A DNA stretch of 64,000 bases from Streptomyces halstedii. Lineage in GTDB: Bacteria > Actinomycetota > Actinomycetes > Streptomycetales > Streptomycetaceae. Below are positions 1-64,000 of this stretch, in pieces. Numbering within the stretch: position 1 is the first letter of the stretch; each line of letters starts with the position of its first letter. The translations under genes and the position numbers were made by a program. The DNA lies in the NCBI GenBank assembly GCA_000720535.1, contig JOAZ01000015.1, positions 108,262 through 172,261 of the forward strand, written 5' to 3'. The notes below the pieces were generated by a model. It did not search any database. It saw only the letters and a program-made list of their open reading frames with translations, and was not told the origin of the DNA.

Positions 1-362
1 GGAGAGTCGCCGAACTGCTCCTGGTAGTGCTTGTACGCCTCGTCGACCGTCTCGAAGAGGACCGGCTTCTCGACGGCGTCCATCTTTTCGAGATCGGCCT
101 TGATCTCGGCCTTCTGCTCCGCCGTGACGGCGCCCTTGGCGCACTTGGGCACGTCCTTGGCGTCGTTCTTGTTGCAGAGGAAGATCGATACGTTGACCTT
201 GTCGTACCAGTAGGTCTTCATCGAGCTGACCTGCTCGCGCATCAGCAGCGCGCCGCCGAACAGGGCGAGCGAGAGGGCGACGGAGACCACGACCGCGAAG
301 GTCATCGTGAGGTTGCGACGAAGACCGACGCCGATCTCCGACAGGACGAACTGGGCGCGCAT
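1..362 (-). CDS. ftsX: cell division protein FtsX (5' part, cut by window edge)
   Basis: N-terminal 120 residues of the membrane subunit of the FtsEX complex, which couples ATP hydrolysis in the cytoplasm to control of cell-wall hydrolases outside. The start gives MRAQFVLSEIGVGLRR, a typical actinobacterial FtsX beginning, followed by a membrane segment at about residues 20-43 (MTFAVVVSVALSLALFGGALLM). The extracellular domain that follows has two cysteines (about 80 and 90) and ends at the window edge. It lies 23 bases after the ftsE stop on the same strand, the usual ftsE-ftsX operon order. The rest of the gene, including the three other membrane segments expected for the family, is outside the window. 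Confidence 0.95.
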   Translation of the reverse strand, partial: MRAQFVLSEIGVGLRRNLTMTFAVVVSVALSLALFGGALLMREQVSSMKTYWYDKVNVSIFLCNKNDAKDVPKCAKGAVTAEQKAEIKADLEKMDAVEKPVLFETVDEAYKHYQEQFGDS

Positions 363-385
363 GGCGTCCTTTCAGTACTCGATGC

Positions 386-1075
386 TCAGTGCTGGTAGCC
401 GTAGACGCCGCGCGCCTGGTCACGTACGAGACGGCCCTGTTCGAGCTCGATGACGCGCTTGCGCATCTGGTCGACGATGTTCTGGTCGTGGGTGGCCATG
501 ATCACGGTGGTGCCGGTCCGGTTGATCCGGTCCAGCAGCTTCATGATGCCCACGGAGGTCTGCGGGTCGAGGTTGCCGGTCGGCTCGTCCGCGATCAGCA
601 GCATGGGACGGTTGACGAACGCCCGCGCGATGGCCACACGTTGCTGCTCACCACCGGAGAGCTCGCCGGGCATCCGGTCCTCCTTGCCGCCGAGCCCGAC
701 GAGGTCGAGCACCTGCGGCACGGCCTTGCGGATCTCACCGCGCGGCTTGCCGATGACCTCCTGGGCGAAGGCCACGTTCTGGGCGACCGTCTTGTTGGGC
801 AGCAGCCGGAAGTCCTGGAAGACGGTGCCCAGTTGGCGGCGCATCTGCGGCACCTTCCAGTTGGACAGCCGTGCCAGGTCCTTGCCCAGGACGTGGACCA
901 TGCCCTGACTGGCGCGCTCCTCACGGAGGATGAGCCGCATGAAGGTGGACTTGCCGGAGCCCGAGGACCCCACCAGGAAGACGAACTCGCCCTTCTCGAT
1001 GTCGAGTGAGACATCCCGGAGAGCGGGGCGGCTCTGCCTCGGGTAGGTCTTGGAGACGTTGTCGAATCGGATCAC
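386..1075 (-). CDS. ftsE: cell division ATP-binding protein FtsE
   Basis: ABC-type ATPase of 229 residues, the normal FtsE length, and partner of FtsX at the division septum. Walker A is GSSGSGKST (about residues 36-44), the signature is LSGGEQQR and Walker B is [12 protein letters not shown], with the switch histidine in MATHDQ. The GTG start gives [12 protein letters not shown], matching family N-termini; a longer reading upstream would add sequence unlike any FtsE. No good Shine-Dalgarno sequence precedes this GTG. The gene opens an operon with ftsX, and the 255 bases upstream are shared with the divergent small gene at 1331. ATP binding and hydrolysis are well supported; the septal role is family knowledge. 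Confidence 0.97.
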
Positions 1076-1330
1076 GGATGCACCACGGTCGGCCGGGAAT
1101 AGGTGTGCGTGACCATACGCGAATGGGGGTAGGGCGTGCAGTCGGCGTCCGTCAATGAGTGATTTGTTCGGAAACGCGGTGGGGTACGAACCGGGGCGTG
1201 CCGGACCCGGGTCCACCGGGCCGCGCCGAATCCCTTTCGAGCTGGCAGAGTGGGAGGGGGAACGGTTGCGTTTCCTTGAACGTTGTACGGAGAGAACGCG
1301 TACAGGCGGCTCCGCCACGCGGGAGGAGGA

Positions 1331-1525
1331 ATGCGCGTGACCTATGACCGACTGGTGTGCGCGAACTGCGCGGCGCCCGTGGCCGAGGGCCGCTGCCGTG
1401 TCTGCCGGGCGAGCCGGGAGCGGATGGACCAGGGTCCGTTCGCCGGGCTGAACCCGGCGATGCTGGTGGCGCTGATGGTCGTCCTGGTGGCGGCGCTGGC
1501 GCTGCTGGCGCACCAGGCAGCCTGA
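1331..1525 (+). CDS. small zinc-ribbon membrane protein
   Basis: A 64-residue protein starting with ATG right after GGAGGAGGA, a strong ribosome binding site. The N-terminal half has two CxxC pairs (C9/C12 and C22/C25), which look like a zinc ribbon, and the C-terminus is a single hydrophobic segment ([17 protein letters not shown], about residues 45-61). This suggests a small cytoplasmic metal-binding knuckle on a membrane anchor. It is divergent from ftsE and convergent with the surface-protein gene downstream, with a strong hairpin between them. I do not recognise a named family. It is probably a conserved Streptomyces hypothetical protein. Confidence 0.75.
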
Positions 1526-1593
1526 GCGGTCCCGCGGCGCCCTCACGGCGCCCCGAGGCGGGCGCGTACGGCCCGATGACACCGCAGACACCC

Positions 1594-1636
1594 GGAAGGG
1601 CCCGGGAGAGGCGTGAAGCCTCTCCCGGGCCCTTCC
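1594..1636. terminator. bidirectional terminator hairpin
   Basis: Perfect 19-bp inverted repeat (1594-1612 and 1618-1636) around the loop GTGAA. It sits between convergent genes ending at 1525 (+) and 1675 (-), so it can end both transcripts. No long T run follows, as is usual for Streptomyces. Confidence 0.85.
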
Positions 1637-1674
1637 ACGTACGTCCGTGTACGTCTACGTACGGCCTACGGCGT

Positions 1675-2334
1675 TCAGGCGGCCGTGCGGTTTCCGCCGG
1701 CCAGACGCGGCAGGATACGGAAGCCGATACCACCGGCGATCATCGTCGCGGCCCCGACCAGCAGGAACGTGGTCTCGGCCGCACCGGTCTCGGCCAGTTC
1801 GTCCTTGCCCTTGCCCTGCTCGACCGGCTGGTTGCCGACACTGTCGGTGTCGGTGTTGTCGGCGCAGGCCACCCCGTTGGCGTCGACGGTGCAGTCGCCA
1901 CCGCCGCCGTTCCCGACGGCGCCGTTGCCGCCGGTGGAGCCGCCGCCGGGCTTCTCCGTCGGCTTACCGGTGGGACCCTCGGTGGGCTCGCCGGTGGGCT
2001 CCTGCGTCGGCTCGCCGGTCGGCTCCTCGGTGGGCTCGCCGGTCGGCTCCTCCGTGGGCTCACCCGTCGGCTCTTCGGTGGGCTCCTGGGTGGGCTCGCC
2101 CGTGGGCTCACCCGGGTTCGGCGGCTCCTCGGTGGGGCCCTCGGTCGGCTCCCCCGGGTTGGGCGGCTCCTCGGTCGACTCGCCCGGGTTGGTCGGGTCG
2201 TCGTAGCCGGTCTCCACACCGATCCCGACGAGGCCGGCGGCCTGCGCCACACCCGTGACGGTCAGGGAGGCACCCGCGGCGATAACCGCGCCCGCGGCTA
2301 TCCGCGCGACGCGGACTCGCGTCTTCTTCGTCAT
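1675..2334 (-). CDS. LAETG-anchored surface protein with Pro/Glu/Thr repeats
   Basis: Predicted secreted cell-wall protein of 219 residues. It opens with a positively charged signal peptide (MTKKTRVRVARIAAGAVIAAGA, cut near AQA-A at about 33). Residues about 45-115 are a low-complexity spacer built from EPTG/EEPT units. The C-terminus has the sorting signal LAETG, a hydrophobic stretch (TTFLLVGAATMIAGGIGF) and a charged tail with Arg. LAxTG is the motif used by class E sortases of Streptomyces, so covalent attachment to peptidoglycan is likely. A short cysteine-containing patch (GGGDCTVDANGVACADN) between spacer and anchor may form one disulfide. No enzyme domain is visible; the role could be structural or adhesive. 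No sortase gene is in the window. Confidence 0.85.
   Translation of the reverse strand: MTKKTRVRVARIAAGAVIAAGASLTVTGVAQAAGLVGIGVETGYDDPTNPGESTEEPPNPGEPTEGPTEEPPNPGEPTGEPTQEPTEEPTGEPTEEPTGEPTEEPTGEPTQEPTGEPTEGPTGKPTEKPGGGSTGGNGAVGNGGGGDCTVDANGVACADNTDTDSVGNQPVEQGKGKDELAETGAAETTFLLVGAATMIAGGIGFRILPRLAGGNRTAA
1959..2190 (-). repeat. coding repeats of EPTG/EEPT units
   Basis: Imperfect direct repeats of about 12 and 24 bases inside the surface-protein gene, encoding EPTGEPTEEPT-like units and two longer PNPGEPTEGPTEEP units. Such spacers are prone to copy-number change between strains and usually lift a surface domain through the wall. Confidence 0.75.
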
Positions 2335-2641
2335 CTGTTGCTACCCCCAGTAGCTGAATTCGTCGTTGGAGCAGCTCTATGCGGTCCACGGCCCTGCGGG
2401 GTCACTCGCTCCGCGGGGCCACGTCCATGCGTGTCCATCCCGCTCCGCCCCCGTTCACACCTGTCCCAGACATAAGCGCGCTGCCCTAGCACCCTGTCCA
2501 CAGTTAAGGAGAACGTCAAGGCCGTTCCGGGGCATACGGGCCGGTATGGCGGCTCTTGACGGGTATTCACCGTCACGACTGTGACCCGTTCGCCACACCA
2601 CGTCCCCAACTCGGCCACTCCGCAGGGACGCTGAGAAAGCA
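2335..2641. other. intergenic region without recognised gene
   Basis: About 300 bases between the surface-protein start and the prfB terminator. It must hold the promoter of the surface-protein gene on the minus strand. I see no convincing -35/-10 pair, RNA gene or conserved short reading frame here. Confidence 0.5.
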
Positions 2642-2675
2642 CCGGGCCCGGACAGAGGTCTCTGTCCGGGCCCGG
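2642..2675. terminator. prfB terminator
   Basis: Perfect 16-bp inverted repeat (2642-2657 and 2660-2675), GC-rich, 18 bases past the prfB stop on the minus strand. Confidence 0.85.
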
Positions 2676-2692
2676 CCGCCGTACGGGGACGG

Positions 2693-3799
2693 CTACTTCT
2701 CGTTCTGCTTGCGCCAGCGGATGCCCGCCTCGATGAAGCCGTCGATCTCGCCGTTGAACACCGCTTCGGGGTTGCCGATCTCGAAGTCGGTCCGCAGGTC
2801 CTTGACCATCTGGTACGGGTGCAGGACGTACGAACGCATCTGGTTGCCCCAGGAGTTGCCGCCGTCACCCTTGAGGGCGTTCATCTTCTCCTGCTCCTCC
2901 TGGCGGCGGCGCTCAAGAAGCTTCGCCTGGAGGACGTTCATCGCGGACGCCTTGTTCTGGATCTGCGAGCGCTCGTTCTGGCAGGAGACGACGATGCCGG
3001 TGGGCAGGTGGGTCAGCCGCACCGCGGAGTCCGTGGTGTTGACGCCCTGGCCGCCGGGGCCCGAGGAGCGGTACACGTCCACGCGGAGGTCCGACTCGTC
3101 GATCTCGATGTGGTCGGTCTGCTCGACCACGGGCAGCACCTCGACACCCGCGAAGGACGTCTGGCGGCGGCCCTGGTTGTCGAAGGGCGAGATCCGCACG
3201 AGGCGGTGGGTGCCCTGCTCCACGGAGAGCGTCCCGTAGGCGTACGGCACCTGCACGGCGAAGGTGGTCGACTTGATGCCGGCCTCCTCCGCGTACGACG
3301 TCTCGTAGACCTCGGTCTTGTAGCCGTGCTGCTCGGCCCAGCGGAGGTACATGCGCTGGAGCTTCTCCGCGAAGTCCGCGGCGTCGACGCCCCCGGCCTC
3401 GGCCCGGATGTTGACGAGCGCCTCCCGGGCGTCGTACTCACCGGACAGGAGGGTGCGGACCTCCATCTCGTCGAGCGCCTTGCGGACGGACTCCAGCTCC
3501 GACTCGGCCTCGGCCCGCGCGTCGGCGTCGTCCTCGTCGTCGGCGAGCTCGAAGAGGATCCCGAGGTCGTCGATGCGCCCGCGCAGGGCCTCGGCCTTGC
3601 GGACCTCGGCCTGGAGGTGCGAAAGCCGGCTGGTGATCTTCTGGGCCGCCTCCGGATCGTCCCAGAGGGACGGCGCCGCCGCCTGCTCTTCGAGCGCGGC
3701 GATGTCGGCCCTCAGCGCATCGAGGTCCAGGACGGCCTCGATCGACCCCATGGTCGAGGAGAGGGACTTCAGCTCTTCGGAAATATCGACGACTGCCAC
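2693..3799 (-). CDS. prfB: peptide chain release factor 2
   Basis: RF2 (368 residues) recognises UGA and UAA stop codons and triggers peptide release on the ribosome. The codon-recognition motif is SPF (in [10 protein letters not shown], about residue 204) and the catalytic GGQ lies in [11 protein letters not shown] (about 245), where the glutamine is normally methylated. The reading frame is continuous from the GTG start ([11 protein letters not shown]), so the programmed +1 frameshift that controls prfB in many other bacteria is absent, as I expect for actinobacteria. It lies between a terminator and pkaB on the same strand, with 69 bases before the start. Function is certain from the motifs. 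Confidence 0.97.
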
Positions 3800-3868
3800 G
3801 GGTCCAGCGTAACGGCTGCACGGGCGAACCTGTCCCGCCGCCCGCCGCCGGGTCCCCGCCGGGCGCCC

Positions 3869-5110
3869 TCAGGGGGCCGCCGGCGCGGAATTCCGGGTGT
3901 CCTCGGGGGCCGTACCGGAATCGTCGCCACCGGCGGCGAGCCAGCCGCCGACCCCGATCGCCGCACACAGGGCGATCACCGCCGCACCGAGGGTGATGCG
4001 GCGCTTGCGGACGGCGGCGGACCGGTTGCGGGCCGAGCCGGGCCGGGGGCGGCCGGGGGCGCGCGGGGCGCGCGCGGTGCCCAGGGGGCCGCCCGCCAGT
4101 TCGTCGGGGGCCGGGACCCGCATGCTCGTGTGGGTGTCCCGGTTGGAGTCCGGGGAGGAGCCGGGGACCAGCGGGACCGCGCCACGGCGGCGGGGTTCCT
4201 CGGGGGCGGGGGTGTACTGCTGCTCGTCGTACGCCTGCGGTCCGGACCCGGCCGCCTCCGGCTCGTCCACGTCGAGCGGGGGTATCCCCGCCAGCAGCGG
4301 GATCAGCTCGCGCAGCCGGGCCGCCAGCTCCGAGGCGCGCAGCCGGGAGGCCGGCGCCTTGGCCAGGCACTGCACGAGGAGCTGCCAGAGCTCCTCCGGA
4401 ATGCCGGGCAGGGGGACGACGGTCTCGGTGACGTGCCGGCGCAGGACGGCTCCGGGGTGGCCGCCGCCGAACGGGGTGAAGCCGGCGAGGAGTTCGTAGA
4501 ACACCGTCGCCAGGGCGTAGATGTCCACGGCGGCGCGCGGCGGCAGGCCCTCCACGATCTCGGGGGCCAGGTAGTCCGGCGTACCGATGATCTTGGTGGC
4601 CTTGGTGCGGCGCGGGGTGTCGATCAGCTTGGCGACGCCGAAGTCGGTGAGCAGGGCGGGGTGCGCGCCGCCGGGGCCGAGCGGACCCTCCATGTCGAGC
4701 AGGATGTTCTCCGGCTTGACGTCGCGGTGGACGACCCCGGCGCGGTGGGCGGCGGCCAGGCCGTCGGCGACGTCCGCGACGATCGCCGCGGCGGCCTCGG
4801 GCGCCAGGCGCCGCTCACGGTCGAGGCGGGTGCGCAGATCGGTGCCCCGGACCAGGTCCATGACGAGCGCCAGATCGTTGCCGTCCACGACGAGGTCGCG
4901 GACCGCGACGATGTGCGGGTGGTCGAGTCCGAGCAGGGCGGTGCGCTCCTGCACGAAGCGGCCCACGAGCTCCTGGTCGGACGCGAGGTCCTCGCGGAGG
5001 AGCTTGATCGCGACGGGACCCTCCGGTCCCTCGCCGAGCCACACCGTTCCGGCGCTGCCGCGCCCCAGGATCTGGTGGGCGGTGTACCGGCTGCCGATAT
5101 TCCGTGCCAA
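3869..5110 (-). CDS. pkaB: membrane Ser/Thr protein kinase PkaB-like
   Basis: Hanks-type kinase of 413 residues. The kinase domain (about 8-265) has the glycine loop GRGSAGTVW, the ATP-lysine in VAIKLL, the catalytic loop HRDVKPEN (about 126-133), DFG and the activation-segment GTPDYLAPE. A charged, Pro-rich linker follows, then one membrane segment (ITLGAAVIALCAAIGVGGWLA, about 372-392) and a very short outer tail, so there is no PASTA sensor. The start is TTG, chosen because GAGGGAG lies 6 bases upstream. It sits just after pkaA on the same strand; the pair and the lengths match pkaB and pkaA of S. coelicolor as I remember them. Substrates cannot be read from the sequence. Confidence 0.9.
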   Translation of the reverse strand: MARNIGSRYTAHQILGRGSAGTVWLGEGPEGPVAIKLLREDLASDQELVGRFVQERTALLGLDHPHIVAVRDLVVDGNDLALVMDLVRGTDLRTRLDRERRLAPEAAAAIVADVADGLAAAHRAGVVHRDVKPENILLDMEGPLGPGGAHPALLTDFGVAKLIDTPRRTKATKIIGTPDYLAPEIVEGLPPRAAVDIYALATVFYELLAGFTPFGGGHPGAVLRRHVTETVVPLPGIPEELWQLLVQCLAKAPASRLRASELAARLRELIPLLAGIPPLDVDEPEAAGSGPQAYDEQQYTPAPEEPRRRGAVPLVPGSSPDSNRDTHTSMRVPAPDELAGGPLGTARAPRAPGRPRPGSARNRSAAVRKRRITLGAAVIALCAAIGVGGWLAAGGDDSGTAPEDTRNSAPAAP

Positions 5111-5254
5111 GACTGCTCCCTCAGCGGCTGGCGTTGACCCCCGGCGACAAAGTTACGCGGAGATCGGGGTGTTGCGTGCGACGGGCAGCGCCGACCTCGG
5201 CTTCCGCGGGCGAATTCGGCCCGCGGAAGTCGACAAAGACACCGGGCGGGTGCC

Positions 5255-5317
5255 AGGGCGTGTTCCGAACGTGGCGCCGTCCGCCCGGAGGGCGGGCGGG
5301 ACCTCGGAACACGCCCT
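5255..5317. terminator. long inverted repeat at the 3' end of pkaA
   Basis: The 14-base arms AGGGCGTGTTCCGA (5255-5268) and TCGGAACACGCCCT (5304-5317) enclose a second GC-rich hairpin. The structure overlaps the pkaA stop codon (5316-5318) and lies 145 bases upstream of the pkaB start, so the two kinases may be transcribed partly independently. Confidence 0.7.
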
Positions 5318-6962
5318 AACCGCCGAGGGCCTTGAGCCAGTCGGTGACCGTGGAGACGCCGTCCCCGAGCGCCTCCCAGTAGCCCTTGCCCTCGGCGATC
5401 CAGCCCTGGAGCGGGGTCAGCTCCCAGATCAGCCAGCCGGCGACGACGAGCAGCACCACCGTGAACAGGCATCCCTTGAGGCAGCCGAGCCCCGGGATAC
5501 GCATGGGGTTGGCGCTGCGCTGCCGTGGCTGACGCGGGGCCGGCGGCTCGGGCGCCGGCCGGGGCGCGGGCTGCCGCGGCGGCGCGTACTGCTGCCGCTG
5601 GGGCTGCGCTTGGTACTGCTGGGGCTGGTACTGCTGCTGCGCCTGGTACTGCGGGGGCTGCTGCTGCGGGTACTGCTGACCGCGCTGCTGCTGCGGGGGG
5701 TACTGCTGCTGGTGCTGCGGGGGCTGCTGAGCCTGCGGGGGCGGCTGGCGGCGCTGCGGACGGCGGCGCAGCGGGTCCTCGGCGGGGTCGAGGTACTGGA
5801 CCTGGGTCTGCTCGTTGCGGTCGCGGGCGGCCCTCAGCTGGGACTGCCAGGGGTGCGGCTCGTCGGGTCGCGGGGGCCCGTCGGACCCCGGCGGCACGGG
5901 GGGCATGACGGCGGTCGGGTCGGCGTGGCCGGCCGCGCCCGCGGTCTGCGGCAGGACGTTGGTCGGGGCCGCCGGGTCGTACGAGCCCGCGTTGCTCGGA
6001 AGTACCTGGGTCGGGTCGGCCGCGCCCGGGGTGTCGGGGACGGCGGCGGGCGCCGGGTCGGGGGCGAGCAGGGCGCCCACCCCTTCGGCGGCCGCGATCT
6101 GCGCGGAGTTCGCGTGCACCCCGACACCGGCGCCGACGGTACGCAGCGCGCGGGCGAGGTTCACGGCGCTGGGCCGCTGGTCGGGGTCCTTGCGCAGGCA
6201 GCGCTCTATGACCGTCCACAGCGGTTCGGGGACGGTGTCCGGCCTGCTGGGCTCCTCGCTGAGGTGCCGTTGCAGGACCTCCAGGGCGGTGCCCCCGGCG
6301 AACGGCGGCCGCCCGGTGACCAGTTCGTACAGCAGGATGCCCGCGCCGTAGATGTCCACGGCGGAGGTCTGCGGGCGGCCCTCGGCGGACTCGGGTGCCA
6401 CGTAGGCGGGCGTGCCGACGAACTCGTGGGTCCGGGTCAGGCCCGGGGAGTCGGCCAGCCGCGCGATGCCGAAGTCGGTGAGCATGGGGTGCATCTCGCC
6501 GTCGCGCTCGTCCAGCAGCACGTTGGCGGGCTTCAGGTCGCGGTGGACCACGCCGTCCGCGTGGCTGGCGGCGAGCGCGTCCGCGATCTGGGCGGTGAGC
6601 AGAGAGGCGGCGACCGGGGTGAGCGGGCCGTTCTCCCGGAGGTAGCGGTGCAGGTCGGGGCCGTCGATCAGATCCATGACCAGGGCGAGCAGGTCACCCT
6701 CGACGACGAGGTCCCGGGTCCGCACGATGTTGGGGTGGGTGAGCCGCAGCAGCACGGAGCGCTCGCGCAGGAAGCGCATCACGATGTCCGCGTCGTTGGC
6801 CAGCTCCTCCTTGAGGACCTTGATCGCCACGGTCTCGCCCGGCTGCCCGGCGACGGCCGCCTCGGCCCCGGCGGCTTCCCGCTGCCGGGCTCGCCAGACG
6901 GTGCCCGTGGCGCCGCGCCCGAGCGGCTCCTCAAGCAGGTACTTGCTGCCTACCGGCCGCAC
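5316..6962 (-). CDS. pkaA: membrane Ser/Thr protein kinase PkaA-like
   Basis: Hanks-type kinase of 548 residues. The kinase domain (about 6-275) shows GRGATGTVW, VAIKVL, HRDLKPAN (about 139-146), DFG and GTPAYVAPES. A long Gln/Pro-rich, low-complexity linker (about 385-480, with many QQY units) leads to one membrane segment (LFTVVLLVVAGWLIWEL, about 503-519) and a short outer tail ending VTDWLKALGG. The GTG start has GGGAG upstream. The length agrees with the 543 residues I recall for S. coelicolor PkaA. The divergent neighbour carries an FHA domain, a phospho-threonine reader, which makes a signalling link plausible but unproven. The Gln/Pro-rich linker may be flexible or take part in condensates. 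Confidence 0.9.
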   Translation of the reverse strand: MRPVGSKYLLEEPLGRGATGTVWRARQREAAGAEAAVAGQPGETVAIKVLKEELANDADIVMRFLRERSVLLRLTHPNIVRTRDLVVEGDLLALVMDLIDGPDLHRYLRENGPLTPVAASLLTAQIADALAASHADGVVHRDLKPANVLLDERDGEMHPMLTDFGIARLADSPGLTRTHEFVGTPAYVAPESAEGRPQTSAVDIYGAGILLYELVTGRPPFAGGTALEVLQRHLSEEPSRPDTVPEPLWTVIERCLRKDPDQRPSAVNLARALRTVGAGVGVHANSAQIAAAEGVGALLAPDPAPAAVPDTPGAADPTQVLPSNAGSYDPAAPTNVLPQTAGAAGHADPTAVMPPVPPGSDGPPRPDEPHPWQSQLRAARDRNEQTQVQYLDPAEDPLRRRPQRRQPPPQAQQPPQHQQQYPPQQQRGQQYPQQQPPQYQAQQQYQPQQYQAQPQRQQYAPPRQPAPRPAPEPPAPRQPRQRSANPMRIPGLGCLKGCLFTVVLLVVAGWLIWELTPLQGWIAEGKGYWEALGDGVSTVTDWLKALGG

Positions 6963-7474
6963 GTCATGCGCTCCCTGCTGATCGTGGTCTCGGCGGCCCC
7001 CCGGCCCGCCCGGATGTTCCGGCCCACTCTAATGCCGCCGTGGGGGGCCCTGGCCGGTCGTCCTCCGCCCGTGTTGCCCACCGGGCCCGGCGGGCCTCTC
7101 CACCGTGCCGCCCGGTGTGTTCCGGCGTGTTCCGGTTGTCTTCCGGCGCCTTCCGGTTGTCCTCCGGTCGGTCTTCCGGTGTCCGGGGAAGACGCGGAGA
7201 CCGGGGAAATGGTTGCCGGACCTGTGTGCGGTGCCTCCGAAGCGGGACCAAGCGGGCACTTTTGCACCCACACTCGGCCATTCATGATCACTAAGCGGTC
7301 ACCCCCGGGCGTGTTGTCAGTGGCAGGTGGGAGGATGCCTCCAGCACGGAGCTGTGAGGCCGGGCCTTGCGCTCCGTGACGACCTGTACCGGACGACGCG
7401 TCCGTGCCGGGTGGGGGGAATCACAGGGCATCTCCCCTGCCGGGCGCCCCGCGCAGAAGGGACCGCTGACGGCG
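6963..7474. other. 512-base divergent control region with TTCCGG repeats
   Basis: This gap separates pkaA (-) from the FHA/FtsK gene (+) and must hold both promoters. Its centre carries phased TTCCGG repeats, listed separately. I find no credible small gene; the short open frames here share the G/C skew of non-coding DNA. No clear -35/-10 pair could be assigned. Confidence 0.5.
7120..7186. repeat. phased TTCCGG repeats
   Basis: TTCCGG occurs at 7120, 7130, 7141, 7151 and 7174, with variants CTCCGG at 7162 and GTCCGG at 7181. The first five copies are about 10-11 bases apart, one helical turn, so a protein could bind them along one DNA face. The repeats lie between divergent promoters. Confidence 0.65.
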
Positions 7475-10400
7475 ATGCAGATCCGGCTGACCGTCCTCGC
7501 GCCGCGCAGCGGCCAGACCCCGCCACGCGCCTGCGACGTGCTCGTCACCGCCCCCGCGGGGACCTCGCTCGCCGCCGTCGCGTCGAACCTCGCCGCCGCC
7601 GTGACCGGGCCGGAGGGCTCCCAGAGCGGCGGTGCCGTCGTGCTGTACGCCGGACGCGAGCGCCTGGACGCCCAGCGCTGCGCCCTCGGCGAACCGCCCC
7701 TGGTGGACGGCGCGGTGCTCTGCCTCCAGGCACCCGGCGAGGACGAGGGCGCGGACGACGCCGTCCCCGCGCGACTCCACGTCGTCGCCGGGCCGGACGC
7801 CGGCGGGGTCCACCTGCTGCACGGCGGCCCGGTCCGCGTCGGCCGCTCCGCCGAGGCGGACGTCCCGCTCGACGACCCGGACGTGTCCCGGCTGCACTGC
7901 GCGGTGACGGTCTCCGAGGACGGCCGGGTCTCGGTCGCCGACCTCGGTTCCACCAACGGCACCTCGCTGGACGGCGCACCGGTCCACGACCGCCCGGTCC
8001 GGCTCGCCCCGGGGGCCCTGCTGCGGCTCGGCGAATCGACGCTCCGGCTCACCACGGGCCGCCGCGCACCGGCGCTCACGACCACCCCGGACGGCGAGGG
8101 CCACCTCCGGGTGGCCCGGAACCCGGGCGCCACCGCCCCCGCGGGGGATCCCGACGACGACCGCGCCCACACCTTCGGCACCCCCCACCCCGGCGGCCAC
8201 GATCCGTACGGGGCGTACGGCGAGCGCCCGGCGGGCCACGACGAGACCCGGCGCGCGAGCGGCGCGGCCGCCGAGCATCCCACCCATGGACGCGGCGCCC
8301 CGCTCACCCCCGAGGAGGCCCCCCGGCGCGGCGGCATAGGAGCCTGGGCGCGGCGGCTGACCGGCGGCCGGGCCGAAGGCCCCCACGGACCGGCCGGGCA
8401 GCACCCCGGCGCGGGCCCGGAGGACGGTGCCGAGGGCGCCCCCGCGTACGCCGGGCCCGACCGTTCCCCGGCCGCCCCCGAGGGGACCTGGCCCGACCCG
8501 GCGGCCGTCCTGCTCACCGCGCTGGGACCCGGTCCCCGGCTGTGGGAGCGCGACCCCGGACACCCGGAGACGCTGGTCGTCCGCCTGGGCACCACCGACC
8601 GGGCCGATCTGCCCGCCGTGCCGGTCACCGTGGGACTGCGGGAGGCCGGGTCGCTCGGGCTCGCCGGGCCGCGCACCCGGCTCTCCGGCCTGGCCCGCTC
8701 CACCGTGGCGCAGCTCGCCGCCCTGCACTCGCCGTTCGACCTGGAGATCGTGCTGATCAGCACGGACCGCGCGCGCGGCGTGGAGGAGCGGCGGCGCGAG
8801 TGGTCCTGGCTCGGCTGGCTGCCGCACCTGCGCCCGCTGCACGGCCAGGACTGCCGGCTGCTGCTGGCCTTCGACCGGGAGCAGGCCGACGCCCGCGCCG
8901 CGGAGCTGGTCCGCCGCATGGGCGACGGGCCGCTGGGCCCCGGCTGGGCCGGCGCCGACGGACCGGCGGTGGCCGGGGCCGCCCGCGCGCACACCGGCCC
9001 GTTCACGGTGGTCGTGCTGGACGGCGACCCCGGCTCCGCCGCGCTGCGCGAGACCATGGCCGGGCTGGCCTGGGCCGGCGCGGCCTCGGGCATCCACCTG
9101 GTCTGCCTGGCCGAGACCCCGGCCGCCTCCCCCACCTCTCCGGTGGACGCCACGTACGACACCGCGTGCCGGGTCTCGATCCCGTTCCGCGAGTGCGGCG
9201 CGGTCGCGATGCTGAGCGGGGACGTGGCGACCGCGTTGCGGCTGCTGCGCACGACGGGCGGCCAGGTCGCGGGACACGGCACCGTCGCGACGGTGGACGC
9301 GGTGTCGGCGGCCTGGGCCGAGCGGTTCGGACGGGCGCTGGCGCCCCTGCGCGACGCGGGCGCGCTCACGGGACGGCCGGTGGCGGCGGCGCTGCCCCCG
9401 TCGGCCCGGCTCCTGGACGAGCTGGGTCTGGCCCGTGCCACCCCGGCGTCCCTGATGGCCCGCTGGGCGTCGACGGCGGAGGACCAGCCGGGCGCTACGG
9501 TCCGCGCGGCAGCCGTGTCCGGGGACCTGGAGACCTCCGGCTCCGGCCGCACGCCGAACGCCGGCGCCCGCGTGGGGGCGCAGCGCGAGTCCCCCGAGTC
9601 CGGCCGCCCCGCCGGACACGCTCCGGGGGCGGGACCGGATCACGCCGGCACCGGGCACCCCGGCCGCACCGGCTCCGTCCGTACCGACAGCGGGTCCTCC
9701 GCCTGTTCCGGCGAGCCCTGCCCCGGCGGTCCCTACCCCGGCGGCGGGCCCACCCGTTCGGGGCCGGGGCGGTCCTCCTATCCGTCCGCCACCGCCGTAC
9801 CCGCGCAGCGCCGGGCCGCCGCGCCGCCGGGTGCCTCCCACGCCGGGCGGCCCGTGGTCGTGCTCGGAGCCGGGCCCCGGGGCCCCCTCTCCGTCGATCT
9901 GACCGAGGAGGGACCCCATCTGCTGATCGAGGGGCCCCAGGGCAGCGGCCGTACGGAACTGCTGCGGGCGATCGCCGCCTCCCTGGCGTCCGCGGACCGC
10001 CCCGACCGCCTCGGCATCCTGCTGATCGACGGAGGGGGACGCGACGGTCTGCGCCCCTGCACGGAGCTGCCGCACGTCTTCACGCACCTGGTCGCCTCGG
10101 ACCCCGTACGGATGCGGGAGTGCGCCCAGGCACTCGGCGGTGAGCTGAAGCGCCGCGCGGAGCTGCTGGGCGGCCTGGACTTCGCCACCTGGCACGCGCG
10201 GTACGAGGAGGCGCGGGCGCTCCCGGGCGGCAGGCGCCCCTTCGGTCCCGGTGACCGGCGTGGCGACCTCGACTCCCCGGCCAGCAGCACCCTGCGGCTG
10301 CGGCCCGCCGCCCCGCCGGCTGATCCCGGCCCCTCCCCGCTGCCCCGGATCGTCGTCCTGGCCGACGACTTCGACGCCCTGGTCGCCCCGGCGCTCGGCA

Positions 10401-10867
10401 GCCCCGGCCGCCCGTCCGCCGGGTCCGTCGTGCGGGTGCTGGAGGCCGTGGCCAGGGACGGGGAGCGGCTGGGTGTCCATCTGGTCGCCACGTCCGCCCG
10501 CCCGGACCGCACCGAGGACACCGAGCTGGCCCGCGGGGCCCGGCTGCGCATCGTGCTGGACCCGCCCGTCGTCCCCCCGTCGCCCGACGAGGTGGCTCCG
10601 GGACGGGGCAGGCTGGGGCATCCGGACGGCCGGGTGACCCCCTTCCAGGGCGGCCGGGTCACCGGCCGGATCCCGCGTACGGCGACCCTGCGCCCCACCG
10701 TCGTCCCGCTGGAGTGGGAGCGGATGGGGGATCCGCCCGCCCGGCGTCCGGTCCGCGAGCTGGGCAACGGCCCCACCGATCTCGCGCTGCTGGCCAGCGC
10801 CCTGGAGCGGGCGGCCCGCTCGGTCAACGCCGAGCGGCTGCCCCCGCTGGTCCCGTCGCCGACCTGA
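7475..10867 (+). CDS. FHA-domain protein with FtsK/SpoIIIE-like ATPase
   Basis: A 1,130-residue protein. The N-terminus (about 1-95) resembles a ubiquitin-like domain. An FHA domain follows (about 100-195) with the core motifs GRS, SRLHC and STNGTSLDG that bind phospho-threonine. A long Pro/Gly-rich linker leads to a central domain (about 340-690) like the degenerate ATPase modules of FtsK/EccC proteins. The C-terminal module has a P-loop GPQGSGRTELL (about 821) and a Walker B-like VLADDFDAL (about 958). No membrane segment is evident. FtsK-type modules pump DNA or proteins, but no type VII secretion genes are nearby. The ATG start follows GAAGGGA. Divergence from pkaA suggests it could read phosphorylated proteins made by the kinases. 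Confidence 0.85.
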   Translation: MQIRLTVLAPRSGQTPPRACDVLVTAPAGTSLAAVASNLAAAVTGPEGSQSGGAVVLYAGRERLDAQRCALGEPPLVDGAVLCLQAPGEDEGADDAVPARLHVVAGPDAGGVHLLHGGPVRVGRSAEADVPLDDPDVSRLHCAVTVSEDGRVSVADLGSTNGTSLDGAPVHDRPVRLAPGALLRLGESTLRLTTGRRAPALTTTPDGEGHLRVARNPGATAPAGDPDDDRAHTFGTPHPGGHDPYGAYGERPAGHDETRRASGAAAEHPTHGRGAPLTPEEAPRRGGIGAWARRLTGGRAEGPHGPAGQHPGAGPEDGAEGAPAYAGPDRSPAAPEGTWPDPAAVLLTALGPGPRLWERDPGHPETLVVRLGTTDRADLPAVPVTVGLREAGSLGLAGPRTRLSGLARSTVAQLAALHSPFDLEIVLISTDRARGVEERRREWSWLGWLPHLRPLHGQDCRLLLAFDREQADARAAELVRRMGDGPLGPGWAGADGPAVAGAARAHTGPFTVVVLDGDPGSAALRETMAGLAWAGAASGIHLVCLAETPAASPTSPVDATYDTACRVSIPFRECGAVAMLSGDVATALRLLRTTGGQVAGHGTVATVDAVSAAWAERFGRALAPLRDAGALTGRPVAAALPPSARLLDELGLARATPASLMARWASTAEDQPGATVRAAAVSGDLETSGSGRTPNAGARVGAQRESPESGRPAGHAPGAGPDHAGTGHPGRTGSVRTDSGSSACSGEPCPGGPYPGGGPTRSGPGRSSYPSATAVPAQRRAAAPPGASHAGRPVVVLGAGPRGPLSVDLTEEGPHLLIEGPQGSGRTELLRAIAASLASADRPDRLGILLIDGGGRDGLRPCTELPHVFTHLVASDPVRMRECAQALGGELKRRAELLGGLDFATWHARYEEARALPGGRRPFGPGDRRGDLDSPASSTLRLRPAAPPADPGPSPLPRIVVLADDFDALVAPALGSPGRPSAGSVVRVLEAVARDGERLGVHLVATSARPDRTEDTELARGARLRIVLDPPVVPPSPDEVAPGRGRLGHPDGRVTPFQGGRVTGRIPRTATLRPTVVPLEWERMGDPPARRPVRELGNGPTDLALLASALERAARSVNAERLPPLVPSPT

Positions 10868-10942
10868 GCATCCCGGCGTCCGTCGCCACTGACGCCACGT
10901 CACGAGCCCATTACGATCACCGGCTTGGGCCTGAGCACGGTA

Positions 10943-10971
10943 TTGCGGCCTCCGTTCACTCCGCGTAGACC
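10943..10971 (+). promoter_or_regulatory. candidate promoter of the sugar ABC operon
   Basis: TTGCGG (10943-10948) and TAGACC (10966-10971) are 17 bases apart, a fair match to the Streptomyces housekeeping promoter. Transcription would start near 10978, giving a leader of about 100 bases. Confidence 0.45.
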
Positions 10972-10984
10972 TGTCCGCACGGAC

Positions 10985-11015
10985 GACGTGAACCGCGCGA
11001 TGTGAGACGTGAACC
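10985..11015 (+). promoter_or_regulatory. paired GACGTGAACC repeats, possible operator
   Basis: GACGTGAACC occurs at 10985-10994 and again at 11006-11015, 21 bases apart (two helical turns), just downstream of the predicted transcription start. This placement suits a repressor of the sugar operon. No regulator gene is adjacent, so its protein is unknown. Confidence 0.45.
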
Positions 11016-11046
11016 GGCACCACGGGTCCCCCGTCGGTGCCGGTTC
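11011..11046 (+). promoter_or_regulatory. stable hairpin in the leader of the lipoprotein gene
   Basis: The arms GAACCGGCACC (11011-11021) and GGTGCCGGTTC (11036-11046) pair perfectly, with a further 5-bp inner stem and a one-base bulge. It ends 32 bases before the ATG. It could protect the mRNA 5' part, act as an operator, or end transcripts from the gene upstream. No T run follows. Confidence 0.6.
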
Positions 11047-11078
11047 GCGCACACGCGCGCAGGAGAAACGGGGCAGGA

Positions 11079-12443
11079 ATGCGCACAACCCCTCGCATGC
11101 GTAGGGCAGCAGTGGTGTTCACCGCGGTCGGGGCGCTGGCCCTCACCGGTTGCGGTGGCGGCGACGACGGCAAGGACTCCGCGGACAAGAGCTCCGGCAA
11201 GGAGAAGGAGAGCACGTCGACCGTCGACCTGCCGAAGCTCGACGGTGAGCAGATATCCGTCGCGGCGGTGTGGACCGGGCCCGAGCAGGCCAACTTCACG
11301 AAGGTGCTGGGCGAGTTCGAGAAGCGCACCGGCGCCAAGGTCACCTTCGTCCCCGCCCAGGACCCCATCGTGAACTTCCTGGGGACGAAGATCGCGGGCG
11401 GCCAGCCGCCGGACGTGGCGATGATCCCCCAGGTCGGCGCCATCCAGCAGGCCGTGGCCAAGAAGTGGGCGAAGCCCGTCGGCAACGAGGCGCGGGCCCA
11501 GCTGGGCCAGAACTACGCGCAGGTCTGGCAGGACCTCGGCGCGGTGGACGGCACCCAGTACGGCGTCTACTTCAAGGCCGCCAACAAGTCCCTGATCTGG
11601 TACAACGCCCAGGCGTTCGAGAACGCGGGCGCGAGCGAGCCGAAGACCTGGAAGGACTTCCTGAACACGGCCGAGACGGTCTCCGCCTCCGGGGTCACCC
11701 CGGTCTCGGTCGGCGGCGCGGACGGCTGGACGCTCACCGACTGGTTCGAGAACATCTACCTCTCCCAGGCGGGCCCGGAGAAGTACGACCAGCTGGCCAA
11801 GCACGAGATCAAGTGGACGGACCCGTCCGTCAAGGACGCGCTGACCACCCTCGCCGAGCTGTTCGGCAAGCCGAACCTGATCGCGGGCGGCGCCGACGGG
11901 GCGTTGCAGACCGAGTTCCCGACCTCCGTCACCCAGACGTTCACCGGAGGCGACCAGCCCAAGGCCGCCATGGTGTTCGAGGGCGACTTCGTCTCGGTCA
12001 ACATCGCGCAGACCGAGGCCAAGATCGGTACGGACGCCAAGGTGTTCCCGTTCCCGGCGGTCGGCGCCGACTCCCCCGTGGTGACGGGCGGCGACGCCGC
12101 CGTGGCGCTGAAGGACACCAAGGGCGCGCAGGCGCTCCTGACCTGGCTCGCCTCGACGGACGCGGCGAAGATCTGGGCCGAGGCGGGCGGTTTCATCTCG
12201 CCCAACAAGTCGCTGGACGCGGCCGCCTACCCGAACGAGGTACAGCGCACGATGGCCCAGGCGCTGATCGACGCCGGTGACGACGTCCGGTTCGACATGT
12301 CCGACCAGGCCCCGCAGTCGTTCGGCGGGACGCCCGGCAAGGGCGAGTGGAAGACCCTCCAGGACTTCCTGAAGAACCCGAAGGACATCGCGGGGACCCA
12401 GGCGAAACTGGAGTCCGACGCGGCCAAGGCGTACAAGAGCTGA
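11079..12443 (+). CDS. sugar ABC transporter substrate-binding lipoprotein
   Basis: Extracellular solute-binding protein of 454 residues. The signal peptide ends in the lipobox LTGC (Cys at about 26), so the protein is lipid-anchored outside the membrane, followed by a charged Ser/Lys/Glu linker. The body is a family 1 solute-binding fold (VAAVWTGPEQANFTKVLGEF at its start, and a GGDAAVALKDTKG stretch near the hinge). It delivers a sugar to the two permeases encoded just downstream (gap of 4 bases). The substrate cannot be decided from sequence alone; oligosaccharides are usual. ATG was chosen since AGGAGAAACGGGGCAGGA precedes it and it yields a proper signal peptide. Confidence 0.92.
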   Translation: MRTTPRMRRAAVVFTAVGALALTGCGGGDDGKDSADKSSGKEKESTSTVDLPKLDGEQISVAAVWTGPEQANFTKVLGEFEKRTGAKVTFVPAQDPIVNFLGTKIAGGQPPDVAMIPQVGAIQQAVAKKWAKPVGNEARAQLGQNYAQVWQDLGAVDGTQYGVYFKAANKSLIWYNAQAFENAGASEPKTWKDFLNTAETVSASGVTPVSVGGADGWTLTDWFENIYLSQAGPEKYDQLAKHEIKWTDPSVKDALTTLAELFGKPNLIAGGADGALQTEFPTSVTQTFTGGDQPKAAMVFEGDFVSVNIAQTEAKIGTDAKVFPFPAVGADSPVVTGGDAAVALKDTKGAQALLTWLASTDAAKIWAEAGGFISPNKSLDAAAYPNEVQRTMAQALIDAGDDVRFDMSDQAPQSFGGTPGKGEWKTLQDFLKNPKDIAGTQAKLESDAAKAYKS

Positions 12444-12447
12444 CGGG

Positions 12448-13806
12448 ATGACGACAGCGACAGCGGGGGGCGCCCCGGCGGCGCCCCCCGCCGACAAACG
12501 TCCCGGCAGGCGCCGCGGCGTCACCGGCACCCGCGGGACGGTGGCGGCGCTCTTCCTGCTGCCGGCCCTGGTGCTGCTCGGCGCCCTCGTCGTCTATCCG
12601 ATCGGGTACTCCGTCTACCGGTCCTTCTTCGACCAGGCGGGTACCGGGTTCGCCGGCTTCGACAACTACACGGCGCTGTTCTCCGACGAGACCATCCGCA
12701 CGGCGGTGAAGAACAACGCGATCTGGGTCGTGTTCGCCCCGACGGTCGCCACCGCGCTGGGGCTGATCTTCGCGGTGCTGACCGAGCGGATCCGGTGGGG
12801 CACGGCGTTCAAGCTGGTCGTCTTCATGCCGATGGCGATCTCGATGCTGGCCGCAGGCATCATCTTCCGGCTGGTGTACGACCAGGCTCCGGAGCGCGGG
12901 GTCGCCAACGCGGTGGTGGTCGGCGTGCACGACACGTTCGCCGAGTCGTCGGGCTTCCCGAAGGCGCACCCGCTGCCGGTCCATCCGCTGGAGGCGGGCG
13001 GCGACGGCTCGTTCGTCACGAAGGAGCCGGCGCGGGCGGGCGAGCCGGTCCTGCTGCCCCTGGTCGGGGTGGCCCCCGCCAAGATGCCCGCCGACGCGCG
13101 GCCGGCCGAGGCCGCCTCCCCGTCCGCGGACGGGAAGATCACCGGCACCGCCTGGCTGGACTTCACCCGGGGCGGCGGCGGCAAGCCCAACGTCGTCGAC
13201 CCGGAGGAGCTCGGTCTCAAGGGCATCCGGGTCGAGGCCGTCCGGGACGGCGAGGTCGTCGCCACGGCCACGGCGGGCGCGGACGGGGTGTTCACGCTGC
13301 CCGCCTCCGCCGACGGGGCCCTGATCCGGCTTCCGGAGGCGAACTTCCACGAGCCGTACCACGGCGTGGACTGGCTCGGCCCGACCCTGGTGACGCCCGC
13401 GATCATCGGCAGTTACGTCTGGATGTGGGCGGGCTTCGCCATGGTGCTGATCGCGGCGGGCCTGGCCGGGCTGCCGCGTGAACTCCTGGAAGCCGCACGG
13501 GTGGACGGTGCCAACGAGTGGCAGGTGTTCCGCCGGATCACCGTGCCCATGCTGGCCCCGGTCCTGGCGGTGGTGCTGGTCACCCTGATGATCAACGTAC
13601 TGAAGGTCTTCGACCTGGTCTTCATCATCGCGCCGGGCTCCTCCCAGGACGACGCGAACGTCCTGGCGCTCCAGCTCTACCGGTCCTCGTTCGGCACGGA
13701 CGCCGATCTCGGGATCGGCAGCGCGATCGCCGTCCTCCTCCTGCTGCTGGTGGTTCCGATGATGCTCGTCAACATCCGCCGGATACGGAAGGAGGGGCGC
13801 CGATGA
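12448..13806 (+). CDS. MalF-type sugar ABC permease with extracellular beta-domain insert
   Basis: Permease of 452 residues, about 140 longer than a usual MalF-type subunit of this group. Membrane segments are visible at about 30-52, 90-112, 121-145, 315-340, 372-395 and 420-445. The cytoplasmic EAA loop that meets the ATPase reads ELLEAARVDGANEWQVFRRI (about 347-366). Between the third and fourth segments an insert (about 165-300) contains GTAWLDF, GLKGIRVEAV and GVFTLPASADGALIRLP, typical of carboxypeptidase-regulatory/CnaB-like beta sandwiches. It should face outwards, near the binding protein. No ATPase gene is present; in Streptomyces such importers share MsiK encoded elsewhere. The downstream permease start overlaps this stop. 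Confidence 0.9.
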   Translation: MTTATAGGAPAAPPADKRPGRRRGVTGTRGTVAALFLLPALVLLGALVVYPIGYSVYRSFFDQAGTGFAGFDNYTALFSDETIRTAVKNNAIWVVFAPTVATALGLIFAVLTERIRWGTAFKLVVFMPMAISMLAAGIIFRLVYDQAPERGVANAVVVGVHDTFAESSGFPKAHPLPVHPLEAGGDGSFVTKEPARAGEPVLLPLVGVAPAKMPADARPAEAASPSADGKITGTAWLDFTRGGGGKPNVVDPEELGLKGIRVEAVRDGEVVATATAGADGVFTLPASADGALIRLPEANFHEPYHGVDWLGPTLVTPAIIGSYVWMWAGFAMVLIAAGLAGLPRELLEAARVDGANEWQVFRRITVPMLAPVLAVVLVTLMINVLKVFDLVFIIAPGSSQDDANVLALQLYRSSFGTDADLGIGSAIAVLLLLLVVPMMLVNIRRIRKEGRR

Positions 13807-14717
13807 CCACGACCGAACCGGTCAGGACCGCGGCCGCCGTCGGTGGCGCCGCGCCGGCGAAGCCACGGCCGCCGCTGGCCGCCCGGATCGCCGCGCGGGC
13901 GGGCGGCGGGGTGATGCGGGTCGTCCTCGTCCTGGTCGCCCTGTTCTGGCTGATGCCGACCATCGGCCTGCTGCTGTCCTCGCTGCGCAGTTCGGAGAAC
14001 ATCGCGGCGACGGGCTGGTGGAAGGTGTTCACCGCTCCCTCGGAGCTCACCTTCGACAACTACCAGCGCCTGCTGGACAATTCGGCGATCACCGATTCGC
14101 TGGTCAGCACCCTCCTGATCACCGTCCCGGCCACCTTCCTGGTGGTGGTGCTCGGCTCGTTCGCCGGGTACGCCTTCGCCTGGATGGAGTTCCCCGGCCG
14201 GGACTGGTGGTTCCTGGTGGTCGTCGGGCTGCTCGTCGTGCCCGTCCAGGTGGCGTTGATCCCGGTCTCCGAACTCTTCGGCGCCATCGGGATCTTCGAG
14301 ACCACCGTCGGGGTGATCCTCTTCCACACGGCGTTCGGCCTGCCGTTCGCCATCTTCCTGCTGCGGAACTTCTTCGCGGAGATCCCGCGCGAACTGCTGG
14401 AGGCCGCGCGGCTCGACGGCGCGGGCGAGATCCGGCTGTTCACCCGCGTCGTGATGCCGCTGGGCGGTCCCGCGATCGCCTCGCTCGGCATCTTCCAGTT
14501 CCTCTGGGTGTGGAACGACATGCTGGTCGCGCTGATCTTCGCGGACTCGGGGTCGCCGCCGATCACCGTCGCCCTCCAGCAGCAGGTCCGGCAGTTCGGC
14601 AACAACATCGACGTGCTGGCACCCGGCGCCTTCGTGTCGATGGTGATCCCGCTGGCGGTCTTCTTCGCCTTCCAGCGGCAGTTCGTCTCCGGGGTGATGG
14701 CCGGGGCCGTCAAGTGA
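13803..14717 (+). CDS. MalG-type sugar ABC permease
   Basis: Second permease of the importer, 304 residues with six predicted membrane segments. The EAA loop reads ELLEAARLDGAGEIRLFTRV (about 198-217), the site that docks the ATPase, and the C-terminus ends QFVSGVMAGAVK, as is common in MalG-like proteins. The start ATG overlaps the previous stop by four bases (ATGA) and has AAGGAGG at ideal spacing, so the two permeases are translationally coupled. A hairpin terminator follows at 14806, closing the three-gene operon. It works with the lipoprotein and a shared ATPase to import a sugar. Confidence 0.93.
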   Translation: MTTTEPVRTAAAVGGAAPAKPRPPLAARIAARAGGGVMRVVLVLVALFWLMPTIGLLLSSLRSSENIAATGWWKVFTAPSELTFDNYQRLLDNSAITDSLVSTLLITVPATFLVVVLGSFAGYAFAWMEFPGRDWWFLVVVGLLVVPVQVALIPVSELFGAIGIFETTVGVILFHTAFGLPFAIFLLRNFFAEIPRELLEAARLDGAGEIRLFTRVVMPLGGPAIASLGIFQFLWVWNDMLVALIFADSGSPPITVALQQQVRQFGNNIDVLAPGAFVSMVIPLAVFFAFQRQFVSGVMAGAVK

Positions 14718-14805
14718 GCGGGGCTCCGGTCAGCCGGACGGCCTGGGCCGCCGGGTGACCGAAGCCGGGTAACACCCGCCAACAGCACACCCGTTCGTCA
14801 ATATC

Positions 14806-14839
14806 AGGGCGGCCCGTTCACTCTCGTCCGGGCCGCCCT
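14806..14839. terminator. terminator of the sugar ABC operon
   Basis: Perfect 11-bp stem AGGGCGGCCCG (14806-14816) with CGGGCCGCCCT (14829-14839) and a 12-base loop, 88 bases past the last permease stop. Confidence 0.8.
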
Positions 14840-14940
14840 ACCTCGCTCTTCGCCCGGATGCCACATTCGGCGTAACCAAGTCACTCCATCGGCCGTTTGC
14901 GGGCCACCTGCCCGCCCGCGAGCGAATCCCTGGATGTGTT

Positions 14941-17175
14941 GTGCCCCGGTTCAGTGTCATCGTGCCCGCGTACCGGGTCCAGGCGTATCTGCACGCGTGT
15001 CTCGACTCCGTGCTGAACCAGTCGTTCAAGGACTACGAGATCATCGTGGTCGACGACTGCTCACCGGACGCCTGCGGCTCGATCGCCGACGAGTACGCGG
15101 CGCGCGACCCCCGGGTCGGCGTCGTCCACCTCCCCCGCAACGAGGGCCTCGGGCCCGCCCGCAACGCCGGTCTGTCCCGGGCCGTCGGGGACTACCTGCT
15201 CTTCCTCGACGGTGACGACACCTTCACCCCCGAGGCGCTCCAGACCATCGCCGACCGTCTGGAGACCACCGGCGGCCCCGACGTCCTCGTCTACGACTAC
15301 GCCCGCACCTACTGGTCCGGCGAGAGCGTCCGCAACACCTTCGCCCGGTGCCTGGCCGAGAACGGACCGGCCTCCTTCCGGCTGGCGGACCGGCCCGAAC
15401 TGCTCAAGGTCCTCATGGTCGTCTGGAACAAGGCCTACCGGCGGGAGTTCGTCGAGGCGGAAGGGTTCACCTTCCCGCCCGGCTACTACGAGGACACCCC
15501 CTGGACCTACCCCGTCCTGATGTCCGCCGGGTCGATCGCCGTCCTGGACGCCGTCTGCGTCGCCTACCGCCAGCGCCGCCGGGGCAACATCCTCTCCACC
15601 ACCACCCGCCGGCACTTCGACGTCTTCGACCAGTACGACCGCGTGTTCGCCTTCATCGACGCCCGGCCCGAACTCGCCGTCTGGCGACCCGTGATGTTCC
15701 GCCGGATGCTCGACCACTTCTCGACCCTGTTCACCTCGCGCGGCCGCCTCCCCCGGGGCACCCGGGCGCAGTTCTTCCGCCGCGCCCGCGCCCACTGCGC
15801 CCGCCACCGCTCCCCCGGCGCGGCCGTACCGCGCCGCGCCCGGCTGCGGCACGCGCTGTTCCGGCTGGGCGCCCACCGCACGTACCGCACCCTGTGGGCC
15901 GGCCAGCGGGTGTACCGGGGGGTGCGGCAGGCCGCCACGGCAGCCCGCCGGGCCGTGCGCGCGGCCGCCCTCCAGCTCCACTACCGCCTCCAGCTGTGCC
16001 TGCCGCTGCGGCCCGCCGAGGCGGTGTTCGCCGCGTACTGGAACCGCGGCTACACCTGTAGCCCCGCCGCCCTGGAGGCCACCGCGCGCGCCCTCGTCCC
16101 GGGGCTGCGCACCACGTGGATCTGCCGCCCCGAGGACGCGCACACCGTCCCCGGCGCCACCCGGGTGGTGCACCCGGGGACGGCGGCGTACTGGACGGCC
16201 CTGGCGCGCTCCCGGTACCTCGTCAACAACGTCAACTTCGACCGGCGGCTGGTCAAGAGGCGCGGTCAGATCATGGTGCAGACCCACCACGGCACCCCCC
16301 TGAAGACCATGGGGACCGACCTCGTGCACCGGCCCGCCGCGGCCGGGACCATGGACTTCGGCCAGCTCCTGCGCAACATCGACAAGTGGGACTTCTCGCT
16401 CTCCGCCAACCAGCACTCCACCCTGGTGTGGGAGCGCACCTACCCCTCCCGGTACACCACGCTGGAGTACGGCAGCCCGCGCAACGACGTCTTCCACCGC
16501 ACCCGCCCCGAGGAGATCGCCCGGCTGCGCGCGCGGCTGGCCGTCCCCGAGGGCAGCACGGCCCTGCTGTACGCCCCCACCCACCGCGACTACCGGCGCG
16601 GCCCCCACCACCCGCTGGACCTGGAGCAGTTCGTCCGGGTGCTCGGCCCCCGCTTCGTGGTCCTGGTCCGCTCCCACTACCTCGACACGACGTCCCGGGC
16701 CACGGCCGGACGCGCCCCGCACCCGCAGATCATCGACGTCGGCGACCACCCGTCCGTGGAGGAGCTCTGCCTCGCCTCGGACGCGCTGGTCACGGACTAC
16801 TCCTCGCTGATGTTCGACTACGTCAACCTGGACCGCCCCGTCGTCCTGTTCCTGGAGGACCGGCAGGCGTACGAGGCGGCCCGCGGCACGTACTTCGACC
16901 TGGAGGCGTTCCCGCCCGGCGCGGTCTCCCGCAGCCAGGAGGAGCTGCACGAGATCTTCGCGACCGACCACTGGCGCGGCCCCCGCTCGGCCCAGCGCCG
17001 GGCCGCGTTCCGGGCCCGGTTCTGCCCGTACGACGACGGGCACGCGGCGGAGCGGGTGGTGCGCCGGGTGTTCCTCGGCGACACGTCGGGGCTGCCGCTG
17101 CCGGTCTCCTCGGGCGGCCGGCGGCCCTCCGGGGTGCCCCGGCAGGTGACCGTGCGGGAGTACACCAACGGGTGA
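14941..17175 (+). CDS. bifunctional GT2 glycosyltransferase / TagF-like polyol-phosphate transferase
   Basis: A 744-residue fusion. The N-terminal GT2 domain (about 1-240) starts FSVIVPAYRVQAYL and has the nucleotide-binding VVDDCS and the metal-binding DGDD motif (about 90-93). A basic Arg-rich linker (about 255-345) precedes a CDP-glycerol/ribitol-type glycerophosphotransferase domain (about 350-720) with QTHHGTPLKTMG (about 446), YGSPRND, YAPTHRDYR and TDYSSLMFDY (about 617). All key residues of both domains look intact. It probably acts at the inner membrane face in making a teichoic-acid-like wall polymer, by adding a sugar and a polyol phosphate. The start is GTG with no visible Shine-Dalgarno; leaderless translation is possible. 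It is monocistronic and convergent with the next operon. Confidence 0.85.
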   Translation: MPRFSVIVPAYRVQAYLHACLDSVLNQSFKDYEIIVVDDCSPDACGSIADEYAARDPRVGVVHLPRNEGLGPARNAGLSRAVGDYLLFLDGDDTFTPEALQTIADRLETTGGPDVLVYDYARTYWSGESVRNTFARCLAENGPASFRLADRPELLKVLMVVWNKAYRREFVEAEGFTFPPGYYEDTPWTYPVLMSAGSIAVLDAVCVAYRQRRRGNILSTTTRRHFDVFDQYDRVFAFIDARPELAVWRPVMFRRMLDHFSTLFTSRGRLPRGTRAQFFRRARAHCARHRSPGAAVPRRARLRHALFRLGAHRTYRTLWAGQRVYRGVRQAATAARRAVRAAALQLHYRLQLCLPLRPAEAVFAAYWNRGYTCSPAALEATARALVPGLRTTWICRPEDAHTVPGATRVVHPGTAAYWTALARSRYLVNNVNFDRRLVKRRGQIMVQTHHGTPLKTMGTDLVHRPAAAGTMDFGQLLRNIDKWDFSLSANQHSTLVWERTYPSRYTTLEYGSPRNDVFHRTRPEEIARLRARLAVPEGSTALLYAPTHRDYRRGPHHPLDLEQFVRVLGPRFVVLVRSHYLDTTSRATAGRAPHPQIIDVGDHPSVEELCLASDALVTDYSSLMFDYVNLDRPVVLFLEDRQAYEAARGTYFDLEAFPPGAVSRSQEELHEIFATDHWRGPRSAQRRAAFRARFCPYDDGHAAERVVRRVFLGDTSGLPLPVSSGGRRPSGVPRQVTVREYTNG

Positions 17176-17184
17176 GGGTGTCCG

Positions 17185-17201
17185 GGGGCGCCCGGCGCCC
17201 C
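17185..17201. terminator. short hairpin between convergent genes
   Basis: GGGGCGC (17185-17191), loop CCG, GCGCCCC (17195-17201), between stops at 17175 (+) and 17231 (-). It is a short stem, so a weak candidate. Confidence 0.4.
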
Positions 17202-17230
17202 AGGACGCGCCCCGGCCCCTCCCCGAGGGC

Positions 17231-18379
17231 TCAGCGCTCCAGGAGCGCGAACAGCTCCTCCCAGCGGCGCACGATCTCCGCCTCCGAGAACCGCTGGACC
17301 CCGGTCCGCGCCCGGTCCCCCATCGCGTCCCGCATCCGGGGGTTGCCGGTCAGCCGCAGCAGCCGGTCGGCCAGCGCGCCGATGTCCCCGGCGGGCGCGA
17401 GCAGCCCGTCCTGGCCGTCCCGCACGATCTCCCGCACCCCCGGCGCGCAGTCGAACGCCGCACACGGCACCCCGCTCGCCATCGCCTCCATCAGGGCCAG
17501 CGGGAACCCCTCGCCCCGGGAGGACTGGACGAAGACGGAGGACCGGGCGAGCGCCCCGGGCACGTCGTCCGTGCGGCCCCGCCACCGCACCGAACCGTCC
17601 AGCCCCAGGCCGGTGCACTGTGCCCGCAGGGCCGCCTCGTCCTCGCCCGCCCCGTACACGTCCAGGGTCCAGTCGGGACGTCGGGGAGCGACCAGCGCCC
17701 AGGCGTCCAGGAGCATGTCGATGCCCTTCTGGTCGGTGAGCCGGCCGATGCTCGCCACCGACTTCGCGGTGCGCGGCGAGGGCACCGGGGGCAGCCCGGC
17801 CAGGGCGTTGGGCATGAAGCCGACGTTGTCCATCCCGTCGCCGGCCCAGTCGTCGGCGTCCTCCTCGGTGAGGACGAGCCAGCGGTCGAGGTCCGCGTAG
17901 TGGCTCTTGATCCAGCGGTAGCGGTGGCTCGCCCGCGAGTAGTCGTAGGACTCGTGGCTCATCCCGATGACCTTCAGACCGGCGGTGTCCGCCTCGCCGA
18001 CCCACTCCATCGCCCAGACCTGGGTGACGATCACCACCCCGCCCGGCCGCGCCTCCCGGAAGATCCCGGAGAGCCGCTCCACCGCCTTCCGCTTGGCCTT
18101 CACCCTGGCCGCCTCCCGCCGCCGGGACGGGATCCGGAAGCGGTCCCGGACGCCCTGGGGCTCCCAGGGCGTCGGCGGGTGCGCCGGGTAGAGGGCGGTG
18201 ACCGGGTAGTCGGGCGGGTCGGGCAGGGCCATCGTCAGCTCGGCGGCGTGCACCCCGATGGTGTGCACCCGGTGGCCCCGCTCCTGGAAGAGGTGGGCGG
18301 TGCGGTGCGTCCAGCCCGTCACCCCGCCGAGTTCGTCGGTGCTGTTGGCGACGACGAAGACGTCACGGCCGGTACTCAT
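17231..18379 (-). CDS. GT4-family glycosyltransferase
   Basis: A 382-residue retaining glycosyltransferase with two Rossmann-like halves. The N-terminal half shows DELGGVTGWTHRTAHLFQERGH, the acceptor side with its Gly-Gly turn. The C-terminal half shows the donor site SIGRLTDQKGID (about 206) and the E-x7-E motif EGFPLALMEAMASG (about 288-301). It is the last gene of a three-gene operon: its ATG overlaps the upstream TGA (ATGA), so it is translationally coupled to the 950-residue fusion. It likely adds a sugar to the same surface polymer. The donor is not readable; GT4 enzymes mostly use UDP- or GDP-sugars. Confidence 0.9.
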   Translation of the reverse strand: MSTGRDVFVVANSTDELGGVTGWTHRTAHLFQERGHRVHTIGVHAAELTMALPDPPDYPVTALYPAHPPTPWEPQGVRDRFRIPSRRREAARVKAKRKAVERLSGIFREARPGGVVIVTQVWAMEWVGEADTAGLKVIGMSHESYDYSRASHRYRWIKSHYADLDRWLVLTEEDADDWAGDGMDNVGFMPNALAGLPPVPSPRTAKSVASIGRLTDQKGIDMLLDAWALVAPRRPDWTLDVYGAGEDEAALRAQCTGLGLDGSVRWRGRTDDVPGALARSSVFVQSSRGEGFPLALMEAMASGVPCAAFDCAPGVREIVRDGQDGLLAPAGDIGALADRLLRLTGNPRMRDAMGDRARTGVQRFSEAEIVRRWEELFALLER

Positions 18380-21228
18380 CGGCGGTCCTCCCCCGGATCG
18401 GTGGTGCGGCTGGTGCGGGACAGATGACGGGCGAAGACGGCGTCCACCACGGCGTGCGCCGCGTCCCCCCGGTCGTAACCGCCGAACTCCCGGGCGAAGG
18501 CGGCACGTTCCGCCTGGAACCCGGTGTCCGCGGCCTTGAGGCGCTCGAAGACCTCGAACAGCTCGTCCTCGGTCTCCGCCACCGGTCCGGGCGCCTTCTC
18601 CCGCAGGTCGAAGTAGCTGCCCCGTTCGGCGGCGTACGTGTCGAGGTCGGGCGCGAACAGCACGAGCGGCCGGTCCAGGAGCGCGTAGTCGAACATGACC
18701 GACGAGTAGTCGGTGATCAACGCGTCCGCGAGGACGAGGAGTTCGCCGGTGTCGTGGTGGTCCGACACGTCCACGACCGTGCCGGGCGGGCACACGGGCA
18801 GGTTCGCGGCCTCCAGGTAGTGCGCCCGCACCAGCAGGGTGTACCGGTCGCCGAAACGTTCCGCGAAGCGCGCCACGTCCAGCGGGAGCCGCCGCCGCCC
18901 GCGCCGGCCGGGCCCGCCCCGGAACGTCGGCGCGTACAGCACGACCTGGCGGTGGTCGTCCAGGCCCAGCCGCTCCGCGAGCGGTCCGCGCGGCAGCCGC
19001 CCCTCGGACTCGTCCCGGGCACGCGCCGTGAACAGGACGTCGTTGCGCGGGTATCCGGTGCGCAGCAGCGTCCGTTCGGGCAGCCGGTAGGCGTGCGCGA
19101 GGGTGCGTACGTCGTGCTCGGAGCGGACCAGGAAGTGGTCGAAGCGGTGGACGGCCCGCTGGAGCAGCTCGCGCCGGGGGGCGTTCGCCATGCGTACCCG
19201 GGTCTCGTCGAAGCCCATGCGCTTGTACGCCGAACCGTGCCAGGTCTGGAGGTAGGTGGTGCCGGACGGCTTGCGCAGGTGTTGCGGGAAGCCCTGGTTG
19301 TCGATCCAGTACTCCGCGCGGGCCAGCTCCCACAGGTACCGCCAGGACCAGCGGCGCACCAGCCGCTCACCGGCGGGGAACCCGTCCCGGGAGCGGTCGT
19401 AGGACCAGACGCAGCGCAGCGGCAGCCCCCGGCGGCGTACCTCCTGGTGGACGGCCCGGGGGCTGTCGCCGTAGCAGGTGCCCATGTGGCTCTCGAAGAC
19501 CGCGGAGCCCGCGCGCACGGGCAGCCGCAGGAACCAGGAGTGGTACACGGAGATCTTGAAGGCCCGGGAGCGCAGCCGGTCACGGCGCCTGCCCAGGGCG
19601 CGCAGCAGCAGCCTGGCCTTGCGCGCGGGGCGGAAGTGGGTGGCGTAGTGAACCGCCCGCCGGACGGTGCGGGCGGGGCGGTGGCGGGCTTCGAGGCGGA
19701 ACGCCAGATGGTCCTTGAGGGTGACGTAGGGCTGCCAGGTGTCGCCCGCCAGGAGACCGAGCCGGGGACGGGCCGGGGAGCGGTGCGCCGGGCCCACGAG
19801 GTCGTGCGGGGCGAAGAGGTCGCTGACCGCGTGGACGGGGCCGTCCTCGACGATCATCCGGGCGTCCCAGAGGGTGTCCCGGACGCCGACGGGGCGCAGC
19901 AGGCGGGTTAGGTCGGCGCGGGCGCGCCAGCTGATCCCGGTGGCGTCGCGCCGCAGTTCACCCACGGGAAGGCGGACGGCGCGCGCGCCGTCGCGGACCC
20001 GGAACTCCAGCCATGCCGTGGCCGCGGGCCCCGGACCGGTGTGGCCGGGCAGCACGAGACGGCCTTCGAGCAGGACGCCGCCGCCCTCGGCCTCGTAGCG
20101 GGTCAGCCGGTTCATCAGCCGCAGCTCACCGAACGCGCGGTGCTGGTGGCCGAGTTCGGTGACGTCCAGCGCGGGGTCCGGCTCGCCGTCCCGCCACTGG
20201 ACCCGGCCGTCGTCCCGCACGACCAGCGGCGCGGCCACGCTGCCGCGCCTGCGGAGCGCGTACGCGGCGCCGAGCACCCCGTCCGCGTCGCCCCGCTCCA
20301 GCAGCCGTACGCCGACCCGTTCGACCGGCGGGAGCGTGAGCAGCGCCGGTTCCGGGACGCACCCCGGCAGCACCCGGGCCGCCGTGGCCGCCAGCCGGTC
20401 GCGCTCGGCGGCGGGCAGCGCGGGGAAGGCGTGCACCAGGGGGACGAGGCGGTCGAGCGGGAAGGCGCGTTCCCGCTCCTCGCGCAAGGCGCCCGCCCCC
20501 CGGGCCTCCAGCAGCTCGCGGATCCTGCGGTGCGCCTCGACCCGGCCCGCGAGGTCGTGGCCGGGGTCGGCGGCGGCCCGCCCGGAGACGATCCGGCGGC
20601 GCACGAGGGCGATCCGGCCGACCGACACCGCCGCCCGTGCGCCGAAGACGCTGTCGCCGGGGCCGAGGTCCTCGTCGTAGCGCGCCCCGAACCGCTCCAG
20701 GGCCGCCCGCCGCAGGCAGAACCCCGTCACCAGGGCGTCCCGTACGACCAGTTCGGGTGCGTCGGTGAGCTTGGTGACCACCCGGGAGCGCGGGAACAGG
20801 GCGTGCTGCCACGGGGGTTCCTGCTCCTTGGCGCCGTCCTCGGTGAGTCTGCTCCAGCATCCGGCGACCAGCTCCGCCCCGGTGCGTTCACCGGCCTCCC
20901 AGAGGGTGCGGCAGGCGTGCCGCCGGAGGCGTTCGCCGTCGCCGAGGACGAGGACGTAGGTGCCCCGGGCCGCGGACAGCCCGGCGTTGCGCGCCACGGC
21001 GGGGACGTCCCCGGGTGCGTCGGTGTCCAGGACGCGGACCCGGTCCGGAGCGCGCCCGGCGTACGTGCCGGCCGCCGCGCGGACCGAGGCGTCGGTGTCG
21101 CGGGGCAGCACGACCAGCGCCTCGACGGCACGGAGGGACTGGTCGAGGACCGAGTCCACGGACGTCCGCAGCGCCGCCGCACCGCCCGGTCCCGGTGTGA
21201 TCACACAGCTGACGTCGGGGGCGCTCAT
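18376..21228 (-). CDS. TagF-like polyol-phosphate transferase fused to a degenerate GT2 domain
   Basis: A 950-residue fusion. The N-terminus has a GT2-like fold (SVDSVLDQSLRAVEALVV; ARNAGLSAARGTYVLVLGDG) but the VVDDGS nucleotide motif is replaced by VVLPRDTDAS, and the DxD motif by GDGERL (about 96-101). This GT2 domain is therefore probably inactive. A middle section (about 240-560) of unknown fold contains LEFRVRDGARAVRLPVG-like beta strands. The C-terminal TagF-type domain (about 570-930) keeps QTWHGSAYKRMG (about 664), GYPRND, YAPTFRG and TDYSSVMFDY (about 838). The lysine-bearing loop is HGSAYK, not HGTPLK. It is the middle gene of an operon with four-base overlaps on both sides. It probably extends a wall glycopolymer. 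Confidence 0.82.
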   Translation of the reverse strand: MSAPDVSCVITPGPGGAAALRTSVDSVLDQSLRAVEALVVLPRDTDASVRAAAGTYAGRAPDRVRVLDTDAPGDVPAVARNAGLSAARGTYVLVLGDGERLRRHACRTLWEAGERTGAELVAGCWSRLTEDGAKEQEPPWQHALFPRSRVVTKLTDAPELVVRDALVTGFCLRRAALERFGARYDEDLGPGDSVFGARAAVSVGRIALVRRRIVSGRAAADPGHDLAGRVEAHRRIRELLEARGAGALREERERAFPLDRLVPLVHAFPALPAAERDRLAATAARVLPGCVPEPALLTLPPVERVGVRLLERGDADGVLGAAYALRRRGSVAAPLVVRDDGRVQWRDGEPDPALDVTELGHQHRAFGELRLMNRLTRYEAEGGGVLLEGRLVLPGHTGPGPAATAWLEFRVRDGARAVRLPVGELRRDATGISWRARADLTRLLRPVGVRDTLWDARMIVEDGPVHAVSDLFAPHDLVGPAHRSPARPRLGLLAGDTWQPYVTLKDHLAFRLEARHRPARTVRRAVHYATHFRPARKARLLLRALGRRRDRLRSRAFKISVYHSWFLRLPVRAGSAVFESHMGTCYGDSPRAVHQEVRRRGLPLRCVWSYDRSRDGFPAGERLVRRWSWRYLWELARAEYWIDNQGFPQHLRKPSGTTYLQTWHGSAYKRMGFDETRVRMANAPRRELLQRAVHRFDHFLVRSEHDVRTLAHAYRLPERTLLRTGYPRNDVLFTARARDESEGRLPRGPLAERLGLDDHRQVVLYAPTFRGGPGRRGRRRLPLDVARFAERFGDRYTLLVRAHYLEAANLPVCPPGTVVDVSDHHDTGELLVLADALITDYSSVMFDYALLDRPLVLFAPDLDTYAAERGSYFDLREKAPGPVAETEDELFEVFERLKAADTGFQAERAAFAREFGGYDRGDAAHAVVDAVFARHLSRTSRTTDPGEDRR

Positions 21229-24200
21229 GCCTGGGCCCCCTTCAGCATCGCGTCCACGACCCGGGCCGCGGCGGTCCCGTCGTCGAGGTCGCAGAACGAC
21301 TCGCGGAAGCCGGCGTACGCCTCCTGGTGGGCGGCGGTCGCGGCCTCCGGGTCGCGCAGCGCCTCGATCACCCCGGCGGAGGTGGGCACGAGCGGCCCGG
21401 GGGCGCGGTTCTCGAAGTCGAAGCAGAAACCGCGCAGGGTGTCGCGGTAGTGCTCCAGGTCGTGGGTGTGGAAGAGCATGGGGCGGCCGGTCTGGGCGAA
21501 GTCGAACATCAGGGACGAGTAGTCGGTGACCAGGACGTCGCTGACGAGCATCAGCTCGGTGACGTCGGGGTGGCGTGAGACGTCGCGGACGGTGGTGTTC
21601 TCCGGGACGCTCCCGCCGACGAGGTAGTGGCGGCGCACCAGCAGCACGTGGTCCTCACCGAGCGCCCGCCGGACCTCGTCCAGGTCGAGGGCGAGGTCGA
21701 GGGCGTAGCGTCCGCCCCGCCGGGGCCGGTCCTCGCGCCAGGTCGGGGCGTACAGGACGACGCGGTGGCCCTCGGGCACGCCGAGGGTCTGCCGGAGGGC
21801 GGCGGCGACCTTCGCGCGGTCCGGGGCGTACAGCAGGTCGTTGCGCGGGTAGCCGCACTCCAGGACCTCGCCGGTGTACCCGAAGGCGCGGCGCAGGACC
21901 GGGGTGGAGAAGGAGTTCGGCGAGACGAGGACACTCCACTGGGCCGAACGCCGGGGCATGGACGCCATGTAGGCGGCGTCCGCGTGCCGGGTGCCCTCCA
22001 GGTCGCGTCCGACGCGCTTGAGCGGGGTGCCGTGCCAGGTCTGGACGACGTACTGCCCCTCGGCCCGTTCGAACCACTCCGGGAGATGGGTGTTGGTGAC
22101 GATCCACCGGCTGCGGGCCAGTGCCTCGTACCACTCGGCGCTGTACAGGGTGACCGGGCGCACCCCGGGGGGCACGGCGGCCTGCTGGTCACGCACCACC
22201 CACAGGTGCGCGGCACCGGTGTCGCGGCGGGCCAGCTCCTCGTGGACGGCCCGGGGCGAGTCCGAGTACTGCCGCCCGTCGAAGCTGGCGTACAGCACGG
22301 CCTCACGGAGGGCACCGCCCCGGGCCGCCGTGTACGCCTCGCGCAGCCGCCGCTGCCCGTACGCGCCGCGCTCGCGCACCGCCAGCACGCTGCCGGACTC
22401 CAGGCAGAGCCGGTCGTGGAAGCGGCGCTGGAGGGTGAAGCGGCGTCCGCCCGCCTCCTGGTGCGAGGGCAGCGCGGCGTGCAGCTGGGGGGCCAGCCGC
22501 AGGGGGAGGTAGCGGTCGGGGTCCGTCTCGCCCCGCTCCCGCAGGAAGGGGAACCAGCGCCCCTCCGCGAGCGGCAGCACCCCGGCGAGGGAGGCGACGG
22601 CTCCGGGGGCCACGGACGCGCGGAAGGCGTCCGCCTCCCGTTCCACGGCGACGGTGTTCTCCTCCTGGTGGCCGCTGTGGCGCAGGACCAGCTCGACGGG
22701 TCCGGCGGACGCCGGGGGGCAGGTGCCCTCCAGGAGGAGGCCGGCGTCGTCCGTCCACCGCACCCGGGTGAGGACCGGCTGCGCGCACCGGTCGGTCAGC
22801 ACGAGGTCGCCGGAGGGGTTGGCGGCGGCGTACACCTCGCGTCCGCCGGACGCCGGATACCGTGCGGCGTCGGTCTCCGGCCGGACGGCGACGGGCGTCC
22901 GGCGGACGCCGGTGACCAGGTGGACGCCCCAGTCGCCGTCCGCACCTGCGAACGACGCGAGGGGCACCTCGGCGGCGACGGTACGGCCGTCCTCGTCGGC
23001 ACCCGCCCCCGCCGTGTCTCTCGCCGCCGTGTCCCTCGCCGCCGGGCCGGTCTCCGAGCCGGTCTCCGAGCCGTTCTCCACCGTGTCGCCGTCCGTGGGG
23101 GCCGTCCGGTCGGGGGCCGTCCGCACCACGGGCACCAGGGGGTACTCCCGGTGCTCCTTGGTGTGCCACTCCTGGATCCGCAGCGCGGTCGGTGTCCCGC
23201 CGCCCAGGACCCGTACCGTGATCCGGATCCCGTCGCCCGCCTCGGTCGGCCGGTGCCCGGCCAGTACGGCGTCGATCCGCTCGGCACGCAGTTCCAGCTT
23301 GTTGCCGGAGAGCACGGGCACCACCCGGGTGCGCCCGTCCACGTACCGGACGGCGGGCGCGGCCGGGTTTCCCAGCAGGCGCATCGGTCCGCGCCTCGGC
23401 CGCCCGCCGCCGAGCACCAGCGCCTCCAGCTTCCAGACGGCCGGGGCGGACCTGGACGCCCTCCGCCCGGCGAGCCGGCGCGGGTCCACCACCGTGCTGA
23501 ACCCGGACCGCTCGTAGCCGTGCAGCGACCGTCCCGACCCGGCCGCCGCCTCGTCCGTCGCCGCCGTGCGCATCCGGAGCGGGACCAGCCGGCGGCCCGC
23601 CCGGAGCCACCCGGCCACCGGCGGGCCCCCCGGGGCGTTGCGGACGTACGCGTATCCCGACAGGTGCAGCAGCCCGTCCCGCCACACGGCCTCGGTCAGG
23701 TGCGCGTGCACCGGCAGGTCCGCGGCCGACAGCGCGGTCACCCGGTGCGGCAGCGGCTCCCGGACCCCCGGGAACTGGGCCCGCGGCCGCAGCAGTCCCC
23801 GCACGTGGAAGGTGTCGCGGTCGGTGGCCTCATGGGCGAGCAGGGCCAGCAGTTCGGCCGCCCGGCCCTCCCGGATGAGCTGCCACTTGACCCGCAGGTG
23901 CAGCGGCAGCCCGTCGAACACGGCGGGGCTCACGGTGTCCGCGAAGGCGTTGGCATGGGTGAGGAAGGCCTCCCGGAAGGCGGTGTCGCCCTCCCCGAAC
24001 GCCTCCATGAACAGCCACAGGTCCCCGCGGAGCACATGCTCCTGGTAGCGCCGCCGGGCCTCCGTCATGCCCCGCTCCGCGAGGAACGCGCTGACGGCAC
24101 TCACCGCCGTGACCCGGTCCCGGATGCCCCTGGCCACCGCCCGCCGGGTGGTGATCGAGCCGTCGCGGTCCCGCCAGTGGTAGACCGGCGCCTCCACGAC

Positions 24201-24803
24201 GTCCACACCCCCGGCCAGGAAGTGCGCGGGCAGCACCACGGCGATGTCCTCGTACAGCACGCCGGTGGGGAAGGCGAAGCCGTGCCGGTCCCAGAACGAC
24301 CTGCGGAACACCTTGTTGCAGGCGATGCGGTCGCCGAGCAGGAGCCAGTCCCGGGTGACATGGGTGGACCGGCGGGGCCTCTCCATCGGCTTCCGGAACA
24401 TCGGGGACTGCTCCAGCGTCCCGCCGGCCCGCAGCCGCAGCACGTTGCCGGTGGCGAAGTCCGAACCGGAGGAGTCCAGTTCGCCGATCATCCGCGCGTA
24501 GGCACCGGGCGGTACGACGTCGTCGCTGTCCACGAACGCCAGGAACTCCCCGTCCGGATGGGCCTGTCCGGCCCCGGCGTTGCGGGCCGCGCCGAGCCCG
24601 GCGTTCTCCTGCCGGATCAGCCGGAAGCGCGGGTCCTTCCGGGAGAACTCCAGTGCCACGCCCGCGCTGTTGTCCGTGGAGCCGTCGTCGACCATGACGA
24701 CCTCCAGGTCGGACATCGTCTGTCCGGCCAGTGACTCCAGGCAGGCTCCGAGGTACTCCTCGACGTTGTAGAGCGGGACGACGACGGTGAGACGGGGTGC
24801 CAT
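21225..24803 (-). CDS. bifunctional GT2 / TagF-like transferase with large central region
   Basis: A 1,192-residue fusion that opens the operon. The GT2 domain (about 1-230) has LTVVVPLYNVEEYL, VMVDDGSTDN and the metal site VDSDD (about 90-94), all intact. A central part (about 330-830) without a recognised fold contains repeated beta-rich segments (LHLSGYAYVRN; YERSGFSTVVDPRRL). The C-terminal TagF-type domain (about 850-1180) has QTWHGTPLKRVG (about 922), GYPRND, YAPTWRED and TDYSSLMFDF (about 1096). ATG at 24803 was chosen for the standard GT2 beginning MAPRLTVVVP; an in-frame ATG 33 bases earlier would add MLSARKDRAQH. It likely both glycosylates and polymerises polyol-phosphate units at the cytoplasmic face. 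Confidence 0.85.
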   Translation of the reverse strand: MAPRLTVVVPLYNVEEYLGACLESLAGQTMSDLEVVMVDDGSTDNSAGVALEFSRKDPRFRLIRQENAGLGAARNAGAGQAHPDGEFLAFVDSDDVVPPGAYARMIGELDSSGSDFATGNVLRLRAGGTLEQSPMFRKPMERPRRSTHVTRDWLLLGDRIACNKVFRRSFWDRHGFAFPTGVLYEDIAVVLPAHFLAGGVDVVEAPVYHWRDRDGSITTRRAVARGIRDRVTAVSAVSAFLAERGMTEARRRYQEHVLRGDLWLFMEAFGEGDTAFREAFLTHANAFADTVSPAVFDGLPLHLRVKWQLIREGRAAELLALLAHEATDRDTFHVRGLLRPRAQFPGVREPLPHRVTALSAADLPVHAHLTEAVWRDGLLHLSGYAYVRNAPGGPPVAGWLRAGRRLVPLRMRTAATDEAAAGSGRSLHGYERSGFSTVVDPRRLAGRRASRSAPAVWKLEALVLGGGRPRRGPMRLLGNPAAPAVRYVDGRTRVVPVLSGNKLELRAERIDAVLAGHRPTEAGDGIRITVRVLGGGTPTALRIQEWHTKEHREYPLVPVVRTAPDRTAPTDGDTVENGSETGSETGPAARDTAARDTAGAGADEDGRTVAAEVPLASFAGADGDWGVHLVTGVRRTPVAVRPETDAARYPASGGREVYAAANPSGDLVLTDRCAQPVLTRVRWTDDAGLLLEGTCPPASAGPVELVLRHSGHQEENTVAVEREADAFRASVAPGAVASLAGVLPLAEGRWFPFLRERGETDPDRYLPLRLAPQLHAALPSHQEAGGRRFTLQRRFHDRLCLESGSVLAVRERGAYGQRRLREAYTAARGGALREAVLYASFDGRQYSDSPRAVHEELARRDTGAAHLWVVRDQQAAVPPGVRPVTLYSAEWYEALARSRWIVTNTHLPEWFERAEGQYVVQTWHGTPLKRVGRDLEGTRHADAAYMASMPRRSAQWSVLVSPNSFSTPVLRRAFGYTGEVLECGYPRNDLLYAPDRAKVAAALRQTLGVPEGHRVVLYAPTWREDRPRRGGRYALDLALDLDEVRRALGEDHVLLVRRHYLVGGSVPENTTVRDVSRHPDVTELMLVSDVLVTDYSSLMFDFAQTGRPMLFHTHDLEHYRDTLRGFCFDFENRAPGPLVPTSAGVIEALRDPEAATAAHQEAYAGFRESFCDLDDGTAAARVVDAMLKGAQA

Positions 24804-24862
24804 GTGCTGCGCACGATCCTTCCGGGCGGACAACATCGGTCAACGGGTTGCTGATTGACGAA

Positions 24863-24894
24863 CGAGCCCCGTGCCGGGAAGGCAACGGGGCTCG
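24863..24894 (-). terminator. terminator after the TylF-like methyltransferase
   Basis: CGAGCCCCGTGCC pairs with GGCAACGGGGCTCG around GGGAA, with a single bulged A. It lies 75 bases past the methyltransferase stop and 60 bases before the next minus-strand start. Confidence 0.7.
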
Positions 24895-24968
24895 CGACGG
24901 CCGTCGGCCGGGAAGCCGGCCGGAGAGCGGGCCGGGAGTCGGTGGGAGAGCCGGCCCGGGGAGGGAGT

Positions 24969-25886
24969 TCAGGGCTTGACGGCGATCCGGCCCTCGTCCA
25001 TCCGGAGCAGCAGCAACCGCTCTCCGGTCCGCTCCAGGAACTCGTCCACGGCCTGGCGCGACCCCTGCCAGTACCCGTAGTCGTCGATCAGCAGGACACC
25101 GCCGCTGACCAGGCGCCCGTACAGATGTTCCAGCTCGTGCCGGGTCGAGGCGTACCAGTCGGTGTCCAGCCGGAGGATCGCGATCTGCTCCGGGGCCTGT
25201 CCGGGGACGGTGTCCTCGACCTTCCCGCGCACGTAGTGGACGCGCTCCTCGGGGTACGGGACGCCCGCGAAGCCCTCCTTGACGTCCTCCAGCGAGGCGA
25301 CCGCCCAGATCGGCCGGTCCTTGCCCTGGGCGTCCAGGAGCTCCTGGGCCGACCTGCCGTCACGCCGCAGGTCCTCCGCGGTGGGCGGGGTCATGCCCTC
25401 GTAGGTGTCGAAGAGGTACAGGTCCCGGTCCTTCTCGCCGAGCGAGAGCAGGGTCCTGGCGCAGGCCTGCATCGACCCGCCGCGCCACACCCCGCACTCG
25501 ACGACGGCACCGGGGATGTCGTGCCGGACGATGTGCCGGGTGGCCAGGACGAAGGCGTTGAGGCGCTCCGGGGAGGTCATCGTGTACGGCTTGACCGCAC
25601 GGAGGATGTCCTTCGCCTCGTCGTCGTAGTCCGCGGGGAACTGCGGCGGGGGCTTCGCCGCGACGGGCTTCACGACCGCGCGTTTCGCCGCCGCGGGCTT
25701 CACCGCGGGGGCCTTCACGGCCGCGCGTCCCGCTGCCGGGGGCTTCGTCGCGTCCGGCTGCGGGGCGGTGCGGGGAGCGGGCACGGGCCCGCGCCTGAGC
25801 TGGTAGCCGGTGAGTTGCTGAAGGACGCCGTTGACGGCGTTGCGCCAAGCCATGGGCCGGGACAGTACGCGCGGTTTGCGGCTCAT
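24969..25886 (-). CDS. TylF/MycF-like SAM-dependent methyltransferase
   Basis: A 305-residue protein. Residues about 35-80 form an Ala/Lys/Pro-rich tail (APAVKPAAAKRAVVKPVAAK) of low complexity. The catalytic part (about 95-305) is like the sugar O-methyltransferases TylF and MycF: GAVVECGVWRGGSMQ (about 128-142, SAM site), LFDTYEGM, LRLDTDWYAST (about 246, metal-binding acidic residues) and LLIDDYGYW (about 272). It probably methylates a sugar hydroxyl, here perhaps on the surface glycopolymer made by its neighbours. The ATG gives MSRKPRVLSRPMAW. It is 11 bases after the preceding methyltransferase stop, so the two form an operon. An antibiotic role is unlikely since no biosynthetic genes are near. 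Confidence 0.85.
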   Translation of the reverse strand: MSRKPRVLSRPMAWRNAVNGVLQQLTGYQLRRGPVPAPRTAPQPDATKPPAAGRAAVKAPAVKPAAAKRAVVKPVAAKPPPQFPADYDDEAKDILRAVKPYTMTSPERLNAFVLATRHIVRHDIPGAVVECGVWRGGSMQACARTLLSLGEKDRDLYLFDTYEGMTPPTAEDLRRDGRSAQELLDAQGKDRPIWAVASLEDVKEGFAGVPYPEERVHYVRGKVEDTVPGQAPEQIAILRLDTDWYASTRHELEHLYGRLVSGGVLLIDDYGYWQGSRQAVDEFLERTGERLLLLRMDEGRIAVKP

Positions 25887-25897
25887 GTCATCTTTCG

Positions 25898-26632
25898 TCA
25901 ACCTGTGGTTGATGGGGCCGCGGCGCTGTCCGGGCGTCCGCACCGGGCCCGTCCGTCGAGCGGTCTCGGCAGCGGCACCCGGTCCACTCCCCCGGCCCGG
26001 TTGGCCCACCACACGGCCGTCTCCCGCACCGCGAAGTCGGCCAGCCGGTTCTTCAGCCGGGTCACCGGACGGCGGTCGGGCAGGGGCCGGCGGAACACGC
26101 CCACCGAGTCGCCCCAGTAGGCGGCCCCGGCGTCGATGGAGCCGTAGTCGTGCCAGATGCCCCGGGACGGCGGGAAGTCCGTGTAGGCCTCGCGGAGTTC
26201 CAGGCGGGCGTGGGCGGCGAGCGCGCGGAAGCCGTCGGGGTAGTAGCGCCAGCAGTCCTGCGCGTCGTGGACGTGGCCGCGCGAGGGGGCGGTGACGAAG
26301 GCGTGGCCGCCGGGCCTCAGCACCCGGGCGATCTCCAGCATCGACGCCCAGAAGAACGGGATGTGCTCGAACGCCTGCCCGGACAGGACGACATCGGCGC
26401 TGCCGGACTTCACGGGGATCCGGTAGGGGCGGGTCATCACCACGTCCACGTTGGGCCCGTCGGCCACGTCCACGCCGACGTAGTCGACGTCGTGACCGGC
26501 CAGCAGCCCCCGGTGGGTGCGGGTCTGCTTCCCGGAGATCCGCGAACCCAGGTCCACCACACGGTGCCTGCCGGACGGGGGCAGGTACTCCTGGACGCAG
26601 AGCGCCATCTGCTCGTAGGCGGACCGGTGCAT
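25898..26632 (-). CDS. class I SAM-dependent methyltransferase
   Basis: A 244-residue enzyme. The SAM-binding motif I is VVDLGSRISGKQT (about 26), with acidic residues in YVGVDVADG (about 52-60) and the post-motif LSGQAFEHIPFFWA (about 84), like methyltransferase type 11 proteins. IARVLRPGGHAFVTAPSRG follows. The C-terminal third is specific to this protein and ends PDSAAAPSTTG. It lies directly upstream of the TylF-like gene in the glycopolymer region, suggesting paired modification of one polymer or lipid intermediate. The methyl acceptor cannot be read from the sequence. Confidence 0.82.
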   Translation of the reverse strand: MHRSAYEQMALCVQEYLPPSGRHRVVDLGSRISGKQTRTHRGLLAGHDVDYVGVDVADGPNVDVVMTRPYRIPVKSGSADVVLSGQAFEHIPFFWASMLEIARVLRPGGHAFVTAPSRGHVHDAQDCWRYYPDGFRALAAHARLELREAYTDFPPSRGIWHDYGSIDAGAAYWGDSVGVFRRPLPDRRPVTRLKNRLADFAVRETAVWWANRAGGVDRVPLPRPLDGRARCGRPDSAAAPSTTG

Positions 26633-26741
26633 GCCTTCTCCCGACGTCGGTGTGTGCGCGAGCTGTTGAGCACAACGACGGCGGGGCGCGCGGGAGTCGC
26701 CCCGTACGGGTGACGCGGCGCTCCCCCTCGGGCGCCATGCC

Positions 26742-28766
26742 TCACGGGCCGGCGCGGAAGAGCCGCCGCACCACCCGTTCCGCCGCGTGCCCGTCGTCGT
26801 ACGGGCAGAAGCGGGCGCGGAACGCCGTGCGGAGCGCCGACGCCTCCGGGGAGCGCCACGCCCCGGAGAGCAGCAGCTCCCGCAGCTCGCCCTCGGTGGT
26901 GGCGACCGCCCCCGGGGTGTCCCCGGGACGCCCGGAGAGCAGATCGACGTAGGTACCGCGCGCCGCCCGGTAGGCGGCCCAGTCCGGGGCGTAGGTGATG
27001 ATCGGACGGTCCAGGCAGGCGTAGTCGAACACCAGGGACGAGTAGTCGCTGATCAACGCGTCGGACGCCAGGCAGAGTTCCTCGACCGAGGGGTGACCGG
27101 TCACGTCGAGGACCCCGTCCCCGGCCGGGTGTCCGGTGGAGCGTCCGTAGAAGTAGTGGGCGCGCACCAGCAGGACGTACTCCTCGCCCAGCGCGCGTGC
27201 CAGGCGCTCCGGGTCGAGGTGGGGCACGAAGCCCTTCCGGTAGTCGCGGTGGGTCGGCGCGTACAGCAGGACCGTGCGCCCCGGGGCGATGCCGAGCCCG
27301 GCACGGATCTTCGCGGCCCGCTCCGGTGGCGCCGTGAAGTAGACGTCGTTGCGCGGGTAGCCGTACGCCACCTGCTCGTACGAGGCGGGGTAGACCCGGT
27401 CCCAGACCTCGGTGGTGTGCGGGTTGGCGGACAGGCTGAGGTCCCACTGGTCGGCGTGGGCGAGGATCCGTTCGTAGCTGACGCCGGCCGTGAGGGCCGG
27501 GTAGGGCAGCTGGTCCAGGCCCATGGTCTTCAGCGGGGTCCCGTGGTGGGTCTGGAGGTAGACCTGCCCGGGACGCTTGGTGAAACCGCCCGGGAAGCTG
27601 GAGTTGTTGACGAGGTACGTGGCGGTGGCCATGGCCCGCCAGTAGGCCCGGGACCCCTCGATCACGTACGGCACCCCCGGGGGCATCCGGTCCAGGTGCC
27701 GGGAGGAGACGGCCCAGACACCCCGGATGTGCGGGACGAGTTCACGGGCCTTGGCGTAGACGGCCGCCGGGTTGCAGGCGACGCCCCTGTTCCAGTACGC
27801 CCCGTAGACCGCCAGGTGCGGGTCGAGGGACCGGTGCAGATCGGTGCGGTACGCGGCGCGCATCACCCGGGTGCGCAGCGCCTTGCGACCGGCGCCCACC
27901 GTGGTGCGCGCCCGCGCGCGCTGGGCGCGCACGGTCTCCCGGGTGCGGTGGGAGACATACCGTCCGGGCAGACCGGCCGCCCGGAAGAACGCCCGCCGGT
28001 CCTCCGGGGCGATCCGGCCGGGGTCCTCCAGGACCGCTTCCAGGTGCGCGGTACGCAGGGCGCGGACGCGCGGGTCGTCCCCGGTGGCCTCGGCCAGCCG
28101 CGCGTAGGCGTCGATGACCGCGAAGTGGGCGCGCCCGGGAGTCGTGGCGAAGGTACCGGCGCGCCGCGGCCGGTGGCGTACGCAGACGTGGTCCAGGACC
28201 GCCAGGGTGGAGGCGTCGGCGGCGAGGAGCGCCGCCCGGTGCACGGGCACCACGTCGTCGTAGGGGCCCTCGGTGAAGCGCAGCCGGTGCGCGGTCCAGA
28301 ACGCCCGGCGGAAGAGCTGGGCGCGGGCCGCGGGGAGGGTGTCGTCGCCGGGCCGGACGACGCCCCGCCAGTCGGCCTCGTCATGGCCGACGCGCAGCAC
28401 GTCGGGGCGGTCCGCCGCCAGCCTCGCGGTGATCGCCTCCAGGGCACCGGGGAGCATCCGGTCGTCGTCGTCCAGGAAGAGCAGGTACTCGCCCCGGGCC
28501 TCGGCGGCCCCGGCGTTCCGTGCCGCGCCCTCCGGGTGCGCGTGGCCGCTCGCGTTCCGCAGCACGCGCACCCGGGGGTCGCGTTCCGCGAACTCCCGTG
28601 CGACGGCCGGGCCGCCGTCCGGTGGGCCGGTCTCGACGGCGATCACCTCCCGGTCGGCCGCCGTCCCGGCCGCCGTCCCGGCCGCCGTCCGGCCGGTCAG
28701 CGACTCCAGCGCCGCTCGCAGATGACCCTGGGCGTGGCGGACGGGCATGACGACGCTGAGGAGCAT
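26742..28766 (-). CDS. bifunctional GT2 / TagF-like polyol-phosphate transferase
   Basis: A 674-residue fusion, the shortest of the five. The GT2 domain (about 1-215) has LLSVVMPVRHAQGHLR, IAVETGPPDGG in place of the usual VDDGS, and an intact acidic site LDDDDRM (about 97-103). The basic linker (about 235-310) carries YGAYWNRGVACNP. The TagF-type domain (about 315-665) has QTHHGTPLKTMG (about 407), YGYPRND, YAPTHRDYR and ISDYSSLVFDY (about 574). It is very similar in layout to the 744-residue protein at 14941, so the two may be paralogues with different donors or acceptors. The start ATG gives a normal GT2 N-terminus. It is divergent from the 1,163-residue fusion, sharing 100 bases of control DNA. 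Confidence 0.84.
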   Translation of the reverse strand: MLLSVVMPVRHAQGHLRAALESLTGRTAAGTAAGTAADREVIAVETGPPDGGPAVAREFAERDPRVRVLRNASGHAHPEGAARNAGAAEARGEYLLFLDDDDRMLPGALEAITARLAADRPDVLRVGHDEADWRGVVRPGDDTLPAARAQLFRRAFWTAHRLRFTEGPYDDVVPVHRAALLAADASTLAVLDHVCVRHRPRRAGTFATTPGRAHFAVIDAYARLAEATGDDPRVRALRTAHLEAVLEDPGRIAPEDRRAFFRAAGLPGRYVSHRTRETVRAQRARARTTVGAGRKALRTRVMRAAYRTDLHRSLDPHLAVYGAYWNRGVACNPAAVYAKARELVPHIRGVWAVSSRHLDRMPPGVPYVIEGSRAYWRAMATATYLVNNSSFPGGFTKRPGQVYLQTHHGTPLKTMGLDQLPYPALTAGVSYERILAHADQWDLSLSANPHTTEVWDRVYPASYEQVAYGYPRNDVYFTAPPERAAKIRAGLGIAPGRTVLLYAPTHRDYRKGFVPHLDPERLARALGEEYVLLVRAHYFYGRSTGHPAGDGVLDVTGHPSVEELCLASDALISDYSSLVFDYACLDRPIITYAPDWAAYRAARGTYVDLLSGRPGDTPGAVATTEGELRELLLSGAWRSPEASALRTAFRARFCPYDDGHAAERVVRRLFRAGP

Positions 28767-28866
28767 GGCAGCCGAGCGTAGTGCGGCCCGCGCGCCGGGC
28801 CCGCGCGCCTTCACCCGTTCGGGTCAGCTCCGGTGACCCCGGGCGCTCTCCCGGGTTGAGTTGTGC

Positions 28867-31800
28867 ATGAAGCCACTCCTCAGCGTCGTCGTCCCCGTGC
28901 ACAACGTCGAGGAGTACCTGGAGGAGTGCCTCACCTCGCTGGCCCGGCAGTCGGTGGACGCCGTCGAGGTGGTGGTGGTCGACGACGGCTCGACCGACGG
29001 GAGCCGCCGGATCGCGGAGGAGTTCGCCGCGCGGGACAGGCGCTTCCGCTGCGTCCACCAGGCCAACGCGGGTCTGAGCGCGGCCCGCAACACCGGGGTC
29101 GCGCACACCACGCCCGGGGTGCCGTACCTGGCGTTCGCGGACAGCGACGACCTCGTCGTCCCCGACGCGTACGCGCGGATGCTGGCCTCCCTGGAGTCGA
29201 CCGGCTCCGATCTGGTGACGGGCAACGTGTGGCGGCTGACCGCCCAGGGGCCCCGGCAGGCCTGGCAGTACCGCTGGCTGACCGCCGACCACCCTCGCAC
29301 CCACGTCACCCGCGATCCACGGCTGCTGGCCGACCGGGTCGCCTGGAACAAGGTGTTCCGGCGCTCCTTCTGGGACGAGCACGCCTTCACCTTCCCGGTC
29401 GGCAGGCTCTACGAGGACGCCCCGGTGATGATCCCGGCGCACCACCTCGCCCGCTCGGTGGACGTCCTGCACCGGCATGTGTACCTCTGGCGGGTCCGCG
29501 AGGGCTCGATCACCCGGCGGCGCACGGACGTGCGGGGCGTACGGGACCGGATCGCCGCCTGCGAGCGGGTCAGCGCGTTCCTCGCGGAACGCGGGGCGGG
29601 ACAGCGCGCGCGGTACGACGCGTCCTGTCTGCGGGACGACTTCGTGTACTTCCTGGAGGGCCTGCCGATGGGCGGGCCCTCCTACCGGGAGGCGTTCATG
29701 GCGGACGCGGGCGCCTTCCTCGACCGGGCGGGCGACGCGGTCCTGGAGGGGCTGCCGGCCGAGGCGCGGATCAGATGGCGGCTGGTGCGCGAACGCGGGC
29801 TGGACGAACTGCTGGCCGTCCTGGACTTCGAACGGGCCAACGGAACGGGGACGTTCACCGTCCGGGGGCCCTGGGGGCGGCGCCGCGCGGTGCACCCGGG
29901 GGTCGCGGGCGGGACGGTGGGAGCCCGGCTCGGCCGGGGTGACCTGCCCGCCGTGGCCCGGCTCGTGGAGGCGTCCTGGGGCGTGGACGGGCGGCTCACC
30001 CTGCGGGGGTACGCGTACATCCGCAACCTCCCGGCCGACGCGCCCCGGCACGCGCTGAAGGCGGCCCTGGTGCGCGAGGCGGGCGGCGGGCGGCCGCGGC
30101 CCGTGCCGGTGCGGACCGTACGCATGCCCGGGGCGACCGCCGACTCCGGCCAGGAGACGCACTGTCACGACCACGCGGGCTTCGAGATGGTCCTCGACCC
30201 GGAACGGCTCGGGCCGGGCAGCTGGTTCGTGGGAGTGGTGGTGGCGGGCCACGGCACCGTACGGCGGGCGGCCCTGCGCGCGGTGGGGGCCGCGGCCGCG
30301 CAGCCCGTGGTCCACGATCTGCCGGACGGGCTGCGGGCGGTGCTCGGCTACCGGGGCGGGCGGCTCGCGCTGACCGTGACCCGGCCGCCCGCCCTGGCCC
30401 TGGCCCACGACGGCGGGGAGACCGCCGTGGAACTGAGCGGCCGGTTCCACGCCGAGGACCCGCCCACGGCCCTGGTGCTGACCCGGGACGGGGCGCTTGA
30501 GCGGGTCTGCCCCGTGCGCCGCGAGGACGGCGGACGGTTCACCGCGCGGATCCCCCTCACCGGGCTCGCCGGTCCCGGGGACGGCGGCACGCCCCGGGGG
30601 GACGTTTTGGACGGGGCGGGCCGCTGGCGGGCGGCCCTGGTGACGGCGGCCGGTTCCCGCGTCCCGCTCGCCGCCGCCCCGGACCTGCCGCCGCCCGTCT
30701 TCGCGGACGCCTCGGGCGACCTCGTGGTGGACGTGCAGGCCGGGCCGTTCGCGGACGGCGCCGAGCAGGCCCCGGGGGACGCGCTGCGGATCACCGGGAC
30801 GGGGGTGGGCGTGGGGATGGCGGCGGAACCAGGCTCCGGGACGGGAGCGGGCTCCGGGACGGGAGCGGGCTCCGGGACGGGAGCGGGCTCCGGGACGGGA
30901 GCGGGCTCCGGGACGGGGTCGCGCGCCGGCGCGCTCGTGCTGCGGCACAGCACCCTCGGGGAGAGCGTGACCGTCCCCGTGGAACCGCTGCCGGACGGCC
31001 GGTTCACCGCCGCCCTCGCACTCCCGCCCCGGGAGGGCGACTGGGAGGTGTACGCGGACGACCGTCCCGTACGCGTCCTGGGCGCGCTCGCCGCCCGGCT
31101 GCCGCTGGACGCCCCGGGACACGCGTTCCGGCTCGTCCGGCTGCACGGCGACCGGCTCGTCGTGCGCGCCGCGTCCCCGCTCACCGACGCCGAGCGGGGC
31201 GCGTACCGCCAGGGCCGTCTGCGCACGGCGCACTACCCGGCGCAGCGCGCGCTTCCGCTCCGGGACGCCGTCCTGTACACCGGGGGCGACTCCCCGCGCG
31301 CCGTGCACGCCGAGCTCGTACGCCGGAGCACCGACGTCACGCACCTCTGGGTCACCGACGGTTCGGCGGCCGACGCGGACCGGGTGCCTCCGGCCGCCGT
31401 CCCCGTGGTGGCGTACAGCACCGCCTGGTACGAGGCGCTGGCCCGGGCCCGCCGCGTGGTCGCCGCCGAGCCGCTGCCCGCCTGGTTCGTCCGGCGCCCC
31501 GGCCAGACGGTGGCGCAGACCTGGCACGGCACCCCCCTCGGCCGGTTCGGTCTGGACCTCGCCGACACCCTGTACGCCGACCACCAGCGGCTGGCGTCGC
31601 TGCCGCACCGCTCCGCCCAGTGGTCGTTCCTGGTCTCCCCCAGCACCTTCGCCACCCCGCTGCTGCGGCGCGCCCTGGCCTACGGGGGCGAGGTGCTGGA
31701 GGCCGGTTCGCCCGCCGACGACCTGCTGTGCGCGCCGGGCCGGGAGAAGACCGCCGAGCGGGTGCGGCGACGGCTCGGCGTCCCGGACGGGCACCGCGTG

Positions 31801-32358
31801 GTGCTGTACGCGCCGACGTACCGGGACCACCTCGCCCTGTCGCCGGACGAGGTACCCGGGGGGTCGTCCCGGTCCTACCGCTGGGATCCCGCGCTGGACC
31901 TGTCCGCCCTGGCCGCCTCGCTCGACGACCGCACCACCCTGCTGGTCCGCCGGCACCCCCGGGTGACGGGGGGCGTGCCGGCGGCCCCGGCGCTCCGGGA
32001 CGTCTCGGCGCACCCGGACACGGCCGAGCTGCTGCTGATCGCCGACGTGCTGGTCACCGACTACGCGGGCCTGGTCTTCGACTTCGCGCTCACGGGCCGC
32101 CCGATGCTCTTCCACACCTACGACCTGGAGCACTACCGGGACACCGTGCGCGGCTTCTGCCTGGACTTCGAGGCCCGCGCCCCGGGCCCCCTGCTCGTCA
32201 CCACGGACGAGGTGGCCCAGGCCCTGCGGACCACCACGGCCTCGGCCCGGCTGCACGCGGACGCCTACGACAGCTTCCGGAGGGACTACTGCGACCTGGA
32301 CGACGGCGGCGCTGCCCGTCGTGTCGCGGACCGGCTGCTGGACGACGACGGCCGCTGA
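28867..32358 (+). CDS. GT2 glycosyltransferase fused to a divergent TagF-like domain
   Basis: A 1,163-residue fusion. The GT2 domain (about 1-225) is intact: LLSVVVPVHNVEEYL, VVVDDGSTDGS and ADSDD (about 90-94). A long central part (about 330-800) has RLTLRGYAYIRNLP and LDPERL, matching the central part of the 1,192-residue paralogue, and a Gly/Ser/Thr repeat tract (about 656-684). The C-terminal TagF-like domain (about 820-1150) differs at three conserved places: QTWHGTPLGRFG (Lys replaced by Gly, about 883), GSPADD in place of GYPRND, and TDYAGLVFDF in place of TDYSS (about 1063). Its polymerase activity is therefore uncertain. No clear Shine-Dalgarno precedes the ATG. It is probably involved in the same surface polymer. 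Confidence 0.82.
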   Translation: MKPLLSVVVPVHNVEEYLEECLTSLARQSVDAVEVVVVDDGSTDGSRRIAEEFAARDRRFRCVHQANAGLSAARNTGVAHTTPGVPYLAFADSDDLVVPDAYARMLASLESTGSDLVTGNVWRLTAQGPRQAWQYRWLTADHPRTHVTRDPRLLADRVAWNKVFRRSFWDEHAFTFPVGRLYEDAPVMIPAHHLARSVDVLHRHVYLWRVREGSITRRRTDVRGVRDRIAACERVSAFLAERGAGQRARYDASCLRDDFVYFLEGLPMGGPSYREAFMADAGAFLDRAGDAVLEGLPAEARIRWRLVRERGLDELLAVLDFERANGTGTFTVRGPWGRRRAVHPGVAGGTVGARLGRGDLPAVARLVEASWGVDGRLTLRGYAYIRNLPADAPRHALKAALVREAGGGRPRPVPVRTVRMPGATADSGQETHCHDHAGFEMVLDPERLGPGSWFVGVVVAGHGTVRRAALRAVGAAAAQPVVHDLPDGLRAVLGYRGGRLALTVTRPPALALAHDGGETAVELSGRFHAEDPPTALVLTRDGALERVCPVRREDGGRFTARIPLTGLAGPGDGGTPRGDVLDGAGRWRAALVTAAGSRVPLAAAPDLPPPVFADASGDLVVDVQAGPFADGAEQAPGDALRITGTGVGVGMAAEPGSGTGAGSGTGAGSGTGAGSGTGAGSGTGSRAGALVLRHSTLGESVTVPVEPLPDGRFTAALALPPREGDWEVYADDRPVRVLGALAARLPLDAPGHAFRLVRLHGDRLVVRAASPLTDAERGAYRQGRLRTAHYPAQRALPLRDAVLYTGGDSPRAVHAELVRRSTDVTHLWVTDGSAADADRVPPAAVPVVAYSTAWYEALARARRVVAAEPLPAWFVRRPGQTVAQTWHGTPLGRFGLDLADTLYADHQRLASLPHRSAQWSFLVSPSTFATPLLRRALAYGGEVLEAGSPADDLLCAPGREKTAERVRRRLGVPDGHRVVLYAPTYRDHLALSPDEVPGGSSRSYRWDPALDLSALAASLDDRTTLLVRRHPRVTGGVPAAPALRDVSAHPDTAELLLIADVLVTDYAGLVFDFALTGRPMLFHTYDLEHYRDTVRGFCLDFEARAPGPLLVTTDEVAQALRTTTASARLHADAYDSFRRDYCDLDDGGAARRVADRLLDDDGR
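30832..30917 (+). repeat. 18-bp tandem repeat, about 4.8 copies, in frame
   Basis: The unit GGCTCCGGGACGGGAGCG repeats exactly at 30832, 30850, 30868 and 30886, with a partial copy at 30904. It encodes (GSGTGA) units in a flexible linker. The identical copies suggest recent slippage, and copy number can change without breaking the frame. Confidence 0.9.
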
Positions 32359-32392
32359 GCCCGCCCCTCCGTCTCACGGGGGCCGGTCCTCG

Positions 32393-32479
32393 GGCGCCGT
32401 GGCCCTGACCGGTCCGGCGGAGGTCGTGGGGCGGCCCGGCAGCGGTCCGGGGCCCGGCGCCGTGGCCTTGAGCGGTCCG
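32393..32479. repeat. imperfect 24-bp direct repeat
   Basis: Copies at 32393-32416 and 32456-32479 agree at 22 of 24 bases, starting GGCGCCGTGGCC. They lie between the convergent GT2-TagF and TetR genes. No function is evident. Confidence 0.6.
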
Positions 32480-32494
32480 TGGGCGGGGCCCCGC

Positions 32495-33100
32495 TCAGCC
32501 CTTGAGCGCCCGTACGGCCGAAGCCGCCAGGTCGTCCAGGTACCCCTTCGGCAGTGCGCCGCGGACCACGGCCAGCCGCCAGTAGAGCGGCCCGACGATC
32601 AGGTCCAGGGCCCGGTCGGGATCGCTGCCCTCGGGCAGTTCACCGCGTTCGACCGCCGCCCGCACGACGACGGCGGCGACCCCCTGCTGCTGGTCCAGCA
32701 GCGCCGCCTTGATGGCGTCGGAGATTTCCGGGTTGCGGGCCGCCTCGACCAGCAGGTCCGGGATGACCTGCGAGGCCACCGGGTGACGCAGGGCGTACGC
32801 GGCGAGCTCCAGGACGGCCCGTACGTCCCCGTACAGCGAACCCGTCGCCGGAGCGGGCATGCCCTGGGACGCGACGGCCGCGACCAGGTCGAGCACGAGG
32901 TGCAGCTTGGACTTCCAGCGGCGGTAGACGGCGGTCTTGCCGACCCCCGCCCGCCGGGCGATGCCCTCGATCGACATCCGGGCGAAACCCACGGAGGCCA
33001 GCTCCTCGAAGACGGCGCCGCGGATCGCGTCGGTCACGTCCTCGCGCAGCACCGCGGCACCTGCCGGGGTGCGGCGCCCGGTTCGCCGTTCGCTGGTCAT
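32495..33100 (-). CDS. TetR-family transcriptional regulator
   Basis: A 201-residue one-component regulator. The N-terminal helix-turn-helix (about 22-68) reads FEELASVGFARMSIEGIARRAGVGKTAVYRRWKSK, split here as a close TetR match. The C-terminal ligand domain (about 80-195) has the layout of the TetR_C group, with DLLVEAARNPEI and GPLYWRL. It is divergent from the ABC exporter permease, with about 140 bases between, so it is the natural candidate to control that operon and itself. Its ligand is unknown. ATG at 33100 was chosen as the start nearest to the conserved region. Confidence 0.9.
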   Translation of the reverse strand: MTSERRTGRRTPAGAAVLREDVTDAIRGAVFEELASVGFARMSIEGIARRAGVGKTAVYRRWKSKLHLVLDLVAAVASQGMPAPATGSLYGDVRAVLELAAYALRHPVASQVIPDLLVEAARNPEISDAIKAALLDQQQGVAAVVVRAAVERGELPEGSDPDRALDLIVGPLYWRLAVVRGALPKGYLDDLAASAVRALKG

Positions 33101-33242
33101 GTCCCCGATGGTAAACGGTAACGACGGAACGGTTGCGTTGCGACGTACAGACGCCCTACCCTCAGCGTTGCGACGATACGGTCCCGTCCCATCCTCGGCC
33201 GCCCGCCGTGTTCCCCCCGCCCCCCGTCTGAAAGCGATCGTG
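33101..33242. promoter_or_regulatory. divergent control region of TetR gene and ABC exporter
   Basis: The 142 bases between the two divergent genes must carry both promoters. Near 33110-33137 there are ACGGTAACG and ACGGAACGG, two related near-repeats that could be part of a TetR operator, but the symmetry is imperfect. I cannot assign -35/-10 boxes. Confidence 0.35.
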
Positions 33243-34181
33243 GTGAGCCAGACAGCAGCCCCGCCGGCCCCGGTGGACCCCGCACCCTCCCCCCAGCCGC
33301 CCGTGTACGAGCCCGGCGAGCTGGCCGCGCTCGCCGCCCGCCACGGCCTGACCGTGAGCGGCGCGCGGCCGTCCCTCGGGGAGTACGTCCGGCAGTTGTG
33401 GGGGCGCAGGCACTTCATCACCGCGTTCGCGACCGCCAAACTGACCGCGCAGTACAGCCAGGCGAAGCTGGGCCAGATCTGGCAGATCATGACGCCGCTG
33501 CTCAACGCGACGGTGTACTACTTCATCTTCGGCGTCCTGATGAACACCAAGCGCGGGATCCCGGACTTCGTGCCGTTCCTCGTCACCGGTGTCTTCATCT
33601 GGACGTTCACCGCCAGCTCGATCACGGCCGGCACCCGGGCCATCAGCGGCAACACCGGACTCGTGCGGGCCCTGCACTTCCCGCGCGCCTCGCTGCCCAT
33701 CGCGCTGGCCCTCCAGCAGCTCCAGCAGCTCCTGTTCTCGCTGGGCGCGCTCTTCCTCATCCTTCTGGCGTTCGGCCAGTACCCGCGGCCGTCCTGGCTG
33801 CTGGCGATCCCCGCGCTCGCCCTTCAGGCCCTGTTCAACACCGGCGTCTCCATGGTCATGGCCCGCCTCGCCGCGAAGACCCCCGACATCGCCCAGCTGA
33901 TGCCGTTCGTCCTGCGCACGTGGATGTACTCGTCGGGCGTGATGTGGAGCCTGGACAAACTGCTCACCGAGGACCGCGTCCCCTCGTACGTCCTGCTGGC
34001 GCTGGAGTGCAACCCGGCCGCCGTCTACATCGACCTGATGCGCTACGCCCTGATCGACAGCTTCACCGGCGCCCAACTTCCCCCGCACGTATGGGCCGTC
34101 GCGGCGGGCTGGGCGCTCCTCTGCGGGATCGGCGGCTTCGTGTACTTCTGGAAGGCCGAGGAGCGGTACGGACGTGGCTGA
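33243..34181 (+). CDS. TagG-like ABC-2 exporter permease
   Basis: A 312-residue integral membrane protein of the ABC-2 family. After a Pro-rich cytoplasmic N-terminus and the amphipathic GRRHFITAFATAKLTAQYSQAKLGQ, six membrane segments follow, including LLNATVYYFIFGVLM and FLVTGVFIWTFTASSI. The motif LGQIWQIMTPLLNATVYY resembles permeases that export wall teichoic acid or O-antigen polymers. It pairs with the ATPase whose GTG start overlaps its stop. Given the neighbouring polymerases, export of a lipid-linked glycopolymer is likely. The start is one of two adjacent GTG codons (33240 or 33243); no strong Shine-Dalgarno separates them. Confidence 0.88.
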   Translation: MSQTAAPPAPVDPAPSPQPPVYEPGELAALAARHGLTVSGARPSLGEYVRQLWGRRHFITAFATAKLTAQYSQAKLGQIWQIMTPLLNATVYYFIFGVLMNTKRGIPDFVPFLVTGVFIWTFTASSITAGTRAISGNTGLVRALHFPRASLPIALALQQLQQLLFSLGALFLILLAFGQYPRPSWLLAIPALALQALFNTGVSMVMARLAAKTPDIAQLMPFVLRTWMYSSGVMWSLDKLLTEDRVPSYVLLALECNPAAVYIDLMRYALIDSFTGAQLPPHVWAVAAGWALLCGIGGFVYFWKAEERYGRG

Positions 34182-34983
34182 CATCACCGGCACCACCCCC
34201 GGCACCCGGGTCCCCACCGTCGTCGTCGACGACGTCCACATCACCTACACCGTCAACGGCGCCCGCACCGGACGGGGCAGCGCCACCTCCGCCCTCAACC
34301 GGATCGTCTCGCGCGGCCGGCCGCGGGGCGCCCGCACGGTGCACGCCGTCAAGGGCGTCAGCTTCGCCGCGTACAGGGGCGAGGCCATCGGCCTGATCGG
34401 CTCCAACGGATCCGGCAAGTCGACGCTCCTCAAGGCCGTCGCGGGACTCCTGCCGCCGTCCCAGGGCCGGGTGCACACCCAGGGCCAGCCCTCGCTGCTC
34501 GGCGTCAACGCGGCCCTGATGAGCGATCTGACCGGCGAGCGCAACGTCGTCCTGGGCGGGCTGGCCATGGGAATGACCCGCGCGCAGATCCGGGAGCGCT
34601 ACCAGGACATCGTGGAGTTCTCCGGGATCAACGAGAAGGGCGACTTCATCACGCTGCCCATGCGCACCTACTCCTCCGGCATGGGGGCCCGGCTGCGGTT
34701 CTCCATCGCCGCCGCCAAGAGCCACGACGTCCTGCTGATCGACGAGGCGCTGTCCACGGGCGACGCGAGGTTCCAGCGGCGCAGCAAGGACCGGATCATG
34801 GAGCTGCGCGAGCAGGCCGGCACGGTCTTCCTGGTCAGCCACAGCAACCGGTCGATCACCGAGACCTGCGACCGGGCGCTGTGGCTGGAGGCGGGGACGC
34901 TGCGGATGGACGGCCCGGCCAAGGAGGTCGTGGCGGCGTACGAGGAGTTCACCGGACCGGTGAAGAAGCCCAAGAAGAAGTGA
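34174..34983 (+). CDS. TagH-like ABC exporter ATP-binding protein
   Basis: ATPase of 269 residues. Walker A is GSNGSGKSTLLKA (about 74-86), the signature reads YSSGMGARLRFSIA (about 167), Walker B is VLLIDEALSTGD (about 189) and the switch histidine is in FLVSHSN. The shortened signature SSGM and the LIDEALSTGD form are typical of polysaccharide/teichoic-acid exporters (TagH, KpsT, RfbE types). The first 45 residues include an unusual insertion (NGARTGRGSATSALNRIVSR) before the core beta strands. It overlaps the permease by 8 bases. With the permease it should flip a wall glycopolymer to the outer face. It ends in a Lys-rich tail. Confidence 0.92.
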   Translation: MADITGTTPGTRVPTVVVDDVHITYTVNGARTGRGSATSALNRIVSRGRPRGARTVHAVKGVSFAAYRGEAIGLIGSNGSGKSTLLKAVAGLLPPSQGRVHTQGQPSLLGVNAALMSDLTGERNVVLGGLAMGMTRAQIRERYQDIVEFSGINEKGDFITLPMRTYSSGMGARLRFSIAAAKSHDVLLIDEALSTGDARFQRRSKDRIMELREQAGTVFLVSHSNRSITETCDRALWLEAGTLRMDGPAKEVVAAYEEFTGPVKKPKKK

Positions 34984-34999
34984 TCACGAGGGCGTGACT

Positions 35000-35034
35000 C
35001 CGCCGCCGGGCGGTCCGACCCGTCCCGGCGGCGG
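35000..35034 (+). terminator. terminator of the TagGH-like operon
   Basis: CCGCCGCCGGG (35000-35010) pairs with CCCGGCGGCGG (35024-35034), a perfect 11-bp stem with a 13-base loop, 17 bases past the ATPase stop. Confidence 0.75.
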
Positions 35035-35044
35035 ACACGACGAA

Positions 35045-35081
35045 GCCGCCGGACCGATGGGGGCACCATCCGTCCGGCGGC
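35045..35081 (-). terminator. terminator of the NAD-glutamate dehydrogenase gene
   Basis: GCCGCCGGAC (35045-35054) pairs with GTCCGGCGGC (35072-35081), and inside it GATGG pairs with CCATC. It lies 66 bases past the gdh stop on the minus strand. Confidence 0.75.
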
Positions 35082-35146
35082 CGGGAGCGGCGGTGGCCCG
35101 CCGCTCCCCGATCACGCGGGCAGGGTCCGCGCGATCCGACCCGCCG

Positions 35147-38100
35147 TCACGCGTGCGTACGCAACAGGGTCCGCATCGTCCGCATCGCCACCGACAGGTT
35201 CGCCAGGTCGAAGGACTCCGAGCTCTGGATCTCCTCCAGGGTGGAGCGCGACCGCGCCAGGATGGCCGCGTTCTTCTCCTCCCAGGCGGTGAACCGGTCC
35301 TGCGGCGTCGAGGTGCCGTTGCCGACGGTCAGCACGTCCGACGTCAGGGCCGCGTGCGCCGCGTACAGGTCCTCGCGGATGGAGGCGCGGGCCATGGACT
35401 GCCAGCGGTCCGCCCTCGGCAGCTCGATGACCCGGTCCATCAGCTGCGCGATGCCCAGCCGGTCACCCAGGTCGTAGTAGACCTCGGCGACCGCCAGCGG
35501 CTCCTTGCCCGTACGGTCGGCGATGGCGACGATGTCCAGCGCCGGGAAGGCCGAGGAGAACCCGGCCACCCGCACCGCGAGGTCCTCCGGGACACCCGCC
35601 GCGGTCAGCTCGTCGAGGATCGAGCCGTACCACTCCAGGTCGGCGCCCTTGAGCAGCTTGGGCAGTTCGCCCCAGACCCGCTCCACACCGGACCGGAAGA
35701 AGTCCACGGTCTCCCCGATCGCGACCGGCTGCGGGCGGTTGCCGAGCAGCCAGCGCGAACCGCGCTCCACCAGCCGGCGCGAGTGCAGCCTGATGCGGGT
35801 CTGCACATCGGCGGCCACCTGGTTGTCGAGCGCCTCGACGGCGTCCCACACCGCGGACAGGCCGAAGATCTCACGGGCCGCGTACTGCGCCCGCACGATC
35901 TCGTCCAGCGACGCCCCGGTCTCCTCCCGCAGCCGGTGCAGGAAGGTCGAACCACCGCTGTTCACGGTGTCGTTGACCAGCACCGTCGTGATGATCTCGC
36001 GGCGCAGGGCGTGCCCGGCGACCGCCTCGGGGAAGCGCTCCGTGAGCAGCGCGGGGAAGTAGGAGTGCACCAGCTTCTGCAGATACGGGTCGTCCGGCAG
36101 GCTGGTGGTGATCAGCTCCTCGGCCGCGGTGATCTTGGTGTAGGCGAGCAGCACGGCCAGCTCCGGCTGGCTGAGCCCCTTGCCGTGGTTGAGCAGCTCG
36201 CGGATCTGCCGGTCGTTGGGCAGGAACTCCAGCGCCCGGTTCAGCTGTCCGTCACGGCCCAGCCGGCGCATGAAGCGCTGGTGGGCGTGGAGGAGGGACG
36301 GCGCCTGCGCGCAGGCGTTGGCCAGGGCGACGTTCTGCGCGTAGTTGGTGCGCAGCACGAGGCGTCCGACCTCGTCCGTCATCTCGGCGAGCACCTTGTT
36401 GCGCTGCTTGACGGTCATGTCGCTGTCCCGGACCAGCCCGTTGAGCAGGATCTTGATGTTCACCTCGTGGTCGGAGGTGTCCACCCCGGCGCTGTTGTCG
36501 ATCGCGTCGGTGTTGATCCGGCCGCCGGTCCGCGCGAACTCGATCCGCCCCAGCTGGGTGGCGCCGAGGTTGCCGCCCTCGCCGACCACCCGGGCCCGCA
36601 GGTCCTCGCCGTTGACCCGGATCGCGTCGTTGCCCTTGTCGCCGACGTCGGCGTTCGACTCGGCCGACGACTTGATGTAGGTGCCGATGCCGCCGTTCCA
36701 CACGAGGTCGACCCGCGCCTTGAGGATGTTCTGCATCAGCTCGGCGGGCGTCATCTTGGTGACGTCGGCGTCGATGCCGAGCGCCTCACGGACGTGGGCG
36801 TTGACCGGGATCGACTTGGCGCCGCGCGGGTGGACCCCGCCGCCCGGTGAGAGCAGGTCCTTGTCGTAGTCGGCCCAGGAGCTGCGGGGCAGGTCGAACA
36901 GCCGGCGCCGCTCCGCGTACGAGGCGGCGGCGTCCGGGGTCGGGTCGAGGAAGATGTGCCGGTGGTCGAAGGCCGCGACCAGCCGGATGTGCTCGGACAG
37001 CAGCATGCCGTTGCCGAACACGTCACCCGACATGTCCCCGACGCCGACGACCGTGAAGTCCTCGGTTTGCGTGTCGTGTCCCAGCTCGCGGAAGTGCCGC
37101 TTCACGGACTCCCAGGCACCCCGCGCGGTGATGCCCATGCCCTTGTGGTCGTAGCCGGCGGAACCGCCGGACGCGAAGGCGTCCCCGAGCCAGAAGCCGT
37201 ACGACACGGCGACGTCGTTGGCGATGTCGGAGAACTTCGCGGTGCCCTTGTCGGCGGCGACGACGAGATAGGTGTCGTCCTCGTCGTGCCGGACCACGTC
37301 GGCGGGCGGCACGACCTCGCCCATCACCAGGTTGTCGGTGATGTCCAGGAGCGCCGAGATGAACGTCTTGTAGCAGGCGACCCCCTCGGCGAGCCAGGCG
37401 TCACGGTCCACGGCCGGATCCGGGAGCTGCTTGGCGACGAATCCGCCCTTGGCCCCGACCGGCACGATCACGGTGTTCTTGACCATCTGCGCCTTGACCA
37501 GGCCGAGGATCTCCGTACGGAAGTCCTCCCGCCGGTCCGACCAGCGCAGCCCACCGCGGGCGACCTTGCCGAAGCGCAGGTGGACGCCCTCGACGCGCGG
37601 CGAGTACACCCAGATCTCGAACGCCGGCCGCGGCGCCGGAAGATCGGGGATGGCCTGCGGGTCGAACTTCATGGAGACGTAGTTGTGCGGCTCCTGGTCG
37701 TCACCCGGCTGGAAGAAGTTGGTCCGCAGGGTGGCCTTGATGACGGTGAGGAAGGACCGCAGGATCCGGTCCTCGTCCAGCGAGGCGACCTGGTCCAGGG
37801 CCCCGTCCAGCTCCTCAAGGATCCCGTCGGTCAGCTCCGTGCCCGCCTTCTGCCGGTTCGGGGCCATCCGGGCCTCGAAGAGGGAGACCAGCAGCCGGGT
37901 GGTGTGGACGTTGTTACGGAGGGTGTCCTCCATGTAGTCCTGGCTGAACGTGGCCCCGGCCTGGCGCAGGTACTTCGCGTAGGCGCGCAGCACCATGGCC
38001 TGACGCCAGTCGAGCCCGGCGCCCAGCACCAGCGAGTTGAAGCCGTCGTTCTCCGCCTCACCGGTCCAGACGGCCGCGAACGCCTCCTGGAAGCGGTCCC

Positions 38101-40168
38101 GGGTGTCGTCGCCCAGGTGGTCGACGCCGCCGCTCGCCTTCGGCATGCGCAGCCCGAAGTCGTAGATCCAGGCGTGCGCCCGGTCGGCGCAGCGCAGCTC
38201 GTAGGGCCGTTCGTCGACGACCTCGACGCCGAGGCGCTGGAGCGCGGGCAGGACGGCGGAGAGGGAGACCTGCTCGCCCGTCCGGTAGATCTTGAAGCGG
38301 CGCTCGCCGGGACCGACGCCCACCGGTTCGTACAGGCTGAGGGCGAAGTCCTTGTCGTCCTGCTCAAGCGCCTCCAGGTGCACCAGGTCGGCCACGGCCG
38401 CGCGGGGCGAGTGGTCGGCCTTGTAGCCCTCGGGGAACGACTGCCCGTACCGGCGCAGCAGTTCGGCGGCGCGCTCCTCGCCGCACTCGGCGTTCAGCGC
38501 CTCGTGGAAACCGTCGGCCCAGGAGCGGGCGGCCTCGACGAGACGGGCCTCGATGCGGTCCGCCTCCGCGTCGGTCAGGTGCGGCAGCTCGGTGCCCTGC
38601 GGGACGCGGACGACGAAGTGCAGCCGGGAGAGGATCGACTCGGTGTTCCACGCCGTGAAGTCGACGCTGGTGCCGCCCAGCTCCTCCTTGAGGATGTCGA
38701 TCAGGCGGAGCCGTACCCCGGTGGTGTAGCGGTCGCGCGGCAGGTAGACGAGGGCGGAGTAGTAGCGCCCGTACTCGTCCTGGCGCAGGTACAGCCGCAG
38801 CCGGCGGCGCTCCTGGAGGTACAGCACGGACGTGGCGATGGACCGCAGTTGGTCGACGGGCGTCTGGAACAGCTCGTCGCGCGGGTACGTCTCCAGGATC
38901 TGGAGCAGGTCCCGGCCGTCGTGGCTGTTGGGCGTGAAGCCGGCGCCCTCCAGCACCTCGGCGACCTTCTGCCGGACGACGGGCACCCGGCGCACCGACT
39001 CGGTGTACGCCGCGGACGAGAACAGGCCGAGGAAGCGCCGCTCACCGACGACGTTGCCGTCGGCGTCGAACTTCTTCACCCCGACGTAGTCGAGGTAGCC
39101 GGGGCGGTGGACGGTGGCCCTGCTGTTCGCCTTCGTCAGGACGAGCAGCCGGTGCTCGCGTGCCTTGGCGCGGGCGTCGGCGGGCAGCCGGTCGAAGGAC
39201 GGGCTGACGGGGTGGGCCTCGTCGGCGGCGTGCTTGGGGTCGGAGCGCAGGATGCCCAGGCCGGTACCGGGGACGGCCGTCAGCGCGTCGCTGTCGCGCA
39301 GCTCGTACTCGCGGTAGCCGAGGAAGGTGAAGTGGTCGGCGGCCAGCCAGCGCAGCAGCTCGCGGGCCTCCTCCACCTCGACGTCACCGAGGTCGTCCAG
39401 GGGCTCGGAGGGAAGGTCGTCGGCGATCCGCAGAGCGGCGTCGCGCATCTTCCCCCAGTCCTCGACGGCCTCGCGCACATCGGACAGCACACGGAGCAGA
39501 TCGGTGTTGATCTGCTTCAGGTCGGCGCGGTCCGACTCCCGGTCGATCTCGACGTGGATCCAGGACTCGACGACCGCGTCGTGCGGCAGTTCGGCGCGGA
39601 CCTCCTTGCGGCCCTTGGAGCGGCGCGGCACGTCGCCGTGCGGCCGGTCGTCCGCGAGCACCTCGATCAGCCGGCCGGCGACGTCACGGCGGACGACGAC
39701 CTGCGGGTGGATGACGAGGTGGATGCCGCGGCCCTGCCGGGACAGCTCGTTGGTCACCGAGTCGACGAGGAACGGCATGTCGTCGGTGACGACCTCGACC
39801 ACGGAGTGGCTGCACGTCCAGCCGTTCTCCTCGACGGTCGGGGTGTGCACCCGGACGTTGGCCGTGCCCTGGGGGCGCTCCTCGGCGAGGCGGTAGTGGG
39901 AAGCCGCCGCACCGAAGACGTCGACCGGATCCCGGCCCGCGACGTCCTCCGGAGCGGTGTGCAGGTAGTAGCGCTGGAGGTAGGCGAGCGTCTGGTCCTC
40001 GACCGGCCGCTCTTCCCGGTCGGCTCCGGCGTCGGCCCCGGTGTCCTCCGCGAGGCGGACCCGTGGGGCCCCGCCCGGGCCATCGACACCACCGCCCGGA
40101 CTGTTGTCAGCTACCCGTGCCGCCCGTGCGAGCAGCTCGGCCTTGGCTTCGTCCAGCTTGGTCTGCAT
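35147..40168 (-). CDS. gdhB: NAD-specific glutamate dehydrogenase, large (180 kDa) type
   Basis: A 1,673-residue enzyme of the large GDH class, which oxidises glutamate to 2-oxoglutarate and ammonia with NAD (EC 1.4.1.2). The N-terminal half holds ACT-like regulatory domains (for example LVDSVTNELSRQGRGIHLVIHP, split; about 130-150). The catalytic part begins near 860: PVGAKGGFVAKQLPDP (about 905, glutamate-binding lysine region), GEVVPPADVVRHDEDDTYLV, and the dinucleotide site GVGDMSGDVFGNGML (about 1036). The C-terminal quarter is the helical region special to this class. Streptomyces clavuligerus GDH was the first of this type described, as I recall. Length and motifs are full; no break is seen. 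It stands alone with a terminator behind it and a 364-base leader region in front. Confidence 0.95.
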   Translation of the reverse strand: MQTKLDEAKAELLARAARVADNSPGGGVDGPGGAPRVRLAEDTGADAGADREERPVEDQTLAYLQRYYLHTAPEDVAGRDPVDVFGAAASHYRLAEERPQGTANVRVHTPTVEENGWTCSHSVVEVVTDDMPFLVDSVTNELSRQGRGIHLVIHPQVVVRRDVAGRLIEVLADDRPHGDVPRRSKGRKEVRAELPHDAVVESWIHVEIDRESDRADLKQINTDLLRVLSDVREAVEDWGKMRDAALRIADDLPSEPLDDLGDVEVEEARELLRWLAADHFTFLGYREYELRDSDALTAVPGTGLGILRSDPKHAADEAHPVSPSFDRLPADARAKAREHRLLVLTKANSRATVHRPGYLDYVGVKKFDADGNVVGERRFLGLFSSAAYTESVRRVPVVRQKVAEVLEGAGFTPNSHDGRDLLQILETYPRDELFQTPVDQLRSIATSVLYLQERRRLRLYLRQDEYGRYYSALVYLPRDRYTTGVRLRLIDILKEELGGTSVDFTAWNTESILSRLHFVVRVPQGTELPHLTDAEADRIEARLVEAARSWADGFHEALNAECGEERAAELLRRYGQSFPEGYKADHSPRAAVADLVHLEALEQDDKDFALSLYEPVGVGPGERRFKIYRTGEQVSLSAVLPALQRLGVEVVDERPYELRCADRAHAWIYDFGLRMPKASGGVDHLGDDTRDRFQEAFAAVWTGEAENDGFNSLVLGAGLDWRQAMVLRAYAKYLRQAGATFSQDYMEDTLRNNVHTTRLLVSLFEARMAPNRQKAGTELTDGILEELDGALDQVASLDEDRILRSFLTVIKATLRTNFFQPGDDQEPHNYVSMKFDPQAIPDLPAPRPAFEIWVYSPRVEGVHLRFGKVARGGLRWSDRREDFRTEILGLVKAQMVKNTVIVPVGAKGGFVAKQLPDPAVDRDAWLAEGVACYKTFISALLDITDNLVMGEVVPPADVVRHDEDDTYLVVAADKGTAKFSDIANDVAVSYGFWLGDAFASGGSAGYDHKGMGITARGAWESVKRHFRELGHDTQTEDFTVVGVGDMSGDVFGNGMLLSEHIRLVAAFDHRHIFLDPTPDAAASYAERRRLFDLPRSSWADYDKDLLSPGGGVHPRGAKSIPVNAHVREALGIDADVTKMTPAELMQNILKARVDLVWNGGIGTYIKSSAESNADVGDKGNDAIRVNGEDLRARVVGEGGNLGATQLGRIEFARTGGRINTDAIDNSAGVDTSDHEVNIKILLNGLVRDSDMTVKQRNKVLAEMTDEVGRLVLRTNYAQNVALANACAQAPSLLHAHQRFMRRLGRDGQLNRALEFLPNDRQIRELLNHGKGLSQPELAVLLAYTKITAAEELITTSLPDDPYLQKLVHSYFPALLTERFPEAVAGHALRREIITTVLVNDTVNSGGSTFLHRLREETGASLDEIVRAQYAAREIFGLSAVWDAVEALDNQVAADVQTRIRLHSRRLVERGSRWLLGNRPQPVAIGETVDFFRSGVERVWGELPKLLKGADLEWYGSILDELTAAGVPEDLAVRVAGFSSAFPALDIVAIADRTGKEPLAVAEVYYDLGDRLGIAQLMDRVIELPRADRWQSMARASIREDLYAAHAALTSDVLTVGNGTSTPQDRFTAWEEKNAAILARSRSTLEEIQSSESFDLANLSVAMRTMRTLLRTHA

Positions 40169-40532
40169 GTCCTCTGGCTCCTGTCGCGCGCCGTTGCGTG
40201 ACGTAGGTGTAAAAGGCGACGTACCGCCACGGCACGGATTTTCCGGTCCGGTCCGACGCTGTGCCGCCTCGGAAGACCCCCGGGACCGTACGGGCCGTTT
40301 CCGGCGGACGGTCCGGGAGGTGGGCAGCGCTGATCGCCCGGGTGCTGTGGCACTCCGGGCCGGTGCCGGGGGCTTCGCTGCCCCCGAGGCGTATCGCGCT
40401 GATCACGGCACCAGGCTATCTCTCCCGCACCCACAACCGTCATGAGCCGCATATGTACAAAAGAACGGCCCGAACTTTGACACTCTGGACATCGCCATGG
40501 GTCGCTCCCGGCACGTAACGGAACAGGGCCGG
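40169..40532. other. 364-base region upstream of gdh
   Basis: No gene is seen here. It contains a 7-bp hairpin CGGGGGC/GCCCCCG (40367-40386) that could end the HAD gene transcript or fold in the gdh leader. A weak minus-strand promoter candidate has CGTCAT (reverse of ATGACG) at 40438-40443 and AGGCTA (reverse of TAGCCT) at 40413-40418, 19 bases apart. If used, the gdh leader would be about 240 bases. Confidence 0.4.
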
Positions 40533-41261
40533 TCACTCCCCGCCGAGCCGTCCCGCCGCGCGTGGGCCGTGCATCGAGTCGTCCATCGGGCAGTCCATCG
40601 ACTCGGCCAGCGCGACCGCCTCCGCCAGGGTGTCCACCACGGGCACGCCCACCGCCTCCAGGCTGTCCCGGCTGTGCGAACCACCGGTGTAGAGCACGGC
40701 GCGCGCCCCGACGTGGGCGGCGGCCACCGCGTCGTCCACCGCGTCCCCGATGACCACCGAGCGCTCGGGGTCCACCCCCTCCAGCTCCGCGAAGTGCCGC
40801 TCCATGTGCAGGGCCTTGCTGCCCCCGGAGGGACCGGTGCGGCCGTCCACCCGCACGAAGTGCGGCTCGATGCCGTAGCCCCGGACGGTGGGGACCAGCT
40901 GTTCGTGCCCGTACATGCTGAGCAGGGACTGGCTGCGGCCCGCTCCCGTCCACCGGGCCAGCAGCTCCTCGACGCCCTCGGTCAGCCCGCAGGCCGCCCG
41001 CCGCTCGGTGTAGTGGCGGTGGAAGAGGCCGTCCATCCGCTCCCACTCGGCGTCCGTGGGCAGCCGGCCGAGCAGCCGCTCGTAGAACCGGGGTATCGGC
41101 ACGCAGTACGTCTCCCGGTACCGCTCCAGCGTGAGCGGTGGCAGGTCCACCTCCGCGAACGCCGCGTTCGTCGCGCCGACGACCGCGCCGATGTCGTCGA
41201 GCAGTGTGCCGTTCCAGTCCCAGACCAGGTGCGTGGTGCCGTGCTTCCCCCGATTCGCCAT
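40533..41261 (-). CDS. HAD-family hydrolase (phosphoglycolate-phosphatase-like)
   Basis: A 242-residue phosphatase-type HAD protein. Motif I is VWDWNGTLLDD (about 12-22), in which the usual DxDGT aspartate pair reads D-W-N, so the second aspartate (acid/base) is Asn. Motif III lysine is in SKALHMERH and motif IV is VVIGDAVDDAVAA (about 177). The C1 cap (about 30-95) includes RYRETYCVPIPRFYERLLG. Phosphatase activity on a small phosphate ester is likely but the D-to-N change in motif I is notable. ATG at 41261 starts MANRGKHGTTH; a start 36 bases upstream is possible. It is unrelated to the gdh gene in function as far as I can see. Confidence 0.83.
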   Translation of the reverse strand: MANRGKHGTTHLVWDWNGTLLDDIGAVVGATNAAFAEVDLPPLTLERYRETYCVPIPRFYERLLGRLPTDAEWERMDGLFHRHYTERRAACGLTEGVEELLARWTGAGRSQSLLSMYGHEQLVPTVRGYGIEPHFVRVDGRTGPSGGSKALHMERHFAELEGVDPERSVVIGDAVDDAVAAAHVGARAVLYTGGSHSRDSLEAVGVPVVDTLAEAVALAESMDCPMDDSMHGPRAAGRLGGE

Positions 41262-41344
41262 GGCGGAAACGGTACCCGCCGGGTACGACAACGGCACCGG
41301 CCCCGACTGCCGGGGCGCTCCGGAGGGGCCCTGTGGGGCCCTTG

Positions 41345-41395
41345 TGGCGCCCGGTGGGGTGGCGCCGGGGGCCCGGTGGGTGGCGCCCGGTGGGG
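41345..41395. repeat. 15-bp direct repeat in a G-rich intergenic tract
   Basis: TGGCGCCCGGTGGGG occurs at 41345-41359 and 41381-41395. The surrounding 41300-41397 is very G-rich on the plus strand (runs of 3-5 G), which could form a G-quadruplex. It lies between the HAD gene start and the DUF6912 gene stop. Confidence 0.55.
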
Positions 41396-41397
41396 CG

Positions 41398-41904
41398 TCA
41401 GCCGATGAGGCCGGGGATCTCCTGGACCCCGAACCACAGCAGCTCGTGGTCCTCCGCGCCGTCCACCGTGAACCGCGCGTCGTCGTCGCCGAGATCCGCC
41501 GCGCCCAGCGCCGCCGCTGCCGCCGCGACGTCCTTCTCCGCGTCGTCGGCGTCCACGTGCACCGCGGCGGCCTTCGCCAGGGCCACGGCCCGCGCGATCC
41601 GCACCTCCCCGAGCGACGAGGCGTCCAGGATCTGGTCCGGGTCGGCCACCGCCTCCCCGTCCGGCACGTCCACGGCGACGACGACGCGCCGCCGGGCCTC
41701 GTCCGGCCTGCCGGCGATCAGCCGCAGCGAGGCGGAGGCGGCCCGGTTGAGCGCCGCGTACTCCAGCTCCTCGATGTCGTCGGACACGTACCACTCACGC
41801 AGTGAGGGGGTCACCGCGTAGGCCGTGAGCGGGCCCGGCCCGATCTCGCCCGCACCATGAGCCGTGGCGAGGCCGGAGAGGGTCAGAGGGACGTACACAC
41901 GCAT
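41398..41904 (-). CDS. DUF6912-like conserved actinobacterial protein
   Basis: A 168-residue soluble protein starting MRVYVPLTLSGLATAH, a beginning I associate with a conserved actinobacterial family (DUF6912). It has LTAYAVTPSLREWYVSDD and EYAALNRAASASLRLI, then a half rich in Ala/Asp (DADDAEKDVAAAAAAL), and ends LLWFGVQEIPGLIG. No catalytic motif, signal peptide or membrane segment is visible. Function is unknown. It is upstream of the HAD gene on the same strand but a 136-base gap separates them. Confidence 0.75.
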   Translation of the reverse strand: MRVYVPLTLSGLATAHGAGEIGPGPLTAYAVTPSLREWYVSDDIEELEYAALNRAASASLRLIAGRPDEARRRVVVAVDVPDGEAVADPDQILDASSLGEVRIARAVALAKAAAVHVDADDAEKDVAAAAAALGAADLGDDDARFTVDGAEDHELLWFGVQEIPGLIG

Positions 41905-42187
41905 GGCTGACCGCTTTCGTCGTCGACAACGCCCCTCAGGATACGTGGGGCGTCCCCGATCGGGGCCCGTGAGCCACCCCCGGCCGTCCACCCCGCACCA
42001 CCCGTCACCCTCGTCGGAGCCCTTGCGGGGTGGGGCCCGCCACCCGGATAGGTGATTCTTCCCGGCCGCCCCTACCGGCCCCGCACCGGCTTGCGGCGCC
42101 CTCGGCCGCCCCCGTAGAAGATCACCGACGCGCGGATATCGCCCGGCACGCGCACGGGCAGACGACATCAGCCACGGGGACCAGCAC

Positions 42188-42616
42188 ATGAACACGGACA
42201 GGACGAGGCCGGCCGGACGACGCGACCGCACGCGGCCCGGCACCGTGCCGACGCGACGGACACCGCACCGGCCCCGGCCGCCGCTGCGGCCGCACCAGTG
42301 GTTCGCCGAGCGCCTGCTCGCGGTGCTCAGCGGCCAGCGCCCGGTGCACTGGATGCTGGGACACACGATCGGCGAGGCCTACGACCAGTTGGCGGAGCTC
42401 GCCCCGGCCTCACCGCTCGGCGCGGGGTGCCGCCGCCCCGTCGTCCGCGCCTGCCACGGCACCCAGCCCGCCACCGGGGTGGTCGAGGCCTTCGCCAGCA
42501 TCGCCACGGGCGAACGGGTGCGCGCGATGGCCTTCCGCCTGGAACAGGGCCCGGACCTGCGCTGGCGCTGCGCCGCCGTGGACCTGGGCGGCGAACGCCT
42601 CCCGGCCGTCCGCTGA
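42188..42616 (+). CDS. Rv3235-family protein next to secA
   Basis: A 142-residue protein. The N-terminus (about 1-35) is Arg/Pro/Thr-rich and probably disordered. The core (about 37-140) starts WFAERLLAVLSGQRPVHWML and includes ACHGTQPATGVVEAFASI and RAMAFRLEQGPDLRWRCAAV, like the mycobacterial protein Rv3235, which also lies near secA. The fold resembles SecB/NTF2-like small domains only loosely, so I give no function. It is convergent with secA, and a perfect terminator separates them. GGGGA precedes the ATG by 7 bases. Confidence 0.8.
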   Translation: MNTDRTRPAGRRDRTRPGTVPTRRTPHRPRPPLRPHQWFAERLLAVLSGQRPVHWMLGHTIGEAYDQLAELAPASPLGAGCRRPVVRACHGTQPATGVVEAFASIATGERVRAMAFRLEQGPDLRWRCAAVDLGGERLPAVR

Positions 42617-42722
42617 CCACGAGGCGGCCGGGCCGGGGGACGCGCCCCCACGGAACCGTCCCGCACCGGACCGCCCTCCGTACCGCACACGGCCGCACGC
42701 GGCCCGCGGACCTCGCAGACAC

Positions 42723-42758
42723 GCCTGGGCCGGACACCCCGTGGTGTCCGGCCCAGGC
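42723..42758. terminator. bidirectional terminator between Rv3235-like gene and secA
   Basis: GCCTGGGCCGGACACC (42723-42738) and GGTGTCCGGCCCAGGC (42743-42758) pair perfectly over 16 bp with the loop CCGT. The gene ends are at 42616 (+) and 42826 (-). Confidence 0.9.
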
Positions 42759-42825
42759 ACGACGCGTCCGGCGCCGACTACTGCTCGCCGCGGATACTTC
42801 CCGCCGCCGTTACTTCTCGCTGCCG

Positions 42826-45651
42826 TTACTTCTTGCGGCGGCGGCCGCCGCCCTTCTGCGCCTTGCGCCGCTCGGCCCGCGTCATCCCGTCACCCGAGGA
42901 ACGCCCGCCGTCACCGTCCTCGTTGGAGAAGTCGCCCTCGACGACCCCGCCCTCACCGTCCACCGTGGGCGCGGAGAAGTGCAGCCGGTCGGGCCGCTGC
43001 GGCGCGTCCAGGCCCTTGGCCCGGATCTCCGGACGCCCGGACCCCGCCGCCACGGGGGCGTCCTCCTTGGTCAGCGACGGCCGCTCCGCCTCCTCCGGAA
43101 GCGGAACCTCCTCGACCTGCTGCTCGACCTGGACCTCCAGGTTGAACAGGTAGCCGACGGACTCCTCCTTGATGCCCTCCATCATGGCGTTGAACATGTC
43201 GAAGCCCTCACGCTGGTACTCGACCAGCGGGTCCTTCTGCGCCATGGCACGGAGGCCGATGCCCTCCTGGAGGTAGTCCATCTCGTAGAGGTGCTCACGC
43301 CACTTGCGGTCCAGGACCGACAGCACCACACGCCGCTCCAGCTCGCGCATGATGTCCGAGCCGAGCGTCTTCTCGCGCTCCTCGTACTGCTCGTGGATGT
43401 CGTCCTTGACCGACTCCGCGATGAAGTCGGCGGTGACCCCGGCGAGGTCGCCCGCGGCCTCCTCCAGCTCGGCGACCGTGACCTTCACCGGGTAGAGCTG
43501 CTTGAACGCGCCCCACAGCCGGTCGAGGTCCCACTCCTCGGAGAAGCCCTCGGCCGTCTCCTGGCGGATGTAGTCGTCGATCGTGTCGTCCATGAAGTGC
43601 CGGATCTGGTCCTGGAGGTCCTCGCCCTCCAGGACGCGGCGGCGCTCGCCGTAGATGACCTCGCGCTGCCGGTTGAGCACCTCGTCGTACTTCAGGACGT
43701 TCTTACGCGTCTCGAAGTTCTGCTGCTCCACCTGCGACTGCGCGGACGCGATCGCCCGGGTCACCATCTTGTTCTCGATCGGCACGTCGTCGGGGACGTT
43801 CGCCATGGACATCACGCGCTCGACCATCTGGGCCTTGAACAGCCGCATCAGGTCGTCGCCCAGCGACAGGTAGAACCGGGACTCGCCCGGGTCGCCCTGA
43901 CGGCCGGAACGGCCGCGCAGCTGGTTGTCGATGCGCCGCGACTCGTGCCGCTCGGTGCCCAGCACGTACAGCCCGCCGAGGTCCTTGACCTCCTCGAACT
44001 CCGCCCGCACGGCCTCCTCGGCCTTCTCCAGCGCGGCGGGCAGGGCTGCGGCCCACTCCTCGACGTGCTCGACGGGGTCCAGGCCGCGCTGGCGCAGCTC
44101 CGCCTCGGCGAGGTCGTCCGGGTTGCCGCCGAGCTTGATGTCGGTGCCTCGGCCGGCCATGTTCGTGGCGACCGTGACGGCGCCCTTGCGGCCGGCCTGG
44201 GCGACGATCGTCGCCTCACGGTCGTGCTGCTTGGCGTTGAGCACCTCGTGCTGGACCCCGCGCTTGGAGAGCTGCTGCGAGAGGTACTCGGACTTCTCGA
44301 CCGAGGTCGTGCCGACGAGGATCGGCTGGCCCTTCTCGTGCTTCTCCGCGATGTCGTCGACGACGGCGGCGAACTTGGCGACCTCGGTGCGGTAGATCAG
44401 GTCCGACTGGTCGGCGCGCTGCATCGGCCGGTTCGTCGGGATCGGCACGACGCCGAGCTTGTAGATCTGGTGGAACTCGGCGGCCTCGGTCATCGCCGTA
44501 CCGGTCATGCCGGAGAGCTTGCTGTACAGGCGGAAGAAGTTCTGGAGGGTGATCGTGGCGAGGGTCTGGTTCTCGTCCTTGATGTCCACCCCTTCCTTCG
44601 CCTCGATGGCCTGGTGCATGCCCTCGTTGTAACGGCGGCCGGCGAGGATACGGCCGGTGTGCTCGTCGACGATCATGACTTCGCCGTCGATGACGACGTA
44701 GTCCTTGTCCTTCTTGAAGAGTTCCTTGGCCTTGATCGCGTTGTTGAGGTACCCGACGAGCGGGGTGTTGACCGACTCGTAGAGGTTGTCGATCCCGAGC
44801 CAGTCCTCGACCTTGGAGACACCGGGCTCGTGGATGGCCACGGTCCGCTTCTTCTCGTCGACCTCGTAGTCGCCGGTCTCCTCGACGCCCTTCAGCGGGT
44901 TGCCCGCCTCGCCCCTGGTCAGGCGCGTGACCAGCTTGGCGAAGTCGCCGTACCACTTGGTGGCCTGGTCGGCCGGACCGGAGATGATCAGCGGTGTACG
45001 GGCCTCGTCCACGAGGATCGAGTCGACCTCGTCCACGATGGCGAAGTTGTGGCCGCGCTGGACGAGCTCCTCCTGCGACCACGCCATGTTGTCGCGGAGG
45101 TAGTCGAAGCCGAACTCGTTGTTCGTGCCGTAGGTGATGTCGTGGGCGTACTGCTCGCGGCGCTGCGCCGGCGTCATGTTGGCGACGATGCAGCCGACCT
45201 CCAGCCCGAGGAAGGCGTGTACCCGGCCCATCATCTCGGAGTCACGGGAGGCCAGGTAGTCGTTCACCGTGATCAGGTGGACGCCCTTGCCGGAGAGCGC
45301 GTTGAGGTAGGCGGGCAGCGTGCCGACGAGGGTCTTGCCCTCACCGGTCTTCATCTCGGCCACATAGCCGAGGTGAAGCGCGGCACCGCCCATGATCTGG
45401 ACGTCGTAGTGGCGCTGTCCCAGGACGCGCTTGGCGGCCTCACGGACGGTCGCGAACGCTTCGGGAAGCAGGTCGTCCAGGCTCTCGCCGTCCGCGTACC
45501 GTTCCTTGTACTCGTCGGTGAGCGCCCGCAGCTCGGCGTCGGAGAGGTTGACGAAGTCCTCTTCGATGGAGCTGACCTGGTCCGCGATGCGGTGCAGTTT
45601 GCGCAGGATCTTGCCTTCGCCTGCACGCATGAGCTTGTTGAAGACGGACAC
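42826..45651 (-). CDS. secA: protein translocase ATPase SecA
   Basis: The motor of the Sec pathway (941 residues) pushes unfolded preproteins through SecYEG using ATP. Walker A is [14 protein letters not shown] (about 101-114), the DEAD-like box is [17 protein letters not shown] (about 207-223), and the second motor domain has [15 protein letters not shown] and [10 protein letters not shown]. The C-terminal tail is Lys/Arg-rich (GGGRRRKK) and lacks the cysteine/histidine zinc motif found in E. coli SecA, as is common in actinobacteria. The start is GTG, giving [14 protein letters not shown], the standard N-terminus; a longer reading is not family-like. It is a single gene here, with the GNAT gene divergent. 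Confidence 0.98.
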
Positions 45652-45891
45652 TGAGGCTGGTCTCCTTGCCGGTCGGGCCTGGCACTGGGTCGTGTGATGG
45701 ACTCTGGCGCGGGCACGGCAGGTGGGCCCCACCGCAACGGCCATCGTAAGCGAGGACCACGCCGCGCCGGGAGGGCTGCTGCCGCGTTGGACCGCGGCAC
45801 CCTCCTCGGAACAACGGCCGGAGGGTACGGAAGGTGCCGGGAAGCCGGAAAAGTGCTCGCCCCGGGAGCCCCGGATCACCACAATCCCTTC

Positions 45892-46482
45892 ATGGAGCCC
45901 ATCACACTGAGCACCGAACGCCTGCTGCTGCGCCCGTTCGGGCCGCAGGACGCCGAGGACACCCACGCCGCCTGCCAGGACCCCGGAATCCGGCGCTGGA
46001 CGGTCGTCCCCTCGCCGTACACCCGCGCCGACGCGGAACTCTTCACCGGGAAGCTGTCCCCGCAGGGGTGGGCGGACGACACCATGTACAACTTCGCGGT
46101 GGTACTGCGCGAGAGCGGCGCGCTGGTCGGCGCGGTCGGCGTGAACAGCCGCGTCCTGACGGGCACCTACGAGGTCGGCTTCTGGACGGCCCGGGAGCAC
46201 CGCGGCCGCGGCTACACCACCGAGGCCGTGCGCGAGGCGGCGCGCTGGTCGTTCACGGACCTCGCCGCGGACCGTCTGGAGTGGCGGGCCGAGGTCGGCA
46301 ACGTACCGTCGCGGGCCGTGGCGCTGAAGGCGGGGTTCCGCATGGAGGGCGACCAGCGCTCGGCCCTGTTCAACAAGGGGACGCGGCGTGACGTCTGGAT
46401 CGGCGCCCTGATCCCCGCCGACCTGGGGCTGGCGGGCACCCATCCCTATCTTCCCGCCCCCGGTGTCAGTGCGACGCCCTAA
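45892..46482 (+). CDS. GNAT-family N-acetyltransferase
   Basis: A 196-residue acetyltransferase of the RimJ/RimL type. It opens [20 protein letters not shown], has the acetyl-CoA loop [16 protein letters not shown] (about 98-113) with the R-x-x-G-x-G/A pattern, and [17 protein letters not shown] near the end. The substrate could be a protein N-terminus or a small amine; the sequence does not tell. No good Shine-Dalgarno precedes the ATG. It lies divergent from secA and 10 bases before the glycosylase gene, so the two form an operon. Confidence 0.88.
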
Positions 46483-46492
46483 GGTTCCACGC

Positions 46493-47668
46493 ATGACGCC
46501 CGTGCCGCCGCCCGTTCTGGAAATCTCCGCCGACCAGGCCCGCCGGATCGCCCTGCGCGCCCAGGGACTCCTGGGCGCGCCGGACCGCCGGGGCGGAGTC
46601 GCGGGAGTGCTCCGCCACCTCGGGGCCGTCCAGCTCGACACGATCTCGGTCCTGGCCCGTTCGCACGAACTCGTCCCGTACGCACGGCTCGGCGCCGTCG
46701 GCCGCCGCACGGTCGAGGAGGCGTACTGGTCGGGCGGGCGCTCCTTCGAGTACTGGTCGCACGCCGCGTGCGTCCTGCCGGTCGAGGAGTGGCCGCACTT
46801 CGCCTTCCGCCGCCGCGCCTTCCGCACCCGCCCGCACTGGAACCACACGCTCCCCGACGGCGCGTACGACACGGTGATCAAGCAGTTGCGCGCGGAGGGG
46901 CCGCTGACGGCCACGGAGTTGGGCGGCGCGAAGAACGGCGGCGAGTGGTGGGACTGGTCGGCGTCCAAGGTCGCCGTCGAACGGGCCCTGATGTACGGCG
47001 AAGTGGTCTGCACCGAGCGGCGCGGCTGGAAGCGCGTCTACGACCTGGCCGAGCGCGCCATCCCCGGCGCCCTGCTCCACGACGACCTGGACGACGCGGA
47101 GTGCCTGCGCCGGCTGGTCGCCCTCGCGGGCGGTTCGCTGGGCATCGGCACCCGGGCGGACATCGCCGACTACCACCGCCTCAAGGCCGAGGAGTTCGAC
47201 GCCGTGGTGGCGGACTCCGGGCTCGTCCCGGTGGCCGTGCGCGGCTGGGCGAAGCCGGCCTGGGCCGACCCGCGGGCGTTGGCGTCGGAGCCGCGCGGAC
47301 GCCACCGTACGACGCTGCTGTCCCCGTTCGACTCGCTGGTCTGGGAACGCGCCCGCACCGAGCGGATCTTCGGCTTCACCCACCGCCTGGAGGCGTATGT
47401 GCCCCGGCTCAAGCGGGTCCACGGCTACTTCGCGATGCCCCTGCTGGCGGGCGGGCGGCTCCAGGGCCGGGTCGACCCCGCCCGGGAGGGCACCACACTG
47501 GTGGCCCGGCAGGTGTCGCTGGACGGCAGGAAGGCTGTGACGCCGATGGCCGAGGCGCTGGTGGAGGCGGCCTCCTGGGTCGGCTGCACGGCGGTACGGC
47601 TGGAGAAGGTGGACGCCCCGGAGCTGCGCGAGCCGCTCATGGCGGAAATCGCCCGCGCCCTCTCCTGA
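46493..47668 (+). CDS. YcaQ/AlkZ-type winged-helix DNA glycosylase
   Basis: A 391-residue protein of the HTH_42 fold. The catalytic motif is QLD (Q47-L48-D49 in [10 protein letters not shown]), the QxD type of E. coli YcaQ, which opens DNA interstrand crosslinks, rather than the QxQ of antibiotic-resistance AlkZ. Other family blocks are [40 protein letters not shown] (about 280) and [10 protein letters not shown]. Three winged-helix repeats are expected. It probably removes bulky or crosslinked alkylated bases. It may be co-transcribed with the GNAT gene, but no functional link is evident. An in-frame GTG 30 bases upstream gives no better start. Confidence 0.85.
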
Positions 47669-47821
47669 GCGCCGCTCACAGCCGCGGCGGGGCCCCGGCG
47701 CACCGGACGCCCAAGGCCGCCGGGCCCGGCGCGGCTCGCCAAAAGGCGGCCCCACCGGAGGCAGGAAGGGACGGCAGGGGAGGCGCGGGAGCTGGGGTGC
47801 GCGGTGACGTGCGGTGACGTG

Positions 47822-47837
47822 CGGGGCGCCCGCCCCG
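47822..47837. terminator. short hairpin between convergent genes
   Basis: CGGGGCG, loop CC, CGCCCCG (7 bp). It is preceded by two exact tandem copies of GCGGTGACGT (47801-47820). It lies between the glycosylase stop (47668) and the response-regulator stop (47926). A weak candidate. Confidence 0.35.
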
Positions 47838-47925
47838 ATCCGCTCCGGCGACTCGACCGGGCGCCCGGCGCCGTCACGCGGCGGCGGGGGGCCGTCACGC
47901 GGCGCCGGGGGCTGCGGACCTCATC

Positions 47926-48678
47926 TCACCGGATCTCCAGAATCTTTTCCCGCATGGCGTAGACGACCGCCTCCATGCGGGAGTGCAGCTGGAGTTTCTC
48001 CAGAATATTGCGGACGTGGTTCTTCACCGTGTTCTCGGAGATGAACAATTCCTTGGCGATGTCCCGGTTGTTCATCCCGGTGGCGACGAGCTTGAGCACT
48101 TCCAGCTCCCGCTCCGTGAGCCGCGGGGCGGGAACGAGCCGGCGTTCGTCGGTGCGCTGGATCATCGACTTGAACTCGGTGAGGAGTTTCGAGGCCATCG
48201 ACGGACTGATCTGGGACTGACCGTCCGCCACCGCGCGAATGGCCGTGGCCACCTCGTCGGTGGAGATCTCCTTCAGGAGATAGCCGGTGGCACCCGCCTT
48301 GATCGCCTCGTAGAGGTCCGCCTCCTCGTCGCTGATCGTCAGCATGATGATCTTCGCGCTGGGCGCCACTTCCTTGATCGAGGTGCATGCCTCGATGCCG
48401 CCCCTCCTGGGCATCCGGACATCCATCAGCACGATGTCGGGCAGCAGGTCCGCGGCCTTGTCCACCGCCTCGGCGCCGTCCCCGGCCTCTCCGATGACCT
48501 GGATGTCCTCCTCCTGGGCGAGGACGATCTCCAGGCCTCTGCGGAAGAGCGCGTGGTCGTCGACGACGAGGACCCTGATGGGCTCCTCGCGGGAACCGCC
48601 GTCGTCGGTCCCGCGCTCCGCCACCGCGGCGTCATGGGCACCGTTCGTCCTGCGCACCGGTCCGAAGGTGTCCGCCAT
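47926..48678 (-). CDS. orphan NarL/LuxR-type response regulator
   Basis: A 250-residue regulator. An unusual N-terminal extension (about 1-32, charged) precedes the receiver domain (about 34-152) with the acidic pair DD (40-41), the phosphorylation aspartate D86 in IVLMDVRMP and the conserved lysine in YLLKE. The LuxR-type DNA-binding domain (about 184-246) reads [20 protein letters not shown] and [14 protein letters not shown], split. No histidine kinase gene is adjacent, so it is an orphan here. Its place next to hpf and secA fits the orphan regulator I recall near SCO3008. It may also be controlled without phosphorylation. The start ATG has GGGGGAGGAAC upstream, a strong Shine-Dalgarno. 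Confidence 0.93.
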
Positions 48679-48874
48679 CGTTCCTCCCCCTGAAGGCCAC
48701 GGCCTGAGCTCACAGGCTGTCCGCCAACGGCAGTTCTCGGAACGCCGGTTGGCTTGGGACACCATGCTTTCATGCCTGGAGGCCGAAACGGTGTTCCCGC
48801 CGCGGCGCACGCGGTGCCCCCGGGGCGCACAGACGCTTCCGGGGGCACCGCGCGTACGGGCTAAGTGAACGGCG

Positions 48875-49564
48875 TCAGCCCCCGAGCGCACCGCCCGCAC
48901 CGCCCGCCTCGTCGGCGGCCAGGGGGTCGGTCCTCAGGTGGATCACGCCGTAGTCGTACGCGTGCCGCCGGTAGACGACACTCGGTTCCTTGGTCTCGGA
49001 GTCGACGAACAGGTAGAAGTCGTGCCCGACCAGCTCCATCTCGTAGAGCGCCTGGTCGAGCGTCATCGGTGCTGCGACGTGCGTCTTCTCGCGTACCACG
49101 AGCGGCCCGTCGCCCTGTACGTCGAGCGAACCGGCCTTGGTGGCGGGTACGGGCGGCGGCGTCTGGGCGCCGACCAGCTCGCCGTCCCCGTTGAACGAAG
49201 CGGCGTCCGGCACGACCTCGCCCACCGCGGCGGCGGACAACCGGCCGTTGCCCCGGCGGCTGTACCGCTTGTCGTGCTCCTTGCGCAGCCGTGCGTCCAG
49301 CTTGTCGGTGGCCAGGTCCAGCGCTGCGTACGGGTCGCCTGCTGCCGCCTCCGCCCTGATGACCGGTCCACGCGAGCGGAGCGTGATCTCCACCCGTGCC
49401 GCACGGTCGGCCTGACGGGGGTTCAGCTCCTTGGACACCTCGACGTCCAGGCTCATCACCTTGCCGTCGAACTTCTGGATCTTGTCCAGCTTCAGCTTCT
49501 CGGCCACGTGCTTGCGGAACCGCTCGGGCACCTCGGTCTTGCGGCCCTTGACGACGATGTCCAC
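48875..49564 (-). CDS. hpf: long-form ribosome hibernation promoting factor
   Basis: A 229-residue long HPF, which pairs 70S ribosomes into inactive 100S dimers in stationary phase. The N-terminal domain (about 1-100) binds the decoding centre: [20 protein letters not shown] and [20 protein letters not shown] variable linker (about 105-165) leads to the C-terminal dimerisation domain (about 170-222) with [19 protein letters not shown] and [15 protein letters not shown]. The start is GTG with ACGGAG upstream. The leader contains a 22-bp palindrome. The gene lies between the orphan regulator and a ComF-like gene, all on the minus strand but with large gaps. The short tail is Gly-rich. Confidence 0.96.
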
Positions 49565-49889
49565 GCAGAACTCCGTTCCCGGATCGCCCCGCTCAGAGGC
49601 GGAGCATCTCCTTTTCGCACCAGGCTCCGGTGATCACCGGAGCCGCGGACTCGGTGACTTTCACCTCCTCCCCCTGCGGCGAGATCTGCGCCCCACCGCT
49701 TTCCGTGCTTCTGGCCTACTGGTGGGTTACCTGCCCGAAACCTGGTGGTGCATTCATCGAGGTCCGGCATTCACCGTGCCTCACAACCGAACATAGCCTG
49801 CTCGGCCCCCTGTCGGCACCCGCTACTCGTGCGTACCTCCGATCAGGGCTCTGTACCCCCTCCCCACCTGCAACGATGAAACATTTCTG
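49565..49889. other. 325-base leader region of hpf
   Basis: No gene is seen between the hpf start and the ComF-like stop. The region must hold the hpf promoter on the minus strand. A stress-sigma-like GTTT (reverse at 49879-49882) with GGGTAC (reverse at 49853-49858) is visible, but the gap of 20 bases is too long for the usual 14-17. The 22-bp palindrome at 49623 is listed separately. Confidence 0.4.
49623..49644. promoter_or_regulatory. perfect 22-bp palindrome in the hpf leader
   Basis: GGCTCCGGTGA followed by its exact reverse complement TCACCGGAGCC, ending 59 bases before the hpf GTG. It may be an operator for a dimeric regulator or, in RNA, a hairpin shielding the leader. A terminator is less likely because hpf lies just downstream. 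Confidence 0.55.
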
Positions 49890-50606
49890 TCAGTTCCGGT
49901 TTAATTCGAAAGCGGATGGGGATGCCGAGACCACAGCGGCGCTCAGGGGTCCTGCCCGGCCCCCGGCCGGCCGTGCCGTGCGCACGGCACGCGCCGCCTC
50001 GGCGAGGGTGGCTCCGGTCGTCAGGAGGTCGTCCACCAGCACCACCCGGCCGCCGCTCAGCAACCGCCCGCCCCGGACGTCGACCTCCAGGGCGCCCGCC
50101 AGGTTCGCCTGGCGCTCCCTGGCGCCCAGCCCCGCCTGGTCCGCCACCACGCGCCGCTGCCGCACCACGGGGGTCACCCGGGCCGGAACACCCCCGCGCC
50201 GCAGCTCCGCCGCCGCGGCGCGGGCGATCCGGCGGGCCGGGTCGTGCCCACGCGCCGCCGTGGCCATCCGTGACGACGGCATCGGCACCAGCAACAGCGG
50301 CCCCTCACCGCCCATCCGCCCCGTCCCGGCCCGTACAGCACCCGCCAGCGCCCTGCCGAGGGCCCCCGCGAGGCCGAGTGCGCCTCGCTCCTTGTGAGCC
50401 AGCAGCACCGCGCGTACCGCGTTCTCGTACGGGGCGGCGGCGTGCACCACCGGGAGCCCGGCGGGCTCCGGCGTCGGCCGCACCCGCTCCGGCGCCACCG
50501 CCAGCTCCGCCGCGCACTCGCCGCACAGCTCCGTCCGGGGCCCGCCGCAGCCGCCGCAGACCGCCGGCAGCACCAGCCCGGTGATCTCCCGCCACCATCC
50601 GCGCAC
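49890..50606 (-). CDS. ComF-like phosphoribosyltransferase-domain protein with a TTA codon
   Basis: A protein of 238 residues from the GTG at 50606. A zinc-ribbon N-terminus (CGGCGGPRTELCGECAAEL, four cysteines) precedes a type I phosphoribosyltransferase fold with the PRPP loop VVLVDDLLTTGATLAEAARA (about 193). ComF proteins act in DNA uptake in competent bacteria, where they help take in and handle DNA; in Streptomyces the role is unknown. Leucine near the end (49902-49904) is TTA, read by the bldA tRNA, so translation of the last four residues may wait for differentiation. Starts at 50654 (TTG) or 50642 (GTG) would add up to 16 residues; the shorter one matches MRGWW-type N-termini I recall. 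Confidence 0.82.
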   Translation of the reverse strand: MRGWWREITGLVLPAVCGGCGGPRTELCGECAAELAVAPERVRPTPEPAGLPVVHAAAPYENAVRAVLLAHKERGALGLAGALGRALAGAVRAGTGRMGGEGPLLLVPMPSSRMATAARGHDPARRIARAAAAELRRGGVPARVTPVVRQRRVVADQAGLGARERQANLAGALEVDVRGGRLLSGGRVVLVDDLLTTGATLAEAARAVRTARPAGGRAGPLSAAVVSASPSAFELNRN

Positions 50607-50757
50607 AGCCCCACTGTGCCCGTACGGCGGGAACCGGGCCACCCCTGTGGACAACGCCCTGTGGACAACGTCCTGTGGACGACCCGGGCCGCGTCCACGC
50701 CCCCGTTCCGGCAGGCCACGCGGGCCCCGTGGGTCAGCCGGGACAGACCCCGTGCGG

Positions 50758-52623
50758 TCAGCCGGGATAGACCAGCGAGGAGCCCTCCTTGAGGACCGTC
50801 TGCCAGTTGTCCCCGGGCGACAGTTTCACTATCCCGTCGCTCTCGGTGTCCGCCATCAGCGGCAGCTGCTCGTCGTCCGCCGCCGCGACGGCCGTCACCT
50901 GGTTCACGCCGGGCAGCACGCCGGAGGACGACGTGGACCCGTCGGCCTGCACGTACCGCACCTGCTGGACCCCGCCCTCCTCCTTGCCGACCACCACCAG
51001 GCGGCTGCGGCCCGACCAGGACACCGCGGTGACATCGGTCAGCTGCGGTGCGGCGGTACGCAGGTCCTCCACCGAGACCCGCTCCGCGTCACCCGAGCCG
51101 TGGCGCTCCACCCGCCCGATCCGCAACGTCGTGTGCTCGCCCTCGGCCACCCGCAGGGCGACACGCACCCCGTCGGCCGACAGCCGCAGGGCCTCGATCC
51201 GGCCCTTGCCCAGGTCGGGGACCGTGACCTCCTGCGGCTCGCCCTCGCCGCCGACCAACCGCAGCAGCCGGGGCCCGGACGGATTCCGGTCGGCGACCCA
51301 CAGATCGCCCCGGCCGTCCCAGCTCGGCGCCGAGAGCCCGTCCTCGGCCTTCTTGGCGTGGCTGGTCACCACGGGGGCGGCCGCCTCGTCCTCCGACACC
51401 AGGGAGGACACGTACAGATTGCGCTGGTCCGCCGACACCGCGGCGCCCTGCTGCTCGTCCCGGGACACGCCGACCGCGCTCATGACCACGTGCCCGGCGC
51501 CCAGCGGGCCCGCCACCGGCTGCGGATCGCCGAGGCCCTTGCTGCCCGCCGGGATCCGCTGCACCCGGCCCTTGTCGTCCACGAAGTACTGGCTGTCGGG
51601 GGCGCCGGAACCCCGGTCCCCCTCGAACTCCTCCGACTCGTCGGCCGCCAGGGAGCACAGCGGACCGTGCTCACCCTGGAGCTCCACCTGCCCCACCCGG
51701 GCGGACGTCAGGTCCCGCAGGGTGAAGAGCACCTGGGCCGCCATCATCCGGCACTCCGCCGGCCCCGCCTTGTCCGCCTGCTTGCTGAGCCGCACCTTCA
51801 GCACGTTCTGGTCGTCGGGAGCCAGGGTGATGTCTCCCTTCCTGAGCGTCGTCCCGGCGGGAAAGCTGGACTCGACCACCGGCCGCAGCCAGTTCGAGGG
51901 GCCCTCCAGGAGCGTCCGCACCGTCTGCGTGGCGGTGTCCATCCGCGTGACCGGGTCCGTCCGGTTGCGTACGTAGACGGGGTCGGCGACCAGGGCCGGC
52001 TCGCTCCCCGCCCGTGCCGCCGCGAAGTAGTACTTGTTCACGGGCCGGTACAGCCGCTTGAAGTCGGACTGCCCCAGCACCAAGCCGTCCGGCACGACGT
52101 CGATGCGCCACTCCTGCTTGCCGTCGGGGCCCTTCTCCAGGACCAGGTGCAGGGCCTGGGAGTAGTCCGTGGGCGCCAGCGGCCGGTAGGAACTCTGCGC
52201 GTCGACCGCCGCCACCTGTTCACCGGTCAGCGTGTACGTGGTCTCGGTGGCCTTGCGCTCCTTGTCGTGGAACGAGGGCCCGTTGCGGTTGGGCGCCTTC
52301 GCGAGCACCGTGGTGCCCTCGCTCGGCTTCCAGGAACGCCCCGCCTGCTGGGTCAGATAGGTACGGGTCGTCGCGAAGCCCGGGTCGTCACTCGTCATCG
52401 ACTCCAGGAAACCGTCGACGATCTCCAGGGGGGCGGCGCCCTCCCTCGGCGGCACCGCGTAGACCTGCACCTGGGCGTCACCGGCCCGCGAGGCCTCGAC
52501 CGCCTTCACATCACCGGTCTCCGGCATCGCTCCGCAACCGGCCAGCACCAGGACGGCGCAGCCGAGCAGCACGGAGACCCGCGCCGCCCGCCCCCGGCGG
52601 CCTCGCCGACGCTCAGTGTCCAC
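50758..52623 (-). CDS. lpqB: lipoprotein LpqB
   Basis: A 621-residue lipoprotein with a signal peptide ending in the lipobox LVLAGC (Cys at about 30). A GerMN domain (about 190-320; for example VRTLLEGPSNWLRPVVESSF, split) and a beta-propeller-like C-terminal half (about 350-600) follow. In mycobacteria LpqB contacts the outer part of MtrB and tunes MtrA phosphorylation, so here it should report envelope state to the same pair. The GTG start overlaps the mtrB stop by 11 bases and has GGAGGACAGG upstream, showing translational coupling. It is the last gene of the mtnA-mtrA-mtrB-lpqB unit. Confidence 0.95.
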   Translation of the reverse strand: MDTERRRGRRGRAARVSVLLGCAVLVLAGCGAMPETGDVKAVEASRAGDAQVQVYAVPPREGAAPLEIVDGFLESMTSDDPGFATTRTYLTQQAGRSWKPSEGTTVLAKAPNRNGPSFHDKERKATETTYTLTGEQVAAVDAQSSYRPLAPTDYSQALHLVLEKGPDGKQEWRIDVVPDGLVLGQSDFKRLYRPVNKYYFAAARAGSEPALVADPVYVRNRTDPVTRMDTATQTVRTLLEGPSNWLRPVVESSFPAGTTLRKGDITLAPDDQNVLKVRLSKQADKAGPAECRMMAAQVLFTLRDLTSARVGQVELQGEHGPLCSLAADESEEFEGDRGSGAPDSQYFVDDKGRVQRIPAGSKGLGDPQPVAGPLGAGHVVMSAVGVSRDEQQGAAVSADQRNLYVSSLVSEDEAAAPVVTSHAKKAEDGLSAPSWDGRGDLWVADRNPSGPRLLRLVGGEGEPQEVTVPDLGKGRIEALRLSADGVRVALRVAEGEHTTLRIGRVERHGSGDAERVSVEDLRTAAPQLTDVTAVSWSGRSRLVVVGKEEGGVQQVRYVQADGSTSSSGVLPGVNQVTAVAAADDEQLPLMADTESDGIVKLSPGDNWQTVLKEGSSLVYPG

Positions 52624-54652
52624 GGGTCCTGTCCTCCTGCTCCGCATCCTGCGTCCTGGTGTCCGTGGGGCTCTCCGGCCGCTCCCCGGCCGGACGCGGC
52701 ACCACACGCGCGCCGTTGCCCGGCAGGGCCGCCGGGTCGACCGAGGCCGGAGCCGAACGCCGTGCCATTGGCCCGCGGGACGGCACGGGCAGCTGCTTCC
52801 GTGTGGGGGACCCGCTCTGGGTCGGCAGGGACACCAGCCGGTGCTCGGCGGTCACCGAGGCGGCCTCGGAGCGCTCGCGGGCCTCCCGGTTGCGCCGCGA
52901 GTCCTCCGGCTCCAGCGGTATCGGAGACCCGCGCAACGGCTCGTCCGCCGTACGCGGCAGGGTCAGCCGGAACTGCGAACCGCCACCGGGCTCGCCCCAG
53001 GCCTGCAACCAGCCCCCGTGCAGCCGGGCGTCCTCGACGGCGATCGACAGCCCGAGCCCGGTCCCACCGGTGGTACGGGCCCGCGCCGGATCGGCACGCC
53101 AGAAGCGGTTGAAGACCCGGGTCGCCTCGCCGGGCTTGAGCCCCACGCCGTAGTCCCGGACCGCCACCGCCACCGCGCCCTGCGCCACGCCCATCCGTAC
53201 GACGACGTCCCGGCCCTCACCGTGCTCCACGGCGTTGACGACCAGGTTGCGCAGGACCCGCTCGACACGGCGCGGGTCGGCCTCGGCGACCACGGGCTGT
53301 TCGTCGCCCACGACGAGGATCCGGCTCCCCTTGCGCTCCGCCAGCGGCTCGGCACCGCCGATCACCCGCCGGACGACCGTCCTCAGATCGATCGGCTCGG
53401 CGTCCAGCGCCGCGGCCCCCGCGTCGAACCTGCTGATCTCCAGCAGGTCGGACAGGAGGGACTCGAAGCGGTCGAGCTGGTCGCCCAGCAGCTCGGCGGA
53501 ACGCGCGGTCACCGGGTCGAAGTCGACCCGCGCCTCATGGATGACGTCGGCGGCCATCCGTACGGTCGTCAGCGGCGTCCGCAGCTCGTGGCTGACGTCC
53601 GAGACGAACCGCCGCTGCATCCGCGAGAGCTCTTCGAGCTGCTGGATCTTCAGCTGGAGGTTCTGCGCCATCTTGTTGAAGGCCTCACCGAGGCGGGCGA
53701 TGTCGTCCTCGCCGGTGACCTTCATCCGCTCCTGGAGCTTCCCCGCCGACAGCCGTTCCGCGATCCCCGCGGCCATCCGCACGGGCGTGACGACCTGGCG
53801 TACGACGAACCAGGCGATGGCACCCAGCAGGACGACCACGAAAAGGCCCGCCGTGGCCAGCGTCGTCGTGACCAGGGTCAGCGACTTCTCCTCCTGGGTG
53901 AGCGGGAAGAGGTAGTACAGCTCGTACGGGTTGTGGTCGATGTCGTAGAGCCGCTTGCCCACGACGAGCCCGGCCTGGGGCTCCTTCCCGTACGAGTACT
54001 TGATCAGGGAGTACGTCTGGAACGCCCCGGGGCCCTTGTCCACCGCTTCCCGCAGCCTCTGCGGCACGCTGGACGCCTCGACGCTGCCCGATCCACGGGG
54101 GGCGCGGCTGGTGGCGCCCTGCTCCACGGAGTCGGCGCTCAGGGCCACCACGTTGAACGCGCTCGTACCGCCGCTGGCGAGCTGGTCGACCAGCTCGGTG
54201 CGCCAGGAGGTGTTCGCCGTCATACCGTCGGCGCCCTCCTCCTCGCCCTGGTCGCCCGGGGCGAGCGGCGCGTTCGCGTTGGCCTGGGCCGCCGCGAAAC
54301 CACCGGCCGCCTGCGTCTGCGCGGCCTTCGCCTTCGCGTCGAGCAGGCCGTTCTTGACCTGCCCGATCACGACGAAGCCCAGCAGCAGGACCACGGCGAT
54401 CGACATGAGCAGCGTGCCCGCGACGACGCGCAGTTGCAGATTGCGGCGCCACAGACGCACAGCGGGCAGCAACGGCCGCCGGACCCACCGCATCAGCAGC
54501 CGGAGCACGGGGCCGCCGGGCGCCCGGTCGGTGAACAACCGGCCGTCCCGCAGGATCCGGCCGAACCGGGAAGACCTCCGTGCCGACCCGGCAGCCCCCT
54601 CCGCACGGACTCCCGGGCCCCCGGGTTTCGGAGCAGAGCTGCCCAGGGTCAT
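52613..54652 (-). CDS. mtrB: sensor histidine kinase MtrB
   Basis: A 679-residue membrane sensor kinase. The first membrane segment (about 78-100, VVAGTLLMSIAVVLLLGFVVI) and second (about 258-280, TLATAGLFVVVLLGAIAWFV) flank an extracellular sensor of about 160 residues. Then come HAMP (about 285-330), the phosphoacceptor site FVSDVSHELRTPLTT (His at about 360) and the ATPase domain with NLVVNAVEHGEG (N box), DYGVGLKPGE and GTGLGLSIAVED (G box). It signals to MtrA. The ATG lies one base after the mtrA stop; lpqB overlaps its end. A disordered tail (about 610-679) follows the kinase core. Confidence 0.96.
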   Translation of the reverse strand: MTLGSSAPKPGGPGVRAEGAAGSARRSSRFGRILRDGRLFTDRAPGGPVLRLLMRWVRRPLLPAVRLWRRNLQLRVVAGTLLMSIAVVLLLGFVVIGQVKNGLLDAKAKAAQTQAAGGFAAAQANANAPLAPGDQGEEEGADGMTANTSWRTELVDQLASGGTSAFNVVALSADSVEQGATSRAPRGSGSVEASSVPQRLREAVDKGPGAFQTYSLIKYSYGKEPQAGLVVGKRLYDIDHNPYELYYLFPLTQEEKSLTLVTTTLATAGLFVVVLLGAIAWFVVRQVVTPVRMAAGIAERLSAGKLQERMKVTGEDDIARLGEAFNKMAQNLQLKIQQLEELSRMQRRFVSDVSHELRTPLTTVRMAADVIHEARVDFDPVTARSAELLGDQLDRFESLLSDLLEISRFDAGAAALDAEPIDLRTVVRRVIGGAEPLAERKGSRILVVGDEQPVVAEADPRRVERVLRNLVVNAVEHGEGRDVVVRMGVAQGAVAVAVRDYGVGLKPGEATRVFNRFWRADPARARTTGGTGLGLSIAVEDARLHGGWLQAWGEPGGGSQFRLTLPRTADEPLRGSPIPLEPEDSRRNREARERSEAASVTAEHRLVSLPTQSGSPTRKQLPVPSRGPMARRSAPASVDPAALPGNGARVVPRPAGERPESPTDTRTQDAEQEDRTRGH

Positions 54653-54653
54653 G

Positions 54654-55343
54654 TCAGCTCGGTCCGGCCTTGTAACCGACACCGCGGACGGTCACGACGA
54701 TCTCCGGCCGCTCCGGGTCCTTCTCGACCTTGGAGCGGAGCCGCTGGACGTGCACGTTCACCAGACGGGTGTCGGCGGCGTGGCGGTAGCCCCAGACCTG
54801 TTCGAGGAGCACCTCACGGGTGAAGACCTGCCACGGCTTGCGGGCGAGGGCGACCAGCAGGTCGAACTCCAGCGGCGTGAGCGCGATGGACTGGCCCTCC
54901 CGCTTCACCGAGTGACCGGCCACATCGATGACCAGGTCACCGATCGCCAGCTGCTCCGGCGCCGGCTCCTCGGACCTGCGCAGACGTGCCCTGATCCGGG
55001 CGACCAACTCCTTCGGTTTGAACGGCTTGACGATGTAGTCGTCGGCCCCTGACTCCAGGCCCACCACCACGTCGACCGTGTCGCTCTTGGCGGTGAGCAT
55101 GACGATCGGCACACCCGACTCGGCCCGGATCAGCCGGCAGACCTCGATGCCGTCCCGTCCGGGCAGCATGAGGTCCAGCAGCACCAGATCCGGCTTGGCC
55201 TCACGAAATGCGGCCAGTGCCTTGTCGCCGTCCGCTACGAACGACGGCTCGAAACCTTCTCCACGCAGCACAATGCCGAGCATCTCGGCCAGCGCGGTGT
55301 CGTCGTCGACGACAAGGACGCGTCCCTTCATAAACGACATCAT
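54654..55343 (-). CDS. mtrA: response regulator MtrA
   Basis: A 229-residue OmpR-type regulator, sequence close to S. coelicolor MtrA as I recall it. The receiver domain (about 7-120) has the acidic pair DDD (13-15), D57 in LVLLDLMLPGRDG and the lysine in YIVKPF. The winged-helix domain (about 135-225) ends RPEIVVTVRGVGYKAG. In Streptomyces MtrA controls development, antibiotic genes, nitrogen and cell-wall genes. It follows mtnA with only 4 bases between stop and start, and precedes mtrB by one base. An independent promoter within mtnA is likely but not visible with certainty. Start gives MMSFMKGRVLVVDDD; M5 is also possible. Confidence 0.98.
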   Translation of the reverse strand: MMSFMKGRVLVVDDDTALAEMLGIVLRGEGFEPSFVADGDKALAAFREAKPDLVLLDLMLPGRDGIEVCRLIRAESGVPIVMLTAKSDTVDVVVGLESGADDYIVKPFKPKELVARIRARLRRSEEPAPEQLAIGDLVIDVAGHSVKREGQSIALTPLEFDLLVALARKPWQVFTREVLLEQVWGYRHAADTRLVNVHVQRLRSKVEKDPERPEIVVTVRGVGYKAGPS

Positions 55344-55347
55344 CCCA

Positions 55348-56493
55348 TTAGCTAATCGTTACCTGCGATGATCTGGCACACAGCTCTGCCAGTCCGACCC
55401 CCGTGACCGGGGAAACCACACCCTCCTCCGTGACGATCGCCGTGACCAGTTCGGGCGGCGTGATATCGAATGCCGGGTTGTACGCCTGGGCTCCCACCGC
55501 CGCCGAGGCCTCCCCGTCCTTTTCCGCCCCGGCCGGAACGGACCGGGGAAATGTGAACTCCGTCACTTCACTCGCGGAACGCTGCTCCACGACGACGGCC
55601 GCACCGTCCGGCGTCCCCGGATCGACGGTCGAGGTCGGCGCCACCACGACGAAGGGCACATGGTGGTATTTCGCCAGCACCGCCAACGGATAACTCCCCA
55701 CCTTGTTGGCCACCGAGCCGTCCGCCGCGATGCGGTCCGCACCGATGAGTACGGCATCGACCTCCCCGGCGGCAAACAGGGAGCCCGCCGCACTGTCCGT
55801 GAGCACCCGGTAGGGCAGCCCGTTCCGCGCGGCCTCGTACGCCGTGAGCCGGGCGCCCTGGAGCAGCGGACGGGTCTCGTCCACCCACAGCTGACGCAGC
55901 CTGCCCTCACGGTGCGCCCGCAGCGCGACCGCGAACGCGGTCCCCTCCCCACCGGACACCAACGCCCCGGTGTTGCAGTGGGTCAGCAGCCGGTGCGCAC
56001 CCTCCGGAAGAAGCTCCGCCAGCAGCTGGGACCCGTACCGCGCCATCCGGGCACTGGCCGCGGCGTCCTCCCGGTGCAGCGCCCGCGCCTCGGCCAGCGC
56101 CGCCCCGGCGGCCCGCTCCCGGTCCGCCCCCTTCCGCTCGGCACTCCGGTAGGCCTCCGCCACCCGTCGCGCACCGTATCCGAGGTTCACCGCGGTGGGC
56201 CTCGCCCCCTCCAGCAGTTCCACGGCCCGCCCGACGTCCTCGCCTCCCGCCGCGGCCAGGGCCACCCCGTAACCACCGGCGATCCCCAGCAGGGGCGCGC
56301 CGCGCACCGCCAGCGTCCGGATCGCCCCCACCAGCGCGGGAACGTCCCCGCACACCAGCTCGACCTCCTCCGACGGCAGCCGCGTCTGGTCCAGCAGCAC
56401 CACCACGGGGCCTCCCGGCGGCTCGTCCCAGCGAAGTACGGAAAGGGCCGGAGGTTCGACACCCACCGGCGAACGCGCGTCCTGATCAGCCAT
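55348..56493 (-). CDS. mtnA: methylthioribose-1-phosphate isomerase
   Basis: A 381-residue enzyme of methionine salvage, converting 5-methylthioribose 1-phosphate to methylthioribulose 1-phosphate (EC 5.3.1.23). Family markers are VRGAPLLGIAGGYGVALAA (about 60-78), the catalytic cysteine in THCNTGAL (about 169), the acidic residue in IGADRIAADG (about 250) and NPAFDITPPELVTAIVTEEG near the end. The fold is that of eIF-2B alpha-like isomerases. It sits 4 bases upstream of mtrA, an arrangement conserved in Streptomyces as I recall, and divergent from the membrane-protein operon at 56634. The C-terminal insertion (GAEKDGEASAAVGAQA) is a local extension. The start ATG gives MADQDARSPVG. Confidence 0.95.
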   Translation of the reverse strand: MADQDARSPVGVEPPALSVLRWDEPPGGPVVVLLDQTRLPSEEVELVCGDVPALVGAIRTLAVRGAPLLGIAGGYGVALAAAGGEDVGRAVELLEGARPTAVNLGYGARRVAEAYRSAERKGADRERAAGAALAEARALHREDAAASARMARYGSQLLAELLPEGAHRLLTHCNTGALVSGGEGTAFAVALRAHREGRLRQLWVDETRPLLQGARLTAYEAARNGLPYRVLTDSAAGSLFAAGEVDAVLIGADRIAADGSVANKVGSYPLAVLAKYHHVPFVVVAPTSTVDPGTPDGAAVVVEQRSASEVTEFTFPRSVPAGAEKDGEASAAVGAQAYNPAFDITPPELVTAIVTEEGVVSPVTGVGLAELCARSSQVTIS

Positions 56494-56633
56494 CCGCACA
56501 GTCTGCCCGCTGAACGGCCCCGGCCAGAAGACACGAAGGACACAGAGTGCCCGGTCCGCACCGGGGCGGCGCGTGACACGATGGCTGCCAACCTGCCGCC
56601 CCGACGCGCGGTCAGGACCGTGAAGGAGCGACG

Positions 56634-57851
56634 ATGAACGACTCTCCGGGCTGGGCTTCGCCCGGATCCGCCCCCTCCGACGACCAGGACGGGACGGCCG
56701 GCATCCCCCGGCCCTCCGCACCGGCCGACGGGGACCGCCCGGCCGGTCAGTGGTCCCCCACGCAGCCCCCGGCCGGGCAGTGGTCCCCGCCGAGCGCACC
56801 GGGCCGCGGGCCCGGCGCCGGCCCCGGCATGCCTGTGCCCCCACCGGGCTGGGGCGCCCCGGGACCGGGCTGGGGCGGTCCGCCCCCGGCGGCGAAGCCC
56901 GGGGTCATCCCGCTCCGCCCGCTGGGTGTCGGCGAGATCCTCGACGGCGCCGTGTCGACGATGCGCACCCACTGGCGCACCGTGCTCGGCGTCAGCCTCA
57001 CCGTCTCCGTGGTCACCGAGATCCTGGTCATCCTCCTCCAGCGCTACGTCCTGCCGGAGCCGGCCTCGATCGACCCGAACGCCGTCGGGGCCGAGGCCGT
57101 GCGACAGGCCGGCGACTCGCTCCGCTCGGAACTCTTCTCCACCGTGCCGGCCTCGGTCATCGCCATGATCGCCACCCTGCTCACCACCTCCGTCCTCACC
57201 GTCGTCATCAGCCGCTCGGTACTGGGGCGGAGCGTGACACTGCGCGAAGCCTGGTCCGAGGCCCGCCCCAGGCTCCTGCCACTGCTCGGACTGACCGTGC
57301 TGCTCAGCGCCATGGTCGTAGCGATCATGGCGGTCGGGCTCACCCCCGGACTGCTCCTGCCCGGCGGCCTGGGTGCCGCGCTGGCCTTCCTCGGCTTCGT
57401 CGCCGCCTGCGTCGTCGCGGTGTGGCTCTGGGTCCGCTTCACACTCGCCGCACCCGCCCTGATGCTGGAGCGGCAGCCGATCCTCACCTCGCTGCGCCGC
57501 TCCGCGAAGCTGGTCAAGGGCAGTTGGTGGCGGATGTTCGGGATGCTGCTCCTGACCGGCGTGCTGATCTTCGTCCTCACCTTGATCATCGCCATTCCGT
57601 TCGGCATCATCGCCGTGACCGTGGACAGCAACGGGCTGAGCGAATTCCTCAACAGCGACTCCACCGACTTCGGCTGGCCCTTCCTCATCATCACGGGCAT
57701 CGGCGAAGTGATCGTCTCGACACTCGCCTACCCCTTCACCGCGGGAGTGATGGCGCTGCTCTACGTCGACCAGCGCATCCGGCGCGAAGCACTCGACCTG
57801 GACCTCGCCAGGGCCGCCGGAGTGCCCGGATACGACACCCCTAGGAGCTGA
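56634..57851 (+). CDS. multi-pass membrane protein with Pro/Gly-rich N-terminus
   Basis: A 405-residue integral membrane protein. The first 90 residues are Pro/Gly-rich and disordered, then PLGVGEILDGAVSTMRTHWR, followed by about six membrane segments (VLGVSLTVSVVTEILVILL; SVIAMIATLLTTSVLTVVIS and others). The soluble loop SVTLREAWSEARPRL between segments resembles the glycerophosphoryl diester phosphodiesterase membrane-domain family (DUF7544/DUF7847-like). No catalytic part is present. It leads the five-gene unit that continues with DUF4129; GAAGGAG lies 6 bases before the ATG. The cellular role is unknown, but the downstream genes suggest a membrane/envelope stress or assembly module. Confidence 0.82.
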   Translation: MNDSPGWASPGSAPSDDQDGTAGIPRPSAPADGDRPAGQWSPTQPPAGQWSPPSAPGRGPGAGPGMPVPPPGWGAPGPGWGGPPPAAKPGVIPLRPLGVGEILDGAVSTMRTHWRTVLGVSLTVSVVTEILVILLQRYVLPEPASIDPNAVGAEAVRQAGDSLRSELFSTVPASVIAMIATLLTTSVLTVVISRSVLGRSVTLREAWSEARPRLLPLLGLTVLLSAMVVAIMAVGLTPGLLLPGGLGAALAFLGFVAACVVAVWLWVRFTLAAPALMLERQPILTSLRRSAKLVKGSWWRMFGMLLLTGVLIFVLTLIIAIPFGIIAVTVDSNGLSEFLNSDSTDFGWPFLIITGIGEVIVSTLAYPFTAGVMALLYVDQRIRREALDLDLARAAGVPGYDTPRS

Positions 57852-57855
57852 TGCG

Positions 57856-58545
57856 GTGTTGGCAGCGGGGGGCGCCACAACAGCGGCACGGCTCGTCGGC
57901 GCGGGGGACGGGACACCCCTGGACGTCCCGCGCCTCCCCGCCCGGAAGGCGGCCGAGGACGAGTTGTCCGACCCGATGTACCACCAGCACGACCCGAACC
58001 TCCTCGAACGCGCCATCGACCGTCTCTGGTCCTGGGTGGGCGACCTCTTCGACGGAGCCGCGGGGGCCGCACCCGGTGGCCCGATCGGGCTCGTGGTGAT
58101 CGTCCTCGTCGTCCTCGGCCTCGTCGCCGCCCTCTGGTGGCGGCTGGGAACACCGCAGCGCGTCGGACGTCCCACGAAGACGCTCCTCGGCGGCACCGCC
58201 CGCAGCGCGACCGACCACCGCGAGGCGGCACAGGCACATGCCGACGCCCACCGGTGGACGGAAGCCGTCCAGGAACGCATGCGCGCCCTCGTCCGCTCGC
58301 TGGAGGACCGGGCCGTGCTCGACGCCCGCCCCGGCCGCACCGCGGACGAGGCGGCCGCCGAAGCCGGCCGGGTCCTGCCCGAGCAGGCCGCCCGGCTCCA
58401 CACCGCCGCCCGCGTCTTCGACGACGTCACGTACGGAGGGCGCACGGCCGACAAGGCCGCGTACCAGAGCATGTGCGCACTCGACCGCGACATCGAGACC
58501 GCCAAGCCCCTGCTCGGCACGGGCCCGGTCGGAGCCGCCCGATGA
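57856..58545 (+). CDS. DUF4129 membrane protein
   Basis: A 229-residue protein with a single membrane segment (PIGLVVIVLVVLGLVAALWW, about 74-93) and a C-terminal cytoplasmic DUF4129 region (about 110-225): AAQAHADAHRWTEAVQERMR, ALVRSLEDRAVLDARPGRTA and FDDVTYGGRTADKAAYQ. DUF4129 sits in MoxR/DUF58 operons in many actinobacteria. The start is GTG with TAGGAG upstream, overlapping the stop of the previous gene. It is probably part of a membrane complex with the DUF4350 and MoxR proteins. Function is unknown. Confidence 0.85.
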   Translation: MLAAGGATTAARLVGAGDGTPLDVPRLPARKAAEDELSDPMYHQHDPNLLERAIDRLWSWVGDLFDGAAGAAPGGPIGLVVIVLVVLGLVAALWWRLGTPQRVGRPTKTLLGGTARSATDHREAAQAHADAHRWTEAVQERMRALVRSLEDRAVLDARPGRTADEAAAEAGRVLPEQAARLHTAARVFDDVTYGGRTADKAAYQSMCALDRDIETAKPLLGTGPVGAAR

Positions 58546-59813
58546 CCGAGACCTCCATGCCCGTCCCCGCGCCCGGCGCCCCGCGGGGACCGGAAACGCC
58601 GTCTCCCACGACGTCGGTGTCCCGCGCCCCCCAGCAGATCTGGCGGCGGGTACGCGGACTGCTGCTCGCCGCACTGCTCCTCGTGGCCGCCGGCATCACC
58701 TTCGCCGCCCTCACCTCCGATGGCGCCCACGGGCGCCTCGATCCCCGCTCCCCCGACCCGACCGGCAGCCGCGCCGTCGCCGAACTCCTCAAGAACCGAG
58801 GCGTCACGGTCGACGTCGTCACCACGCTCGACGAGGCCACCGCCGCCGCCGGCCCCGACACCACGCTCCTCGTCGCCGGCCCCAACGTGCTCACCGCCTA
58901 CCAGCGGCACGTCCTCCGGGCGGCCACCGGCGACTCCTCGGGACGCACGGTCCTCGTGGCACCCGGACGCTCGTCCGTCGGCACACTCGCCCCCGGCACC
59001 CACGCCGACTCCGCGGGCCCCGTGACATCCCGGCCGGCCGACTGCGACCTGCCCGCGGCGCGTTCCGCGGGCACCGCCGACACAGGGGGCTTCCGCTACC
59101 GCACGGACACCCATGACGCCGTCGCCTGCTACCCCGCCGACGGCCTCCCCACCTTCCTGGTGCTCCCCGAGCACGGAACCGGCGACACCGTGCTCCTCGG
59201 CTCCCCCGACCTCCTGCACAACGACCGTCTCGACCAGCAGGGGAACGCGTCGCTCGCCCTGCAGACCCTCGGTTCCCGCCCTCATCTCGTCTGGTACCTC
59301 CCCTCTCTCTCCGACCCGTCCGCCATGGAGAACCCCGGCGACGGAAGCGGCAGTGGCGACGACGGCGCAGCGGTCGGGAGCGGGTTCCTCGACCTCGTCC
59401 CCTCCGGCTGGCTCTGGGGCACCCTCCAACTCGCCCTCGCGGCCGTCCTCGCCGCGATCTGGCGCGCCCGCCGTCTCGGCCCGCTGGTCACCGAACGACT
59501 CCCCGTGGCCGTCCGGGCCTCCGAATCCACCGAAGGCCGGGCCCGCCTCTACCGCAAGACCAACGCCCGCGACCGGGCCGCCGAAACCCTGCGCTCCGCC
59601 ACCCGCGACCGCCTCGCTCCCCTCGTGGGAGTACCGATCCGCGACGCCCAGTCCCCCGAGTTCCTGATTCCCGCCGTCTCCGCCTGCCTCGGCATCCCCT
59701 CGGACAGCGACGCCGCCGCACTGCTCTTCGGCCCGGCTCCGGCCGACGACGCCGCTCTCGTTCTCCTGACCGACCAACTCGACGCCCTCGAAAGAGAGGT
59801 ACGCACCTCATGA
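58542..59813 (+). CDS. DUF4350 membrane protein
   Basis: A 423-residue protein. A membrane segment at about 39-61 (GLLLAALLLVAAGITFAALT) is followed by an outer DUF4350 domain (about 65-260) beginning DPTGSRAVAELLKNRGVTVDVV, then a second segment near 288-306 (LWGTLQLALAAVLAAIW) and a cytoplasmic tail (about 310-423) with ERLPVAVRASESTEGRARLY. The layout matches DUF4350 proteins found with MoxR ATPases. Its ATG overlaps the previous TGA by four bases, and its end overlaps the MoxR start. No enzyme motif is seen. Confidence 0.85.
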   Translation: MTETSMPVPAPGAPRGPETPSPTTSVSRAPQQIWRRVRGLLLAALLLVAAGITFAALTSDGAHGRLDPRSPDPTGSRAVAELLKNRGVTVDVVTTLDEATAAAGPDTTLLVAGPNVLTAYQRHVLRAATGDSSGRTVLVAPGRSSVGTLAPGTHADSAGPVTSRPADCDLPAARSAGTADTGGFRYRTDTHDAVACYPADGLPTFLVLPEHGTGDTVLLGSPDLLHNDRLDQQGNASLALQTLGSRPHLVWYLPSLSDPSAMENPGDGSGSGDDGAAVGSGFLDLVPSGWLWGTLQLALAAVLAAIWRARRLGPLVTERLPVAVRASESTEGRARLYRKTNARDRAAETLRSATRDRLAPLVGVPIRDAQSPEFLIPAVSACLGIPSDSDAAALLFGPAPADDAALVLLTDQLDALEREVRTS

Positions 59814-60829
59814 GCGCCCCGACCCCGGAGCCCACCGAGCACGTGGACACCGCAGGGAACCCGACGGCACCCGTCTCGTCCGACCGGGCCCGCGCCTCCC
59901 TGGAATCCTTGCGCTCGGAGATCGCCAAGGCCGTGGTCGGCCAGGACCCCGCCGTGACGGGCCTGGTCGTCGCCCTGCTCTGCCGGGGCCATGTGCTGCT
60001 CGAAGGCGTGCCTGGCGTGGCCAAGACACTCCTCGTCCGCGCCCTCGCGGCCGCCCTCGAACTGGACACCAAGCGCGTCCAGTTCACGCCCGACCTGATG
60101 CCGAGCGATGTCACGGGCTCACTCGTCTACGACGCCCGTACCGCCGAATTCTCCTTCCAGCCGGGGCCGGTGTTCACCAACCTCCTGCTCGCCGACGAAA
60201 TCAACCGGACCCCTCCGAAGACACAGTCCTCCCTTCTGGAGGCCATGGAGGAACACCAGGTAACCGTCGACGGTGCCCCCCGCGCCCTGCCCGAGCCGTT
60301 CCTGGTCGCGGCCACCCAGAACCCCGTCGAGTACGAGGGGACCTATCCGCTCCCCGAGGCCCAGTTGGACCGCTTCCTTCTCAAGCTGACGGTGCCGCTG
60401 CCGTCCCGCGAGGACGAGATCGCGGTCCTGACCCGCCACGCGAGCGGTTTCGATCCGCGGGACCTCGACGCCGCGGGCATACGGCCGGTGGCCGGCCCCG
60501 CCGACCTGGAGGCCGCACGGGAAGCGGTGGCCAAGACCCAGGTCTCCGCCGAAATCGCCGCCTACGTCGTGGATATCTGCCGTGCCACGCGTGAATCCCC
60601 CTCGCTCACCCTCGGTGCGTCCCCTCGCGGCGCGACCGCCCTGCTGTCCACCGCACGTGCCTGGGCCTGGCTCACCGGCCGGGACTACGTCATCCCGGAC
60701 GACGTGAAGGCCCTGGCGCTCCCCACACTCCGCCATCGCGTCCAACTGCGGCCGGAAGCCGAGATGGAGGGAGTCACCACGGACTCCGTCATCACCGCCG
60801 TCCTCGCCCACGTGCCCGTCCCCCGATGA
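59810..60829 (+). CDS. MoxR-family AAA+ ATPase
   Basis: A 339-residue AAA+ ATPase. Walker A is EGVPGVAKTLLVRA (about 64-77), Walker B is LLADEINRTPPKTQ (about 123-136), sensor 1 lies in VAATQNPVEYEGTYPLPEAQLDR (split here, about 160-182), and the lid includes ASPRGATALLSTARAWA. MoxR proteins act as chaperone-like factors for partner proteins, often von Willebrand factor A or DUF58 proteins encoded next door, as here. The start ATG overlaps the DUF4350 stop by 4 bases and has GAGAGG upstream. The substrate is unknown. Confidence 0.95.
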   Translation: MSAPTPEPTEHVDTAGNPTAPVSSDRARASLESLRSEIAKAVVGQDPAVTGLVVALLCRGHVLLEGVPGVAKTLLVRALAAALELDTKRVQFTPDLMPSDVTGSLVYDARTAEFSFQPGPVFTNLLLADEINRTPPKTQSSLLEAMEEHQVTVDGAPRALPEPFLVAATQNPVEYEGTYPLPEAQLDRFLLKLTVPLPSREDEIAVLTRHASGFDPRDLDAAGIRPVAGPADLEAAREAVAKTQVSAEIAAYVVDICRATRESPSLTLGASPRGATALLSTARAWAWLTGRDYVIPDDVKALALPTLRHRVQLRPEAEMEGVTTDSVITAVLAHVPVPR

Positions 60830-60839
60830 GGCGGTGACC

Positions 60840-62153
60840 ATGGCCCTCACCGGACGAACCGCACTGCTGGCCGCCTTGGGATCACTCCCCGTAGGCATTC
60901 TGGCCCCGAGCTGGACAGGCATGCTCGCGGTCAATGTGCCGCTCTCGTTGGCAATTCTGTGCGACTACGCCCTGGCAGCGCCAGTGCGTACGCTGCGGTT
61001 CACCCGAACTGGTGATACATCTGTTCGACTCGGTGACACGGCGAACGTGCGACTCACCGTAACCAACCCCTCGGGCCGTCGCCTTCGCGCTCAGCTCCGC
61101 GACGCCTGGCCGCCCAGCAGTTGGTCGTCCGAGGCCGAACAGGCCGCGTCCCACCACCGGTTCACGGTGCCCGCCGGAGAACGCGGCCGCCTCACCACAC
61201 TTCTCCGCCCCTCCCGGCGGGGGGACCGCCAGGCACAGCACGTCACCGTCCGCTCGTTCGGCCCCCTGGGGCTCGCCGCCCGCCAGGGGCGCCACGACGT
61301 CCCGTGGACGGTCAGGGTCCTGCCGCCGTTCACCAGCCGCAAGCATCTCCCCTCCCGTCTCGCGAGGCTCCGCGAACTGGACGGCCGTACCAGCGTGCTG
61401 ACCCGGGGAGAGGGCACCGAGTTCGACAGCCTCCGTGCCTACGTCCCGGGGGACGACACCCGTTCCATCGACTGGCGGGCCACCGCACGCCAGTCGTCGG
61501 TGGCCGTGCGTACCTGGCGCCCGGAACGGGACCGCCACATCCTCGTCGTCCTCGACACCGGCCGCACGTCCGCCGGCCGGGTCGGGGACGTACCGCGCCT
61601 GGACGCGGCCATGGACGCCGCCCTGCTCCTCACCGCGCTGGCCGCCCGTGCGGGTGACCGGGTGAACCTCCTCGCCTACGACCGGCGGGTGCGAGCCCGT
61701 GTCCGCGGCGGGGCGGCCGGGGGCGATGTCCTGTCGGCCGTCGTCACCGCCATGGCCCCTCTGGAACCGGAGCTCGTGGAGACGGACGCCCGGGGCCTGA
61801 GCACCGCCGCCCTGGCCCACGCGCCCCGGCGTTCCCTGCTCGTGCTGCTCACGAGCCTGGACGCCGCTCCGGTGGAAGAGGGCCTGCTGCCGGTCCTCCC
61901 CCAACTCACCCGGCGCCACACCGTGCTGGTGGCCTCCGTCGCGGACCCTCACGTCGAGGCCATGACCCGGGGCCGGGGGTCGATCGAGGCGGTGTACGGG
62001 GCCGCGGCGGGCACGCGGACGGCCGAGCAGCGCCGCCGGACCGCCGATCAGCTCCGCCGCCACGGTGTGACCGTGGTCGACGCCACTCCCGACGCACTCG
62101 CTCCGGCACTGGCCGATGCCTATCTGGCTCTGAAGGCCGCCGGACGCCTCTGA
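60840..62153 (+). CDS. DUF58 protein (MoxR partner)
   Basis: A 437-residue protein. Two membrane segments near the N-terminus (ALLAALGSLPVGILAPSW and VNVPLSLAILCDYALA) are followed by a beta domain (about 60-150) and the DUF58 hallmark EGTEFDSLRAYVPGDDTRSI (about 193-212) with DWRATAR. A von Willebrand A-like part follows (RDRHILVVLDTGRTSAG, about 226-242), in which the metal-binding DxSxS pattern appears only as DTGRTS. Proteins of this type work with MoxR ATPases. ATG at 60840 was preferred to GTG at 60834 because AGGCGG lies at proper spacing only for the ATG. This closes the five-gene operon. Confidence 0.88.
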   Translation: MALTGRTALLAALGSLPVGILAPSWTGMLAVNVPLSLAILCDYALAAPVRTLRFTRTGDTSVRLGDTANVRLTVTNPSGRRLRAQLRDAWPPSSWSSEAEQAASHHRFTVPAGERGRLTTLLRPSRRGDRQAQHVTVRSFGPLGLAARQGRHDVPWTVRVLPPFTSRKHLPSRLARLRELDGRTSVLTRGEGTEFDSLRAYVPGDDTRSIDWRATARQSSVAVRTWRPERDRHILVVLDTGRTSAGRVGDVPRLDAAMDAALLLTALAARAGDRVNLLAYDRRVRARVRGGAAGGDVLSAVVTAMAPLEPELVETDARGLSTAALAHAPRRSLLVLLTSLDAAPVEEGLLPVLPQLTRRHTVLVASVADPHVEAMTRGRGSIEAVYGAAAGTRTAEQRRRTADQLRRHGVTVVDATPDALAPALADAYLALKAAGRL

Positions 62154-62215
62154 CGGCTCCTCCCGTACCTCCGGGGCCGTCCCGGTTCGGGAGGGGGTCG
62201 TCACACGGCACGACG

Positions 62216-62246
62216 TTGACCTTCGACTGGGTTGAAGCCCAATGAT
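62216..62246 (+). promoter_or_regulatory. MerR-type promoter with 19-bp spacer and central dyad
   Basis: TTGACC (62216-62221) and AATGAT (62241-62246) are 19 bases apart, the over-long spacing typical of MerR-controlled promoters. The spacer carries the dyad CTTCGAC-TGG-GTTGAAG (62221-62237), matching at 6 of 7 positions per arm. Transcription should begin about 62252-62254, at the GTG start codon at 62253, implying a leaderless mRNA and autoregulation by the encoded MerR protein. Confidence 0.65.
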
Positions 62247-62252
62247 GGCGGC

Positions 62253-63392
62253 GTGCCACATTCCGACTTGATGCCCATCGGGCTCTTCGCCCGCCGCAGT
62301 GGTCTGACCGCCAGCGCGTTGCGCTTCTACGCGGACTCAGGACTGCTGCGCCCTTCCGAGACCGACCCGGTGACGGGATACCGCTACTACGGCGCCGCCC
62401 AGCTCACCCGGGCGATCACGCTGCGTCGGCTCCGCGAACTGGACATGTCTCTCCCCGTCGTCGAGACGGTTCTCGATTCCGGCGCCGAGGAGGCGTCGCG
62501 GCTCATCGACGCGCACGTGGCGAAGGCCGCCGGGGACGCTATGGCGGTGCGGCACAGAGCGGGCGTGCTCAAGGCGTCGTTGGCCGGTGCGCCCGGTCCG
62601 CCGATCGCCGTCCTGAAGGGGCCTGTGCTGGCCGACGCGGTCGAGCAGATCCTGACGGCGACGACGCGGGACCCGGGGATGCCGGTACTCGGTGGTCTGC
62701 GTATCGAGACCGGCCCCGAAGCGGTCACACTCACCGCCACCGACCGGTACCGGCTTTCCACCCGCACGCTGGTTCCGGCCAAGACACCGACACAGACCGA
62801 GACACCGACACAGACCTGGGCTGCCACGGTCAGGGGTGACGAACTGCGGGAGGCGGCCGCCGAGATCCGCCGCAGCCCGTCCGTCCGCATCGAGGCGACG
62901 CCGTTCGGGGTCCTACTCCGGGCCCCCGACCGAGAAGACCAGTTCTGCGGGTTGCTGACCGAGGAGTTCCCCGACTACCGGCTGATGCTCGCGTCCCTGG
63001 GCGACGTCACGACCCGGGTGACGGTCGCGAAGGGGCTGCTCCTGCGAGCCCTGGAGGACCACTCCGCCGAACGCGTCGCGCTGGATGTGGCTGATCACCG
63101 TCTGTGGGTGCTGCCGGCCCAGGACGAAGCCTGTGAAGTCTCGCTTGCCTCCGCCGTGACCGGGCAAAGCCTTCGGGTCTGGTTCGACCTGACCACGCTC
63201 TATCCGGCCGTCAGTACCGCCATCGGCCCGGACGTGATGCTCGATCTCCGGGGGCCCCAGCGCCCTGCCACGATTTGCTCCGCCGACCGAGGCGATCTCA
63301 CCACCCTGGCCATGCCCGTCAAGCCCGACCACCCCGCCGGAATACCACACGACAAGGACCGCCTCCATGCCTCCTGCTCCCACCAGCGCTGA
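62253..63392 (+). CDS. MerR-type regulator fused to a beta-clamp-like domain
   Basis: A 379-residue protein from the GTG at 62253. The N-terminal MerR helix-turn-helix (about 6-75) reads IGLFARRSGLTASALRFYAD and DPVTGYRYYGAAQLTRAITL, then a short coiled section (about 75-110). The rest (about 115-370) resembles DnaN sliding-clamp domains: LKGPVLADAVEQILTATTRD, ALTATDRYRLSTRTL-like TATDRYRLSTRTLVP (about 168), EEFPDYRLMLASLG (about 236) and LDLRGPQRPATI. It lacks the N-terminal of a normal clamp, so it is unlikely to replace DnaN; the domain may sense a ligand or protein. A short repeat KTPTQTETPTQT interrupts it (about 180). The ATG at 62271 and TTG at 62232 are alternative starts. It overlaps the next gene by 26 bases. 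Confidence 0.82.
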   Translation: MPHSDLMPIGLFARRSGLTASALRFYADSGLLRPSETDPVTGYRYYGAAQLTRAITLRRLRELDMSLPVVETVLDSGAEEASRLIDAHVAKAAGDAMAVRHRAGVLKASLAGAPGPPIAVLKGPVLADAVEQILTATTRDPGMPVLGGLRIETGPEAVTLTATDRYRLSTRTLVPAKTPTQTETPTQTWAATVRGDELREAAAEIRRSPSVRIEATPFGVLLRAPDREDQFCGLLTEEFPDYRLMLASLGDVTTRVTVAKGLLLRALEDHSAERVALDVADHRLWVLPAQDEACEVSLASAVTGQSLRVWFDLTTLYPAVSTAIGPDVMLDLRGPQRPATICSADRGDLTTLAMPVKPDHPAGIPHDKDRLHASCSHQR

Positions 63393-63909
63393 TCCGACCA
63401 TGGCCGCCATCGGCGAAGCCGTCCTCGAAGGCCGAGCCGGGGACCACGCTTCCGCTCGCCGGAAGCTCCTGGCCCTCTGGTCCACGTGTGGTGCCGGCGG
63501 CGACCCGCTGCACCGCTGCGCCCTCGCCCACTACTTGGCTGATCTGTACGAGGACCCTGCCCAAGCCCTGGCCTGGGACATCCGCGCCCTGGACGCGGCG
63601 AACGCCGTGACCGAGCAACGTGTCCAGGAGCATCACGCGGGTGTGCACATCGCGGGCTTCTACCCGTCCCTGCACCTGAATCTCGCTGACAACTACCGTC
63701 GGCTGGGCTCCTTCGAGGCTGCCACCGAGCACATCACCGCGGCGGGGGCCCATGTCCCCGATCTGCCCCAGGGCCCTTACGGCGCTCTTCTCCGCGCCGC
63801 CATTCCTGAGGTGGCCGAAGCCATCGCACGCCGGGACACCGCCCCGCGTGCGTCCGCGCCCGGCCCCGGTCCGAAAGGCACGGCACCAAGCGGCACGAAA
63901 AGGCTCTGA
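63367..63909 (+). CDS. TPR-like helical protein downstream of the MerR fusion
   Basis: A 180-residue, mostly helical protein. AAIGEAVLEGRAGDHASARRK, ALAHYLADLYEDPAQALAWD and SLHLNLADNYRRLGSFEAAT look like tetratricopeptide-type helix pairs (about 12-140). The tail (about 155-180) is Pro/Gly/Ala-rich. No catalytic motif is visible. It begins 26 bases before the end of the MerR-clamp gene, with AAGGA upstream, so the two are co-expressed. A role as partner of that regulator is an inference only. It is followed at once by the rRNA terminator. Confidence 0.78.
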   Translation: MPPAPTSADPTMAAIGEAVLEGRAGDHASARRKLLALWSTCGAGGDPLHRCALAHYLADLYEDPAQALAWDIRALDAANAVTEQRVQEHHAGVHIAGFYPSLHLNLADNYRRLGSFEAATEHITAAGAHVPDLPQGPYGALLRAAIPEVAEAIARRDTAPRASAPGPGPKGTAPSGTKRL

Positions 63910-63920
63910 AACGCAGAAAA

Positions 63921-63945
63921 GCCCCGTGCCACAAGGGCACGGGGC
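63921..63945. terminator. bidirectional terminator between TPR-like gene and rRNA operon
   Basis: GCCCCGTGCC (63921-63930), loop ACAAG, GGCACGGGGC (63936-63945). On the minus strand it is followed by TTTTC, a classical intrinsic terminator for the rRNA operon; on the plus strand by TTTCC. Confidence 0.93.
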
Positions 63946-63960
63946 TTTCCCGGAATAATA

Positions 63961-64000
63961 GTTCGGCGGCGTCCTACTCTCCCACAGGGTCCCCCCTGCA
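63961..64000 (-). rRNA. rrf: 5S ribosomal RNA (3' end only)
   Basis: Read on the minus strand, the last 40 bases are TGCAGGGGGGACCCTGTGGG then AGAGTAGGACGCCGCCGAAC, the 3' end of Streptomyces 5S rRNA. The rest of the rRNA operon lies beyond the window. The mature 3' end is placed at 63961 because the conserved sequence stops there. Confidence 0.93.

Follow-up and report, generated by a model that had tools for sequence, protein, structure and literature searches.

A gene close to the end of a 64,000-nucleotide stretch of Streptomyces halstedii DNA, hereafter the window, raises the question of what part of the replicative sliding clamp DnaN might be doing at the C-terminus of a MerR-type transcription regulator. 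A sequence-only reading had proposed such a fusion, together with a MerR-type promoter that places the start codon at the expected start of transcription. The open reading frame lies on the forward strand, as do the other features of the cassette, ends at 63392 and can be opened by either TTG 62232 or GTG 62253. The TTG is an unlikely start because it falls inside the promoter, and we take the gene to span 62253..63392, with a GTG start that is probably leaderless and a product of 379 aa (the Pfam search was run on the 386-aa reading). The gene joins a MerR helix-turn-helix (HTH) and a long, presumed dimerization helix to a C-terminal part matching DnaN domains 2 and 3, without domain 1.

The HTH (62271..62480; aa 7-76, or 14-83 in the 386-aa numbering) lies at the N-terminus and matches Pfam MerR_1 at 51.5 bits against a cut-off of 21.6 (E 1.1e-13). 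In the AlphaFold monomer model it is followed by a single long helix (62484..62582; aa 78-110), presumed to be the MerR dimerization coiled coil. The counterpart of DnaN domain 2 (62601..63002; about aa 117-250) is recovered by Pfam, TIGR00663, AlphaFold and Foldseek, and that of domain 3 (63012..63320; about aa 254-356) by the last three of these. The central DnaN domain PF02767 scores 31.5 bits, above its cut-off of 27, and PF00712 (16.4 of 24.4) and PF02768 (12.9 of 27) stay under theirs. Residues 128-364 align to positions 129-366 of the 367 in TIGR00663 (E 9.8e-11), with a score of 41.2 bits that is below the curated cut-off of 137.65 and with clamp domain 1 absent from the protein. The top PDB sequence match is the Mycobacterium marinum clamp 6d47 (E 1.2e-13). 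The AlphaFold model (pLDDT 89.9, pTM 0.75) retrieves sliding clamps in all of the 50 Foldseek matches listed from the PDB, the best of these being 6fvn (E 6e-19, TM-score 0.57 across the whole query). The proposed union of a MerR regulator with a DnaN-like part is confirmed by MerR_1, PF02767, TIGR00663 and 6d47, and profile search and structure prediction of the C-terminal part both return a clamp fold; as to extent, the earlier claim of DnaN domains has to be narrowed, since only domains 2 and 3 are present. One ordinary DnaN is encoded elsewhere in the same genome.

The promoter is made up of a -35 hexamer TTGACC (62216..62221) and a -10 hexamer AATGAT (62241..62246), both seen also in homologs, and a 19-nt spacer (62222-62240) containing a CTTC..GAAG dyad that recurs in homologs. 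The full operator, CTTCGAC-tgg-GTTGAAG (62221..62237), was read from the sequence and from its retention in homologs, this imperfect dyad not being reported by the repeat search. A sigma-70 scan limited to 16-18 nt spacers found no promoter here, as expected from a 19-nt spacer. The distance from the -35 element to the start codon is 37 nt in all 16 loci of the genus that belong to the window's clade (clade A, below) and in 71 of the best 80 named loci; among the others it is 34 nt in three and 31 nt in one, and in five a search for TTGAC[CT] gave no pair. Distances of 29-34 nt in several clade B and C genes are those of the first in-frame start taken by the script, and the C genes also have an in-frame GTG 37-38 nt downstream of TTGACC. 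Because this spacing is conserved, the fusion gene is probably read from a leaderless start. Both parts of the earlier promoter claim, the 19-nt spacer with its central dyad and the start codon at the expected transcription start, are thus borne out by conservation across homologs. The DNA upstream of the promoter diverges between loci.

With up to 2 mismatches allowed, the clade-A operator pattern (62216-62237) occurs exactly once in each of 15 out of 15 clade-A genomes, and the reversed pattern, used as a control, has 0 occurrences. This one match is the window promoter itself in the genome of origin and, in the remaining genomes, sits immediately before the fusion gene. The clade-C operator is likewise single in 12/12 genomes and the clade-B operator in 9/11, the two misses having variant -10 regions. 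A chance promoter was discarded, given the conservation in homologs and the single match per genome. As the operator is found once per genome, at the regulator's own promoter, the fusion has no other visible target in the genome at this search sensitivity, and we infer that it regulates its own gene.

The fusion is matched at E 1e-20 or better in 50 of 150 genomes of the genus. By identity these 50 places sort into clade A (17 including the window, at least 62%), clade B (11, 36-41%), a C-like group (19, 30-35%; ten of these were fetched and examined first) and three partial or truncated copies. An order-wide search with the family profile returned matches in 293/293 genomes, a figure which gives no family frequency because many of the matches cover only the DnaN or the MerR half. 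In a tree of the clamp half (13 A, 9 B, 9 C and 31 DnaN, with an arbitrary root), the fusions split from DnaN with support of 100/98, and A, B and C each form one group. The best 80 named loci are chiefly those of Streptomyces, with others in Nonomuraea, Nocardia, Rhodococcus, Gordonia, Mycolicibacterium and other actinobacteria. Alignment A2 holds 51 of the named loci plus the window, leaving out 29 of the best 80; the partial L067, L069 and L073 are absent from the protein alignments, and L049, L052, L059, L063 and L078 from A1. In L059, of clade B, a short tandem duplication near the gene start disturbs the reading frame relative to its relatives. One fusion-bearing genome also encodes a second full-length DnaN (G013:C1:5443750-5444874; 175.8 bits, over the cut-off), a possible griR-like copy.

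Does the clamp half still work as a clamp, or has it been kept for its peptide-binding pocket? In the window protein, the pocket includes the loop TDRYRL (62739..62756; aa 163-168, E. coli clamp 172-177) and the motif LAMP (63306..63317; aa 352-355, E. coli clamp 360-363). Pocket residues were taken from PMC11139829, in E. coli clamp numbering, and make up 18 of 226 clamp columns. Eight clamp columns are invariant in 80 distinct fusions and seven of these are pocket residues (155, 172, 174, 176, 242, 362 and 363; P 4.5e-8), and of 31 positions conserved in 31 DnaN proteins, the fusions retain 9 of 11 in the pocket versus 5 of 20 others (Fisher P 0.003), values which ignore relatedness, concern residues conserved in DnaN itself too, and are indications, not proof, that selection keeps the pocket. 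Across the 80 fusions, subsite I has a mean entropy of 0.65, against 1.83 for subsite II and 1.69 for the other columns: subsite I is almost fixed and subsite II varies like the rest. The ring-interface positions 272, 273 and 304 are not retained. Four presumed inner helices together carry a charge of -4.7 in the fusions versus -1.5 in DnaN, although one of the four is less acidic in the fusions, against the trend; the helix ranges, like interface position 304, are our own assignments. Given the absent domain 1 and the altered interface and charge, identity as a full DnaN or ring clamp was set aside. Because pocket subsite I has been kept, and ring-dimer residues and much of the DNA-facing charge have been lost, the clamp half is likelier to be a ligand sensor than a working clamp.

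The clades differ in this pocket (62 A, 9 B and 29 C compared). Both subsites are nearly host-DnaN-like in clade C, and clades A and B keep subsite I with subsite II altered. In clade A, N320 is replaced by E/D and Y323 by T, and the window protein carries D, T, Q and K at positions 320, 323, 344 and 365. According to PMC10817943, both subsites are filled by the natural clamp-binding cyclic peptides griselimycin and the mycoplanecins, with a hydrogen bond to Arg365 made by mycoplanecin A. Since subsite II is altered in clade A and its entropy is no better than that of the remaining columns, the known clamp antibiotics may misfit the clade-A pocket, and this change also makes it probable that the window's clade senses something related but different. 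The clade C pocket, to judge by its residues, fits best with ligands of the griselimycin/mycoplanecin type.

Clade C has a further feature. At the boundary between coiled coil and clamp, its genes contain a Shine-Dalgarno sequence with an in-frame start codon, which is ATG in all but one gene and GTG in that one; this was seen first in 10/10 C genes and then in 20/20 held-out ones. Within the Shine-Dalgarno site, the arginine codon is AGG in 20/26 cases versus 33/1185 elsewhere in the same genes; confining the comparison to AGG versus CGG, because the Shine-Dalgarno site needs the final G, leaves 20/26 versus 33/499 (P 4e-17). From this excess of AGG, selection appears to act on the DNA at this site, beyond the protein. 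By the same criterion, internal starts are scattered in clade A (11/97 rows, some of which represent the same genome) and occur at scattered places in 6/11 clade B genes; in the window gene, no further in-frame start from which the ligand domain could be made by itself was found.

The window gene is instead followed by a partner gene (63367..63909; 180 aa), the first 26 nt of which lie within the fusion gene. Such partners are all-helical, TPR-like proteins of 160-180 aa (model pLDDT 89.7) and lie directly downstream of the fusion in 16/16 clade-A loci of the genus and in 71 of the best 80 named loci, with a relative in the same position in 7/11 B loci. In 62 named loci with a called partner, the genes overlap by 4 nt (17 loci) or are separated by gaps of 7-116 nt. 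The fold search with the partner gave solely TPR-like matches, with E above 0.01, and a PDB sequence search found no relatives. In alignment A3, a motif R-x-S-A-P-G is present in the tail (window 63850-63870) in most rows shown, in a region of low model confidence. Clade C is self-contained: the partner is absent downstream in all 30 of its loci (0/30), and these have no widely shared neighbor gene. At L072 (about 7600-9350), a clade-C fusion is followed after 240 nt by a recA-like gene and then by a gene for a 190-aa protein.

We consider it about an even chance (roughly 0.5) that the locus is an autoregulated TipA-like switch, in which a clamp half mimicking the target senses a clamp-binding peptide, most likely a DnaN-directed antibiotic. 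A dimeric switch of the MerR type would occupy the dyad within the 19-nt spacer of its own promoter, and a peptide able to bind the clamp, most likely an antibiotic peptide that targets DnaN and is perhaps of the griselimycin type, would enter the pocket that lies between domains 2 and 3 of the clamp half. Its entry would bring about the usual MerR promoter distortion and turn on the leaderless operon, yielding more of the fusion protein and its TPR-like partner. As the sensor mimics the target, the product could also soak up the ligand. In clade C, the start led by the internal ribosome-binding site would give a clamp-only protein from the same mRNA, like TipAS from tipA; in clade A, the partner gene would replace the short form. 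The broader proposal is that an actinobacterial family has made half of the essential replication clamp into a nomadic, self-inducing protein that both senses and soaks up peptide antibiotics directed at the clamp, with the clade C sponge arising by the internal start and the others relying on a TPR-like partner and a retuned pocket; this we advance more tentatively, as rather less than an even bet. The makeup of the fusion suggests that a target of antibiotics was recruited by bacteria as a means of detecting them. Among the titles and abstract openings listed by literature searches, mostly of material outside subscription journals, none describes a MerR-clamp fusion.

The main rival, which we regard as unlikely and which keeps the link from replication or repair to transcription suggested by the sequence-only reading, is that the pocket binds the cell's own clamp-binding motifs, those of polymerases and repair proteins, and reports replication stress, with the partner acting in repair. 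As the clade C pocket hardly differs from the one in host DnaN, cellular motifs could bind it, but subsite II is altered in A and B. Some partner match is held by 140/150 genomes of the genus, the cassettes' own copies included, and in 9 of 11 other loci (L100, L102, L103 and L105-L110 among L100-L110) the partner relative adjoins a uracil-DNA glycosylase gene, so placed that it is possibly an unstudied Streptomyces repair protein; a DNA-repair role of the partner itself is possible. The recA-like gene 240 nt downstream of the fusion at L072 would also suit a stress sensor, but that neighborhood is a single locus. A patchy, nomadic distribution and an operator present only once per genome are likewise a poor fit to a core stress response.

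The same mobility could speak for a guard against phages or mobile elements, with the clamp half baiting invader proteins that attach to the host's clamp, and with the operon as the defense response. The clade-A loci compared share little DNA beyond the fusion and partner genes, and the flanking genes of A and C loci are mostly dissimilar, a common neighborhood being seen in seven B loci, some related Nocardia and a few close pairs. Fifteen plasmid records have a fusion match, which in seven covers at least 80% of the query, and both plasmid loci that we opened carry the fusion and partner pair near insertion-sequence and transposase genes. Plasmid pADI95-16b (L288 1-4405) carries, upstream of the pair, a gene annotated as dnaE and another for a hypothetical protein of 356 aa. 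This small nomadic two-gene unit is what a guard might look like, but the sole PADLOC match of the fusion is in the HTH, to mad1 (E 3e-7), on which account a known defense system was set aside, and the partner has none. The partner is moreover TPR-like, with no toxin signature seen in Pfam, PDB and fold searches, and clade C lacks the second gene altogether; we hold the guard to be improbable. A phage origin was rejected, as nine phage records match over only 20-27% of the query, all in the HTH region; a scan of viral contigs for the fusion gave one 29% partial match. Insertion at tRNA genes was rejected as well, any tRNA occurring in only 5/18 loci examined and none in the window; at L050, the fusion gene is preceded by a tRNA-Pro some 0.2 kb away. 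The last 40 bases of the window (63960-64000, minus strand), where the contig ends, resemble what we take to be part of a 5S rRNA gene, and Rfam over 58000-64000 gave nothing at the gathering score, this cut-off 5S-like end included.

To docking rather than sensing we give a similarly small chance. Here, the pocket would constitutively bind the partner or a polymerase and merely place the regulator, the gene controlling itself alone. The tight linkage to the partner, and a natural single open reading frame combining the two in L133, agree with docking; yet no obvious QLxLF motif is seen by eye in the partner alignment, and subsite I is still fixed in clade C, which is without a partner. A two-domain mini-clamp ringing DNA, three units giving six domains as in PCNA, would account for the retained clamp fold with two domains per chain, but is highly improbable against the more negative presumed inner helices (three of the four), the loss of interface positions 272, 273 and 304, and the fact that MerR proteins form dimers.

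If the fusions are indeed a family of sensors and sponges for clamp-directed antibiotics, natural products targeting the clamp would be commoner and more varied than the griselimycin and mycoplanecin types known today. Should the pocket respond to compounds that bind the clamp, the family would plainly exemplify a target of antibiotics redeployed to detect them. The gene would then serve directly as a biosensor for drugs acting on DnaN, which PMC10817943 describes as a validated target in tuberculosis, and the clades with different pockets would point to clamp ligands yet to be found. In the annotated plasmid records opened, the genes are labeled only 'MerR family transcriptional regulator' and 'hypothetical protein', and the proposed switch offers a testable function for genes so annotated.

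Among known systems, the DnaN sliding clamp shares with the fusion domains 2 and 3 and the peptide pocket, whereas the fusion has no domain 1, scores under the DnaN cut-off and has reduced ring-interface residues and DNA-facing charge. GriR and MypR, the second DnaN copies that confer self-resistance, resemble the fusion in being second clamp-derived proteins, with a link to clamp antibiotics that for the fusion is only proposed; as described in PMC10817943, they are DnaN genes within antibiotic clusters, whereas the fusion is a two-domain fragment on a regulator, with no antibiotic gene cluster seen linked to it. Regulators of the BmrR type resemble it in joining a MerR HTH to a larger C-terminal drug-binding domain (PMC7762955) and in a promoter spacer of 19-20 nt, which is general for the MerR family, but the domain of BmrR is GyrI-like and that of the fusion a clamp. 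Also close is the TipA class (TipAL/TipAS, AlbA). TipA has a second start giving a drug-binding short form and autoregulation (PMC7762955), and AlbA is similar (PMC6078987). The ligand domain of the fusion is half a sliding clamp and not TipAS, for which Pfam PF07739 finds no match in the window protein or four relatives, and clade A, with the window, has a partner gene in place of the short form. The fusion nonetheless shares with this class the succession of MerR HTH, presumed coiled coil and proposed ligand domain, along with the autoregulation that we infer here, and in clade C it has a second in-frame start from which a separate ligand domain would be made.
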